Positions 1 to 50,655 of a DNA stretch of 50,655 nucleotides are shown here, piece by piece (position 1 is the first letter of the stretch; every line of letters starts with the position of its first letter). Position numbers and translations under genes: made by a program. Where the stretch lies: IMG/VR virus record IMGVR_UViG_3300020377_000007, positions 1 through 50,655 of that record; one strand, given 5' to 3'. The stretch comes from a virus. The notes beneath the pieces were generated by a model. The model was not told where the DNA came from. It ran no database searches and saw nothing but the letters and a program-made list of their open reading frames with translations.

Positions 1-158
1 AAGCAATTCATTGATAGTAAACGATCTTGATTTTTAGCGAATACTTGATCATGATCGTATGTATATGATTCACCTTTTTTATTTGTGAATGATATGATGA
101 GGTTTTTACCAAGTAATGAATTAGAAAGAATGAATCGAGATTTAGTTATATTAGTCAT
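1..158 (-). CDS. Partial hypothetical protein (3' end outside window)
   Basis: An open frame runs leftward from an ATG at 158 to the window edge without a stop, giving 52 codons that begin MTNITKSRFILSNSLLGKN. The start follows an A/T-rich stretch (aaataaatataacaatt), the initiation context used throughout this window, which supports it as a real gene. The translation is hydrophilic with a few hydrophobic residues and no motif I can name. It lies on the minus strand like the genes at the right edge, so it probably belongs to the leftward (early or metabolic) unit. The C-terminus and total length are unknown. Confidence 0.5.
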   Translation of the reverse strand, partial: MTNITKSRFILSNSLLGKNLIISFTNKKGESYTYDHDQVFAKNQDRLLSMNC

Positions 159-235
159 AATTGTTATATTTATTTATTAGTTATTTAATTTAGTTATTAG
201 TATTATCTTTATATAGTCGTATTTAAATTGTAATA

Positions 236-349
236 TTAAATGCCATTGAATGAAATGTATTGAACGATGCCATATACTATTATGTTATAAATGATTAGAG
301 TTATTAATGATGCGATGAATGCGATTGGTATTAAGTTAATGATCTTCAT
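236..349 (-). CDS. Small 37-residue membrane protein
   Basis: A short minus-strand frame of 37 codons starts at the ATG complementary to 347-349 and stops at 236-238. The peptide is almost entirely hydrophobic: one long segment from about residue 3 to 33 (rich in I, L, F, A and V) could span the membrane once. It would be the first gene of the leftward unit, 77 bases upstream of the partial gene ending at the window edge, and it borders the divergent intergenic region. I recognise no family. In AT-rich DNA hydrophobic frames arise by chance, so this is only moderately supported. If real it could be an early membrane-acting phage peptide. Confidence 0.38.
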   Translation of the reverse strand: MKIINLIPIAFIASLITLIIYNIIVYGIVQYISFNGI

Positions 350-416
350 AATGATTATATTTGTTTAAGTTATTTGATTATATTATCTCGTCTACATCGT
401 CTTTAGTTTGTAACAA

Positions 417-538
417 AAAGTCAAAAATGTGGGAAGGGGAGGGGTGGGGGTTGATGAGGTATATATATACGCACTCATATATAGAAATCAAACATTAACA
501 AAATTAAAATGGGGGACCCGCATCAAACATTTGACTTT
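417..538. repeat. Imperfect inverted repeat flanking the G tract and AT palindrome
   Basis: AAAGTCAAAAATGT (417-430) is matched on the other strand by ACATTTGACTTT (527-538), identical apart from two extra A residues in the left arm. Between the arms are the G tract at 431-450, the palindrome GTATATATATAC at 459-470 and a G5 run at 511-515. This arrangement could be an operator pair or part of an origin. The function is inference; the repeat is visible. Confidence 0.5.
431..450 (+). promoter_or_regulatory. G-quadruplex-type motif
   Basis: GGGAAGGGGAGGGGTGGGGG has four runs of three or more G separated by 1-2 bases, fitting the canonical G-quadruplex pattern with very short loops. It is the only such tract I noticed in the window and sits in the divergent control region. 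Whether it folds or regulates anything is unknown. Confidence 0.55.
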
Positions 539-604
539 CCCTTAGCGTGGCGAACGAGGGGGAGAGGGGGCAACCCAATACTTATATATTTCTAATAATT
601 TTTA

Positions 605-650
605 TGTGACACTAGCTAGATAAGTATACTAGTAGCTACCTATTGTCACA
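605..650. repeat. Inverted repeat, possible operator or hairpin
   Basis: TGTGACA (605-611) is answered by TGTCACA (644-650). Inside, TAGCTA (613-618) is answered by TAGCTA (633-638) around a 14-base loop that contains GTATAC. The right arm overlaps the -35 element of the promoter-like site at 643-671, so it may be an operator. There is no U-tract, so it is not a terminator. Confidence 0.45.
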
Positions 651-671
651 CTACACTAATGTAAATATATT
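643..671 (+). promoter_or_regulatory. Promoter-like -35/-10 pair for the rightward unit
   Basis: TTGTCA (643-648), a 17-base spacer and TATATT (666-671) match a sigma-70 type promoter at five of six positions in each box, about 60 bases ahead of the first rightward gene at 733. Such matches occur by chance in AT-rich DNA, and Bacteroidetes primary sigma factors prefer a different consensus (TTTG and TAnnTTTG), so this is a candidate only. Confidence 0.3.
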
Positions 672-732
672 ATTTTACCTGTAAGTTATATACTTATGTA
701 TATACACAAAACGAATTTATAAATTTAAAGAT

Positions 733-1812
733 ATGAAAAAGCCATATAAAGGAAGCAAAAAAGAAAAAAGTCGACGTGATAAAATCTTAAAGCTAGTCAA
801 AGAAGACAAAAACAAGAGAGCTGGAAAAGTTGCAGATAGACAACAAAAAGCTTACGCTAAAGACAATAAGAAAAACGCTAAAGACAATAATAAACCAAAA
901 ACTAAAAGTGAAAGACTGTATGCTAAGTCAGACAAGCTTTTTGAAAAAGATCAAAAGTTAAAATCAAAAGCCACTAAAAAACAGCAAAAAGGAAAAAACA
1001 TGGATGGCATAATGAATAGAAGAAGTAAAGTTCAAGAGAAAGAACAAGAAGCCTTCAATAAAGCATCTAAAGCTGAACAAAAAGAAAAGTCTCCAGCTAA
1101 AATGAATTCATCTAAAACAAAGAAGTCTCCTGCTAAATTTAACAAAGGTTTAAAGAAAGCTTCAGCTGACGGTAAACTAGATAACAACCCTAAATTTAAA
1201 GCAGCAGTTGATGCTTCACCAATGAATATGAAAGAAACAAAAGGTAAAAAGAAATTAAAGTACGAGGGTCCTAAACTAGGTTCTTCAGCAAAAGGTTATG
1301 TAAGACCAGGTTACGATGCGGATGGTAATAAGATAAATAATACTATGAAGAAGTTATCATACGAGCCTCAAAAAATGAAGAAATACGATTTTGGAGACAT
1401 GCAACCAAAAAAGAAGTCTCCAATGAACATGTCTAGAGATTTATCTTACGGAGGACCAGTGATTGATCAAGAACCAAGAGCTTTATCTCACATGGGAGCT
1501 TCTAAAGTGCTAAAGCATATGAGGGGAAGTAAGCACTCACCGTTGAATATGAACGGAAATGATAAAAAAATGTTAGCTGAACACAAAAAAGACGCTAAAA
1601 ATTACACAACATCTGGAATTCCTGAGTCTTTATATGGAGAAGATGGAACTAAATACAACACGAATATGTTGGATGAAGGTAATTTAAGTGCTATACATAG
1701 AGTTCATAGAAAAGGAGAGTACGTAAAAGCTATTGAAAGAGGAACAACTGGCGATAATATTGATTATGATGCTGGTCAAAAGCTTTTTTTAAAGAATCCA
1801 ATGAAAAAATAA
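733..1812 (+). CDS. Lys-rich basic protein with repeated K-S-P motifs
   Basis: The 359-residue product is extremely basic, with long Lys/Arg-rich stretches over residues 1-140 and a short internal duplication (AKDNKKNAKDNN near residues 42-53, reflected in the DNA). It carries five copies of an SP motif: KSPAKM, KSPAKF, ASPMNM, KSPMNM and HSPLNM. The same motif recurs in the proteins at 6335, 8687, 47060 and 47194. The repeats superficially resemble SPKK-type DNA-binding tails, so packaging with DNA is conceivable, but no enzymatic domain is visible. The C-terminal third is less basic and may be folded. It is the first gene of the rightward unit and ends 6 bases before the tail fibre gene. 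Likely a virion-associated protein; exact role unknown. Confidence 0.72.
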   Translation: MKKPYKGSKKEKSRRDKILKLVKEDKNKRAGKVADRQQKAYAKDNKKNAKDNNKPKTKSERLYAKSDKLFEKDQKLKSKATKKQQKGKNMDGIMNRRSKVQEKEQEAFNKASKAEQKEKSPAKMNSSKTKKSPAKFNKGLKKASADGKLDNNPKFKAAVDASPMNMKETKGKKKLKYEGPKLGSSAKGYVRPGYDADGNKINNTMKKLSYEPQKMKKYDFGDMQPKKKSPMNMSRDLSYGGPVIDQEPRALSHMGASKVLKHMRGSKHSPLNMNGNDKKMLAEHKKDAKNYTTSGIPESLYGEDGTKYNTNMLDEGNLSAIHRVHRKGEYVKAIERGTTGDNIDYDAGQKLFLKNPMKK

Positions 1813-1818
1813 CGTAAA

Positions 1819-3483
1819 ATGGCCATAATATATACATATCCAACAAAACAAAACCCGCAGACTAATGATTTAGTATTAATATCTGATACGTCGGACGGAA
1901 ATAAGACTAAAAACGCTACAATATCTAGTCTACAGAGCTCCGTGGCTGGTGTTGGATCTATAAATACTATGACAGGTCAAGTAATTTTAGATGCTGGAAG
2001 CAATTTAAGTGTAACTGAAACGCCTTCCAGCAATACTATTACGTATTCATTAAACCCAGATGTAGTTATTTCATCTACATTAAGCATTCCAGACGGAACA
2101 TCGGCAACACCATCACTATTATTTAGTAATGAACCCGGAACAGGTGTTTACAGAACTAGTAGTGGTGGATTTGGTGTAGCATGTAGCACAGTTCCTGCTC
2201 TTGAAGTGACAGATGAATCAGTAAATGTTCCTACTAAAATAAAAGTAGAAGAAAAAGGAACAGCAAGTGATCAAGCAATTGAAATAAGAGGAAAAGTTGG
2301 TATGTACTCTACTGAGAATGACCATCCCTCAACAAGTTACACTGTTACAGTAGAACAAGATAACGATGGTAATAACGTTTTTGCTTTAGATGATGGTAGT
2401 GGACCTGTTCAAAGACCTGAACTTGATCTTACCAATGGTGAAACCTATACTTTTGATTGGTCTGCTGCTGATGCATCGAACCACCCGTTCTTACTTGTTC
2501 AAGCATCGACGAGGGATCCAAATACAGCAGCTCTTGGTAGTCCTTTTACTACTGGTGTTACGGTAAACGGTACAACTACAGAAATAGTTGTTGGTAATTC
2601 TGGTGGATCTAGAATATACTACGTATGTGAAACACATGGAGCTGGTATGGGTAATTTGATAAACCTTCACAACGCTCACAATGTGAGTCTTTCTACAGAT
2701 GGTTCACATATTGCCACTATGGATGGCAGAAACAACAGCATAAGTGGTATTACCACACTTACGGGTGGAGTAAGATTTTCAACAAATTATCTAAATCCAG
2801 ATGCAGATGTACTTAACTCGTATGAAGAAGGTAGATGGATGCCGTGGCTAGAGTATTGCATTTACGATTTCTCTTATGTTAATGATGATGGTAGTATTGG
2901 AAGAAATTTTTGGTATCCTTGGGGAGGTTCAGAAGATTATAATGCATACGACTATGTAAACCTGGGTTATTATACTAAAATTGGAAATACACTGCAGCTG
3001 AATTTTGTTATTTACCCACGTAATAAATCTAACGAAAGATTTGTTTGTAACGGTCTTAGAGTAAAATTACCTTACGACTGTAAATCTGGTGCTTTAGCTC
3101 GTGGTTTTAATGGATCAATTACAATAGCAGCTGCCAATAACAATGGCTACTATGGAGGATGGGTTTCAGGTAGTTATATGTATCTTTTAGTGGATGAAGT
3201 AGGTTTATCAGAGAGAGTAAATGACCCTTATGAGTATATAAACAAAGTTAATGGTGGTTTAAATAATGTTTATGCGGATAATACTCAAATAACAGTTTCA
3301 CCTAATGTTTCATCTGGTGGACTAGCTGGAACTACAACTTCTGCATATGATGATAAGTTTAGATATCCTAGTACTTATTTTTCTACTTATGGAAAAAATG
3401 TAAGAGCGTCACTTAGAGATAGTAATTATTCAGTTTTTGGTTTTTCAGGAACAGCTAACGTAAATAAAAACATTACTTATTAA
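1819..3483 (+). CDS. Tail fibre / adhesin with cupredoxin-like domain
   Basis: This 554-residue protein looks like a receptor-binding fibre. Its N-terminus (about residues 1-45, with TNDLVLISDTSDGN and TKNATISSL) is a short anchor module of the type opening many marine phage fibres, followed by beta-rich sequence. Residues about 165-285 form a cupredoxin-like domain with candidate type-1 copper ligands H222 (NHPF), C270, H273 and M277 (CETHGAGM). The C-terminal half (about 340-554) is Tyr-, Asn- and Gly-rich, typical of a receptor-binding head. It follows the basic SP-motif protein and precedes two small genes. A second fibre lies at 11082, so the phage may carry two adhesins. Copper binding is inference; the fold could be structural. 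Confidence 0.72.
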   Translation: MAIIYTYPTKQNPQTNDLVLISDTSDGNKTKNATISSLQSSVAGVGSINTMTGQVILDAGSNLSVTETPSSNTITYSLNPDVVISSTLSIPDGTSATPSLLFSNEPGTGVYRTSSGGFGVACSTVPALEVTDESVNVPTKIKVEEKGTASDQAIEIRGKVGMYSTENDHPSTSYTVTVEQDNDGNNVFALDDGSGPVQRPELDLTNGETYTFDWSAADASNHPFLLVQASTRDPNTAALGSPFTTGVTVNGTTTEIVVGNSGGSRIYYVCETHGAGMGNLINLHNAHNVSLSTDGSHIATMDGRNNSISGITTLTGGVRFSTNYLNPDADVLNSYEEGRWMPWLEYCIYDFSYVNDDGSIGRNFWYPWGGSEDYNAYDYVNLGYYTKIGNTLQLNFVIYPRNKSNERFVCNGLRVKLPYDCKSGALARGFNGSITIAAANNNGYYGGWVSGSYMYLLVDEVGLSERVNDPYEYINKVNGGLNNVYADNTQITVSPNVSSGGLAGTTTSAYDDKFRYPSTYFSTYGKNVRASLRDSNYSVFGFSGTANVNKNITY

Positions 3484-3494
3484 AAAATAAAAAT

Positions 3495-3746
3495 ATGTCA
3501 CTAGAAAAAGAAAGCAAAATAGTCTCAATAGAGGTATCTGGAGATTTTAATACTATATGCGTTGGAGAGGTAGTTACTATAAAAGAAAACAACAAAAAAA
3601 TATCTTCTACTAACTTAAGAGAATGTTATGATTGTATGACTCCTCTAGATACTTTACCGCAGCGAGTTAAAGAAATAGCAGAAGTTGTATGGACAGATGA
3701 AATTAAAGTAGCTTATAATGATTTTATAAATGCATTTGCTACATAA
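3495..3746 (+). CDS. Small conserved phage protein next to tail fibre
   Basis: An 83-residue acidic protein starting 11 bases after the fibre gene, with the usual A-rich leader (aaaataaaaatATG). It opens with alternating hydrophobic residues suggestive of beta strands (residues 8-35) and ends with a helix-like segment, VWTDEIKVAYNDFI. I recall similar small proteins with an endings like AVHT-x-AVKxAY beside fibre genes in marine phages, but I cannot assign a function. A role as fibre partner or assembly chaperone is a guess based only on position. Confidence 0.62.
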   Translation: MSLEKESKIVSIEVSGDFNTICVGEVVTIKENNKKISSTNLRECYDCMTPLDTLPQRVKEIAEVVWTDEIKVAYNDFINAFAT

Positions 3747-3805
3747 ATAAACGAACTATCAAGTGATAGTATAAATAACCAACGTTAAACATAAAACCAA
3801 ATAAC

Positions 3806-4087
3806 ATGACGTTTTTATACACCAGTAGCTTTAGAGCTGCTACACACCCTGATCAAGAAATGATCAACCTTTGGAAACACATAACCGATAAGAAAAACTG
3901 GAGGATTGTTCAGTTACCAAATGGATTTTTTCAAACCGAATACAAACATATGGACAAAGATGATTGGATAGATGTTACTAGAAGAGAAACAATGGAAGGC
4001 GCTGAAGCCGCTATTGACGGATCTATAGAGCACTATACTAAAAAGTTAGAATTCATTAAAGGACCAAAAGTAGTTAAAACATTCTAA
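3806..4087 (+). CDS. Conserved hypothetical protein upstream of groEL
   Basis: A 93-residue soluble protein with many aromatic and charged residues (for example WRIVQLPNGFFQTEY and DDWIDVTRRETMEGAEAAID). There is no signal peptide or membrane segment. The block GAEAAIDGSIEHYTKKLEF near the C-terminus looks helical. It lies 28 bases ahead of the chaperonin gene and may share its message. A 6-base inverted repeat (3755-3770) lies in the short gap before it. I do not recognise a named family, although the overall look is familiar from uncultured marine phages. Confidence 0.65.
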   Translation: MTFLYTSSFRAATHPDQEMINLWKHITDKKNWRIVQLPNGFFQTEYKHMDKDDWIDVTRRETMEGAEAAIDGSIEHYTKKLEFIKGPKVVKTF

Positions 4088-4115
4088 TAAAACCAATAAA
4101 ATTTAATTTAATCAA

Positions 4116-5648
4116 ATGAATGAAACAATAGTAAAGCACTTAAACTTTGGTGAGAGTGCTAAAAATAAAATATTTCAAGGAATAGATAAACTCACAAAAG
4201 CCGTTAGCTCTACACTAGGAGCTAGCGGTAGATGTGTTATAATGGAAGATTCAGCTGGAAATCCACAGATTACGAAAGATGGCGTAACCGTTGCTAATAG
4301 TGTTATATTATTAGATCCAGTTGAAAACATGGGTGCTAAGCTAATAAAAGAAGCGGCTAGAAAAACCGTTATAGAAGCCGGTGATGGTACTACAACAGCT
4401 ACTGTTTTAGCAAGAGCCATATTAAATGAAGCTTATAAGAACAAAGATTTATCACCAAGAAGTATTAAAGAAGGAATTAATTCAGCTGTAGAAAAAGTTG
4501 TAAAGTATATAGAAAAAAATTCATATAAAATAAACGATAAAGATATACAACATGTTGCAACTATATCAGCTAACAACGATATTCAATTAGGAGAGTTAAT
4601 AGCAGAAGCATTTCAAAATGTTGGAAAAGACGGTTTAGTAATCATGGAAACGCATGATAAGCCATCTACTGAAGTAGAAGTTATAGAAGGTTTGGAATAC
4701 GATCAAGGATATGTAAATAGTAACCTTGTAACAAATAAAACTACTAGAGATGCGGAGTTGATAAACCCATTAGTCTTGATAGTAGATTCTCCTATTGAAA
4801 ATATTAGAAAAATACAAAGCGTATTAGAGCATGTTATAACAGAAAAGAAATCACTGTTAATAATAGCTGATGTTGAGCCACAAGTAAGTAATGCCTTAGC
4901 TATGAACAAAGTTAAAGGTAATATAAAAGTTAATGTTATAAAAGCACCAACATACGGTGTTAACAGAAAAACAACATTAGAAGACTTAGCTATGGTTACG
5001 GGTGCTCAAGTAGTTAGCGAAGAGCTTGGAGACGACTTAGACTTAATAGACTTAAACTGTTTAGGTAGCTGCTCAAAAGCAACTTCATCGTCAGTTAAAA
5101 CTATCATACAGGTAAAAGAAAAAACAGATGAGGTTGTTAAAACAATAAAAAAGCTAGAGAAAACATATGAATCTAGTAGTGGTATTATAAAAGATAATTT
5201 ACAAAAAAGAATATCAACGCTAAAAGGTAAGGTAAGTATTGTAAGAGTTGGAGCAAACTCAGAAGTAGAATTAAAAGAAAAGAAAGATAGAGTTGAAGAC
5301 GCTATTTGTGCTACAAAAGCCGCAGTTAAAGAAGGCATAGTACCAGGAGGAGGTATAGCTTTGTTAAATGCAGCTGTTAATATAAAAGCTAAAAATGAAG
5401 GTGAGAAAATATTGCTTAAAGCAATAAAGGCACCTTATGAAACAATATTAGCTAACGCAGGTCTCGATGTTGTTTATCCTGAAGTTAAAAACAAAGGTTT
5501 AAACGTTGTTACAGGAAAAGAGGTAAATATGGTTAAAGCAGGGATTATAGATCCTTTACTGGTTACTAAGTGTGCTTTGAGAAATGCGGCTTCCGTAGCT
5601 ACAACTATATTGTCAACTGATTGTGTAATTAATAACTTAAGAGCATGA
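4116..5648 (+). CDS. groEL: Phage-encoded chaperonin GroEL (Hsp60)
   Basis: This 510-residue protein is a group I chaperonin subunit, which forms ATP-driven rings that fold proteins in a closed chamber. The signatures are clear: ITKDGVTVA with the conserved Asp at D55, the nucleotide-binding EAGDGTTTATVLA with D90, and RVEDAICATKAAVKEG with D395 (E. coli D398), followed by PGGG. Differences from host GroEL: the GPKGRN loop reads GASGRC, and the protein stops at NNLRA without the Gly-Gly-Met tail, so it is shorter than the roughly 548-residue E. coli protein. It overlaps the co-chaperonin gene by an ATGA junction, implying translational coupling. In the late unit its likely clients are virion proteins. 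Confidence 0.96.
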   Translation: MNETIVKHLNFGESAKNKIFQGIDKLTKAVSSTLGASGRCVIMEDSAGNPQITKDGVTVANSVILLDPVENMGAKLIKEAARKTVIEAGDGTTTATVLARAILNEAYKNKDLSPRSIKEGINSAVEKVVKYIEKNSYKINDKDIQHVATISANNDIQLGELIAEAFQNVGKDGLVIMETHDKPSTEVEVIEGLEYDQGYVNSNLVTNKTTRDAELINPLVLIVDSPIENIRKIQSVLEHVITEKKSLLIIADVEPQVSNALAMNKVKGNIKVNVIKAPTYGVNRKTTLEDLAMVTGAQVVSEELGDDLDLIDLNCLGSCSKATSSSVKTIIQVKEKTDEVVKTIKKLEKTYESSSGIIKDNLQKRISTLKGKVSIVRVGANSEVELKEKKDRVEDAICATKAAVKEGIVPGGGIALLNAAVNIKAKNEGEKILLKAIKAPYETILANAGLDVVYPEVKNKGLNVVTGKEVNMVKAGIIDPLLVTKCALRNAASVATTILSTDCVINNLRA

Positions 5649-5905
5649 GACCAGTCGGCAAGCATATATTGATAAAAGAAGACAAAACTAAAACTAGTGT
5701 AACTAAAAAAGGTTTAATATTAGATCAAAAGAATAGAGAAGATGTTAGGTACATTAAAGCTAGTGTAATAAATGTCGGTGATGAAGTTTCTATAGTTAAT
5801 AAAAATGATATTATATATTACGATAGACACGCTGGCTTTGATTTAGATGTTGACAATGTTATTTACAAAGTGGTTAAAGAAAGTGACGTTGTTGTTATAT
5901 TATGA
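5645..5905 (+). CDS. groES: GroES-like co-chaperonin
   Basis: The 86-residue protein fits the GroES fold, the lid of the GroEL chamber: N-terminal RPVGKHILIKED, a flexible loop with the hydrophobic tripeptide in KGLILD (compare GGIVL in E. coli) that would dock on GroEL, the strand VINVGDEV, then NDIIYYDRHAG and the closing KVVKESDVVVIL. It is slightly shorter than the 97-residue E. coli protein. Its ATG lies inside the end of groEL (ATGA overlap), and its own stop overlaps the next start the same way, so three genes are chained. This adjacency supports a matched phage chaperonin pair. Confidence 0.9.
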   Translation: MRPVGKHILIKEDKTKTSVTKKGLILDQKNREDVRYIKASVINVGDEVSIVNKNDIIYYDRHAGFDLDVDNVIYKVVKESDVVVIL

Positions 5906-6333
5906 AAAAAATAACCTCTAGCGATTTAAAAGAATTAAATATATTTAAACACTATAGAATACTAAGAAAGTGGCTTTGCAAAACAAATAACATAAAAGAA
6001 GCTGATTTTGAATTATTACTATATTTAGATGCTATACAATATTTTAGTAAACAGGATTTTAAAGATGGCGTATACTCTTACAGCTGGGACAACAGAAGAT
6101 GGAATAGACTGTTAAAAGATGGCTGGATTATTGTTTGGAGAAACAGAAACAGAACAACTCAAAAATACAATATATACAAAACCTCTGTGAAGTTTAAACT
6201 ACTAACCAGTAAAATGTATAGAATAATACTAGGTGAAGAAGATATAATTATAGATAAATTGAAAAAAGACAGATATATAAATAAAGTTATTTCTAAAGCT
6301 GCTGAGAAAATTAACAAAGATAAAACAAGATAA
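5902..6333 (+). CDS. Hypothetical protein, possible winged-helix fold
   Basis: The 143-residue product is basic and rich in Trp, Tyr and Lys. The central pattern (ADFELLLYLDAIQYFSKQDF, then a WDNRRWNRLLKDGWI helix and VWRNRNRTTQKYNIYK strands) resembles the helix-turn-helix plus beta-wing of MarR-like winged-helix proteins. Its start overlaps the groES stop by ATGA, and a KSP-motif gene follows after one base. A DNA-binding or regulatory role in the late unit is possible, but the fold is only inferred from the helix-strand pattern. Confidence 0.6.
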   Translation: MKKITSSDLKELNIFKHYRILRKWLCKTNNIKEADFELLLYLDAIQYFSKQDFKDGVYSYSWDNRRWNRLLKDGWIIVWRNRNRTTQKYNIYKTSVKFKLLTSKMYRIILGEEDIIIDKLKKDRYINKVISKAAEKINKDKTR

Positions 6334-6334
6334 T

Positions 6335-7303
6335 ATGGCGTACAAGAGAAAAAGCCCGTTGAAAAATGCTTATTCAAATGCAGGAAGTGGCGCATACAGC
6401 GCTTCAAAAACTTATGGAGTAGATACTTCTATGGAAAACGCTATGGTGGGTGTAAACGCTAACGGAACAACAGGTGTTCAACCTACTGAAAAATTAGAAT
6501 TAGATCCTGACAAGTTAGAAGAACAAGGAGAAACTGATAATTTCTATCCTAAGCTTCAAAAAAAGTATGATAATGCAAAAAATGCTAAAAGACAACAAAA
6601 AATTCAAAATAAAATAAATAGAAAGTCTTTGAGACACACATCACAAGCAGATAGAAATCAAATGGCGGATGATGTTAAAAGAGCAAAACAAAAAGATAGA
6701 TTAACAGGTAAAGAAGAAACTCAAAGAAAAAAACAAAGTCAAAAAGCAAAAGATCTAGGTTTAAGCCCAGATAAAATAGATAAATTCAACAATTCAAAAA
6801 GACTAACAATGGAAAGAAAATCACCAGTTAAGTATCTAAATCCAAATACTATGAATGTACAGGGTGATGCTGGTCAAAACGAAGAAACAAATGACATGAA
6901 CATGCCAGCTAATAGAGCAGGTAGACCTGTTAACTCAAATATACTAATGAATGATCCTAATATGTATCAAGATCCTTCAAAGATAGCAGCTTCATCAGCT
7001 AATCAAAATACTATGTTTTCTAATATAGCTAGTTCTAGTCCAAGCCCGGATATGATTAATCCACAAACTGGAATGATGGATAATCAACAATCAGATCCTA
7101 ATCAACTTAACAAAACTCCTTTTAACTTAAAAAACCCTAAGAACGAAAAAACTGAGAATAGTCAAGATGAGCTAATAAAAAGATTTAGAGATAAGGTGGT
7201 AGATCCTTACGTAAAAGAAAATCCTCCTAAAAATAAAAGTAAAAATCTAAGCAGAGAGGAGCTTCAAAAAGCAATATCTACGATTGGACCTAAAGATAAA
7301 TAG
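6335..7303 (+). CDS. Basic, low-complexity virion-type protein with SP motifs
   Basis: A 322-residue hydrophilic protein beginning MAYKRKSPLKNAYSN and containing a second motif, KSPVKYLNP, near residue 165. The first half is Lys/Gln-rich and probably helical (residues 85-160). The second half is rich in Asn, Pro, Met and Ser and likely disordered (DPNMYQDPSK, SSSPSPDMINP). No catalytic motif is visible. It shares the SP motif with the genes at 733, 8687, 47060 and 47194, which suggests a common particle-related role such as recruitment to the capsid. It follows the possible winged-helix gene by one base. Confidence 0.65.
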   Translation: MAYKRKSPLKNAYSNAGSGAYSASKTYGVDTSMENAMVGVNANGTTGVQPTEKLELDPDKLEEQGETDNFYPKLQKKYDNAKNAKRQQKIQNKINRKSLRHTSQADRNQMADDVKRAKQKDRLTGKEETQRKKQSQKAKDLGLSPDKIDKFNNSKRLTMERKSPVKYLNPNTMNVQGDAGQNEETNDMNMPANRAGRPVNSNILMNDPNMYQDPSKIAASSANQNTMFSNIASSSPSPDMINPQTGMMDNQQSDPNQLNKTPFNLKNPKNEKTENSQDELIKRFRDKVVDPYVKENPPKNKSKNLSREELQKAISTIGPKDK

Positions 7304-7374
7304 ATTGTAAAAGCAACGTTTTAATACGTAATATTATATATACAAAAACATTATAAATAAATAAAAATAACAAA

Positions 7375-7533
7375 ATGAAAGCAATTGCAGGATCAGGAAT
7401 AAAATTAAAATGCGGATGCAAGCCTTTAGGTACTAGAGTTATGAAAAGTAATAATACTACTATTATACCTAATTTAAGACAAATAGACAACGTACCTTAT
7501 AAAGGTAACGCTGTGTTAAACGCAAACAAATGA
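7375..7533 (+). CDS. Small 52-residue protein with CGC motif
   Basis: A short frame preceded by a strong A-rich leader (aataaataaaaataacaaaATG). The peptide starts MKAIAGSGIKLKCGCKPLG and is soluble, with two Cys in LKCGCKP. Its TGA stop overlaps the ATG of the next membrane gene (TGATG), which supports it as translated and coupled to the lysis block. Function unknown. The Cys-Gly-Cys resembles the DCGC in the small protein at 8529, but there is no wider similarity. Confidence 0.55.
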   Translation: MKAIAGSGIKLKCGCKPLGTRVMKSNNTTIIPNLRQIDNVPYKGNAVLNANK

Positions 7534-7700
7534 TGGGCTTAGACGATCTGAAGTTGTATTGTTTAAATATAACTTCATTTACAATAGCTAGCTTTGATTG
7601 GTTAGAGCCTTTTTTAAAGATAATGCTATTGCTCGTTACTATAGGTTATACAGCTCATAAATGGTGGGTTATGAAAAAAAGAGACGATGAGACAAATTAA
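7533..7700 (+). CDS. Holin-like small membrane protein
   Basis: A 55-residue protein with one clear hydrophobic segment (about residues 27-45, FLKIMLLLVTIGYTAH) followed by WWVMKKRDD, a positively charged tail that would stay in the cytoplasm. It starts in a TGATG overlap with the preceding gene and overlaps the amidase start by 14 bases. A small one-span protein directly ahead of an endolysin is the classical holin position, so I propose a holin or pinholin-like role; this rests on context and topology. Confidence 0.58.
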   Translation: MGLDDLKLYCLNITSFTIASFDWLEPFLKIMLLLVTIGYTAHKWWVMKKRDDETN

Positions 7701-8100
7701 TAAAATAATTGTGCATTGCTCTGCTACTAGGGAAAACGAAAACTACACGGTTGATACAATACGTAGTTGGCATGTTGACGGTAGAGGTTGGAGCGACATA
7801 GGTTATCATTTCTACATAGACTTACATGGTGATATATACAAAGGTAGAGATATAGCTAAAATCGGAGCTCATTGTAAAGGGCAGAATCGTAATTCAATAG
7901 GTATATGCTATTGTGGTGGCGTTGAAGCAGATGGTAAGACTCCGAAAGATACTAGAACAAAAGAACAAAAAGATAGTTTAATAGCAGTTCTTAAAACGCT
8001 TAAGGCAATGTATCCTGAAGCTGTTATACATTCACATAGTGACTTTGCTAATAAAGCATGTCCATCATTTGATGCAACTAAAGAATATGAAAATATCTGA
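7687..8100 (+). CDS. Endolysin: N-acetylmuramoyl-L-alanine amidase, T7-lysozyme type
   Basis: This 137-residue protein is an Amidase_2 family zinc enzyme that cuts the bond between muramic acid and L-alanine in peptidoglycan. Zinc ligands are H10 (IIVHCSAT), H117 and C125, with catalytic Y40 (GYHFYI) and K123. The H117-K123-C125 spacing is identical to T7 lysozyme (H122, K128, C130). Length is close to T7 lysozyme (151 residues). No signal peptide is present, so it would depend on a holin for release, consistent with the membrane proteins just before and after it. The start at 7687 gives the standard short N-terminus before the first strand. Confidence 0.95.
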   Translation: MRQINKIIVHCSATRENENYTVDTIRSWHVDGRGWSDIGYHFYIDLHGDIYKGRDIAKIGAHCKGQNRNSIGICYCGGVEADGKTPKDTRTKEQKDSLIAVLKTLKAMYPEAVIHSHSDFANKACPSFDATKEYENI

Positions 8101-8359
8101 AGGAACAGAATTTAAAATAGATGTTAAAACTATTATAAGCATAATAGCTGTAACGTCGATGTTTGTAGGTATGTACTATACACTACAAGATGATATAGCA
8201 GATGCTAAAAAAATGCCTAAAGCTGTTATAGATCGTATTGAATATGATTTAAAACAAGATTGGCACACTAACCACATAAACAAGTTGGAAGAAGAAGTTA
8301 AAGAATTGAGAAAGTGGTGCAGAGAACTTGATGAAGAACTTTATAAAAAGAAAAGATAA
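8087..8359 (+). CDS. Single-span coiled-coil membrane protein (spanin-like)
   Basis: I place the start at 8087 (MKISEGTEFKIDVK), giving 90 residues and a 14-base overlap with the amidase; an upstream in-frame ATG at 8039 would extend far into the amidase and adds nonconserved-looking sequence. One membrane span occupies about residues 13-31 (IISIIAVTSMFVGMYY), followed by a long charged helix with heptad character (INKLEEEVKELRKWCRELDEEL). One N-terminal span plus a periplasmic coiled coil right after an endolysin is the layout of inner-membrane spanins (Rz-like). No separate outer-membrane lipoprotein partner was recognised. Confidence 0.6.
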   Translation: MKISEGTEFKIDVKTIISIIAVTSMFVGMYYTLQDDIADAKKMPKAVIDRIEYDLKQDWHTNHINKLEEEVKELRKWCRELDEELYKKKR

Positions 8360-8517
8360 TGGAAAAGTTAAAAGAAATGGTAAATCATCCTTTATCTAAA
8401 TCAGTTGCTTTAGGTATTGTTGGTGCTTTGTTATTAATGGAAAAACACCCACTATATGCTGGTGCAGCATTTGGTATGGGACTTAGAGAATTATTATTAG
8501 CTTTTAAAGCTGAATAA
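8359..8517 (+). CDS. Small hydrophobic protein of the lysis block
   Basis: A 52-residue peptide with hydrophobic stretches at about residues 14-26 (VALGIVGALLLM) and 34-48 (AGAAFGMGLRELLLAF), compatible with two short membrane helices. It starts at a TAATG junction with the previous gene, implying coupled translation. The position among amidase, spanin-like and holin-like genes suggests a holin or antiholin contribution, but I cannot name a family. Confidence 0.55.
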   Translation: MEKLKEMVNHPLSKSVALGIVGALLLMEKHPLYAGAAFGMGLRELLLAFKAE

Positions 8518-8528
8518 AACAAAATTAA

Positions 8529-8687
8529 ATGAAATCAAAAGGACTAGGAGACACAATAGAAAAGTTTACAGTAAACACAGGTATAAAATTTGTTGTAGAT
8601 AAAATATCAGAAAAAACAGGAAAAGATTGCGGTTGTAAAAAAAGAAAAGACAAACTTAATCAAGTTTTTCCATATAAAAACATATAA
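8529..8687 (+). CDS. Small conserved DCGC-motif phage protein
   Basis: A 52-residue basic protein: KGLGDTIEKFTVNTGIKF, then ISEKTGKDCGCKKRKDKLN and a VFPYKNI ending. This pattern (GLGDT-x-EK, a DCGC turn, a basic helix and FPYK) is one I recall from many marine myoviruses and Bacteroidetes phages, where it is uncharacterised. The two Cys in DCGCKKRK could be a small metal-binding turn. It is preceded by an A-rich leader and ends in a TAATG overlap with the metallopeptidase-like gene. Confidence 0.62.
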   Translation: MKSKGLGDTIEKFTVNTGIKFVVDKISEKTGKDCGCKKRKDKLNQVFPYKNI

Positions 8688-9916
8688 TGTATACACAGGC
8701 TCAAAATCCATTTAACTCGCCAGTCGTAAAAGTAGACATGGAAGATGGTGTATTAGGCAAAGCTAATAAAGACGGTACTATACACATAAATAAAGATGTA
8801 AACGATCCAAAACAAATAAAAAAAATCGTTGAGCATGAGTCTGTACATATAGATCAAATGAGAAGAGGTGATTTATCATATGATGATAATAGTGTAACTT
8901 GGAAAGGTAAAAAATATTCTAGATCTAAAATGGATGAAGGTGCTAAAAATTTACCTTGGGAAAAAGAAGCATATTCAAAAGCTGGTAAAAAGAAATTTAA
9001 AATGGGTGGTAATAAAAATCCATATTCTCCTTTACAGAAAAAAGGTTTAATAAATTCGCCATTACACAAGGATCCACCAAATGGAACTACACTTCCAACA
9101 GCTACAGCAAACTCTGAAAATTATATAGATAGAATTTTATCAAAAACTAAACAAGATGGTAGTGGAGGTTACTCTTTAGGTAAAGTAAAACATCTAACAT
9201 CAGGTAAAGAAATTAGAGATAATAAACAGAGTGGTTATTATAAAGCTATAGGTGGAAAAGGTTTTGATTTACAAGCAAAATCAATGTATGAACTTCAAGG
9301 TGGAACACCTACAGGAAAAGCTTACGAAGAATGGAAAAATCAATTAAGAAAAGATTCGGCAAAAATTGCTAGAGACTATGAGTTGGCTCGAGGAGCTTAT
9401 AGTTTTTTAGATGATGTTGAAGAACAAAAAGATGGGACAAAAGAATTTACTACGTCAACAGGTGGCAAGTATAGCTATAGAAAAGGAGATGATGGTCAAG
9501 CTCAGTTTTCTGTTTGGGATCCAAAATTAAAAGGATACAGCTCGTATAAAGATTGGGACAATGATGATAAGGATGAAAGATTTGGCGGTGCTAGTAGAGG
9601 TGATATTGTAAATTACTCTAATGAAAAATTTAAAAAGTCATGGAGAACAAGTAATGCTTCTAAAACTTTAGATAAATATGCTAATGAAGAAAAAGGAAGC
9701 TCTTACAAATACGATCCAATAAGTGGTAGATTTAGAACTGTTGGATTAGCTGAAAATTTTGGCGCTGGAGATGATGAAAGTAAAATTAAAAGTGCTAGAA
9801 ACATATTAGACAGGTCAAAAATTAATCAACCTGAAGTATTACCTACAGCTACAGTTTCATCAAAACCTAAAAATAGTGTGACAGGACCTTCAATAAATGA
9901 CGGAACAGATGAGTGA
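8687..9916 (+). CDS. Virion protein with N-terminal zinc-peptidase-like domain
   Basis: The 409-residue product opens with a compact metallopeptidase-like domain (about residues 1-100): HESVH at 50-54 gives the two His and the catalytic Glu of an HExxH site, and LPWEKEAY (E92 or E94) offers the third ligand. The middle carries two SP motifs (YSPLQKKG, NSPLHKD; about residues 120-135) shared with other proteins here. The rest (about 150-409) is hydrophilic, Gly/Lys/Tyr-rich and unassigned. Many phages have such small HExxH domains in virion proteins, where they may process proteins or peptidoglycan. The gene overlaps its neighbours at both ends and lies between lysis and structural genes. Peptidase activity is inferred from the motif. 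Confidence 0.72.
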   Translation: MYTQAQNPFNSPVVKVDMEDGVLGKANKDGTIHINKDVNDPKQIKKIVEHESVHIDQMRRGDLSYDDNSVTWKGKKYSRSKMDEGAKNLPWEKEAYSKAGKKKFKMGGNKNPYSPLQKKGLINSPLHKDPPNGTTLPTATANSENYIDRILSKTKQDGSGGYSLGKVKHLTSGKEIRDNKQSGYYKAIGGKGFDLQAKSMYELQGGTPTGKAYEEWKNQLRKDSAKIARDYELARGAYSFLDDVEEQKDGTKEFTTSTGGKYSYRKGDDGQAQFSVWDPKLKGYSSYKDWDNDDKDERFGGASRGDIVNYSNEKFKKSWRTSNASKTLDKYANEEKGSSYKYDPISGRFRTVGLAENFGAGDDESKIKSARNILDRSKINQPEVLPTATVSSKPKNSVTGPSINDGTDE

Positions 9917-10358
9917 TAAAAAAAAATTTAAAGAAACTAAAGTAGGAGCTTTTCTAACTCAAAAGGCTCCTAAAATAGTATCTAAGTTAGGTGAGTTTTT
10001 ACCTGATGAAGGAGGACTTGGTATAGTAAAAAATATTATAACAAGTGATAAGACTATTAAGGCTGCTGATAAAGAGATGGCTTTAAAATTATTAGAGCAA
10101 GATATAGCTGAAATGAATAACATATCACAGAGATGGGTTAGTGATATGAAAAGTGATTCTTGGTTAAGTAAGAATACTAGACCTATGACACTTATATTTT
10201 TAACTTTAGCTATGACAATATTTATAATATTAGACTCTACTTTATTGTTAGAAATAAAAAGAGGTTGGGTTTCTTTATTAGAGGCTTTACTTATAACAGT
10301 TTATGTAGCATACTTTGGATCAAGAGGTGCTGAAAAAATTACAAAAATAAAAAAATAA
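9909..10358 (+). CDS. Holin-like membrane protein (3TM holin type)
   Basis: I choose the start at 9909 (MSDKKKF), 8 bases inside the previous gene; an ATG at 9897 would add four residues. The 149-residue protein has an amphipathic N-terminal half, then SKNTRPMTLIFLTLAMTIF and IILDS forming a span at about 96-117, and LLEALLITVYVAYFGSRGAE as a second hydrophobic region. The TRP-x-TL motif followed by spans and YFGSRGxEK matches the phage 3TM holin family as I remember it. It would permeabilise the inner membrane for the amidase encoded 2 kb upstream. With several other small membrane proteins nearby, which one is the true holin is uncertain. Confidence 0.7.
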   Translation: MSDKKKFKETKVGAFLTQKAPKIVSKLGEFLPDEGGLGIVKNIITSDKTIKAADKEMALKLLEQDIAEMNNISQRWVSDMKSDSWLSKNTRPMTLIFLTLAMTIFIILDSTLLLEIKRGWVSLLEALLITVYVAYFGSRGAEKITKIKK

Positions 10359-10364
10359 GAAATT

Positions 10365-10910
10365 ATGGTAGATGATAGCTTACCTACACCGGAAGACTTT
10401 GAAAGAGCAAAGGAGGCACAAGATGTTAATAGCGACACAAAAGATGTTAGTGATGGTAAAAAAGATAAAAAAGAAGAAGAATCTAATAGTGAAGCGAAAA
10501 AACAACCTTCTGCTCCAGTAGGAAAAACAATACCGTCAACTGTTGTTGAAATAGCTGGTGTTGTTGGAGAAATGCAAGCTGAACCTAGGGTATTTGCTCA
10601 TGATGCTAACCTTTTAGATCTAACAATACCTCAAACAGGTAAAGGCGAAAACGAACCTGATGCTTCTGTTTCTGTTTTAGATACAGGTACAGCAGCGGCT
10701 GGTGATGAAGTTAAAGTTTTAAACCGAGGTGCTTGTTTATATGTAGGTGGTGCTGGTAATGTAGACGTACAAATGGAAGGTGGTCAAAGAGTTATTTTTA
10801 AGTCTGTATCAGCAGGTGCTTTTTTACCTATACTAGTAACAAAAGTTTACTTAACTGACAAAAATGGTCTTGCAACTACAAACGCAACTGATATATTAGC
10901 TTTATTCTGA
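10365..10910 (+). CDS. Probable virion protein with C-terminal beta domain
   Basis: The 181-residue protein has an acidic, Lys/Glu/Asp-rich disordered N-terminus (about 1-60) and a beta-rich C-terminal domain with LYVGGAGNVDVQMEGGQRVIF, then GAFLPILVTKVYLT and a closing NATDILALF. This C-terminal pattern (a value field, a promoter-like Gly-Gly turn and ATDILALx end) is one I recall in small structural proteins of tailed phages. It may be a decoration or fibre-base protein. It lies 6 bases after the holin-like gene, and its stop overlaps the next start. Confidence 0.6.
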   Translation: MVDDSLPTPEDFERAKEAQDVNSDTKDVSDGKKDKKEEESNSEAKKQPSAPVGKTIPSTVVEIAGVVGEMQAEPRVFAHDANLLDLTIPQTGKGENEPDASVSVLDTGTAAAGDEVKVLNRGACLYVGGAGNVDVQMEGGQRVIFKSVSAGAFLPILVTKVYLTDKNGLATTNATDILALF

Positions 10911-11071
10911 TGTCATCAATAGGTATAGTAAACTCAATTCCTTGGATAGTAAATTTACCAGGCCAAGGTGGTTCTATTCCCACACCACCATCCGGAAACT
11001 TTGTGGCTTTAGAATCAGATATAAACGATATAGCACTTTTAGAAGATGGTAGTAAAATAGAACTAGAATAA
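10910..11071 (+). CDS. Small acidic protein before second tail fibre
   Basis: A 53-residue frame starting in a TGATG overlap with the preceding gene. The N-terminus is hydrophobic and Gly/Pro-rich (IGIVNSIPWIVNLPGQGG), the C-terminus acidic and helix-like (LESDINDIALLEDGSKIELE). It ends 10 bases before the fibre gene. It may be a fibre-associated or capsid accessory peptide; no family recognised. Confidence 0.5.
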   Translation: MSSIGIVNSIPWIVNLPGQGGSIPTPPSGNFVALESDINDIALLEDGSKIELE

Positions 11072-11081
11072 ATAAATAAAA

Positions 11082-12725
11082 ATGGCAAATAAAAAATTTT
11101 CAGACTTTGACGAAAAAACTAGCTCGAGTAACGTTCAGTTTGTTGTAGGTTATAATGGATCAGATAATGTAAGAATATCTCCATCTAACTTAGCTCCAAC
11201 GGTTCCTATAGGGGCAGACCCAGACACAGAAATTGACGGTAATAAAGTAGATGGAACAGCCACAACATTCATGAGGAGTGACGCTGTGCCTGCGTTAAAA
11301 GATACAGGAGTTACAGCCGGAACCTATGGAGACGCTACAAATGTTCCTCAAATAGAAGTAGATGCTAAAGGTAGAGTTCTTTCTGTTACTGATGTAGCTA
11401 TTCAAAGTAGTGGAGGTTTTTCATCTTGGACTACTTTAGATAACTCAACAGCAGCAGCCGAATTTATTGATTGGGACCCATCCTCTACAGGAGCACAATA
11501 TAATATTATAGTAAAAACAGGTGCCGGTACAGCAGGAGCTGTAAATAAGATTAGAGTTGCAAACTCAACAGGAATAGCAGACGGCACTGAAGGATATATA
11601 CTTGTAGAAACAGCTCTTGAAACTTCTTATCGTTTACCTCTTGAATCTCAAGGTAGTTTTGTTGGGTGCGGTGCTTTAATTGAAAATGGAACAGCACTTG
11701 GCGTAGGACCAAAACCTGAGTTGTTTAAGTATATTTATAGAGCATCTAACACTACTTTTTATTATACGAAAGTAGTAAACCTAGAAAATCCGGTATATCC
11801 ACCACCACCTGGTACAGGAACTTTTCCTGTTGCTAATTTAGCGGCATTATATGATCCTAATACTTTTAATGGTACTGATGGAGCAACAATAAGCAACAAC
11901 ACAGCATGGATTAATTCAATTGCTCCCAATACTAATATTCCAAATTTAATTGCTTACCAACCGTCAGGTTCTCAAGGATCTCCATATCCATTATTTATAT
12001 GGTATGATGGTCAAACATCACAAACCCTGCCTCAGCCAATGTTTTTCTTAGGAACTTCTAATGTTACAAAGGCAGGATTTTATAGTGCCAATCTATTATC
12101 AAGTCAAAGTAATACTACTACGGCTTGTTTCTATATGAGAGGACCTCATTCAGTGTCATCGGGTTCTTATGGTGGATTGATTGACTTTAGAGGTAGTAGT
12201 AGCAATATATTTGATGAAACACTATATGTATATAGAAGCGGTAGTGGAGATGTTAAGTTTTTTATATATGACCCAAGTGTAACTTTTTCATATCCTCCTA
12301 TTAATAGTAATTTTCAGTCTCAAGGTGGAACTGATTTCTTAAATCAATATTACTTTATTTCTTATCAAATAGACTACACAAATTACAATTCAGGAGGAGG
12401 TTCAATTACTTTGCACGTAGCGTGTAACGATTCTAAAACTTGGGCAGCTAATAATGGCGCAGGGGCGTGGTACTATGAGACAGGAACAGTAGGCTCAGGA
12501 TCCTCCATACAAGTAGACGACGCGGGAATATGGACAGAAACATTTAGTAATCTAACATTAACTGACCCATCTCTGCTAAACTTTTCTTATGGTAATAATG
12601 CTTCTAATAATAACTCAGAAAATGCAGGAGGATTTTTAGGACATTTAGCTATATATAATTCTTTATTATCTAACACAGACGTTAAGAATGTGTTTACTTC
12701 AAGTTCAGGACTATATATGCCTTAA
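11082..12725 (+). CDS. Tail fibre with C-terminal lectin-like (LamG/ConA-type) domain
   Basis: This 547-residue protein starts with a short anchor module (KKFSDFDEKTSSSNVQFVVG, residues 4-23) of the same kind as the fibre at 1819. Next is a fibre repeat of the GTYGDATNVPQIEVDAKGRV type (about 80-100) common in phage tail fibres. From about residue 245 to the end it resembles a laminin-G/concanavalin-like lectin: AALYDPNTFNG, mixed beta strands with Gly-Asp turns, and a closing GFLGHLAIYNSLLSNTDV. Such domains bind carbohydrates, so it is a good candidate for host surface recognition. It sits between a small acidic gene and a coiled-coil gene. Confidence 0.75.
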   Translation: MANKKFSDFDEKTSSSNVQFVVGYNGSDNVRISPSNLAPTVPIGADPDTEIDGNKVDGTATTFMRSDAVPALKDTGVTAGTYGDATNVPQIEVDAKGRVLSVTDVAIQSSGGFSSWTTLDNSTAAAEFIDWDPSSTGAQYNIIVKTGAGTAGAVNKIRVANSTGIADGTEGYILVETALETSYRLPLESQGSFVGCGALIENGTALGVGPKPELFKYIYRASNTTFYYTKVVNLENPVYPPPPGTGTFPVANLAALYDPNTFNGTDGATISNNTAWINSIAPNTNIPNLIAYQPSGSQGSPYPLFIWYDGQTSQTLPQPMFFLGTSNVTKAGFYSANLLSSQSNTTTACFYMRGPHSVSSGSYGGLIDFRGSSSNIFDETLYVYRSGSGDVKFFIYDPSVTFSYPPINSNFQSQGGTDFLNQYYFISYQIDYTNYNSGGGSITLHVACNDSKTWAANNGAGAWYYETGTVGSGSSIQVDDAGIWTETFSNLTLTDPSLLNFSYGNNASNNNSENAGGFLGHLAIYNSLLSNTDVKNVFTSSSGLYMP

Positions 12726-12756
12726 ATAAAAAAAACAAACAATTAAATTAAATAAA

Positions 12757-13008
12757 ATGAATAAAATAACAGAAGAAGAATTAAAAACTATAAAAGATCA
12801 ACAAGAGAAAACAGCTAAAATACTTGGTGAAATAGGTTATTTAGAAACTCAAAAACACGCGTTGCTACATAACATAGCTGACATTAATGTAGAAACAAAC
12901 GATTTCAAGCATAACCTTGAAGAAAAATATGGTAAAATAGAAATAAACTTAAATGATGGTTCTTATTCTAAAATAGAAGAAGAAGAAAAAGAAAAACAAA
13001 ATGCCTAG
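12757..13008 (+). CDS. Small coiled-coil protein (prefoldin-like appearance)
   Basis: An 83-residue protein that is almost all helix: EEELKTIKDQQEKTAKILGE, then a Gly break, a second helix around HALLHNIADINVETNDF, and a short strand segment KIEINLNDGSYSK. Two helices around a short turn resemble prefoldin-type coiled coils. It may be an assembly chaperone or head-tail factor. The stop overlaps the next start by 8 bases. I recall homologous-looking proteins beside terminase modules in marine phages, without a known function. Confidence 0.62.
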   Translation: MNKITEEELKTIKDQQEKTAKILGEIGYLETQKHALLHNIADINVETNDFKHNLEEKYGKIEINLNDGSYSKIEEEEKEKQNA

Positions 13009-13228
13009 TGTTATAAGAAAGATAAGTATAGGATCTGACTACAAAAATGACGCTATGCATTATTCTATTGGTCAAGAGGTTTATGGTGGTCATACTATAG
13101 AAGCTATATTAAACAATGAAAAAAGTGGTGAATATTCTATCTTCATAAAAAAAGGAGATGAAGTTATACCATGGAAAAGGTTTAATAACAACATGGCAAT
13201 AGCTGTTGAGTTTGACTTAAAATACTAA
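13001..13228 (+). CDS. Small conserved phage protein of the head module
   Basis: The 75-residue protein has the pattern VIRKISIGSDYKNDAMHYSI, GQEVYGGHTIEAI and EVIPWKRFNNNMAIAVEFDL, suggesting a small beta-rich domain. I remember near-identical patterns (RKISIG, DYKNAMHY, GQxVxGG) in uncultured marine phages next to the terminase module, always uncharacterised. It is tightly packed: an 8-base overlap upstream and a TAATG junction downstream. No cofactor motif is visible. Confidence 0.66.
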   Translation: MPSVIRKISIGSDYKNDAMHYSIGQEVYGGHTIEAILNNEKSGEYSIFIKKGDEVIPWKRFNNNMAIAVEFDLKY

Positions 13229-13821
13229 TGAAAAGTTTATATGACTTTATTGTAAAACCTATAGGTAAAAGATATAATAATACTAAAAAGGTAAAAGATA
13301 AAAATCTAATATTAAATACTAATATAGAAACATATTCTAGTGTAAATAAAAAAGCTATAGTTGTATCAACACCTATAGCTTATAAAACACCAGTAAAAAT
13401 AGGTGATACCGTATACGTGCACCATAATGTGTTTAGAAGATTTTATGATGTTAGAGGTCAAGAGAAAAATAGTAGATCATACTTTAAAGATGATATGTAT
13501 TTTTGTAATCCTACACAGTTGTATATGTACGATAATAAACCTCATTTAGATTATTGTTTTGTATCTCCTGTTAAAAATAAGGATACATATAAGACTTCTA
13601 AAGAAAAAATTCAGTTTGGTATATTAAAATATACAAATAACATCTTAGAATCAAAAAGAATAACACCTGGGACACTTGTAACTTTCACACCAGATTCAGA
13701 ATTTGAGTTTATTATAGAAGGTGAAAAACTTTATTGTATGAAATTTAATGATATAGCTATAGCACATGAACACAAAGGAAACGAAGAAGAATATAATCCA
13801 AGCTGGGCAGCTAGCTGTTAA
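13228..13821 (+). CDS. Possible tandem GroES-like protein
   Basis: A 197-residue protein that appears to contain two related beta domains. The first (about 7-105) has DFIVKPIGKRY, a central KKAIVVSTP strand and VKIGDTVYVHHNVFRR. The second (about 108-185) has YCFVSPV, FGILKY, ITPGTLVTFTPDSEFEFII and EGEKLYCMKFNDIAIA. Both follow the GroES order: a leading strand with a Pro, a strand ahead of the x-GD-V or PGTLV turn, and a terminal strand like the E. coli EEVLIMSESDILAI. A double GroES domain recalls chloroplast Cpn20. With groEL and groES about 8 kb upstream, a co-chaperonin role is attractive, but this is fold inference. The gene overlaps the next by 56 bases. Confidence 0.6.
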   Translation: MKSLYDFIVKPIGKRYNNTKKVKDKNLILNTNIETYSSVNKKAIVVSTPIAYKTPVKIGDTVYVHHNVFRRFYDVRGQEKNSRSYFKDDMYFCNPTQLYMYDNKPHLDYCFVSPVKNKDTYKTSKEKIQFGILKYTNNILESKRITPGTLVTFTPDSEFEFIIEGEKLYCMKFNDIAIAHEHKGNEEEYNPSWAASC

Positions 13822-14038
13822 AGAGTTAATAAAAGTAGCTAAAGAACCTATTGTAGATACAGGAGAAGACGTCACAGCAGATAGACTTAAAAATGCAGCT
13901 GCAACAAAGAAGTTGGCTATATTTGATGCTTTTGAAATACTAAACAGAATAGAAGAAGAAGAAAATTTATTAGAGGGTAAAGTTAAAGAAGATAAAAAAG
14001 AAAGAGTGTTTAAGTTTGCAGAAGGGAGAAGTAAATGA
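13766..14038 (+). CDS. Small protein directly upstream of terminase (TerS candidate)
   Basis: A 90-residue helical protein (KNIIQAGQLAVKELIKVA, DRLKNAAATKKLAIFDAFEIL) ending in a charged tail. The stop overlaps the start of the large terminase gene (ATGA), the position usually taken by a small terminase subunit. Its size and helical content are compatible with a DNA-recognition subunit, but I see no clear helix-turn-helix, so this is a positional guess. The start lies 56 bases inside the previous gene; no closer ATG is available in frame near the boundary. Confidence 0.6.
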   Translation: MNTKETKKNIIQAGQLAVKELIKVAKEPIVDTGEDVTADRLKNAAATKKLAIFDAFEILNRIEEEENLLEGKVKEDKKERVFKFAEGRSK

Positions 14039-16260
14039 GTTACGAGCAAACACTTTGGAAAGAGTTAAAAGATGTTGTAAATCCTAAAGTATTATCTAAA
14101 AAGAATAGATTTAACAAATGGGAGTATGGCTATAATTCTGAATATGATTTTATAGTAATTAGTAAAACTGGACAAATTGGACAGATCATTGAAATACAAA
14201 ATCTCAGGATTGCTTTACCAGCAATCAATGAACCGTTTAAACGAAGCAAAAGAAAAGAGGAACAATATTGGGAACAACAAGAGTACCCGAAAGAATTAGC
14301 AAGAATAAAAACAAGGTTTGATTGGGAGGAATATCCTACAGATTTTAAAGAAAAATGGTACGATTATATAGATGAAGAATTTAAACGTAGATCAGACGGT
14401 TACTGGTTTTATAATAACGGTATGCCTACTTACATCACTGGTTCTCATTACATGTATTTGCAATGGTCAAAGATCGATGTCGGAGCTCCCGATTATAGAG
14501 AGTCAAACAGACTCTTCTTTATATTTTGGGAAGCATGCAAGGCAGATAATAGATGTTATGGAATGTGCTATCTTAAAAACAGACGGAGTGGATTTTCTTT
14601 CATGTCCTCAGCTGAGCTCGTTAACCAAGCCACAATATCTAGTGATGCAAGATTTGGAATCCTATCTAAGACTGGAGCAGATGCTAAAAAAATGTTCACA
14701 GATAAAGTTGTACCAATATCCGTTAACTATCCGTTTTTCTTCAAACCAATTCAAGACGGTATGGACCGTCCAAAAACCGAACTCGCTTATAGAGTGCCAG
14801 CTTCAAAGCTTACTAGGCGTAAACTAGAAACAAACGAGCAGTTAAAAGAATTACAAGGTCTTGATACAACTATAGACTGGAAAAATACGGGGGACAACTC
14901 TTACGATGGTGAGAAATTAAAAATATTAGCACACGACGAATCAGGAAAATGGGAACGACCAGACAATATATTAAACAACTGGAGAGTTACAAAAACTACA
15001 CTAAGATTAGGCCGAAGAATAGTAGGCAAGTGTATGATGGGCTCAACTTCAAACGCGTTAGATAAAGGTGGAAATAACTTCAAAAAACTATACAATTCTT
15101 CAGACGTTACAAAAAGAAATAGAAACGGACAAACATCTAGCGGACTGTATTCTCTTTTCATCCCTATGGAGTGGAACTACGAAGGATACATGGATACTTT
15201 TGGATTACCTGTATTCACTACGCCAAAAAATAAAGTACAAGGAATTGACGGAATCCCAATTGAAATCGGAGTTATTGAGCACTGGAAAAACGAAGTTGAA
15301 GGATTAAAAGAAGATCAAGAAGGTTTAAATGAATTTTATAGACAGTTTCCTAGAACTGAAAAACACGCATTTAGAGATGAAGCAAAGTCTAGTCTATTTA
15401 ATTTAACAAAAATATACGAACAAATAGATTACAACGAGGGTGTAGATAATAGTAAAAGAATAGTTTGTGGTAATTTCCAATGGGAGCAAGGTATTAAAGA
15501 TACTAGAGTTAGGTTTAATCCTAACCCCAAAGGTAGATTTAAAATAAGTTGGTTTCCAGATAGATTTTTACAAAACAATGTAATATTAAAAGATGGTAGA
15601 AAATATCCTGGTAACGAACACGTTGGAGCATTTGGTTGTGATTCTTATGATATTAGCGGCACTGTTGACGGTCGTGGATCTAAAGGATCGCTTCATGGAT
15701 TAACAAAATTTTCAATGGAAAATGCTCCCGCAAATCACTTTTTTTTAGAATATATAGCTAGACCACAAACAGCAGAAACTTTTTTTGAAGATGTATTAAT
15801 GGCTTGTGTTTTTTACGGAATGCCAATATTAGCTGAAAACAATAAGCCGAGATTACTTTATTATTTTAAAAGAAGAGGATATAGGGCTTTTTCTATTAAT
15901 AGACCTGATAAAATATGGAACAAGCTTTCTTTAGCGGAAAAAGAAATAGGTGGTATACCTAACTCAAGTGAAGATATTAAACAAGCCCACGCAGCCGCCA
16001 TTGAGAGTTATATAGAAAATAATGTAGGTAAAATTGATGAATCTTATGGTGATATGTATCATCAAGCAACTCTAGAGGATTGGTCACAGTTTGATATAAA
16101 CAATAGGACAAGGCACGATGCTTCAATTAGTTCTGGTTTAGCTATAATGGCTTGTAATAAAAACAAATATAAACCAAATGAAAATAGAGCTTTAAAGTCA
16201 ATCAATTTAGGTATTAAAAAATATAATAACGAAGGATCGTTTTCACAAATAATAAAATAA
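14035..16260 (+). CDS. terL: Terminase large subunit (packaging ATPase/nuclease)
   Basis: The 741-residue motor protein pumps DNA into the capsid and cuts it. The ATPase half shows MCYLKNRRSGFSFMSSAEL (about 178-196) as a divergent Walker A region with a basic, Gly/Ser-containing loop, ILSKTGADAKKMF after it, and KILAHDESGKW with D301-E302 as Walker B plus catalytic Glu. The nuclease half has FGCDSYD (D536) as the first acidic residue and RHDASISSG (D695) near the end, as in RNase H-fold terminase nucleases. The run HYMYLQWSKIDVGAPDYRES is a block I associate with crAss-like and related Bacteroidetes phages. It overlaps the upstream small gene and abuts the portal gene. Confidence 0.93.
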   Translation: MSYEQTLWKELKDVVNPKVLSKKNRFNKWEYGYNSEYDFIVISKTGQIGQIIEIQNLRIALPAINEPFKRSKRKEEQYWEQQEYPKELARIKTRFDWEEYPTDFKEKWYDYIDEEFKRRSDGYWFYNNGMPTYITGSHYMYLQWSKIDVGAPDYRESNRLFFIFWEACKADNRCYGMCYLKNRRSGFSFMSSAELVNQATISSDARFGILSKTGADAKKMFTDKVVPISVNYPFFFKPIQDGMDRPKTELAYRVPASKLTRRKLETNEQLKELQGLDTTIDWKNTGDNSYDGEKLKILAHDESGKWERPDNILNNWRVTKTTLRLGRRIVGKCMMGSTSNALDKGGNNFKKLYNSSDVTKRNRNGQTSSGLYSLFIPMEWNYEGYMDTFGLPVFTTPKNKVQGIDGIPIEIGVIEHWKNEVEGLKEDQEGLNEFYRQFPRTEKHAFRDEAKSSLFNLTKIYEQIDYNEGVDNSKRIVCGNFQWEQGIKDTRVRFNPNPKGRFKISWFPDRFLQNNVILKDGRKYPGNEHVGAFGCDSYDISGTVDGRGSKGSLHGLTKFSMENAPANHFFLEYIARPQTAETFFEDVLMACVFYGMPILAENNKPRLLYYFKRRGYRAFSINRPDKIWNKLSLAEKEIGGIPNSSEDIKQAHAAAIESYIENNVGKIDESYGDMYHQATLEDWSQFDINNRTRHDASISSGLAIMACNKNKYKPNENRALKSINLGIKKYNNEGSFSQIIK

Positions 16261-18705
16261 ATGGCAATTAACACAACAAACTTTAGTAATTTTCCTGATC
16301 AGGTGGTACCTGATGAAGTTAAAGCTAGTTTAGACTACGGTAGAGACGTAGGTAGAGCTATAGAAAATGATTGGTTTAGCGGTAATAGAGCAGGTGTAAC
16401 TAATAGATATAACTTTAACTTTAACAATTTTAGAACATTAAGACTCTACGCTAGAGGTGAACAGCCAATACAAAAATACAAAGATGAGTTATCTATAAAT
16501 GGTGACTTAAGCTATTTAAATTTAGATTGGAAACCTATACCTATAATACCTAAGTTTGTCGACATAGTTGTTAATGGCATGTCAGATAGAATGTACGATA
16601 TAAAAGCTTTCGCTCAAGATCCAGCTTCATTAAAGAAAAGAACTGAGTATGCTGAAAATATACTTAGAGACATGGAAGCTGACGCTTTTATAAGTGATAT
16701 AAAAAATAGCCTAAATATAGATTTGTATTCTTCAGAAAATCCTGAAGATCTTCCTCAAAATCAAGAAGAACTAAATCTGCACATGCAGTTAGATTATAAA
16801 CAATCTGTTGAAATAGCAGAAGAAGAAGCTATAAACAATGTTTTAGATTTTAATAAATTTGATTTAACTAGACGTAGAATAAATGAAGATTTAACAATAT
16901 TAGGTATAGCAGCTGTAAAGACAGGTTTTAATAAGTCTAATGGTGTTACAGTTGAATACGTTGATCCTGCAAAATTAGTTTATTCATATACAGAAGATCC
17001 TAACTTTCAAGACTTGTGGTACGTTGGCGAAGTTAAAGCTATAACATTATCTGAGTTAAAAAAGGAATTTCCGTATTTAACAGATGATGATTTAAAGAGA
17101 ATACAAAAATATCCCGGTAATAATAACCTAATACAAAACTGGCAAACTAGAAATGACGGAAACACTGTTTATGTTTTATATTTCGAATACAAAACGTATA
17201 GCGATCAAGTGTTTAAAATAAAACAAACAGCTACGGGTTTAGAAAAAGCTTTAGAAAAACCAGACACATTCAACCCACCTAAAAGTGACAATTTTGAAAG
17301 AGTATCGCGCTCTATAGAAGTTTTATATCATGGCGCTAAAATACTAGGGCATGATGAAATGTTAGAATGGAAAGTTGCTAAAAACATGACAAGGCCAAGT
17401 TCAAATTTAACTAAAGTTAATATGAACTATAATATTTGCGCGCCTAAAATGTATCACGGCAGAATAGAATCGTTAGTTAGTAGAATAACTGGGTTTGCTG
17501 ACATGATACAATTAACTCATTTAAAGTTACAGCAAGTTTTATCAAGAATAGTTCCTGATGGTGTTTTTGTAGATGTAGATGGATTAGCAGAAGTAGATTT
17601 AGGAAACGGTACTACATACAACCCACAAGAAGCATTAAATATGTATTTTCAAACTGGTAGTATTGTAGGTAGGTCAATGACTCAAGATGGTGATTTAAAC
17701 CACGGAAAAGTACCTATACAAGAACTATCTTCTTCTAGTGGTCAACAAAAAATCGCATCTTTAATACAAACTTATCAATATTACCTTCAGTTAATAAGAG
17801 ACGTAACAGGTCTTAATGAGGCTAGAGATGGTAGCCAACCTAACTCAGATTCACTTGTAGGATTACAAAAGCTAGCAGCAGCAAACTCTAATACAGCTAC
17901 AAAACATATACTTACATCTAGTCTATATTTAACAATAAAAACTTGTGAAAACATATGCTGTAGAATTGCAGATGCTTTAGAATTCAACTTAACCAACGAA
18001 GCTCTTAAGTCTAGTATAAGCTCATACAACGTAGGTACTTTAGAGGATATATTTAACCTTCATTTATATGACTTTGGTATATACTTAGATTTAGTTCCAG
18101 ATGAAGAGGAAAAAGCTATGTTAGAACAAAATATACAAATGGCTTTACAGCAGCAAAGTATAACTTTAGAAGATGCGATAGATGTAAGGCAAGTAAATAA
18201 TTTAAAGTTAGCTAATCAACTTTTAAAAGTCAGAAGACAGAAAAAATCTGCAGCAGATCAAGCGGCTCAAGAGAGAATGATAAAAGCACAAGCAGAAGCT
18301 AACGCTGAAACAACTGAAAGAGCAGCTATGGCAGAAGTGCAAAAACAAGAAGCTACAGCAAATACAGAATTACAAATAGAAAAAGGTAAATCTCAGTTTG
18401 CTATAGAAAAACTACAAGCAGAAGCAGCTATAAAAAGACAATTAGCTGAACAACAATTTAATTATGACATGCAGTTAGAACAGCTTAAAGCTAATTCTAT
18501 GATGCAAAAACAACAACAAATTATTCAAAGAGAAGCTGAAAGAGAAGCTGAAATAGAAAATAGAAAAGACAAAAGAGCTAAAATAGTTGGAACTCAACAA
18601 TCAGCTATGATAGGTCAAAGACAAAATAAGGAAATGCCAATAGATTTTGAAGCTGATAAAGGAGATTCTATGCAGCTTGTTCAATCAATGATGGGTCCTA
18701 GTTAA
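16261..18705 (+). CDS. Portal protein
   Basis: An 814-residue protein directly after the terminase, as expected for the dodecameric portal through which DNA enters and leaves. The core includes PIIPKFVDIVVNGMSDRMYD (about 95-115), a clip/stem region, and VTGLNEARDGSQPNSDSLVG (around 515-535), a pattern typical of large portal proteins in this phage group. The C-terminus (about 660-775) is a long Ala/Gln/Glu-rich helix likely to form the barrel inside the head. The start follows the terminase stop with no gap. Length of about 800 residues fits portals of crAss-like and related podoviruses. Confidence 0.88.
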   Translation: MAINTTNFSNFPDQVVPDEVKASLDYGRDVGRAIENDWFSGNRAGVTNRYNFNFNNFRTLRLYARGEQPIQKYKDELSINGDLSYLNLDWKPIPIIPKFVDIVVNGMSDRMYDIKAFAQDPASLKKRTEYAENILRDMEADAFISDIKNSLNIDLYSSENPEDLPQNQEELNLHMQLDYKQSVEIAEEEAINNVLDFNKFDLTRRRINEDLTILGIAAVKTGFNKSNGVTVEYVDPAKLVYSYTEDPNFQDLWYVGEVKAITLSELKKEFPYLTDDDLKRIQKYPGNNNLIQNWQTRNDGNTVYVLYFEYKTYSDQVFKIKQTATGLEKALEKPDTFNPPKSDNFERVSRSIEVLYHGAKILGHDEMLEWKVAKNMTRPSSNLTKVNMNYNICAPKMYHGRIESLVSRITGFADMIQLTHLKLQQVLSRIVPDGVFVDVDGLAEVDLGNGTTYNPQEALNMYFQTGSIVGRSMTQDGDLNHGKVPIQELSSSSGQQKIASLIQTYQYYLQLIRDVTGLNEARDGSQPNSDSLVGLQKLAAANSNTATKHILTSSLYLTIKTCENICCRIADALEFNLTNEALKSSISSYNVGTLEDIFNLHLYDFGIYLDLVPDEEEKAMLEQNIQMALQQQSITLEDAIDVRQVNNLKLANQLLKVRRQKKSAADQAAQERMIKAQAEANAETTERAAMAEVQKQEATANTELQIEKGKSQFAIEKLQAEAAIKRQLAEQQFNYDMQLEQLKANSMMQKQQQIIQREAEREAEIENRKDKRAKIVGTQQSAMIGQRQNKEMPIDFEADKGDSMQLVQSMMGPS

Positions 18706-18722
18706 TTATTATATTTTATATT

Positions 18723-19904
18723 ATGAAAGAAAAAGAAAAACCAATCGTAGATGATAAGGTAGAAGGTTTAAAAGTCAAAAAAAAACCTGGTAGACCTAGG
18801 AAGCTAGTGTCTCAAAATGAAACTACAAAAATAGATTTATCTAAAAAAGAAGAAACTAAAAAAGAACAAGATGCCGTTCAAGAGCGAAAAACAGAGGAGA
18901 TATCTATGGGCGAAACATCCGGAGATAGCGAAAAAATGGACAAAGAAATACGGGTCGAGTCCAATAAAGATGATAATAAACAAGAAGAGAAAGAAGAAAT
19001 AAAATCTCCTATATCTGAAATAGATAAAATTGAAACAAATAAAAAAGAAGAAATTAAAGAAGAACCTGTAAAAGATGAACTTCCAGAAAATGTAAACAAA
19101 TTAGTAAGTTTCATGAAAGAAACTGGAGGAACTTTAGAGGAATACGTTAGATTAAATGCTGATTATTCTAAAGTTAATGACGAGGTTCTATTAAAGGAAT
19201 ACTATAAAAAAACTAAACCTCATTTAGATGAAGAAGAAATAAACTTTGTTTTAGAAGATAATTTTTACTTTGATGATGAGGTTGAAGACGAGAGGACTAT
19301 TAAGAAAAAACAGTTAGCTCGTAAAGAAGAAATTGCTAAAGCCAAAAGCTTTTTGGAAGAAACAAAGGCTAAATATTACGATGAGATCAAGTTGAGAAAT
19401 CGTAATGAAAACCCTGAAATGACAAAAGCTATGGATTTTTTCAATAGATATAACAAAGAACAAGAGTTTAATCAACAGAAAGCTCAAGACTTCAGAGAGA
19501 GAACTAAAAATCATTTTAAAAGCGAAGATTTCAAAGGTTTTGATTTTGAATTAGGTGATAAAAGGTTTAAGTATGGAGTTAAAGACGCTGAAAGTTTAGG
19601 TAAAGAACAAGGTGACTTGAACAACTTTTTAAGAAAGTTTCTTGATGAGAAGGGTCAAATTAGTAACCTTAAAGATTACCATAAAGCTCTATACGCTGCT
19701 ACAAATGTAGATACTATAGCTAAACATTTTTATGACCAAGGTAAAGCCGATGGTACTAAAGAATTAATAGCTAAATCTAAAAATATAGATAAATCACCTA
19801 GACCTGAGGGTGGAGGAGATGTTTTTATAAATGGATTAAAAGTAAAAGCAATTAGTGGTGTTGATAGTTCTAAACTAAAAATAAAAAGAAAATTTAACAA
19901 ATAA
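18723..19904 (+). CDS. Scaffold-like protein with AT-hook
   Basis: A 393-residue, highly charged protein between portal and capsid genes, the usual place for the scaffold. Residues 18-28 (VKKKPGRPRKL) contain a GRP-core AT-hook, a short minor-groove DNA-binding motif. Residues 30-120 are Lys/Glu-rich and probably disordered, then helices with coiled-coil character occupy about 120-330 (KKKQLARKEEIAKAKSFLEE). The C-terminus is basic (KLKIKRKFNK), as in scaffolds that contact the capsid floor. I recall similar AT-hook-bearing proteins in the same position in related phages. No protease motif is visible, so how it is removed is unknown. Confidence 0.72.
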   Translation: MKEKEKPIVDDKVEGLKVKKKPGRPRKLVSQNETTKIDLSKKEETKKEQDAVQERKTEEISMGETSGDSEKMDKEIRVESNKDDNKQEEKEEIKSPISEIDKIETNKKEEIKEEPVKDELPENVNKLVSFMKETGGTLEEYVRLNADYSKVNDEVLLKEYYKKTKPHLDEEEINFVLEDNFYFDDEVEDERTIKKKQLARKEEIAKAKSFLEETKAKYYDEIKLRNRNENPEMTKAMDFFNRYNKEQEFNQQKAQDFRERTKNHFKSEDFKGFDFELGDKRFKYGVKDAESLGKEQGDLNNFLRKFLDEKGQISNLKDYHKALYAATNVDTIAKHFYDQGKADGTKELIAKSKNIDKSPRPEGGGDVFINGLKVKAISGVDSSKLKIKRKFNK

Positions 19905-19916
19905 AAAACTATTAAA

Positions 19917-21413
19917 ATGGGATTTATAAACAATTCTCCAACAGGAGCATTTCCAGCATCAATAGTTCCTTCACAAAAAAAGCTAGCCTTAGAAACTAAC
20001 TATTTAGATTTTACAGGTGGTGATAACGATTTTGCTCAGCAATATCTACCGGAACTTTATGAGCAGGAAGTAGAAAGATACGGCAACAGAACTTTATCAG
20101 GATTTTTAAGAATGGTAGGAGCTGAAATGCCAATGACATCTGATCAAGTAATTTGGTCTGAACAAAATAGACTACACGTAGCTTATGATAACGTTACAAG
20201 CATTACACAAGGTGGTGGTACAGCTGCAGAAGCAAGTAGAGTAACTGTTGATATGACCGATACGGACGCTGTAAGTCCAGCTGTTAGAACTGGTCAAACA
20301 ATTTTAGTTTCTGACAACGCAACTGGGTTAATAACTCAAAAAATGTTAGTTGTTGCTTCTAATTTTGATTCTGGATATGCTGGTAATGCAAATCAATTTG
20401 ATGTTGTACCTTATGACAGTTCTACAGTTAAGGCTGCTTTACAAACAGGACCAAACAGCTTGTTTGTATATGGATCTGACTTTGGAAAAGGCACTGATAC
20501 TATGAAAGGAGCTATTCAGCCAAACTTTACTCAGTTTAGTAACAATCCAATGATTCTTAAAGATCACTTTGAAATCAATGGTTCTGATACTGCACAAATT
20601 GGTTGGGTTGAAGTAGCTACTGAAGATGGTACATCTGGATATTTATGGTATTTAAAATCTGAATCTGAAACAAGATTAAGATTTGATGACTACTTAGAAA
20701 TGTCTATGATTGAAGCTGAAAAGGCTGAACATGATTTCAACTTTGAAGGTGGTACTGCTGCAGGTGGAGCTATAAAAGTTAATGGATCTGAAGGTTTATT
20801 TGCTGCTATAGAAAAAAGAGGTAACGTATACTCTGGTTTTGCAGGCGCTGCTGCTCCTGGAGCTGGTGCGTTAGGTGACTTCGATACTATATTAAAGCAA
20901 TTAGACAAGCAAGGAGCTATTGAAGAAAACATGTTATTCTTATCAAGAGCTACTGCTTTAGACTTTGATGATATGATAGCTGCTCAAGCTGGTGGAGGTT
21001 ACGCTTCTACTGCTTCTGCTTCTTATGGTCTTTTTGACAACGAAGCTGAAATGGCACTTAACTTTGGTTTCTCTGGTTTTAGAAGAGGTTCTTATGACTT
21101 TTACAAAACTGACTGGAAATATCTAAATGATGCTTCTACAAGAGGTATGTCATCTGCAATTGATGGTGTAATGATTCCAGCTGGAACTACTACAGTTTAC
21201 GACCAAATGATGGGAGTTAACATTAGAAGACCATTCTTGCATGTGAGATATAGAGCTTCTGAAACTGAAGATAGAAGATACAAGTCATGGATCACTGGAT
21301 CTGTGGGTGGTGCTTATACTTCTGGATTAGACGCTATGCAAGTTCATTTCTTATCTGAAAGATGTTTAGTTACACAAGCAGCTAATAACTTCGTGTTATT
21401 TAAAGGAGCTTAA
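19917..21413 (+). CDS. Major capsid protein
   Basis: This 498-residue protein lies 13 bases after the scaffold-like gene and is the best candidate for the HK97-fold shell protein. The N-terminus (MGFINNSPTGAFPASIVPSQ) leads into an N-arm; residues about 45-75 (LPELYEQEVERYGNRTLSGF) look like the long spine-type helix region. The end has a strongly conserved-looking block VNIRRPFLHVRYRASETEDR then SWITGSVGGAYTSGLD and FLSERCLVTQAANNFVLF, which I associate with capsid proteins of crAss-like and marine Bacteroidetes phages. Codon use and Ala/Gly content are those of a highly expressed protein. A strong A-rich start context and a terminator after the next gene fit high dosage. Confidence 0.88.
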   Translation: MGFINNSPTGAFPASIVPSQKKLALETNYLDFTGGDNDFAQQYLPELYEQEVERYGNRTLSGFLRMVGAEMPMTSDQVIWSEQNRLHVAYDNVTSITQGGGTAAEASRVTVDMTDTDAVSPAVRTGQTILVSDNATGLITQKMLVVASNFDSGYAGNANQFDVVPYDSSTVKAALQTGPNSLFVYGSDFGKGTDTMKGAIQPNFTQFSNNPMILKDHFEINGSDTAQIGWVEVATEDGTSGYLWYLKSESETRLRFDDYLEMSMIEAEKAEHDFNFEGGTAAGGAIKVNGSEGLFAAIEKRGNVYSGFAGAAAPGAGALGDFDTILKQLDKQGAIEENMLFLSRATALDFDDMIAAQAGGGYASTASASYGLFDNEAEMALNFGFSGFRRGSYDFYKTDWKYLNDASTRGMSSAIDGVMIPAGTTTVYDQMMGVNIRRPFLHVRYRASETEDRRYKSWITGSVGGAYTSGLDAMQVHFLSERCLVTQAANNFVLFKGA

Positions 21414-21438
21414 TTATTAACATTTAAAACTTAAGAAA

Positions 21439-21852
21439 ATGGGTTATTTAAAACTAAAAAAAGCAGACGATTCGTGCGACTTAATACCAGCTGATAACAT
21501 TATGTATGTTAAAGGTACAGAAGGTACTGCAAATACTGCTACTGGACAAGATCCTGCTAATGGTGCTGCTCCATTTGTTGAAATAGTACAAGGGTTTGCT
21601 ACTGCTGACGCTGATAAATTAGCTGCTAGCAAGGTAATTGTAGGACCTGCTACTACTGATGCTGCTTCTGCTACTACAACTTGCAAGAAAATAATGCAAG
21701 ACGCTGTTAATGAAGCAATCATTAAAGCTGCTCAAGCAGAAGGCTTGGTGGTTGAGGTTGATTTTGATGGTGTATTATCAGACCCTAATTACACTGGCGA
21801 TGATGCTAATGTAACTAGTGCTGTTCCAATACTTTACGACATAACACCGTAA
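21439..21852 (+). CDS. Probable capsid accessory protein
   Basis: The 137-residue acidic, Ala/Thr/Asp-rich protein follows the capsid gene by 25 bases and is closed by a strong terminator, so both genes probably share a highly expressed message. It has an early beta-like segment (GYLKLKKADDSCDLIPADNI), a helix around KKIMQDAVNEAIIKAAQAEG and a short strand end. Low complexity and high Ala content are as in MCP. A decoration or head-completion role is inferred from position; no family is recognised. Confidence 0.66.
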   Translation: MGYLKLKKADDSCDLIPADNIMYVKGTEGTANTATGQDPANGAAPFVEIVQGFATADADKLAASKVIVGPATTDAASATTTCKKIMQDAVNEAIIKAAQAEGLVVEVDFDGVLSDPNYTGDDANVTSAVPILYDITP

Positions 21853-21866
21853 GTGTAAACAATTAT

Positions 21867-21893
21867 AAGATCCCGCTTCGGCGGGGTCTTTTT
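21867..21893 (+). terminator. Rho-independent terminator after the capsid genes
   Basis: AAGATCCCGC (21867-21876), a UUCG loop (21877-21880) and GCGGGGTCTT (21881-21890) form a 10-base stem with one T-G pair, closed by the very stable C-UUCG-G tetraloop and followed by a T run (21889-21893). It lies 15 bases after the capsid accessory gene and likely limits read-through from the capsid message. Confidence 0.93.
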
Positions 21894-21908
21894 AAAACAT
21901 TAAATATT

Positions 21909-22439
21909 ATGCCAAATTTATTTAGATTACCCGTATTTCAAAGTTCAACAGATGAAGATGGTTGGAAAACAAGAAATGGTGAAAAACACGTTTTTATTAA
22001 CGCTGAGGGTGTAGCAAAAATTTCACTAGTAAGTGGTTATGACCAAACAGATAACGGTTTAAGAATAACTTACAAAAAAAGTACTCAACAAGCTACTGAT
22101 TATGGTGGTGGTAATTATAGTTCAGGAAATTATTTCGCTACAATAACCTGGTTTTATCAATTTACATTTAACTCTGCCACTGGTAATGTTTCTATTCCAC
22201 AGAGCGAAATACAAAGATTAAAACAAGTTATAAAAAAAGCTAATAAAAAACCATTATCAATGCCTATATTTGAACTTGAAAATCAAGGTAACATAGAATT
22301 AATAAGAAAACCAGCTTTATTAACCATTAAACAAATAGAATCCGCCTATGAACTAGCCTCAGGAGGAGGAGGAGGAGTTTGTTCAATCGGTGGAAATGAC
22401 GGCGGAGATGACGGTGGAAAAGATTTAGGAAAGGGATAA
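21909..22439 (+). CDS. Hypothetical protein with Gly/Asp-rich tail
   Basis: A 176-residue protein starting 16 bases after a terminator, so it may rely on read-through or its own promoter. The first 90 residues are beta-like with many Tyr and Thr (GLRITYKKSTQQATDYGGGN, ATITWFYQFTF), then a helix (QSEIQRLKQVIKKANKKP), and a C-terminal tail of Gly, Asp and Lys (SGGGGG, NDGGDDGG). No motif is recognised. Placement between head and tail genes suggests a virion or head-completion role. Confidence 0.62.
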   Translation: MPNLFRLPVFQSSTDEDGWKTRNGEKHVFINAEGVAKISLVSGYDQTDNGLRITYKKSTQQATDYGGGNYSSGNYFATITWFYQFTFNSATGNVSIPQSEIQRLKQVIKKANKKPLSMPIFELENQGNIELIRKPALLTIKQIESAYELASGGGGGVCSIGGNDGGDDGGKDLGKG

Positions 22440-22462
22440 CTAATTTAAAATAAAAAGAACTC

Positions 22463-23098
22463 ATGCAAGGAAATTACATGTTAACAAGAGTGGTAGATAA
22501 CCCAGAAGATGTACAAAAGAAATTACTACGTGCTAAAGGTGAAAAAGTTGAAATTGAAGGAGAAATAAGAACTTATAATCTTGAAAAAGAACTTTCAGTT
22601 GATCAACTTAATGTTTGTATTGATAAAGCAGAAAATGAAATTGAACGTGAAAATTGCACAGCTGAATACAATGCTCGTGTTAAATCATTAAATAAAGATA
22701 TTGCCGAGGCAAATGCTCGTTTAGGTGAGGTCAATGCGGTAATTACAAGTTTAGAGCAAGATCTACAGGGAGAAGAAACTTTAATTCCTGTTGACAATGT
22801 TTTTATGATAGAGAAATCTTGTAATACAGAATTTATAGAAGACGATAGAAAAGCTATATGTTTGCAATATAAAGAATTTAACTCAAACCAAAGCTTAGGA
22901 GAAGAACAAACTGCTCCTAGATTTGTAGCTTGTTTTATAGAGGTTGCCGACTATTTAGGCAACGACAACCAGCTATTAACAGATGTAGCTGAATCAGTTA
23001 TGAATACGGTAAAAGCTCCTAATTCACAACCTGAGTTAAAATTTAGATACGCAGGTGCTATAGTTAGTAGAGTTGTTGAACCTTATTTTGGTAACTAA
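22463..23098 (+). CDS. Hypothetical coiled-coil protein
   Basis: The 211-residue protein has a long predicted coiled coil (about residues 10-110, for example RVKSLNKDIAEANARLGEVN) and a compact C-terminal part with five or more Cys spread through the chain. I start at 22463 (MQGNYMLTR); an in-frame ATG at 22478 is an alternative. It lies 23 bases after the previous gene in the interval bracketed by two terminators. No family recognised; possibly a tail or head assembly factor. Confidence 0.6.
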   Translation: MQGNYMLTRVVDNPEDVQKKLLRAKGEKVEIEGEIRTYNLEKELSVDQLNVCIDKAENEIERENCTAEYNARVKSLNKDIAEANARLGEVNAVITSLEQDLQGEETLIPVDNVFMIEKSCNTEFIEDDRKAICLQYKEFNSNQSLGEEQTAPRFVACFIEVADYLGNDNQLLTDVAESVMNTVKAPNSQPELKFRYAGAIVSRVVEPYFGN

Positions 23099-23107
23099 AT
23101 TACAATT

Positions 23108-23130
23108 ATTATATTATATTATATTATATT
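23108..23130. repeat. Short 5-base tandem repeat upstream of 23131
   Basis: The unit ATATT repeats about four times (TTATATTATATTATATTATATT) and runs straight into the ATG at 23131, replacing the usual A-rich leader. Slippage here could alter leader spacing and start efficiency; this is a guess, the repeat itself is plain. Confidence 0.6.
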
Positions 23131-23901
23131 ATGAAAAAAGAAAAAGAAAAAAAACCTGGTTTATTTGATAACTGGGAATACAAGGATAGAACATATATCC
23201 TAGCGAATAACTATGAACCTTTGACATACACCATACCTGTTAAACACACAAATAGATATCCATTATTATGGTTTGATGAAGAAAAAGGTTATAATAGAGA
23301 ATTAAGGTATGCTACTAATCAAAAATCTCCATTTGTAGATGAACAAAAAGGATCTGTAACTTTAGATCATTTGTATTTTGAAAAAGGAGTTATGATAGTT
23401 AAAAAAAATAAACCTGTTTTACAACAATTTCTCTCATTACATCCTCAATTTAATAGCACTTTTTACGAGTACGACAAAGTTGAAGTTGCAGACAATCAGT
23501 TAGAAAATATTGAAATGGAAGTCCAAGCTCTTAACTTAGCCATGTCTTTAGACATTGAAGAGATAGAAGCAATAATGAGAGTTGAATTAGGATCTTCTGT
23601 TACCTCCATGAGCACTAGAGAATTAAAAAGAGATGCTTTAATATTTGCTAAAAGAAATCCAAGTTTATTTGTTGATTTAGCTACAGACGATAGAGTTCAA
23701 CTGAGAAACTTAGGTATAATAGCTGTTGAAAAAAATATTATAAATTTATCAGGAGATAATAGAACTTTTTCCTGGGCATCTAATAATAGAAAGTTATTTA
23801 GCGTACCTTTTGATGAACATCCATATTCAGCTTTAGCTGCTTGGTTTAAAACGGATGAAGGTTTAGAAGTTTTTAAAACTATAGAGAAAAAACTTAAATA
23901 A
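23131..23901 (+). CDS. Conserved structural-module protein of unknown function
   Basis: A 256-residue protein with the blocks YTIPVKHTNRYPLLWFDEEK, ELRYATNQKSPFVDEQKG and FDEHPYSALAAWFKTDEG near the end. I remember these same blocks in a conserved protein encoded beside tail ring genes in uncultured marine phages, uncharacterised. Secondary structure looks mixed, with helices in about 120-180. It is closed by a strong terminator, so it ends a sub-message before the tail ring genes. A head-tail completion role is plausible from position. Confidence 0.68.
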   Translation: MKKEKEKKPGLFDNWEYKDRTYILANNYEPLTYTIPVKHTNRYPLLWFDEEKGYNRELRYATNQKSPFVDEQKGSVTLDHLYFEKGVMIVKKNKPVLQQFLSLHPQFNSTFYEYDKVEVADNQLENIEMEVQALNLAMSLDIEEIEAIMRVELGSSVTSMSTRELKRDALIFAKRNPSLFVDLATDDRVQLRNLGIIAVEKNIINLSGDNRTFSWASNNRKLFSVPFDEHPYSALAAWFKTDEGLEVFKTIEKKLK

Positions 23902-23916
23902 CAAGTGATAATAAAT

Positions 23917-23940
23917 AAGGCGGCTTATCGCCGCCTTTTT
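23917..23940 (+). terminator. Rho-independent terminator before tail ring genes
   Basis: AAGGCGGC (23917-23924), loop TTATC (23925-23929) and GCCGCCTT (23930-23937) form a perfect 8-base GC-rich stem followed by a T run to 23940. It lies 15 bases after the stop at 23901 and 12 bases before the next start, so tail genes downstream need read-through or a new promoter. Confidence 0.92.
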
Positions 23941-23952
23941 AAATTATAAAAA

Positions 23953-24657
23953 ATGACAAATAGCGTAGATATAGTATATAAAACTGTTCTTTCTATATTG
24001 AACAAAGAACAAAGAGGTTATATGACACCATCTGAGTTTAACAATATAGCTAGGCAAGTTCAACTAGAATTATTTGAAAAGAACTTTGAAAACTTAAACT
24101 TAGCTTTAAGGATGCCTGAAAATGACAGTGAATATGCTAATAGAGAAAAGCTTTATGAAGAAAATATATCTGCGTTTGAAGTCTCAGCAATTTTATCTAA
24201 CGTTTTAGGAAATTATAATAACTTAGTATACAGGTTAGGTTCTTTAACAACAAACTACTTAGGTGTTGAAAGAAATATAGAGCAGGTTTCTAGCAAAGAG
24301 TTAAAGTTGATACAAAAATCAAAGTTAACAAAACCTACATTTGAGTTTCCAGTATTTATTTTGCAAAGATCTGGAAATGATGTAGGAGCTTTAGTTTATC
24401 CAAATATACCAGCTGATCAAATAACTATAAATTACATAAGTTTCCCTGCAGCACCTCAGTGGAATTTTACAGTTGGTAATCTTGGACAATACTTATATAG
24501 TCAACAAACCTCTACAGATTTTTCTATATCTGCTAATTATTTTACAGATATAGTTTTAAATATATTAATGTATGCTGGTGTTGTTATAAGAGATCAACAA
24601 ATAATTCAAGCTGCAGCTAGTCAAATAGCTCAAGAAGACGCAGTTAAAAAAAGCTAA
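23953..24657 (+). CDS. Tail ring / tubular protein
   Basis: The 234-residue protein opens with SVDIVYKTVLSILNKEQRGY and MTPSEFNNIARQVQLELFEK, a pattern I associate with a ring protein conserved in crAss-like and marine Bacteroidetes phages. The first half is helical, the second has beta-rich PVFILQRSGNDVGALVYPN and a C-terminal helix bundle. It is followed after 5 bases by a second tail ring gene, then by the very large tail protein, which is the normal order for a short-tailed phage connector. Assignment rests on remembered family pattern and order. Confidence 0.76.
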   Translation: MTNSVDIVYKTVLSILNKEQRGYMTPSEFNNIARQVQLELFEKNFENLNLALRMPENDSEYANREKLYEENISAFEVSAILSNVLGNYNNLVYRLGSLTTNYLGVERNIEQVSSKELKLIQKSKLTKPTFEFPVFILQRSGNDVGALVYPNIPADQITINYISFPAAPQWNFTVGNLGQYLYSQQTSTDFSISANYFTDIVLNILMYAGVVIRDQQIIQAAASQIAQEDAVKKS

Positions 24658-24662
24658 TATAA

Positions 24663-25787
24663 ATGGGTTTAATAAATGAAACAAATGCGCAGTATTACGC
24701 TGGCCAACAGGTTTTCCAAACTTCAGGTGGGTCATTGCAGCAATTTACATGTACGTTTAACGTTGAATTAAAAGATTCTCCTATAAGAAACTACACAGTA
24801 AAAAATAATGGAGTGGAAGTACCGTCAGCAAACTACTCTGTTTCGCAAAATGTAATTACTATTAATCCTAATATAAACGCTGGAAATATATTAGTTGAAT
24901 TAATTAAAACAGCTATTGAAAGTAATTTAGGCAGCTACGAATATATCTCTATATCTGATATTGTAGATAACTTTTTAGTGGCTTATGTTGGTACTGATAA
25001 GTTTATACCTCATGCAAAAAGATCTGACATAATATTTCACGCTAAAAGAGGTTTACAGGAATTTAGTTATGATACATTAAGAAGTATAAAGTCTCAAGAA
25101 GTACAAATACCTGAGCATTCTTTAAGCATACCTATACCACAGGACTATGTTAATTACACTAGGCTATCATGTGTGGATGCTAACGGTGTGCAGAAAACTA
25201 TATATCCAGCTAACAACATAACTACTAACCCCACAGAGCCGCTATTACAAACTGAAGCTGGCGAGTATACTCAAGATAACGAAGGCTCTAACATAGAACC
25301 AGAACAATCTAGAATAAATGAAAGATGGAGAAAAGCTAACGATAGTAATCTTAATGGAGAGTTTAGTGAAGATTATATTACAGCTTCTAATATATACAAC
25401 AACGCTTGGTGGAAAACAGCATATGGCCAAAGATATGGTTTAGACCCTGTAGTTTCACAAGACAATGGTTGGTTTACAATTAATAGAAGAAATGGAACTT
25501 TTAATTTTAGTAGCAATTTATCTGGTGGTATACTTATATTAGAATACTTATCTGATGGTTTAGGTTACGATGAAGATACTAAAATACCTAAAATGGCAGA
25601 GGAAGCAATGTATATGCATATAGCTCATGCTATGGTTTCTACCGCTAGAAATATACCTGAGTATGTTGTAAATAGGTTTAAAAAAGATAGAAGAGCAGCT
25701 TTAAGAAATGCAAAAATAAGATTACAAAACTTAAAACTAGATACTTTAGTTCAGGTTATGAGAGGTAAATCTAAATGGATTAAATAA
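24663..25787 (+). CDS. Tail tubular / adaptor-type protein
   Basis: A 374-residue protein with an N-terminal beta domain (about 1-90) and the central block ISDIVDNFLVAYVGTDKFIP followed by RSDIIFHAKRGLQEFSYDTL, LSIPIPQDYVNYTRLSCVD, and later YGQRYGLDP and the closing IPEYVVNRFKKDRRAALRNA. I recognise these blocks as a conserved tail connector protein of uncultured marine and crAss-like phages. The order ring protein, adaptor, giant tail protein supports a connector between portal and tail tip. The end GKSKWIK is also typical. Confidence 0.78.
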   Translation: MGLINETNAQYYAGQQVFQTSGGSLQQFTCTFNVELKDSPIRNYTVKNNGVEVPSANYSVSQNVITINPNINAGNILVELIKTAIESNLGSYEYISISDIVDNFLVAYVGTDKFIPHAKRSDIIFHAKRGLQEFSYDTLRSIKSQEVQIPEHSLSIPIPQDYVNYTRLSCVDANGVQKTIYPANNITTNPTEPLLQTEAGEYTQDNEGSNIEPEQSRINERWRKANDSNLNGEFSEDYITASNIYNNAWWKTAYGQRYGLDPVVSQDNGWFTINRRNGTFNFSSNLSGGILILEYLSDGLGYDEDTKIPKMAEEAMYMHIAHAMVSTARNIPEYVVNRFKKDRRAALRNAKIRLQNLKLDTLVQVMRGKSKWIK

Positions 25788-25793
25788 TATAAT

Positions 25794-28700
25794 ATGCCAC
25801 AAGCAAAACATACTTTTGTAGAATCTAAAATGAACAAAGACCTTGATGACAGGCTGTTATCAGGAGGTCAATATAGAAATGCTGTAAACATTGCTGTGAG
25901 TAAATCTGACGATTCTAATGTAGGAGCTTTAGAAAACGTTTTAGGTAATTATAATATAAACAATTTCTTTCCTAATGGTTACAACGTTCCAGTTGGTATA
26001 CAAGTAATAGGATCATATTTCAATACAGTAAGCGATGATATATTTGTTTTTTTAACAAATTTCATAGATCCAGCAAATCCTAATTCCGCTCAACAAGAAA
26101 CAAAAGCTTATGTTAATTCTAGTCATTTTATAAATGTTTACAACGTAAAAACAACGCAAGCTAAAATATTAGTAACAGGTGTTTTTTTAAATTTCTCAAT
26201 AAACAATAGGGTACTAGGCGTAGACGTTGCAGAAGATTTTTTGTTTTGGACTGACAATAGAAATCAACCTAGAAAAATAAACTGGAAAACAGCATCTTCT
26301 AATCCTAATTATTACAACACTGAAGACACTATATCTATAGTTAAGTACGCTCCTTTTATGCCTATCAAAGTTCAAGATGAAACAGTAATAGAAAGCCCTA
26401 TAGAGGTTTCTACAGCCACATCTATGAATATAGAGGTTTATAACACAGACACAGATACTTACGAGTTTCAGGACGTTATAGAATACTTAGGAGACAACAC
26501 CGCTGAAAAAGCAGCAAGATCACCATATAGTCAAGTTAGCATAACAAATGGTGGTACTGAAAATATTCCTTTATATACTTATTTTGAGTTATCAAATAAT
26601 ACTGGTGGAGAATCTGGATTATTTCAAGTTATGGCTAAGGAGTTTTCTGCGACTACAGGTGGACCCACAAAACTTTATACTTGGCCTAGAATTTCAACAA
26701 ACACTACTAATTGGGATAAAATAACTTTCTATAACTTAAACATGAAGGACGCTACAAGTTCTCATTTACCTCCTTCTGCTAGAATAAAGTTTGTTACTGA
26801 AGGTGGAAATATTACCCAAGGTAATTGTCTTTATGATCAAAATAATTCATCTATGGATGTGTTTTATTTGAACGGAGGTACAGGAGAGAATTTAGGAAGT
26901 GGTTATGTTGGAGACAACAATCCAATTACAGATCAAAATAAAGCTTCAAAATACGGATTACCGCTTGGACTGTTTGGATCTTTAGTAGCCAGGTCAGATG
27001 ATGGCGATATGAGCATTACTAATGCTTCTGATTTTCATATATCTACAGGTTTAAAAACCGGAAATAAATGGACTAAAACTAGAATTATAAGTAATACTTT
27101 AGTAGATGACACTGCTCAAGCTTGTTTTTTAATAAATACAGATCCCACTACTTCAACCTCAGAAAGTAGAGCTCAATCTAGTTACGGTATTCCAGATCTA
27201 ACAAATGGTGATCCAGATTGGAACGTAGGTTTTGATAAAGATTTGACTATAAACAAAGGTCAACACTATTTTGACTTTTGCTTTCCAAATCCAAATTATA
27301 ATCCAGACTGGGCAGGAGATGGCGAAAATTTAAAAGAGAAGTTTGTTAGATTTGCTTATAGATTTAAGTTTGATGACGGCGAATACTCTCTTATATCTCC
27401 ATTTACTCAACCTCTTTTTATTCCAGAACAAGACGGTTTTTTTATAGATGAAATTCCAACGTATAATACCGGTTTAGATGCTAGAGTTACTGATCAACTT
27501 TTACAAGCTGGTGAAGATACTATCGTGAAGTTTATGGAAAACAAGTGCAACGATTTTAAGTTAGATATACCATTAGAATATCCAGTAAATGAATTAAATG
27601 AAAAATTAAAAATAACAGAAATAGATATACTTTACAAAGAGTCTGATGGTCTTATAATTAAATTAATAGAAACTATAGATTTAAAAAATAATACAGACAT
27701 ATCTAACAATTCAACAAATACTTTTAGCTATAGTTACCAGTCTTCTAAACCTTTTAAAAATTTACCAACTGATGTTTTAGTAAGGACATCAGATAAAGCA
27801 CCAATAAAAGCTCTTTCACAGGCTATTTCAGGTAACAGAGTTATATATGGTAACTTTGTGGATAAACATGGTTCTCCAAATACATTAGATTATGAAACTT
27901 CTGTTTCTGAAAAAACAAATGTAAACGTTCAAGGTACTAGCAAAGCTAGAATACAATATCCTAATCACACTGTAAAGCAAAATAGAACTTATCAAGTTGG
28001 AGTTGTTCTTGCAGATAGATATGGTAGACAAACAGATGTTATACTTTCACCACCTAAAGAAGAATTAACTAAAATACCTAGAGGTGATGGAACAACATTA
28101 GACTTTGGTGATTCAACTATATATCACAAGTATAAACCTGAAGATTATAACACTTTAGAATGGGTTGGTGATAGTTTAAAATTGTTATTTAATTCGCCGA
28201 TACCTTCTAGCTTACCGAACGTACAAGGATATCCTGGTCTGTATAACGGTGATCCAACTAGTGATGATTACAATCCTCTTGGTTTTTACAGTTATAAAAT
28301 AGTAGTTAAGCAAAAAGAGCAAGATTACTATAACGTATATGTACCTTCATTAATGTTAGGTCAGCCAGCACCTCCTCAAGTATGTATACCTTGGGGTGGA
28401 CCAGCAGGTAGTACAAGCATAATAGAATATTTAGAAATAGGAGATACAGCGTTTGAAGGATCTTTAGATGTTACAGACCTAGAGGTAGGTATGATATTTA
28501 CTTTATTCAGTTGTGCTTTAAATGGAATTCAAACATCTGTGGCTAAAAAATTGTTCACTATAACAGAGATAGATACTTCAGGTGTTAGTGATGTTGTTAG
28601 ATTTAGCCCACCAATACCTACACAATGGAATATTGCTGGAAACGAATTAAGAGGTGCTTTAGGTAGTGGTACACAGTATCCAGTTGTAAATGGTCAACAA

Positions 28701-31397
28701 ACAGATTCTAGTGATTGCTTTCAAAATGCTCAATGTTTTCAACAAACTGAAATATGTTTTTCTAGACCTGGTAGTTTTGACGGAAGCTTTTTATCACAGA
28801 CAATGACAACAACTCTGTTAGGTGACAATATAAATAAAGTTCCAGCTGACTTAACAGAGGTAAGAGCTAATCAAGCTGTATATGGTTCTTCAGATTTAGG
28901 TATGATACCTAGAGTTGCTACTAGTTCTCAAGATAAATATAGTGTATTTGGAGGTAGTAGTGGAACATGTAATTACACGTGGACGGCACAAGTTAACCCA
29001 GGCACGACTAGAGAAGTTGTAACTATGCTAGGTAATTGGAATGATATTGTTTCACAAGAGTATAAAAGTAATTTATACGAAGAAGATAAAAATCCAGTAG
29101 TAGCTATAATGAGTAACTCTTTTAGACTAGGCGTTGTTGCTGACTCTAAACAATATTTAGCTGTTTTTGAAACTGAGCCTACTGTATCTAATTTAGATAT
29201 TTTTTGGGAAACATCCACTACTGGTTTAATTTCAGAGTTAAATGAAGATATAGCTAGTTCTGATGATCCAGCGTTGATGGCTGTTAATACGTGGAATCAA
29301 ACTGAAGGTAACAATTACGATGCTGCTGAAGGTGGAACACCATCTGTTGTTTTAGAAGTTTCTTTTAAAGATGCTAATGGCGATAGTATTACCACTTTAA
29401 GTTCAGTTATTTTACTTAGTGTTACTGATAGTTCAGGTCTTCCAGGTGGCCAACCAAATGTTTTAACATCAGAGTACGATACTAACGTAGTATTTTCCGC
29501 TGGGCTTTATCAAATTAAAGCTATTAAAAATTGTGTTTTCAGGCAAAATCAAGAACAGAACGATAGAATATTTACTTTCCAAACTACAACTACTACAGGA
29601 AACACTGCACAATGGAGCACTGATGGATCTCACAGTATAGCTAACGAACTTCCAACTGCTCACTTGCAGTTTAGAAATCCAAACAATGGTGTGCCAGGTC
29701 AAGGTGGATTTGCTGGACCACCTCAAAATTGGACTTTCCCTCCACAACTAGTTCCTCAATACATGCAAGTGGATATTAATCCCGGCCAAAATAATCAAAC
29801 AGTTTTTGATGTTCCAAATAAAGGGGCGGCAGCGCCGCTAATGTTGTTAATGTCTAATGGTTCAGCAGCTGATTTTGGCGAAACTCCTAACAAGTGGATT
29901 GAAAATGGTGTTAAAATTGAAGTTCAAGATATAAATGGAAACGTCATAGACGCTAGCAACCCTCAAGCTGGTTTCTTCTGGAAGTATTGGCCAGGTTGTC
30001 AAGGTGGTTGTATTAACAATTTAAATCCTTATCCTTATTATTTTACTTTAGAATTTGAACCAAATAATGCACCTTCTTCTCTTTTACCTGCGAATAACAG
30101 TCAAGCATCAAATGTTACAGTATATATACAATGTACAGCTATAGACGCAGCTACTGGAGGAAATAGTTATTTTGAAACTTTAAGTCAACCACTTGTTGTT
30201 AATTCAAACTCAATGACTAATAACATTTTTAGTACATTGACAGCTGGAGGTATTACTGGTAGGTTAGAAGTGGAAATATCAAATTCTTCAACACCTATTA
30301 CAACTTGGAATTGTAATAGTGGAACTTGTGTAGAAGTGTCAGGAACTGGTGGAACTTATGTTGATCTTCAAGCTTGCGTTAATAGTGGTTGTCAAACTAC
30401 TACTTATGATTGTGTAAATGGAGTTTGTACATTAGTACAAGGAAGTGGTGGAGCGTATGCCGACGAAAACGCTTGTCTTGCTGACTGTGGCAACACATCC
30501 GCTAATGAACCTAAAATGAACTTACAATTTATCGGTTGTCACAGCGGCGGTAATCAAAAACCTGGATATTCTGAACCTTTTTGTCAGTTTAACCCATATC
30601 AATATGAGAATATTTTAAATCCTAATAATGGTAGTAACTTTGTTGGAACTACAGTTGGTGGTATATGTGCCGATCCACCACCCGCGCCATCTACTGGTTT
30701 TAACAGTCCTGATGCTGATGGTTGTGTTGCTGGAGATTGTAATGATCCTATGCCAAAAGCATTAGGTTTTGGTATAACACACAAGGATAATCCTGGTATT
30801 ATTGGTCCAAATGGTAGTGTAATCCTTTCTGGTGGTGGTGCTAGTTACTCAAATAACGGTTTAAATTTTGCTAATCCAAATACTAGTGTTTATAAAACTG
30901 ATGGCGGTAGATGTGAAGGTACTGGAGCTAGTTTTGGTCAGTATGGTTTTGGACCGTACCCTAATGGAACTGGAATAAGTGCTTTTAACGACAGCAGCAA
31001 CAACTTACCAATGATAAATCAAGGAGCTGATTTAGGTAATTTTGCTATAGCTACATCTATATTCTGCTGCCCTTGTATGACTGATTGTCACGCATGTGCT
31101 CCTTTAAGTGCTTTCATACAAGACAGCAGTAACAATGATATAAACTCTACTGGATATGATTTATACTTTGCTAAGTGGGGTATAGCTGGGCCTGCTACGT
31201 TATACAATTCTAATGGTAGCACTAGCTCTTATGCACAAGGCCGTCATGTGGGTTCTTTTACTAACGCTATGCCAGGTTTAACATATCTTCCAAACGTAAC
31301 AGTAGGTAATACCACAGGTATAGTCAATTGGTGGTACGAACAACAGGCTACTTATAGTGCTTGCGCCCCATCTGGTAGCTTATTTACTAATCTTTAA
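25794..31397 (+). CDS. Very large tail protein (muzzle / stabilisation type)
   Basis: The 1867-residue protein begins HTFVESKMNKDLDDRLLSGG then YRNAVNIAVSKSDDSNVGAL, the hallmark N-terminus of the large tail stabilisation or muzzle proteins of this phage group. Most of the chain is beta-rich with Asn/Gly/Thr-rich loops, typical of a multi-domain tail tip. Near residues 1505-1567 two copies of a Cys-rich module occur (WNCNSGTCVEV, then YDCVNGVCTLV, each ending in a second Cys pair). The C-terminus has a dense Cys cluster (CCPCMTDCHAC). The block that normally continues this protein appears in the separate gene at 32295, so the complex seems divided. Position after ring proteins fits the tail tip. 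Confidence 0.78.
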   Translation: MPQAKHTFVESKMNKDLDDRLLSGGQYRNAVNIAVSKSDDSNVGALENVLGNYNINNFFPNGYNVPVGIQVIGSYFNTVSDDIFVFLTNFIDPANPNSAQQETKAYVNSSHFINVYNVKTTQAKILVTGVFLNFSINNRVLGVDVAEDFLFWTDNRNQPRKINWKTASSNPNYYNTEDTISIVKYAPFMPIKVQDETVIESPIEVSTATSMNIEVYNTDTDTYEFQDVIEYLGDNTAEKAARSPYSQVSITNGGTENIPLYTYFELSNNTGGESGLFQVMAKEFSATTGGPTKLYTWPRISTNTTNWDKITFYNLNMKDATSSHLPPSARIKFVTEGGNITQGNCLYDQNNSSMDVFYLNGGTGENLGSGYVGDNNPITDQNKASKYGLPLGLFGSLVARSDDGDMSITNASDFHISTGLKTGNKWTKTRIISNTLVDDTAQACFLINTDPTTSTSESRAQSSYGIPDLTNGDPDWNVGFDKDLTINKGQHYFDFCFPNPNYNPDWAGDGENLKEKFVRFAYRFKFDDGEYSLISPFTQPLFIPEQDGFFIDEIPTYNTGLDARVTDQLLQAGEDTIVKFMENKCNDFKLDIPLEYPVNELNEKLKITEIDILYKESDGLIIKLIETIDLKNNTDISNNSTNTFSYSYQSSKPFKNLPTDVLVRTSDKAPIKALSQAISGNRVIYGNFVDKHGSPNTLDYETSVSEKTNVNVQGTSKARIQYPNHTVKQNRTYQVGVVLADRYGRQTDVILSPPKEELTKIPRGDGTTLDFGDSTIYHKYKPEDYNTLEWVGDSLKLLFNSPIPSSLPNVQGYPGLYNGDPTSDDYNPLGFYSYKIVVKQKEQDYYNVYVPSLMLGQPAPPQVCIPWGGPAGSTSIIEYLEIGDTAFEGSLDVTDLEVGMIFTLFSCALNGIQTSVAKKLFTITEIDTSGVSDVVRFSPPIPTQWNIAGNELRGALGSGTQYPVVNGQQTDSSDCFQNAQCFQQTEICFSRPGSFDGSFLSQTMTTTLLGDNINKVPADLTEVRANQAVYGSSDLGMIPRVATSSQDKYSVFGGSSGTCNYTWTAQVNPGTTREVVTMLGNWNDIVSQEYKSNLYEEDKNPVVAIMSNSFRLGVVADSKQYLAVFETEPTVSNLDIFWETSTTGLISELNEDIASSDDPALMAVNTWNQTEGNNYDAAEGGTPSVVLEVSFKDANGDSITTLSSVILLSVTDSSGLPGGQPNVLTSEYDTNVVFSAGLYQIKAIKNCVFRQNQEQNDRIFTFQTTTTTGNTAQWSTDGSHSIANELPTAHLQFRNPNNGVPGQGGFAGPPQNWTFPPQLVPQYMQVDINPGQNNQTVFDVPNKGAAAPLMLLMSNGSAADFGETPNKWIENGVKIEVQDINGNVIDASNPQAGFFWKYWPGCQGGCINNLNPYPYYFTLEFEPNNAPSSLLPANNSQASNVTVYIQCTAIDAATGGNSYFETLSQPLVVNSNSMTNNIFSTLTAGGITGRLEVEISNSSTPITTWNCNSGTCVEVSGTGGTYVDLQACVNSGCQTTTYDCVNGVCTLVQGSGGAYADENACLADCGNTSANEPKMNLQFIGCHSGGNQKPGYSEPFCQFNPYQYENILNPNNGSNFVGTTVGGICADPPPAPSTGFNSPDADGCVAGDCNDPMPKALGFGITHKDNPGIIGPNGSVILSGGGASYSNNGLNFANPNTSVYKTDGGRCEGTGASFGQYGFGPYPNGTGISAFNDSSNNLPMINQGADLGNFAIATSIFCCPCMTDCHACAPLSAFIQDSSNNDINSTGYDLYFAKWGIAGPATLYNSNGSTSSYAQGRHVGSFTNAMPGLTYLPNVTVGNTTGIVNWWYEQQATYSACAPSGSLFTNL

Positions 31398-31406
31398 ATA
31401 AAATAA

Positions 31407-32276
31407 ATGGGACATTTATTAAAATATAATTTTAGAAAAAATAAAGGTTTTCCTAAAAAAAGAGTTGTACCTGGTGAAGATACCGGGGGTGCTGGGTATA
31501 TAGCTTACCAAAATATAATGTTAAGAAAGAGAAGAGGATCTGACTTAACTGCTGACCCTGGAATATTTACACAAGGTTTTGACTCTGCTAATGATATTCC
31601 TAGTATTACAGGAGGTCAAATACCGCCTTCACCACCTGGCAACTGGAATTCTACTCATGGTTATGCTACTAAGTTTAGACATGTACCGGTACCATTAGGT
31701 ATATACCACTCAGCGTACGGTCAGAATGTTGGCTGCCTCGATTGCTTAATGCCTGGTTCAAACTCGCCAGCTGGTAGCAACGCTTGGAGTTATTCAAAAG
31801 GACTAGCACAAGGAACAGGAACTACTTTTGAGTATGATACAAGTGGTCTGTGGAATGGCCAGTCACCACAATACATGAAATTTGATGTTGAAAGTAATTT
31901 AGGTGTTGGAGACTCTTGGCCAGGATATGGAGGTCAATATGTTTGGAGGTGGGTGCCTGCACAATCCTCATCGTTTATGATAGACGCAATAGAGGTTGGC
32001 TATATGGGGCAAGTATCTTTTAATGATGGTTGGGGTGGATGCAATGCTAATGGAACAGACGATTGTACAGCAGATTCTTGGTTAATAAAATTTATTGTAG
32101 GTGCTAACACTCAGCCTTATGGAAGGTGTGTTGTTACTATTTTTGGTGTACAAGAATACGAAAGTGGTTCAGATGCTAATGGAGTAAACACTTGTGTGGT
32201 GGTAGGATTACCAGGTTGGGATGAAGGTGCTATATGGCCTATATCAATAGCTCAAGGTGGAACAGCTGGTTGTTAA
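31407..32276 (+). CDS. Gly/Trp-rich protein between parts of the tail complex
   Basis: A 289-residue protein with a basic N-terminus (MGHLLKYNFRKNKGFPKKRV) and a Gly-, Ser-, Trp- and Cys-rich body (GDSWPGYGGQYVWRWVPAQS, GWGGCNANGTDDCTADSW), typical of an exposed beta-rich virion protein. It lies 9 bases after the muzzle-type gene and 18 bases before the gene encoding what looks like the muzzle C-terminal part. It may be an inserted receptor-binding or cap domain of the tail tip. No family recognised. Confidence 0.58.
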   Translation: MGHLLKYNFRKNKGFPKKRVVPGEDTGGAGYIAYQNIMLRKRRGSDLTADPGIFTQGFDSANDIPSITGGQIPPSPPGNWNSTHGYATKFRHVPVPLGIYHSAYGQNVGCLDCLMPGSNSPAGSNAWSYSKGLAQGTGTTFEYDTSGLWNGQSPQYMKFDVESNLGVGDSWPGYGGQYVWRWVPAQSSSFMIDAIEVGYMGQVSFNDGWGGCNANGTDDCTADSWLIKFIVGANTQPYGRCVVTIFGVQEYESGSDANGVNTCVVVGLPGWDEGAIWPISIAQGGTAGC

Positions 32277-32294
32277 TAAACTTAAAACTAAAAT

Positions 32295-34094
32295 ATGGCT
32301 ACTGTAATAGAAATAGATTATTTTAATTCTTATTGGTTAAAAAGAATACAAACTGGACCTCAACAAGTGCAGAGTTGTCTTGCTTTAGATCCAATAGATG
32401 ATGTTGCAAATATTAATCCTGAAAAAGTTTGGCCTGGGCCATTTTGGTATGGCGACGCTAATAAATCTGACAACCCAAATGGTATACTAGTGAGAAAACC
32501 TAATTTATTTTTAGAAGAAAGTAGGATTAGAGCAGGCTATAATAATTTACAAACTGATCTTGGTACTAAAGCTTATATAAATGAAAAAAATCCAGAACAA
32601 AAACATAGAATAAATGCTTTAATATATTCAGGATTATTTAATTCCACAACAGGTGTTAATAGAACTAATGTATTTTCTGTTGGAGATGCTATTACAAAAG
32701 CAGCTGACATAAACAATGGTAGTATACAAAGAATATATACTGAAGATACTAACTTAATTATATTCCAAGAAAACAAAGTTAGTAGAGCTTTAATAGATAA
32801 AGATGCTATATTTTCCGCTGAAGGAGGTGGATCTGTTACTACTAGTAATTTAGTTATAGGGCAAATAGTTCCATATACAGGTGATTATGGTATTAGTAAG
32901 AATCCAGAATCTTTTGCAGTGTTTGGCTTTAGAAAGTATTTTACAGATAAGTTTAGAAACTCTGTAATGAGACTATCAAGAGATGGTTTAACAGAGATAT
33001 CAAACTATGGTATGATAGATTACTTTAGAGATAGTTTATCAGCATTAAAAGATGACTACGAAAAACAAGGTTATCAATTTACCGTTGACGTTAGTTCTAC
33101 TTCAAACACAGTAGTTTTAAACAATTACACTAATGATATACCTTTGTTTATAGGTTCTAATTTTCAAATTCAAGATGCTACAGGCAATTGGCCTATATCA
33201 AGTATACATATAACTAATTTGGAAATGAACGTAACAGGTGAAGTTGTTATAACACTTTCTGAAAATATTAACATTGATGCTGGATCTTTAGTTAGATTTA
33301 ATAGTTTTACAAAAAGTTTTGTAATAGGTGGTTTTGATATACATACTAAGCAGTATCACGTTTCACTACAACAAAACCCTAGATCTTATAGTAGTGACTT
33401 ATCTAGCTACGCTACGCTAGCTTTTGATGAGTCTGTTTTAGGTTGGACAAGTTTCTTAACTTATAAACCAGATTTTATAGATAGTTTAAAATCTAAGTTT
33501 TATTCTTTAGTGTCTAGAGGAATATATGAACACAATTATCAATTGTTATCTAACAATAGAAACACTTTTTACGAAACTTCAACACAACCACAAGTAACTT
33601 TTGTATTTAATCCTCAACCAGATTTAAGTAAGAATTTCCAAACAATATCTTACGAAGGTAGTAATGGTTGGAAAATGAGTATATTAAATAGTGATGATTT
33701 AGAGCCTATAATAAGTCCTTACACTATAGTAAACGGCGTGTATGTTCCAAATTTTGCAACTGGAAATTTTATAAAATACAAAGATAGTTCTAATGAGATA
33801 AAAAGTTTATATGAAGGTAGATATGAAAATTATCCACCTTACAACTCTGGAATAAATGCTATTAATCCTCCGTTTGCTTATTCTGGTTTTGTTGAAAAAG
33901 AAAATTTATATGTAGCTAGTATCATAAATAACAGTGAAGTTAGACCAGGTGAAGTACTATTTGGACAGCAAAATTCATCTGGAATAAAAGCTAATTATGT
34001 AACTGCTACAATGACGACTGATCAAATAACAGATAATAACGGTGCTAAAGAATTATTTGCGGTTAGCACTACTTTTGTGAAGTCAGGATTTTAA
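32295..34094 (+). CDS. Tail protein resembling the C-terminal part of muzzle proteins
   Basis: The 599-residue protein carries ESRIRAGYNNLQTDLGTKAY, NALIYSGLFNSTTGVNRTN, ENKVSRALIDKDAIFSAEGG and FGFRKYFTDKFRNSVMRLSR followed by LTEISNYGMIDYFRD. As I recall, in related phages these blocks form the C-terminal portion of the same polypeptide that begins with the KMNKDLD motif, here encoded separately at 25794. It is likely a subunit of the tail tip. A-rich start context and an independent ATG suggest it is a true separate gene, not a frameshift artefact, though a sequencing or evolutionary split should be tested. Confidence 0.74.
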   Translation: MATVIEIDYFNSYWLKRIQTGPQQVQSCLALDPIDDVANINPEKVWPGPFWYGDANKSDNPNGILVRKPNLFLEESRIRAGYNNLQTDLGTKAYINEKNPEQKHRINALIYSGLFNSTTGVNRTNVFSVGDAITKAADINNGSIQRIYTEDTNLIIFQENKVSRALIDKDAIFSAEGGGSVTTSNLVIGQIVPYTGDYGISKNPESFAVFGFRKYFTDKFRNSVMRLSRDGLTEISNYGMIDYFRDSLSALKDDYEKQGYQFTVDVSSTSNTVVLNNYTNDIPLFIGSNFQIQDATGNWPISSIHITNLEMNVTGEVVITLSENINIDAGSLVRFNSFTKSFVIGGFDIHTKQYHVSLQQNPRSYSSDLSSYATLAFDESVLGWTSFLTYKPDFIDSLKSKFYSLVSRGIYEHNYQLLSNNRNTFYETSTQPQVTFVFNPQPDLSKNFQTISYEGSNGWKMSILNSDDLEPIISPYTIVNGVYVPNFATGNFIKYKDSSNEIKSLYEGRYENYPPYNSGINAINPPFAYSGFVEKENLYVASIINNSEVRPGEVLFGQQNSSGIKANYVTATMTTDQITDNNGAKELFAVSTTFVKSGF

Positions 34095-34104
34095 ATTTAA
34101 TATA

Positions 34105-34515
34105 ATGAAATTAAACACAAGAAGATTAGTAGAGAAGGATTACGATATTTTAAAAGAATGGTGGGATTTTTGGCCAGGTTGGGAGGCTCCACCTAGAGAT
34201 TTATTACCAAATAATGGGACTGGTGGGGTCATGGTTGAAAGTAATGGAACTCCAATAGTAGCTGGTTTTTTATATACGACTAACTCTAAGATGGTTTTAT
34301 TGGAGTGGGTTATATCTAATCCTAATTATAGAGAAAGTGACAGAAAAGACGCTATTTACATTCTTATAACTGAATGTGAAAGAATAATAAAAGAATTAGG
34401 TTATAAGTACGGTGTTACTATAACTAAAAATCAACATTTAATAAATAAACATAAATACTTAGGTTGGAAACAAGATGAAAAACCTTCTTATGAATTAGTA
34501 AAAGTTTTAAAATAA
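34105..34515 (+). CDS. GNAT-family acetyltransferase-like protein
   Basis: A 136-residue protein with the GNAT layout: RRLVEKDYDILKEWWDFW start, a beta region IVAGFLYTTNSKMVLLEWVI, a helix from about 80 (DAIYILITECERIIKELGYK) and the strand YGVTITKNQHLINKHKYLGW. The block APPRDLLPNNGTGG is one I recall from a phage-specific GNAT group embedded in virion operons. The usual Q/R-x-x-G-x-G/A acetyl-CoA loop is not clearly visible, so cofactor use is uncertain. It sits 10 bases after a tail gene and 5 before an internal virion gene; the substrate could be a virion protein. Confidence 0.72.
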   Translation: MKLNTRRLVEKDYDILKEWWDFWPGWEAPPRDLLPNNGTGGVMVESNGTPIVAGFLYTTNSKMVLLEWVISNPNYRESDRKDAIYILITECERIIKELGYKYGVTITKNQHLINKHKYLGWKQDEKPSYELVKVLK

Positions 34516-34520
34516 ATATT

Positions 34521-35264
34521 ATGGGTGCAATGACAGCAGGTTTAATTATAGCAGGAGTAGGAGCAGTAGGTGGAGCTATAGGTAACAGAGCGGCTAAAAA
34601 TGCAATGGAAGATCAAAGAAACCATTGGAATGATCAAGCTAGTAAATATGAGGCTATGCTTAATGAGGCTAAAGAAAATAGACCTGATATAAAAAATCCC
34701 TATGCTGGTATGAAAAACGCTTTTGCCAATATGTCAAATCCTTACGCTGGACTTACAAATGAGTATGCTAATCTTAGTGTAGCTACAGGTGCTGCTGAGT
34801 TTCAAGCAGAGCAAGCTGACATAGCATTAGCTAATTCATTAGATACCATGATGGCTACCGGTATGGGATCTGGTGGAGCTACAGCATTGGCTCAAGCTGC
34901 TTTACAAAGCAAGAAAGGTATAGCTGCAGACATACAGCAACAAGAATCTGCTAATCAAAAACTAAAAGCGCAAGGTGCTATGAAGGTAGCTCAAATGAAA
35001 GCAGAGGGACAACTAGCTGTTGATCAAATGAAAGGTGAAGGTGAGATGAGGGTTCAACAATTAAAAGGTCAAGGAGAACAATTTAAAATGCAAACACTAG
35101 AAAGTAGATCTATAGCTGACATGGGCTATGCTGCTGGCATGATGCAAAATGCACAGCAAAATGCTATGAACGCTGAGATGGGTATGATACAGGCAGATGT
35201 AGATTTAGCTAACAATATATCAGGTACTTTAGGTAGTGTTGGTACCTCTGTTATGGGAATGTAA
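34521..35264 (+). CDS. Internal virion-type protein with NPYA repeats
   Basis: A 247-residue Ala/Gln/Met-rich protein. Residues 6-21 (GLIIAGVGAVGGAIGN) form a hydrophobic Gly-rich helix, then a motif repeat KNPYAGMKNAFANM and SNPYAGLTNEYANL (about 57-85), AAEFQAEQADIALANSLDTM, and a long Met/Lys/Gln-rich coiled coil (about 135-200). This order is one I recall from proteins sitting just before the giant virion protein in marine Bacteroidetes phages. The hydrophobic start and helical rod would suit a small ejected protein that helps cross the cell envelope. Function remains inference. Confidence 0.7.
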   Translation: MGAMTAGLIIAGVGAVGGAIGNRAAKNAMEDQRNHWNDQASKYEAMLNEAKENRPDIKNPYAGMKNAFANMSNPYAGLTNEYANLSVATGAAEFQAEQADIALANSLDTMMATGMGSGGATALAQAALQSKKGIAADIQQQESANQKLKAQGAMKVAQMKAEGQLAVDQMKGEGEMRVQQLKGQGEQFKMQTLESRSIADMGYAAGMMQNAQQNAMNAEMGMIQADVDLANNISGTLGSVGTSVMGM

Positions 35265-35282
35265 TTAAAAAAAATAATAAAA

Positions 35283-36824
35283 ATGGCAGATAACGCATAT
35301 AGTAATCCTCAAAGAGTAACAGATAACAGTCTTAGGGCTTATCAAAAAATGAGTCAATCATCAGCATTGTCAATGAGATCAACAATAGAATCAATGCAAA
35401 GAGCTGTCGTTAATAAAAGAAAAGCTCAACAACAACTTTATAATAGAGAACAAGCAATAGTTGCTAACAAAGAAAAAACTTTAAATAGTTTAACTAGCAC
35501 CGGAACAGACGCTTTTGATGTAAACATGAGGGGTTTTTGGAATGATAAAATAGATCAATACTATAAAATAAAAAATGGTATGAATCTAGGTAAAATAGAT
35601 AAGAGAAAAGGACAAGCTGCTTTAACTAAACTAAACCAGCAATTACAGCTTTGGAAAGCTAGTCAAATGGATATATTAGCATTAGCTAGACAGCTTAAAG
35701 ATACTAATAATAAATATGAAGCTGGAACTGCTAACGGTATTAGCTCAGTAACAAACCAAGGTATACAACAAGTGCTAATGGACTTGGCAGATGGTGGAAA
35801 TGTAACTATGACTTCAGACTCAAACGGAGATATGTATTTAGTTAGTGTAGATGAAAATGGCAAAATTAAGGATATGGGCGAAGACTTGGGTCAAGCTGCT
35901 ATTAATGTGAAAAACTTAATTCAAATGCAGCAGCAAAAAAATGCTTTAATAACAGTTCCTGACACTAAAAAATATGACAATAAAATTGTTGATGGTTTTT
36001 TAAGACCTGATAATATGCAGTCTCCATACGTAGATTTTACTTATGAATCTACTAATACTAAACAAGATCCCGAGCAGCTTAACCGAGATGTTTATAGATC
36101 CATAGATGATACAAAAATAGCTGCATTAAAAACCAACATGTATGATGCGAATGCATACAGCGAAAATGTAAAGGATGACAACTATATGACACCTTTATGG
36201 CAAGATATATATAGCAAAATGCTGGATCCAAAAGATTTTTCTGTAAATAATAAAGCTGTTAAAAAGATAATAGCTTCTAAGCTTTCTTCAGTAGACGAAA
36301 GTGACGGCTATGACGATGCTGAAAAGGTAGAGTTATTAGATCAAATACAACTACTTGCAAATACAAAATGGGGAGAAGTTCCTAGTAGTTACTCAAACAA
36401 ACCAAAGGTTTGGAAAGAAATGCAACAGCAGGCTGCGCAAGTTTTAATGATAGACAAAAGTGTTAATAATAGAATAGATCAGTTAAATTTAAAAGAAAGA
36501 AAATACGTAAAAACAGAACAAAAACCTAAACAAGGAACAGCTTATACTAGAGATAAATATGAATTACGTAAAAATGATATATCACTAATAATGAAAGCTA
36601 GTGAAGCTGTTAAGGATGAAAATTCGTTTTTAGCCGCTTTAAATAACGCTGCTAAAAAAGAGTTGTATATAATGAAAAACGGGGAAATATATGATAAGAG
36701 AGGTAATACTAAATTAATATATGATCTTAAAAATGATAGAGACATAATTAACCACATAGGTAATGCAGCTGGAATAAGTACAGATGTTATGACATACGCC
36801 CTTTTACCTCAAAACTCTAAGTGA
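35283..36824 (+). CDS. Helical virion protein upstream of the giant protein
   Basis: The 513-residue protein is largely alpha-helical and hydrophilic, with an N-terminal coiled-coil zone (about 10-130, for example MRSTIESMQRAVVNKRKAQQ) and no membrane span. It lies between the NPYA protein and the giant protein, the interval where podoviruses keep internal ejection proteins, so it may be stored in the head or form part of an ejection conduit. It ends 3 bases before the giant gene. No catalytic motif recognised. Confidence 0.65.
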   Translation: MADNAYSNPQRVTDNSLRAYQKMSQSSALSMRSTIESMQRAVVNKRKAQQQLYNREQAIVANKEKTLNSLTSTGTDAFDVNMRGFWNDKIDQYYKIKNGMNLGKIDKRKGQAALTKLNQQLQLWKASQMDILALARQLKDTNNKYEAGTANGISSVTNQGIQQVLMDLADGGNVTMTSDSNGDMYLVSVDENGKIKDMGEDLGQAAINVKNLIQMQQQKNALITVPDTKKYDNKIVDGFLRPDNMQSPYVDFTYESTNTKQDPEQLNRDVYRSIDDTKIAALKTNMYDANAYSENVKDDNYMTPLWQDIYSKMLDPKDFSVNNKAVKKIIASKLSSVDESDGYDDAEKVELLDQIQLLANTKWGEVPSSYSNKPKVWKEMQQQAAQVLMIDKSVNNRIDQLNLKERKYVKTEQKPKQGTAYTRDKYELRKNDISLIMKASEAVKDENSFLAALNNAAKKELYIMKNGEIYDKRGNTKLIYDLKNDRDIINHIGNAAGISTDVMTYALLPQNSK

Positions 36825-36827
36825 TAG

Positions 36828-39800
36828 ATGAAAAAATATATTTATAATAATATGAATTTTTCGCAAGAAGATATTGATCTTGCAGCAGAAAGAGATAAAA
36901 TATCTGTAGATGATTATCTTTCTAGTAACCCCAGCATTGAAGTTATAGAAGATGATACTGTAGAACCTATAGATGTATCTGAATCTTTTAAACCTATAAA
37001 AACAGGTAATGTTGATATTGATAATTTATTTAAGATAGGTTCTGAAAATACTACAAACAATGAAGAGGTTAATATAGACGTCGATACAGAAGAAATTAAG
37101 TTAGATAAAGACATAGACACAGAAACTAATGGTGAAGACGACGGATTAGCTAGTAAATCTAAAATATCTTTGTTTAGAACTAGAAAGCTAAAAAACAAAG
37201 TTAAAAGAATAATAGAAGAAACAGAACCTATAGAAGATGTTCTTAATACAAATATTGCTTCAGATAGAATAATAGTAAAAACTAATGATGATGGTACTGA
37301 GTCTTTTTACAGCTTGTATGATATTTTAAAATCAGAAAAAAACGACTCAATATTTGACAAAATTAAAGATAGAGGTTTTGAAAACATTTCTGACTTTATA
37401 AATGAACTTGGTGACAATTATAAGCTAGGTGTAGAAACTGATGTTGTTGAAACAGAAGGTAAAATTTTAAAAGACTTTGAAACAGTAGCGGTAGAAAACT
37501 GGAGTGATAAGACTAAAAGAGAAATGAACGCTACTGATTTTTTAAATGCTGTAGACTGGATTGAAATATTTAATGACACAGAAAATGTTGCTAAATATTC
37601 TTTAGACAATTTATTGCCATCAGGTTTTAAAACAAGAGAAGTAGCTTGGTTTAGAGATAGAATAGAAATAACACCACCTGACGGTGGTACTCCAATGGTT
37701 TTTCAAGTAGACTTAAACCCTAATAAAGAAAAACAAAATGAAATTGCAATAAGTGAAATAGCAAAATTAAAAACATTTATATTAAGTTATAAAGAAGAAA
37801 AAGATGCTTCTGGAAAAGTTATTAAACCAGGTTGGTCAGAAGAAGAATACAAAGAAGAAAGAGATTCTTTTAAAAACGAATTTAAAAAATTAATTAATAC
37901 ATCTGTTAATGATGGTGGTGTAAAAATAAGCGAAGAGCAAGTAAAAGAAGTTGAAGATTACAATAGTATAAAAAATATAAGAGAAGCTTTAGTAACTTCT
38001 AACTTAGCTATAGTTGGATCAATGGGTTATTCAGGCGAAGTTAAAGGTTGGTTTAATCAAGCTTATAATCAAGGTAATTTTGATAGAAAAAGAGACGGTT
38101 TACCAGAGTATGATTTTTCCATTGAAGAATTACAAAAACTAGAGCTAGACACGATCAATGAAGCAATGAAACAGCTTGACATAAAACCAGCGGCTAGAAC
38201 TAACAAAGAAGCTTTAATACTTGGTGAATCACATGGTCCTTTAGTTGGTTTATCAAAAGATAAAGTTAGTAGAGTTATGGATTATGTTGATACTGTACTT
38301 AGAGCTAATTCTGATTATCAAGATGTTTTAAAGAGAACTAGAGAAATAGCTATACAAAATGGATTAGCAGGACAATTAGAATCAAATATAGAAAAATATG
38401 CGGAAAGAGATTGGTGGAGCAAGAGTAGTCAATCACTAGGTGAGGGTACTGCTGGAAGCGCTATGCTCAAAGCTGAAAATGATTATCTTCTCAAAACTGC
38501 TGAGCTTCAAGCAAACGCTTTAAAAGATAATTATTTAGAAAAACAAAAAGAATTAACAGAAAACCCGTTTGCTCCAATTATTAAAAACTGGGCTAATGAA
38601 AATGCGTTTGCATCTTTAGAAAATATAGAAGGTGAAGCTAACATTGCTAACATTAATTTTGTTAATAAGCTTTCAGGTTTAACTATTATGCCTGAAACTG
38701 ATCTTGACGGTTTGGTAATGGAGGATGTTTATGTTAAAATACAAGGGGAGAAAGATGACGAGGGTAGAGACTTGATTTTTATAATAAAAAAAGGAGAAAG
38801 CTTATACGAAAATATTAATAAAGATTTAACTCAAAAAGGCAGTAATGCTCCAGTTTTGCTAATGCCTTCTTCTTCTATTGTTACATATAACAATCAAAAG
38901 TCAAATGTTCTATTTGCGCAAGCTGAATTAGAAAAGAGAACTCAAGACATGTTAGATGAGATAGAGAATTTACCTACGTTCGCCGAACAAGTTGAAGCTT
39001 GGGATAAAAACTATAATGAACTAGAAAGATTTGGAGTTACACTTGGTATAAGTGGTATAAGCTTGGCTAAGGATTTAACTATTGGAGCAGCTATGTTAAC
39101 GGCTTATATAAACCCTCTTTATTGGGGTGGTAAAATGGTTGGTGTAGATATGATAAAAGACCTAGCAGAAAATAACGCGTACTTAAGTAGAATGCTAGAG
39201 GTTGAAAAAGAAGGTTATAATTTCAATACATCTAGCTTTGCTCAAGGAAATCTTACAAGCTGGGAAGGTTTAAAGGCGTATGGAGAGTGGTCAATGGATA
39301 CTCTAGCCGATACATTACCTATAATGTGTGTTATGATATTAAGTGGTGGAAGTTCTAGTTATGCGACTGCTATAACTTCTGGATTAGCTGGTTTGTCAGC
39401 AGCTGGTGGTAAAATGACTCAAAACGATTTAAACAACCTTAAAATAGAAGAACAGATAAAAGATGTTCAATCTTCAGACATATCTCAAGAGGAAAAAGAT
39501 ATTCAAGTAAAAGAGTTAAATAAGAAAATTAAAACAGCAGGTAGCGGAAAGTACATGTTAGATATGGCTTTTTCGTTTGTTAATGAAGCGGTTTTTGCTA
39601 GCCTTACTACAGCTAAGTGGGGTGCTAAGATGAATAAAATGATATTCGCAAACGGAAACGCTTCAACTAGGCAACTTTACAATTCTTTTGGTGATAGAAT
39701 ATATAGCAATGTTAAATCATTTTTTAAAGAAGGTACTAAAGAAGGTCTTGGTGAAACCGGTGTTAACACATTTGAAAATGTTTATGAAGGTAGACCTCTA

Positions 39801-42800
39801 TCACAAGGTGGTCTTGAAGCTTTTGCTGGAGGTTTTGTTGTAAGTAGTATAATGGGAGGAGTTGGTCAAAGTGCAAGTTCTATGACTAAAATAAATTATA
39901 CTAGCAATAAGGAAATAAATAATCTTACACAATCACAAATCAAACTTGTAGACGCGCATAAGTCTTTAGACATAATAAATGAAGCTATAGAATCTGTTAA
40001 AAAGAAAGAAGGAGATCCAACTAAATCTTTAAATATACCTGACAATATAAAAAGATTAGAGCAGTTAGAGAAAATGAAAGCTAAAGAAGAAAGTAGGGTA
40101 TCAGATTTAATGGGAGAAATAGAAACACAGATAAATGAGATAGACAGCAAACTGCAAGATCAAGGTATGAGACTTTCTGCAGCGGAAAGATACACTAGAA
40201 ACCAAGCTGAAATGGCAAAGTTAAGAACTGAAGCTTTAAACCTAGCTGCAGATCCTAACTCTGATAAAAAAGGAACCACAGAAAATAAGCTATTAAATGA
40301 AATAAACGAAAAGTTTAAGAAATTAGAAAATGAAAACCAATTTTTCTTGAATGCTGACAGCTTTGGTCATGAGTGGAATGCTAGAAAAGGTGAAGCTATA
40401 TACGATAGTAAGGTTGCAGAAGAAAATGCTGTCATAGTAAGTGAAGCTGTAAACAATATTAAAGAGCAAAAAGGAAATATAGATTACGTTCCTAACGAAT
40501 CTGAAATTGATGCTGAGGCTAAGAAGATAATAGATACTATGACTTATAATGACAACAACGCAAGAGCAGAGGCAATAGCTGACGCTGGTGGTTGGCAATA
40601 TAATAATTCAGAAACAAACGCCGAAGGTGTTGAAATTGTAGAGCAAGCATACAATAATTATATAAACTCTCTGTCAGATGTTGATGCTAATTCTACAGTT
40701 GAAGTTGCAGGTAAGGATGGTACTACAGTAGAAATGAATTATGTTGATTTTCTAAACATGAAGAAAGACAATGCTATAGAAGGTGTAAATGACGGTAGTG
40801 TAAATGGTTTCTATGACAACGATATAAAAGCTCAATTCAATTTTAAAGAAAACGCTATAAAAAACCAAAAACCAGGAGTTCCTTTGCATGAGGGAGCTCA
40901 CGGTGCTACAGAAACATTAATAGAAAAAGATCCAGCTGCTTTTGAAGAATCAGGTAGAATATTAGTAGAATTTTTAAAATCAACACAGCCAGAAATATTT
41001 AACAAAATGATTGTTGAAGGTACTAATGGTTTAAGGCAAGAGGGTGGTAGTAAGTGGGATTTTTCAGAAGTATTTTCGTCTTTTGTTGAAGAGGTTGCTG
41101 GTGGGAATATAGATTTAAAAGCTCACAATGACTTTACCGCTTTCTTTGGTATGAAACTAAATGAAGGTTTACAAAAAAGTAGCAATGGTGAATTTCGTGT
41201 AGACTTTAAAGGAACAAATGATATCAATAGCTTTTTTACTTCACTAGCACAACAAATAGGTTTAGGTGAAGTAAGTATGGAAACAATGGCTGAATTAAGA
41301 GCTAGGCAAGATGATCAAGGCGGTGAGGTAATAGACATAAATAAAGATCAAGATCAAACAGAAAAACAGGCAAGTAGGTTAGCAGCTTCTGAAACTAAAA
41401 AATCTAAAACTAGCGATACTAAATCTAAATTAGTAGAAGAAAACAAAATGCTTTTAAAAGAAAAACCTAAAGGTTTTATGGACAAAATAAAAGCTAATGC
41501 TAAAAAAATAAAAGAATTAGTTAGCGGTACTGATAACGCACAAACAGATCCTTCCAGTGATATAGCTAAAAAAGCTAAGAAAAGAATTAATGAAGCTGTT
41601 GATAAGGTTAGAAACAAAATACCAGCATGGAAAGAAGGTAATAGACAAAAGCCAAATAGAGTTTTAGATAAACTTTTCAATGACATAGGAAGTGATTTAG
41701 ATGGTATGATAGCTGCAAAAGCTAAAAACTTTGTAACTAACGACAAGAGTGTAGTAGATCTAACGAAGAATGTAGACCTAAAAGAATTACAACAAGCTGT
41801 TAAAACTGAGTTATTAGCTGATATAAGAGGGTTTAACAAGAATAATGATAGCTTATATGGTTATATAAATAGTAGGCTTAAACAGAGAATAGGAGATGTT
41901 CTACCTGACCTATGGACTGACATGTCTCAAAAAGATATAGATAATTTAAGTACATCAGACACTAAAACAATAAATAAAACAAACGAAAACAAAACTTTAA
42001 TAGAATCAGTACCAGACGTAAACCTTAGAGAGTCTTTAGATATAGATAGAGATTCACCATTAGGTGATTTAATAATGGAAACTGTAGAAAAAGTTTTAGG
42101 AACTAAAATGCCTGAGTTTAAATATGTAAGAAAAAATAAAGGAGGAAAAAGAACCAATGTTAGTTTAGCTGATGTTAAAAAAGTTTTATCTACAAATCCT
42201 ACTGGTCCAACGAAGAGACAAGCAGAAAGAGACTTAGCTGGTATATATAAGAAGTTTTCAAATGATTTAGAAGCTAGATTTGCTGAAGAGCTTAGAGATG
42301 CTTTTGTAGAAACTTTTGGTAGTAGAACAGACTACACTAACTGGCTAGACATAAATGCTGATGCTATATCTGATCTTAGTATAGAAAAGTTAGTGGCTTT
42401 TGAAAGGCTAGTTAAAGGAGATAAAATATTTACAGAAGTAGTAAAAGAAAACTTAAGTGTAGAAGAGGTTAAACAATTAGAAGGTACAGGTCTACTTGTT
42501 AGTGCCACAACAAATCAAGGACCTACTCTTTATAAAAAATTAAACCCTACTAAACAGCAGGTAATAGACTTCTTTGATATTAAAGGATCTAAAAAAGGTA
42601 CTAGAAAAGACGCTTTAGCAGATAAAATATCTGGTGAGCTAGCTTTAAACGCTACTATGGAAATAGCATCTAAGCCAGAGGTTATGGAAAAATTTGAACT
42701 TGGTTTAGAAGATTCAGGAACCGGCGAGGTTATAGTTAAATCTTATTTAGAAGATGTAAGTAAAGCGATAAACAGAGGTGTAGATCTTAAGTTTTCAAGA

Positions 42801-45800
42801 GCTTTTAGAGGAAGTGATGCTCCGTTAGAATTAAAAAATACATATAGAAACGGAAGAAAACCTTTTGTTAATTTACTAGCTAAATTAGGTATAACAGAAG
42901 AAAACGTTAATGCAGCATGGCAACAGATCTTTGGTGAAACTGATTTTAAATTAAACAAGAATAAAAAATATAAAAATTTAATATTAAAAGAGTGGAGAGG
43001 TTTATCTAGGAACATATCGAAAATAGAAAGTATTATATCTAGCGAAGTTCAAATGGGTATTTTAAACTCTATCATTGATGAAAGTGTAGAAGTTACAGAC
43101 ACAGAAAGAGCTGAGTTAATAGCAAAGGCTAAAAATCAAGCATTGACAACTAAAAGAGATGTAGATTTTGATGACATTTTAACCGCTTTAGCTGAGAATT
43201 TAGGACTTACTAAAGGCTATGCTTATGAACAATTAGTTTATGACTCTACAGAAATAGCTATAAAAAACTGGAATAAAAATAATCCTGAAACACCTCTAAG
43301 ATTAGAAGGAAATAGAGGAGAAGATGGTGGTAAAGCAGACTTTATTGCTACAATAGGTGGACAAGAGTTTAATGTAGAATTAAAACTAGAGAAACCTAGG
43401 TTTGGTAGTGTAACTATAAAAACAACAACAGATACTAATGGTAACATCGACTTTAATATTAAAAAAGATTACAGTTTTAATTCAGATCTTTTAAAGTCTA
43501 TAGAAGATGCTAAAAAAGATATTAAAAACTATGTTGATAGAGCTAATGAAATAGGTAAAGAAAGGTTTAAAGAAAACTGGTTGGAGTATAAATTTGGAGA
43601 TCTTTTAGAAAAATCTATATTTAACCAGTTAAAAGAAGAGGGTTTACAGAAAAAGATAACAAGAACACTTACAACTAGCACAGACACAGTGGCTGAGTTA
43701 TATTGGGCTAAAGGTAATGGCACTGCTTATATGAATATATACAATAAAGGTTTGTATAAGCTTAGAAATTCAATGGATCCTTCGTTAGAAAACCCAGCTA
43801 ATTTAAATGGAGAAGCTGTTCCTTATTTAGATGGTACTGTTGATTGGAGTTTTAGCATAGGTAAAAGTACTGCAAAATCTAAAGGTGGACCTACTAATTA
43901 CAAAAACGCTGGTATTAAGTTAGAAAATGGTAAATTACCAGGAAGTGAAGGTTGGGCTAATGTCGGTTTAAGATATCAACCATCTAACATGAAAGGTTTG
44001 CCTGATGCTAAATATGATATGAGTAGTGTAGAAGGTGTTACTAAATTAATGGGTGATCCCGTCATGCAAAAATTAGTTAATGAAAAAGGAGAGTCTGCTT
44101 CATCTAACATAAAAACTAATTCAGAAAGTAAAGTAGTAAAAGAAAACAAACTTAGTAAGACTACAAATAAGGAAACTATAAGACAAGCTGAAATATTAGA
44201 TAAAGCTTTAAATATAGCTCGTGATCCTAATGCTCCTATAAAAAAAATAAGGGTATTTGATTTCGATGACACTTTAGCTAGAAGTAATAGTTTAGTCTTT
44301 TACAAAATGCCAGACGGTACAGAGGGAAAATTAACAGCTGAAGAGTTTGCTAAAAAAGGAGATGATATATTGAACAATGGTGGTGTATTTGATTTTACAG
44401 ATTTTAATACAGTTAGAGAAGGAAAACCAGGTCCATTATTAGATTTAGCTAAGAAAATACAAGAAGCTAGAGGAACTGAAGATGTGTTTGTTCTTACAGC
44501 TAGAGCACCTGAATCTCAAATAGCTATTAAAGAATTTTTAGATAGTCAAGGTTTAGATATACCAATAGAAAATATAACAGGTTTAGGTGACAGCTCTCCA
44601 TTAGCTAAATCAAGTTGGATGGTTGATAAAGCGGCAGAAGGTTACAATGACTTTTATTTTGCTGATGACGCTTTAAAAAATGTTGATGCTGTTGATATAG
44701 CTATGAGCGTTATAGATGTTAAGTCAAAAACACAACAAGCTAAAATAAAGTTTTCTAAAACAGTCGGTGAAGTAATGAATGATATCATATACGACAAGAC
44801 TGGTATAGAATCTTATAAAGAATATTCTTCAATGAGAGCTAAAGCTAAAGGTCGTACTAAAAGATCGTTTAGTTTAATACCACCATCAGCTCAAGACTTT
44901 GGTGGTTTATTATATAAGCTTTTAGCTAAAGGTGAAAAAGGAGATGCTCAATGGCAGTGGATGCAGGAAAACTTAGTTAAGCCATTTAGTAGAGCTATGA
45001 ACGATTTATCTGTAGCTCAAAATCAATTAATGTCTGATTTTAGATCTTTAAAGAAAAGCATAAAAGGTATACCAACTAATTTAAAGAAAAAAGCTTTTGG
45101 TGGTTTTACGTATGAAGATATAACAAGAGTTGCAGCTTGGAATAGACAGGGTATAAATGTTGAAGGACTGTCTAAAAGAGATTTAAAACAAATAACAGAG
45201 TTTGTAGATGGAAACGAGGAAATTAGTTTATTTGTAGATCAGTTAATAGAACTTGGAAAAGGAGACGGATATCATTATCCAGGTGGAGATTGGTTAGCTG
45301 GTACTATAACAACAGATTTTATAGGTGGATTAAGAAAAGATACTAGACCTAGACTTCTAGAGCAGTGGAATAGTAACATAGACATGGCTTTTGATGAAAA
45401 AACTTTTAACAAATTAGAAGCTGCTTTTGGTCCTAAGTATGTAGAAGCTTTGAAAGACTCTATAAGAAGAATGAAGACTGGTCAAAATAGAAAACAAGGC
45501 ACTAGTAGATTAGAAGCAAGATTTCAAGACTATATAAACAACTCTGTAGGTGCTGTTATGTTTTTAAACGCTAGATCTGCGGTGTTACAAACTATATCTG
45601 CTGCTAACTTTGTTAATTGGTCTGATAATAATCCACTTAAAGCAGGTAAAGCATTTGCTAATCAAAAACAATACTGGACAGATTTCATGTATTTAATGAA
45701 CTCAGACTTTTTAGTTGATAGACGTAATGGTTTAAAAATAAATGTAAGTGAATCTGAAATTGCTGAAGCTGCTAAAACAACCGGTAATAGTTTTAAAAGT

Positions 45801-47057
45801 GTTGTTAGCTATTTCTTAACAAAAGGTTTTGCATTGACTCAGTTTGCAGATAGTTTTGCTATAGCTACTGGAGGAGCTACGTTTTATAGAAATAGAGTTA
45901 ATACTTATATGAAACAAGGTTTAAGTAAAGCTGAAGCTGAACAAAAAGCTTTTTTAGATTTCAGAGATACAGCTGAAGAATCACAGCAATCCGCTAGAGC
46001 TGATAAAATATCTCAACAACAAGCAAGTACTTTAGGTAGAATAGTATTAGCTTTTGCCAATACTCCATCTCAGTATGCTAGAATAATGGACAAAGCAGGT
46101 CAAGATTTAATAAACGGTAGAGGTGATGCAAAAGCCAACATAAGTAAGATAATGTATTATGGGTTTGTTCAAAACTTAATGTTTACAGCCTTACAATCAG
46201 CATTGTTTGCTGAAGGTTTTGGTGATGATGAAGATGATGTTGATTTAGAGTATTTCAAAAACAAAGGTCTAAGCGATAAAGAGGCTAAAGAGTCTATGGA
46301 ATATTACAATTCTAGAGATAGTAAAAAAGATATAGATACAGCAAACAGCATGTTAGATAATATAATGAGAGGTTTAGGTGTTCAAGGTGTTATATTAGCA
46401 ACAGCTAAAAATGTTTTATTAGATCTTTATAGAAGATCACAGAAAGAAGGTCAATACCCTGGACCTGAATACGGTGACAATGCTTGGAAATTATTAGAGG
46501 TTAGTCCTCCTATTTCTATAAAAGCAAAAAAATATAAAGGAGGTATGAGAGATTTTGAAATGAACTCTTGGAGACCCGAAGCTAAACAACCTTTTAATAT
46601 TAACAATCCTTCTTACAGAGCAGCGGCTAAAGTAATTGCAGCTGTTACTAACGTTCCTTTAGATAGGGTATTTCAAAAATTAGAAAACATTCAAGGAGCT
46701 ATGGATGAAACCAATGAGTCTTGGCAAAGAGTAGCTATGCTTTTAGGTTGGCCTAAATGGCAGTTAGAAAATGAAAAACAAAAAGCTGATAGATTTGCAG
46801 AAGAAAAAGAAGGAAGAAAAGAATATAGACAATACGTTAAAAATAAAAATATTAGAAAGTATAAGCCAATGACTCTTAAACAAGCTGCTGATAAGAAAAA
46901 AGCAGAGAAGTTGGCTGAACAAACTAAAACTTTATTTAAATTAAAAAAAGCAGAACAAATAGATAGTCTTAGACAGTTAGGTTTAACTACAGACGCTATT
47001 AAAAGACTCAAGTACGAAGAGGACAGAGTAAATAAAATAATAGAACTAAACAAATAA
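36828..47057 (+). CDS. Giant polyvalent virion protein with peptidase-, nuclease- and HAD-like domains
   Basis: This 3409-residue protein is probably packaged and injected. An acidic N-terminus (MKKYIYNNMNFSQEDIDLAA) leads to helical regions, then hydrophobic Gly/Ala-rich segments near residues 738-769, 824-861 and 995-1015 that could enter membranes. HEGAH at 1354-1358 with E1414 downstream fits a zinc-peptidase-like site. D2171, E2184 and K2186 (KADF, VELK) with an upstream Glu near 2133 fit a PD-(D/E)XK nuclease. DFDDT at 2478-2482, T2557, K2594 and DD at 2613-2614 give all four HAD phosphatase motifs. A helical C-terminus ends in an NTPSQYARIMDKAGQ-type region and PFNINNPSYRAAA. Such domain mosaics match polyvalent phage proteins thought to act on host cell start-up. 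Activities are inferred from motifs. Confidence 0.85.
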   Translation: MKKYIYNNMNFSQEDIDLAAERDKISVDDYLSSNPSIEVIEDDTVEPIDVSESFKPIKTGNVDIDNLFKIGSENTTNNEEVNIDVDTEEIKLDKDIDTETNGEDDGLASKSKISLFRTRKLKNKVKRIIEETEPIEDVLNTNIASDRIIVKTNDDGTESFYSLYDILKSEKNDSIFDKIKDRGFENISDFINELGDNYKLGVETDVVETEGKILKDFETVAVENWSDKTKREMNATDFLNAVDWIEIFNDTENVAKYSLDNLLPSGFKTREVAWFRDRIEITPPDGGTPMVFQVDLNPNKEKQNEIAISEIAKLKTFILSYKEEKDASGKVIKPGWSEEEYKEERDSFKNEFKKLINTSVNDGGVKISEEQVKEVEDYNSIKNIREALVTSNLAIVGSMGYSGEVKGWFNQAYNQGNFDRKRDGLPEYDFSIEELQKLELDTINEAMKQLDIKPAARTNKEALILGESHGPLVGLSKDKVSRVMDYVDTVLRANSDYQDVLKRTREIAIQNGLAGQLESNIEKYAERDWWSKSSQSLGEGTAGSAMLKAENDYLLKTAELQANALKDNYLEKQKELTENPFAPIIKNWANENAFASLENIEGEANIANINFVNKLSGLTIMPETDLDGLVMEDVYVKIQGEKDDEGRDLIFIIKKGESLYENINKDLTQKGSNAPVLLMPSSSIVTYNNQKSNVLFAQAELEKRTQDMLDEIENLPTFAEQVEAWDKNYNELERFGVTLGISGISLAKDLTIGAAMLTAYINPLYWGGKMVGVDMIKDLAENNAYLSRMLEVEKEGYNFNTSSFAQGNLTSWEGLKAYGEWSMDTLADTLPIMCVMILSGGSSSYATAITSGLAGLSAAGGKMTQNDLNNLKIEEQIKDVQSSDISQEEKDIQVKELNKKIKTAGSGKYMLDMAFSFVNEAVFASLTTAKWGAKMNKMIFANGNASTRQLYNSFGDRIYSNVKSFFKEGTKEGLGETGVNTFENVYEGRPLSQGGLEAFAGGFVVSSIMGGVGQSASSMTKINYTSNKEINNLTQSQIKLVDAHKSLDIINEAIESVKKKEGDPTKSLNIPDNIKRLEQLEKMKAKEESRVSDLMGEIETQINEIDSKLQDQGMRLSAAERYTRNQAEMAKLRTEALNLAADPNSDKKGTTENKLLNEINEKFKKLENENQFFLNADSFGHEWNARKGEAIYDSKVAEENAVIVSEAVNNIKEQKGNIDYVPNESEIDAEAKKIIDTMTYNDNNARAEAIADAGGWQYNNSETNAEGVEIVEQAYNNYINSLSDVDANSTVEVAGKDGTTVEMNYVDFLNMKKDNAIEGVNDGSVNGFYDNDIKAQFNFKENAIKNQKPGVPLHEGAHGATETLIEKDPAAFEESGRILVEFLKSTQPEIFNKMIVEGTNGLRQEGGSKWDFSEVFSSFVEEVAGGNIDLKAHNDFTAFFGMKLNEGLQKSSNGEFRVDFKGTNDINSFFTSLAQQIGLGEVSMETMAELRARQDDQGGEVIDINKDQDQTEKQASRLAASETKKSKTSDTKSKLVEENKMLLKEKPKGFMDKIKANAKKIKELVSGTDNAQTDPSSDIAKKAKKRINEAVDKVRNKIPAWKEGNRQKPNRVLDKLFNDIGSDLDGMIAAKAKNFVTNDKSVVDLTKNVDLKELQQAVKTELLADIRGFNKNNDSLYGYINSRLKQRIGDVLPDLWTDMSQKDIDNLSTSDTKTINKTNENKTLIESVPDVNLRESLDIDRDSPLGDLIMETVEKVLGTKMPEFKYVRKNKGGKRTNVSLADVKKVLSTNPTGPTKRQAERDLAGIYKKFSNDLEARFAEELRDAFVETFGSRTDYTNWLDINADAISDLSIEKLVAFERLVKGDKIFTEVVKENLSVEEVKQLEGTGLLVSATTNQGPTLYKKLNPTKQQVIDFFDIKGSKKGTRKDALADKISGELALNATMEIASKPEVMEKFELGLEDSGTGEVIVKSYLEDVSKAINRGVDLKFSRAFRGSDAPLELKNTYRNGRKPFVNLLAKLGITEENVNAAWQQIFGETDFKLNKNKKYKNLILKEWRGLSRNISKIESIISSEVQMGILNSIIDESVEVTDTERAELIAKAKNQALTTKRDVDFDDILTALAENLGLTKGYAYEQLVYDSTEIAIKNWNKNNPETPLRLEGNRGEDGGKADFIATIGGQEFNVELKLEKPRFGSVTIKTTTDTNGNIDFNIKKDYSFNSDLLKSIEDAKKDIKNYVDRANEIGKERFKENWLEYKFGDLLEKSIFNQLKEEGLQKKITRTLTTSTDTVAELYWAKGNGTAYMNIYNKGLYKLRNSMDPSLENPANLNGEAVPYLDGTVDWSFSIGKSTAKSKGGPTNYKNAGIKLENGKLPGSEGWANVGLRYQPSNMKGLPDAKYDMSSVEGVTKLMGDPVMQKLVNEKGESASSNIKTNSESKVVKENKLSKTTNKETIRQAEILDKALNIARDPNAPIKKIRVFDFDDTLARSNSLVFYKMPDGTEGKLTAEEFAKKGDDILNNGGVFDFTDFNTVREGKPGPLLDLAKKIQEARGTEDVFVLTARAPESQIAIKEFLDSQGLDIPIENITGLGDSSPLAKSSWMVDKAAEGYNDFYFADDALKNVDAVDIAMSVIDVKSKTQQAKIKFSKTVGEVMNDIIYDKTGIESYKEYSSMRAKAKGRTKRSFSLIPPSAQDFGGLLYKLLAKGEKGDAQWQWMQENLVKPFSRAMNDLSVAQNQLMSDFRSLKKSIKGIPTNLKKKAFGGFTYEDITRVAAWNRQGINVEGLSKRDLKQITEFVDGNEEISLFVDQLIELGKGDGYHYPGGDWLAGTITTDFIGGLRKDTRPRLLEQWNSNIDMAFDEKTFNKLEAAFGPKYVEALKDSIRRMKTGQNRKQGTSRLEARFQDYINNSVGAVMFLNARSAVLQTISAANFVNWSDNNPLKAGKAFANQKQYWTDFMYLMNSDFLVDRRNGLKINVSESEIAEAAKTTGNSFKSVVSYFLTKGFALTQFADSFAIATGGATFYRNRVNTYMKQGLSKAEAEQKAFLDFRDTAEESQQSARADKISQQQASTLGRIVLAFANTPSQYARIMDKAGQDLINGRGDAKANISKIMYYGFVQNLMFTALQSALFAEGFGDDEDDVDLEYFKNKGLSDKEAKESMEYYNSRDSKKDIDTANSMLDNIMRGLGVQGVILATAKNVLLDLYRRSQKEGQYPGPEYGDNAWKLLEVSPPISIKAKKYKGGMRDFEMNSWRPEAKQPFNINNPSYRAAAKVIAAVTNVPLDRVFQKLENIQGAMDETNESWQRVAMLLGWPKWQLENEKQKADRFAEEKEGRKEYRQYVKNKNIRKYKPMTLKQAADKKKAEKLAEQTKTLFKLKKAEQIDSLRQLGLTTDAIKRLKYEEDRVNKIIELNK

Positions 47058-47059
47058 TT

Positions 47060-47191
47060 ATGGCTTACAAAATGAAACACAGAACTTCACCTGTAATGAA
47101 AAAAGGACCTTGTTGGAAAGGATATGAAATGGTGGGAATGAAGAAAAAAGGTGGTAGAAAAGTACCTAATTGCGTACCTAAAAATAAATAG
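47060..47191 (+). CDS. Small conserved CWKGY protein with SP motif
   Basis: A 43-residue basic peptide starting 2 bases after the giant gene: MAYKMKHRTSPVMKKGPCWK, then GYEMVGMKKKGGRKVPNCVP. The CWKGYEMVGMK ... KVPNCVP pattern is one I recall as a widespread tiny marine-phage protein of unknown role; its two Cys might pair. It also contains the SP motif found in four larger proteins here, which suggests a shared particle function. The gene after it begins within 2 bases, so translation is probably coupled. Confidence 0.68.
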   Translation: MAYKMKHRTSPVMKKGPCWKGYEMVGMKKKGGRKVPNCVPKNK

Positions 47192-47193
47192 TC

Positions 47194-47487
47194 ATGTCAC
47201 TTAAAAGACCGGGAAGATGTAAGTCTCCGCTAAATGCAGGCGAGCCTAGAAAAACTACTAAAGGCAAAGGTAGAAATTTTAGAACTACCGAAGAAGGAGC
47301 AGGTATGACTAAAAAAGGTGTAGATGAATATAGAAGAAAAAATCCAGGTAGTAAACTTAAAACAGCTGTAACAGGAGATGTTAAACCAGGTAGCAAAGCC
47401 GCTAAACGTAGAAAATCTTTTTGTGCTAGATCAAGAGGTTGGACAGGTGAAAGAGGAAAAGCTGCTAGAAAAAGATGGAAATGTTAG
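47194..47487 (+). CDS. DUF6321-like basic phage protein
   Basis: A 97-residue, very basic protein whose second half (YRRKNPGSKLKTAVTGDVKP, GSKAAKRRKSFCARSRGWTG and a closing RKRWKC) has the look of the DUF6321 family, with the typical SKLKTAVT, KAAKRRKSFCAR and terminal (R)KW-x-C blocks. Function of the family is unknown; size, charge and Cys suggest a nucleic-acid-binding or compact metal-binding protein. Residues 8-14 contain another SP motif (CKSPLNAG). It overlaps the phosphatase gene by 13 bases. Confidence 0.82.
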   Translation: MSLKRPGRCKSPLNAGEPRKTTKGKGRNFRTTEEGAGMTKKGVDEYRRKNPGSKLKTAVTGDVKPGSKAAKRRKSFCARSRGWTGERGKAARKRWKC

Positions 47488-48002
47488 AAGATTTTGACAT
47501 AAGTTATTTTAAAAATAGAAAACCGCCTAGTGACAACTCGTTAAAGACTTTCAACGAGATATCTAATTTGTCTAAAATAAAAATAAATAAAGATTTTATA
47601 AATAAAAATGATGATGTTGAGACTGAGTTTAAGAACGTAGTTGGAGATGACAGCGACATTGATATATTAATAGAACAATCTGTTCCTCACATAAAGAAAT
47701 TAAAAAATTATTTTAATAGACCTAGACCAAAAGACTTGGCTAAAAACTTTGGATTAAAATTAGAAAATGTAGAGTTAAAATCTATGGATACTCCTTCATA
47801 TCCATCAGGACATTCAGCACAAGGTTTTTTGATTGGTGATTATTTAAAAAATAAATATCCAGAAAAAACAAAAGAATTAGATAAAGTTGCTAACGACATT
47901 TCAGATAGTAGAAACGTTGCTAGAGCTCACTACAAGTCTGACTCTGACTTTGGTAAAGAATTAGGTTTAGCAATGAGTAAACATATAAGGAACAAAAAAT
48001 AA
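47475..48002 (+). CDS. PAP2-family phosphatase-like protein
   Basis: The 175-residue protein has the full acid-phosphatase/PAP2 signature: K75-x6-R82-P83 (KLKNYFNRP), P110-S-G-H113 (YPSGHS) and S145-R146-x5-H152-x3-D156. In this family the two His residues carry out phospho-transfer and the Lys/Arg residues bind phosphate. There is no signal peptide or membrane helix, so it would act in the cytoplasm or in the particle. Such genes recur near the end of virion modules in marine phages; the substrate is unknown (lipid phosphate, nucleotide or protein phosphate are all possible). Overlaps both neighbours, so is likely coupled. Confidence 0.9.
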   Translation: MEMLEDFDISYFKNRKPPSDNSLKTFNEISNLSKIKINKDFINKNDDVETEFKNVVGDDSDIDILIEQSVPHIKKLKNYFNRPRPKDLAKNFGLKLENVELKSMDTPSYPSGHSAQGFLIGDYLKNKYPEKTKELDKVANDISDSRNVARAHYKSDSDFGKELGLAMSKHIRNKK

Positions 48003-48241
48003 TGGAAGAAATATTAAACTTAGTAAAAGAATTTGGATTATCTTTAGTGATAGCAATAGGAGCTTTATATGCTTTATATCAGTTTTTCTTTTTTAGTATT
48101 AGAGAAGTTAAAACAACGTTTGAAAAAAGACATGAAACAAATGCTAAGAATATGGAGGAAGTTAAAGTACGTTTAGCAGAAATAAAATCTGATCTTAAAA
48201 TATTAGTTGAGTTTATAAAAGAAATGAATAAAAATAAATAA
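48002..48241 (+). CDS. One-span membrane protein with coiled coil
   Basis: A 79-residue protein with one membrane segment (about 12-33, FGLSLVIAIGALYALYQFFF) followed by a charged helix (KNMEEVKVRLAEIKSDLKIL). It starts in a TAATG junction with the phosphatase gene and is the last gene of the rightward block. The layout resembles small phage membrane proteins of the BhlA/holin-like type and also spanin-like proteins, so a lysis or membrane role is possible, but it is far from the amidase. Confidence 0.62.
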   Translation: MEEILNLVKEFGLSLVIAIGALYALYQFFFFSIREVKTTFEKRHETNAKNMEEVKVRLAEIKSDLKILVEFIKEMNKNK

Positions 48242-48279
48242 GGAACACTAAAAAAATGGGCACCATACCCAAAGTTCCT
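48241..48279 (+). other. Imperfect stem-loop ahead of the terminator
   Basis: AGGAAC (48241-48246) pairs with GTTCCT (48274-48279), and inside it TGGG (48257-48260) pairs with CCCA (48268-48271). There is no T-run, so it is not itself a terminator; it could be an RNA 3' structure or processing site next to the terminator at 48287. Short stems, moderate support. Confidence 0.4.
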
Positions 48280-48286
48280 GTAACAA

Positions 48287-48314
48287 AAAAGGGAGGTCTT
48301 TCGGCCTCCCTTTT
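48287..48314. terminator. Symmetric (bidirectional) terminator between convergent units
   Basis: AAAAGGGAGG (48287-48296) and CCTCCCTTTT (48305-48314) form a stem with A-rich and T-rich flanks on both sides; TC/GG extends it by a wobble and a C-G pair around a TTTC loop. Because both strands show a GC stem followed by a T-run, it can stop rightward transcription from the late block and leftward transcription after the reductase and micro-ORF. Confidence 0.93.
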
Positions 48315-48319
48315 ATTAT

Positions 48320-48358
48320 TTAGCAGCCACCACAGTAGCTATCGCAATATGGACACAT
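48320..48358 (-). CDS. Cys-rich 12-residue micro-ORF downstream of the reductase
   Basis: On the minus strand an ATG at 48358 opens a 12-codon frame, MCPYCDSYCGGC, stopping at 48320-48322 just before the terminator stem. Five of the features are striking: 4 Cys in 12 residues, the CPYC of glutaredoxin active sites, a second CxxC (CGGC), an AT-rich start context (aaaacaaacattATG) and a place 17 bases after the reductase stop. The reductase needs its Cys pairs reduced each turnover, so a tiny redox or zinc-binding peptide is thinkable. It is too short for certainty; chance or a leftover 3' end of a gene are alternatives. Confidence 0.45.
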   Translation of the reverse strand: MCPYCDSYCGGC

Positions 48359-48375
48359 AATGTTTGTTTTAAAAA

Positions 48376-50238
48376 TTAAGTAATTTCACAAGCACCGCCA
48401 GCGCAAGCAAGCTCACCACTAAGATCAGTGTTGTCTTCAGTTTCGATAACATTTTCTAAATTTATGTTAGTTAAGTGTTGTAACTTATTTATATAAGTTC
48501 CTTCATCTATATCTTCAAAAGGTGCTTGAGTATATGTTCCACCATCATATGGTAACACAGATAAACCATTATAGTGTTTTCTATTATTCCACATCCACTC
48601 TCCAGCATCTTCCCACTCTCCAGGTTCTAAACTAACAGTAGCAGAAACATTATGAGTGTTAGATCCTTTTCTATGACCAGGTAATACCCACTCTGTTGCT
48701 ACTTTTTTTATGCGTTCAAGTAATTGAAAAGGTGATTCAGTTCTAAGTATAGAACCTTCAGGTGCTTTCTGTGGTATACTAATTACAGCTGTATCATGAG
48801 GTCTAAAAAACTCATCTTCAACTAGCATAGGGTGATTTTCAACTAGGTATTTATATATACTTTCGTTTTTACCAACTCTTATCCTACGTACGTAATAATC
48901 ATTATGCCATGCGTGAATACCCGATGACGTTCCCAGTGCCAGAGATGTCGTCCCTGCTGGCTTTACGGTTGTACATCTAGCTGCAGAATTAATTCCAATC
49001 AGCTTCGCGACTCTTGCGTTTTCTCTTTTTACTACTTGAGCGGCTTTCTTCATGTCGTATCCTAACACCGTGCCCGAGCCTATCCCAGTCATCGAGACGC
49101 CTATTAAAGCGTCTTTCTCTGTTGTTTGTTGCCATACTTCTCTTAAATAGTGAAAGTCAGTATATCCCGCTTGTAACGTACCTATAAAGGCAGCGGCTTT
49201 CACTCGTTCGTTTAAATCTTCTTGTGATTCAATATCACTAGCATTTACTTCACACAGGTTACAAAACTGATATGGTCGTAAAGCTATTTCACAACAAGGG
49301 TTTGTACCCCAGTCTTTATCATTGTTAAAATATATTCCAGGTTCTCCTGCTCCTGATAGTTCTACACGTTTCCAAAGATCCATAAAAAAATCTTTAGTAA
49401 TTTTATGTCTCATAAGAACAGCAGAGTTGTTAGCTCTTCCTCTTTGTGGATTTGTTTCCCACCAATTTCCAGACTTCGATGAGATCATCTCGTTGTCGTC
49501 TGCGGAAAACAAACTTATTAGAGCTGCTCGACGTATCCCACCAGCTAAAACCGCGTCTGCTATATGGCAAACTATATCGTGTACTTCTAATGTGGATAGA
49601 GTATCTGCTTCTTCCTTTAAATCTAAGACTCCTGTTATTTTTACTATACATTCCTTTAGTGGTTGAGGTCCAGGTGCTTTACCACCAGACGTTACTAACA
49701 TTGCACCTTTTGGTCGTATATCTGAGTAGTCAAACTCTATACGTGAACTTCTTTTATTACCTAAATATGATTTCATTAACACTTTAATAGCATCAGCCCA
49801 ACCTTCAATTGAATCGCCTATTAAAAATCTTCTAGTTCTTTTTGTATATGGCTTTGTTATTGGTGGTAATTTATCAACATGATGTTGTTGTACAGAATAA
49901 CCTACGCCAGTGCCACCTAGTAATAGAAACATTATTTCATTAAACGATTCAACATGATCAATAGGTAAGTAAGCACAATTATAAACACGATTAGGTGATA
50001 TTTCAATCGGTTTACCTCCAAACTGAAGCGACCGCATAGATGGTAAAATCTTTTTTTCATAGACTAATTTATATGTTTTTTTAATGTCGTCTGTGAGATC
50101 AGGATATTTTTTAATATGCATATTCATGTTGCGTGTTACTAGTTCATCCCACGTCTCCCTACGATTTAATTCAGGAATATATTTTGCATATTTCATGTAA
50201 ACTGTTATATCACTTAGTATCTTGTTTGATAGCTCCAT
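48376..50238 (-). CDS. nrdJ: Class II ribonucleotide reductase, monomeric B12-dependent type
   Basis: The 620-residue enzyme reduces ribonucleotides to deoxyribonucleotides using adenosylcobalamin. Key residues match the Lactobacillus leichmannii RTPR type: C88 (VYNCAY) and C326 form the active-site redox pair, N313-P-C315-C-E317 carries the thiyl Cys (C315) and catalytic Glu, the C315-C326 spacing of 11 equals C408-C419, and the tail C612-x4-C617 (ACAGGACEIT) equals C731-x4-C736. It is shorter than the 739-residue Lactobacillus enzyme, mostly by N-terminal trimming. No intein or frameshift is visible. It supplies dNTPs for phage DNA synthesis and depends on host cobalamin. Located on the minus strand, overlapping the upstream 72-residue gene by 29 bases. 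Confidence 0.95.
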   Translation of the reverse strand: MELSNKILSDITVYMKYAKYIPELNRRETWDELVTRNMNMHIKKYPDLTDDIKKTYKLVYEKKILPSMRSLQFGGKPIEISPNRVYNCAYLPIDHVESFNEIMFLLLGGTGVGYSVQQHHVDKLPPITKPYTKRTRRFLIGDSIEGWADAIKVLMKSYLGNKRSSRIEFDYSDIRPKGAMLVTSGGKAPGPQPLKECIVKITGVLDLKEEADTLSTLEVHDIVCHIADAVLAGGIRRAALISLFSADDNEMISSKSGNWWETNPQRGRANNSAVLMRHKITKDFFMDLWKRVELSGAGEPGIYFNNDKDWGTNPCCEIALRPYQFCNLCEVNASDIESQEDLNERVKAAAFIGTLQAGYTDFHYLREVWQQTTEKDALIGVSMTGIGSGTVLGYDMKKAAQVVKRENARVAKLIGINSAARCTTVKPAGTTSLALGTSSGIHAWHNDYYVRRIRVGKNESIYKYLVENHPMLVEDEFFRPHDTAVISIPQKAPEGSILRTESPFQLLERIKKVATEWVLPGHRKGSNTHNVSATVSLEPGEWEDAGEWMWNNRKHYNGLSVLPYDGGTYTQAPFEDIDEGTYINKLQHLTNINLENVIETEDNTDLSGELACAGGACEIT

Positions 50239-50428
50239 TTTTATTTGCTTCTTTAACTTTTGTTTTTACTTTACCTAAAGCTTCCTCGTAGTCTGGCATT
50301 TGCTTTATCGTTTCTAACGTTCCATAAGATAACGTTCTCATATATTCTACTTCATTAACTAAGTGTTGAACTACATTAGTTAAAGCTTTAATCTTGTTTT
50401 GCATCTCTAGCAAAGTATTTTCTTTCAT
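50210..50428 (-). CDS. Small coiled-coil protein upstream of the reductase
   Basis: A 72-residue helical protein (MKENTLLEMQNKIKALTNVV, QHLVNEVEYMRTLSYGTLET) with heptad-like hydrophobic spacing and a charged tail. It overlaps the reductase start by 29 bases and the preceding gene end by 41 bases, so it is part of a compact leftward operon. I recall similar short proteins (GTLETIK and a preceding LREL-like helix) in marine T4-like phages, without a function. It could be a regulatory or assembly partner of the reductase, which is only positional inference. Confidence 0.68.
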   Translation of the reverse strand: MKENTLLEMQNKIKALTNVVQHLVNEVEYMRTLSYGTLETIKQMPDYEEALGKVKTKVKEANKNGAIKQDTK

Positions 50429-50567
50429 ACTCTAATAATTCTTTTAATTTTAAATAACCTTTATTTTCAACGCTCCACTTTATAAATTTTTCTAGTTTAC
50501 GCTCAGCATATTTTCTTCTAGCTAAATCTTTTTGTTCCCAAGAATTAAGTTTACGGTTTCGTCGCAT
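50388..50567 (-). CDS. Small basic hypothetical protein
   Basis: A 59-residue frame starting at the ATG complementary to 50565-50567: MRRNRKLNSWEQKDLARRKY, then ERKLEKFIKWSVENKGYLKL and KELLEYERKYFARDAKQD. It is basic and helical throughout, with no motif I can name. It overlaps the following gene by 41 bases and the preceding partial gene by 46 bases. The overlaps and a well-formed helical sequence support it, but it is too short to be certain. Confidence 0.55.
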   Translation of the reverse strand: MRRNRKLNSWEQKDLARRKYAERKLEKFIKWSVENKGYLKLKELLEYERKYFARDAKQD

Positions 50568-50655
50568 TCTTTTTGATTTTGAGGTTTGTAGATATTAACT
50601 TTAGGTAATTTTTTCGAGGCATACATCTTAAAAAGTTTCCAACGTATAGGAAAAG
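50522..50655 (-). CDS. Partial hypothetical protein (5' end outside window)
   Basis: A frame enters from the right edge on the minus strand and stops at 50522-50524. The visible 44 residues are basic (RWKLFKMYASKKLPKVNIYK near the start, NLILGNKKI at the end). An internal ATG could be the real start (MYASKKLPK), in which case it would be a 34-residue peptide. The overlap with the next gene by 46 bases follows the compact style of this operon. No family recognised. Confidence 0.4.
   Translation of the reverse strand, partial: FPIRWKLFKMYASKKLPKVNIYKPQNQKECDETVNLILGNKKI

Follow-up and report, generated by a model that had tools for sequence, protein, structure and literature searches.

The window (the whole stretch of DNA analyzed here, a virus record of 50,655 bases) carries, directly behind its B12-dependent ribonucleotide reductase gene nrdJ, a 12-codon open reading frame (ORF) belonging to a family of what are almost certainly real protein-coding micropeptide genes. 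This conclusion is drawn because at least four cysteines are kept, changes in the micro-ORF frame are strongly biased toward synonymous ones, and the class with three cysteines is empty. The explanation we favor, reasonably probable on sequence grounds, is that the ORF truly encodes a 12-residue cytosolic peptide of a four-cysteine family, whose cysteines likely form a site for one metal ion.

To our knowledge, functional protein genes of 11-16 codons other than leader peptides are almost unknown, because homology and length cannot find them. The family would rank among the smallest protein genes known, and it provides a clean, testable example of a tiny gene found through synteny and codon pattern. 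It indicates that selection on a gene can be directed almost entirely at a four-Cys motif, and it offers a natural minimal candidate for a metal-binding peptide. More tentatively, these genes may constitute a new near-minimal class: phage metallopeptides of 11-16 codons, usually one per genome, which change their address, dual coding included, and serve a shared step of infection in Flavobacteria.

The Micro-ORF and Its Surroundings

The end of the nrdJ transcript is organized as follows.

48376 to 50238, minus strand: nrdJ, a 620-aa B12-dependent ribonucleotide reductase with a C-terminal Cys pair (...ELACAGGACEIT)
48359 to 48375, minus strand: spacer from the nrdJ stop to the micro-ORF start, 17 nt, A/T-rich, without a Shine-Dalgarno sequence
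48320 to 48358, minus strand: micro-ORF MCPYCDSYCGGC followed by a stop, a member of the four-Cys micropeptide family with a codon-level pattern kept in relatives
48287 to 48314, both strands: strong terminator hairpin with a 12-bp stem and U runs on both sides, the fold being computed

The first-pass annotation had noted a 12-codon minus-strand ATG frame with two CxxC units, including CPYC, placed between the nrdJ stop and a terminator. We confirmed both the frame and its placement. The frame reads ATG TGT CCA TAT TGC GAT AGC TAC TGT GGT GGC TGC TAA (12 codons and a stop) and starts 17 nt past the nrdJ stop, and the intrinsic terminator stem begins a few nucleotides past its own stop. The reductase was identified by a PHROG ribonucleotide reductase match (5e-127) and a Pfam match to the B12-dependent ribonucleotide reductase insertion domain (7e-7). 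The remaining window genes likewise have A/T-rich leaders before their starts and no Shine-Dalgarno sequence, an absence that would be expected of a phage with a Bacteroidota host. Because of its U runs on both sides, the hairpin is usable from either strand; the late operon and the nrdJ/micro-ORF transcript, which converge here, both end at it.

We scanned the window for ORFs that start with ATG, span 9-20 codons, and have the arrangement C..C-(1-4)-C.(1-2)C. Exactly one ORF fitted this four-Cys definition, the micro-ORF at 48320-48358, and 60 dinucleotide-preserving shuffles of the window yielded none. Extension of nrdJ into the micro-ORF by stop-codon readthrough was considered and rejected, as the two frames differ in the window and are the same in L001 (by reading), an arrangement that is not conserved.

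A conserved RNA-like element was also observed on the plus strand at 48241-48279, where the late operon ends, just ahead of the terminator. Its layout, AGGAAC-(A-rich, variable length)-TGGG-loop-CCCA-AA(A)-GTTCCT, forms two nested helices, and its 34 distinct versions in related phages have nearly invariant stems and a variable linker. Folded together with the terminator, the element gave z = -4.9. Some phages have an ATG at its start, opening a frame (MGTIP.. or MGVPYPKVPI followed by a stop) that is not conserved. An Rfam search of 47000-50655 returned only matches far below gathering scores.

Codon-Level Evidence for a Coding Gene

Family peptides are 11-16 residues long, or about 19 with an N-terminal extension, and have no signal peptide. 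Four cysteines arranged as two close pairs are invariant, one pair usually being CPxC, and the gaps vary across relatives (2-4 residues in the first pair, 1-4 in the middle, and 1-2 in the last pair). CPYC is not conserved; relatives show CPIC, CPFC, CPLC, CELC, and CDGC, and the second pair of the class II micropeptides is a terminal CxC. The family is fast-evolving, and its sequences are too short to prove common descent of all copies.

The nearest nrdJ relatives carry an equivalent ORF with altered codons (MCPYCNGYCGSC, MCPYCNSYCCSC, and MCEYCNGYCGGC), and pattern scans of IMG/VR recovered about 40 loci with a four-Cys micro-ORF. Because a Cys-pattern search would bias toward cysteines, loci were also fetched through two upstream neighbors, a thioredoxin-like protein and a 51-aa membrane-type protein. 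Short ORFs directly past the stops of these neighbors had very different sequences, all with at least four cysteines: MCPICNGYCGLC, MCPFCPICICK, MCPFCEICICK, MCDFNCPFCTGC, MCGIPNCPFCIGC, MCELCGGHCGLC, MENICPICISCGFC, MCDGCPGGFCPWC, MCPLCLGGICEYCNS, and MCPLCGGLCGGC. Past the thioredoxin-like gene, where the micro-ORF ATG lies 2-11 nt from the stop, all 46 neighbor-fetched short ORFs with a start no more than 20 nt away had at least four cysteines. When no filter on Cys content was applied, the short ORFs past gene stops contained zero cysteines at 69 loci, one at 10, two at 5, three at 0, four at 76, and five at 7. They fall into two groups, one with 0-2 cysteines (84 loci) and one with 4-5 (83 loci), and three cysteines never occur.

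Substitutions pointed the same way. Within clusters, the micro frame had 59 synonymous and 40 nonsynonymous changes (0.23 expected; p = 2.6e-15), and the other two frames showed no synonymous excess in the same test (p = 0.98 and p = 0.79). The counts come from minimum spanning trees that join the distinct sequences rather than from a phylogeny, which makes the p-values approximate but leaves the contrast between frames unaffected. A larger, partly pattern-selected set agreed (73 synonymous, 49 nonsynonymous, p = 2.6e-19). Among changes in Cys codons, 20 of 23 were synonymous and 3 nonsynonymous. The peptide MCPFCPICICK is encoded by at least three codon versions, and non-Cys residues (CP-aromatic/aliphatic-C, Gly) are also maintained through synonymous change. 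The earlier suggestion of a Cys micropeptide conserved at the codon level and overlooked by gene finders is thus supported by the codon pattern of relatives: the frame and its four Cys codons are both kept, and the synonymous excess, confined to the micro frame, speaks against conservation of the DNA alone. Translation of the micropeptide in vivo is predicted.

Genomic Addresses of the Micropeptide Gene

The gene was found at four kinds of address: (a) directly past nrdJ (the window, L004, L031, and L001); (b) past a small membrane-type protein whose own gene comes after nrdJ (L018, L204-L223); (c) past the thioredoxin-like protein, between a holin-like protein with one transmembrane segment and either an M15-type peptidase or further small genes; and (d) nested in another gene, overlapping its signal-peptide start in a different frame. 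At the thioredoxin-type loci, another gene follows the micro-ORF and there is no terminator. In L114, the micro-ORF lies on the opposite strand and converges on the reductase gene. Whole and partial contigs usually hold one copy per genome, often elsewhere if it is missing past the thioredoxin-like gene; L102 has two, which makes one per genome a tendency and not a rule. Nine contigs of the same phage groups (G009, G030, and seven shorter ones) have no recognizable copy, so the micropeptide is not essential everywhere.

Most of the 89 distinct copies stand alone, and 20 overlap a signal-peptide gene. The genes hosting nested copies encode a DKQLHF protein, a KYGTIY protein of roughly 394 aa, and an MKLWKI..SSC lipoprotein; all MEN-type copies are nested in the start of the last, save one at a contig end. 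Among phages with the KYGTIY gene, 8 have the nested copy, 22 have a copy past the thioredoxin-like gene, and none has both (Fisher p = 0.0006, which ignores relatedness), and KYGTIY genes with other signal peptides contained a four-Cys frame in 0 of 32 cases. The argument for function of the nested copies is built on this exclusivity and on identical peptides, because their codon test by itself is insufficient (9 synonymous, 14 nonsynonymous, p = 0.06). Sharing of DNA between a signal peptide and a Cys-rich peptide is possible because TGY-N reads Val/Ala in the +1 frame, and the nested copies suggest that a stretch encoding a signal peptide can at the same time serve as a micropeptide gene.

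Three further observations concern these loci. Dual-coding loci, with four-Cys micro-ORFs in the signal-peptide starts of unrelated genes, are L100, L101, L122, L129, and L259-L316. In many phages (L124-L203), the gene immediately upstream of the micropeptide encodes an exported thioredoxin-like protein without CxxC; this protein has an N-terminal signal peptide, a Pfam thioredoxin-fold match (2e-7), and FNEANC instead of CxPC at the active site. Directly past the micropeptide stop in L207-L209, L212, and L214 is a putative tRNA-Ala(TGC)-like sequence, possibly an integration or regulatory site.

Relation to the Ribonucleotide Reductase

Coupling of the peptide to the reductase, as proposed in the first-pass annotation, is not supported by the survey of loci. 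The nrdJ gene is the upstream neighbor in the window lineage and not in most others, where the micro-ORF follows thioredoxin-like or membrane-type neighbors or is nested. A micro-ORF lay within 3 kb downstream in 6 of the 80 nrdJ loci fetched (a few of which end too near the gene for a call); 39 of the same loci had a DUF5522-type protein instead, 35 had neither, and none had both. No NrdJ match was found in the 19 thioredoxin-type contigs carrying the micropeptide. A strong match to the RNR-barrel family was present in 17 of these 19, and the six that were read out were of the class I NrdA type by sequence reading, so the reductase link is not specific to the B12-dependent enzyme. All sufficiently long carriers hold some reductase, and so do same-group phages without the micropeptide. 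The role of a dedicated partner of the class II reductase was rejected on the 0/19 and 6/80 counts. As a side observation, about half of the related nrdJ genes (L006-L079) are followed by the DUF5522-type protein (CCGNGCRHCPY), a possible functional stand-in for the micropeptide.

A Candidate Metal Site and Its Rivals

We propose that a 12-residue cytosolic peptide would be translated by re-initiation or coupling directly past the stop of the upstream gene, and that its two Cys pairs would hold one metal ion, with Zn(II) most likely and Fe or Cu possible. The site would be a minimal pair of zinc knuckles or rubredoxin loops, formed by a single peptide, by a dimer, or by the peptide bound to a larger phage or host protein that would serve as its docking partner. 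CPxC and CxxCGG are knuckles of zinc ribbons and rubredoxin. We regard the tetrathiolate reading as fairly probable. A metal site fits better than a dithiol switch because four thiolates lie within 9-12 residues, as two pairs with a flexible linker; for a dithiol switch one pair would suffice, yet the second pair is always kept. The pattern of four retained cysteines, varying gaps, and loss of CPYC itself likewise favors metal over redox chemistry. Of the earlier proposal of a redox or metal-binding micropeptide, the metal-binding half thus appears to fit best, and the glutaredoxin-type half is not supported. A 33-aa four-Cys protein annotated as a zinc ribbon, found at the corresponding place in a related phage genome (MW202828), also speaks for a metal site. 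CPxCG microproteins bind zinc in many cases but not in all (PMC11241148), so zinc is put forward as a candidate metal. With only 12 residues, the peptide may be a weak metal binder unless dimerized or docked. The role of the site could be to dock on a late protein, to time lysis, to deliver metal, or to support the reductase.

The CPYC unit could instead be a glutaredoxin-like dithiol that re-reduces the reductase, or could supply the missing CxxC to the thioredoxin-like protein. The neighboring NrdJ does need its C-terminal Cys pair re-reduced (PMC5704485, PMC6459318), the other neighbor has the thioredoxin fold with FNEANC in place of CxPC, and no thioredoxin or glutaredoxin was found in the window or in four nrdJ-type relatives. 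However, we consider such a redox role unlikely. The window copy shares the four letters CPYC with the glutaredoxin active site, but it lacks the fold, the Tyr (in some classes also the Pro) is not conserved, and the second Cys pair, CxC in the class II peptides, is obligatory. The rarity of the micro-ORF at nrdJ loci (6/80), its presence in phages with class I NrdA, the reliance of a viral monomeric NrdJ on host thioredoxin (PMC6459318), and the signal peptide of the thioredoxin-like protein, which the micropeptide does not have, all weigh against it. A thioredoxin-fold redoxin of about 80-100 residues was rejected on the length of 12 residues and the lack of any thioredoxin or glutaredoxin family match in the window. 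The peptide might also substitute in trans for the zinc-binding Cys-rich domain found at the C-terminus of most class II reductases and encoded separately, as NrdJb, in NrdJa+b enzymes (PMC5704485). That domain coordinates zinc through CxxC pairs, its zinc site acts in reductase turnover, and the monomeric NrdJm never has it (PMC5704485); the window NrdJ lacks it and shows the insertion-domain match typical of monomeric-type B12-dependent enzymes. This substitution is nevertheless highly improbable: the domain and NrdJb share the CxxC...CxxC layout but have 150-220 aa and six cysteines (PMC5704485), a C-terminal Cys pair is already present in the window NrdJ, and the micropeptide is not restricted to nrdJ phages, most relatives lying away from nrdJ on contigs with class I NrdA.

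Two further readings would leave the peptide itself inactive or absent. In a leader-type ORF, stalling at Cys codons would control the next terminator or gene. Cys-rich short ORFs are known as attenuators in mycobacteria, 4 of the 12 codons are Cys, and the terminator begins a few nucleotides past the stop in the window and in nrdJ-type relatives. We judge this very unlikely, as downstream on the minus strand the window holds only the antisense of the converging late operon, thioredoxin-type phages have another gene next instead of a terminator, and synonymous change also preserves non-Cys residues, for which ribosome stalling gives no reason. Finally, the frame could be no gene at all: a conserved RNA or DNA element, or an out-of-frame by-product of hydrophobic signal-peptide codons. 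The nesting of the MEN-type copies in the lipoprotein start (all but the one at a contig end) and the linkage of Cys and Val/Ala codons across frames are compatible with this, but it is extremely improbable given that most of the 89 distinct copies stand alone, codon-level selection is strong in the micro frame only, the four-Cys frame is found in 0 of 32 other signal peptides, nested and stand-alone copies are mutually exclusive, and Rfam gave nothing above gathering scores in 47000-50655.

Comparison with Known Systems

The family resembles the CPxCG zinc-finger microproteins (Haloferax volcanii set, PMC11241148), which are likewise very small and have two CxxC-type pairs; some micropeptides (MCPLCGGLCGGC, MCELCGGHCGLC) share the CPxCG/CxxCGG knuckles. 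CPxCG microproteins have fewer than 70 aa and two C(P)XCG motifs, whereas the micropeptides have 11-16 aa, 1-4 residues between the pairs, and variable spacing. Two C(P)xC-type pairs with four invariant cysteines occur throughout the family (in one class the second pair is CxC), and a Gly after the knuckle in both pairs does not, CPxCG being seen in only some classes. The peptide may work like a minimal pair of zinc knuckles; membership in a zinc-finger family is not claimed, as the usual spacing is absent.

Podoviridae sp. ctfjg026 (MW202828) encodes an A2L-type zinc ribbon (UOF82508.1) that likewise has four cysteines as CxxC...CxxC and lies past the last early-strand gene, converging on a giant structural gene, in a genome with related terminase and portal. 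It differs in having 33 aa with 13-14 residues between the pairs and is not confidently alignable to the micropeptide. This protein, annotated as an A2L zinc ribbon, is L251:416-517 in our locus set. DUF5522 (Pfam PF17653) is likewise short, Cys-rich (CCxxxCxxCPY), and located directly past nrdJ in many related phages, but it has about 65 aa and a defined HMM as opposed to the 12 aa of the window peptide. In a search that had no working positive control, PF17653 matched none of 24 records including the window; the family was detected in other nrdJ-flanking proteins.

Blastn of the micro-ORF region against GenBank phages gave only chance-level matches, two class-I patterns run against 84,980 prokaryote genomes found no micropeptide, and the thioredoxin-like protein was looked for in GenBank phages and found in none. 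Pattern matches in GC-rich phages (MCPACPISCGRCW..., L097/L098/L106/L108) were dismissed as chance, lying in a longer open frame without a stop. The open-access literature searched contained no description of such a four-Cys micropeptide family. A global smORF catalogue predicts ORFs of at least 30 nt (PMC11364881) and may hold the micropeptide as anonymous entries.

Phage and Probable Host

Terminase and portal relatives among GenBank phages were only Flavobacteriales phages, infecting Flavobacterium, Cellulophaga, Tenacibaculum, and Maribacter, and one uncultured genome. The carriers of the four-Cys micropeptide are marine phages with Flavobacteria as their probable hosts. No micropeptide was present in the two genomes scanned from cultured relatives by terminase and portal (Elemovirus and Callevirus). 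The window also encodes a phage GroEL and GroES pair (4116-5905, plus strand), which is likewise found in these cultured flavophage relatives.
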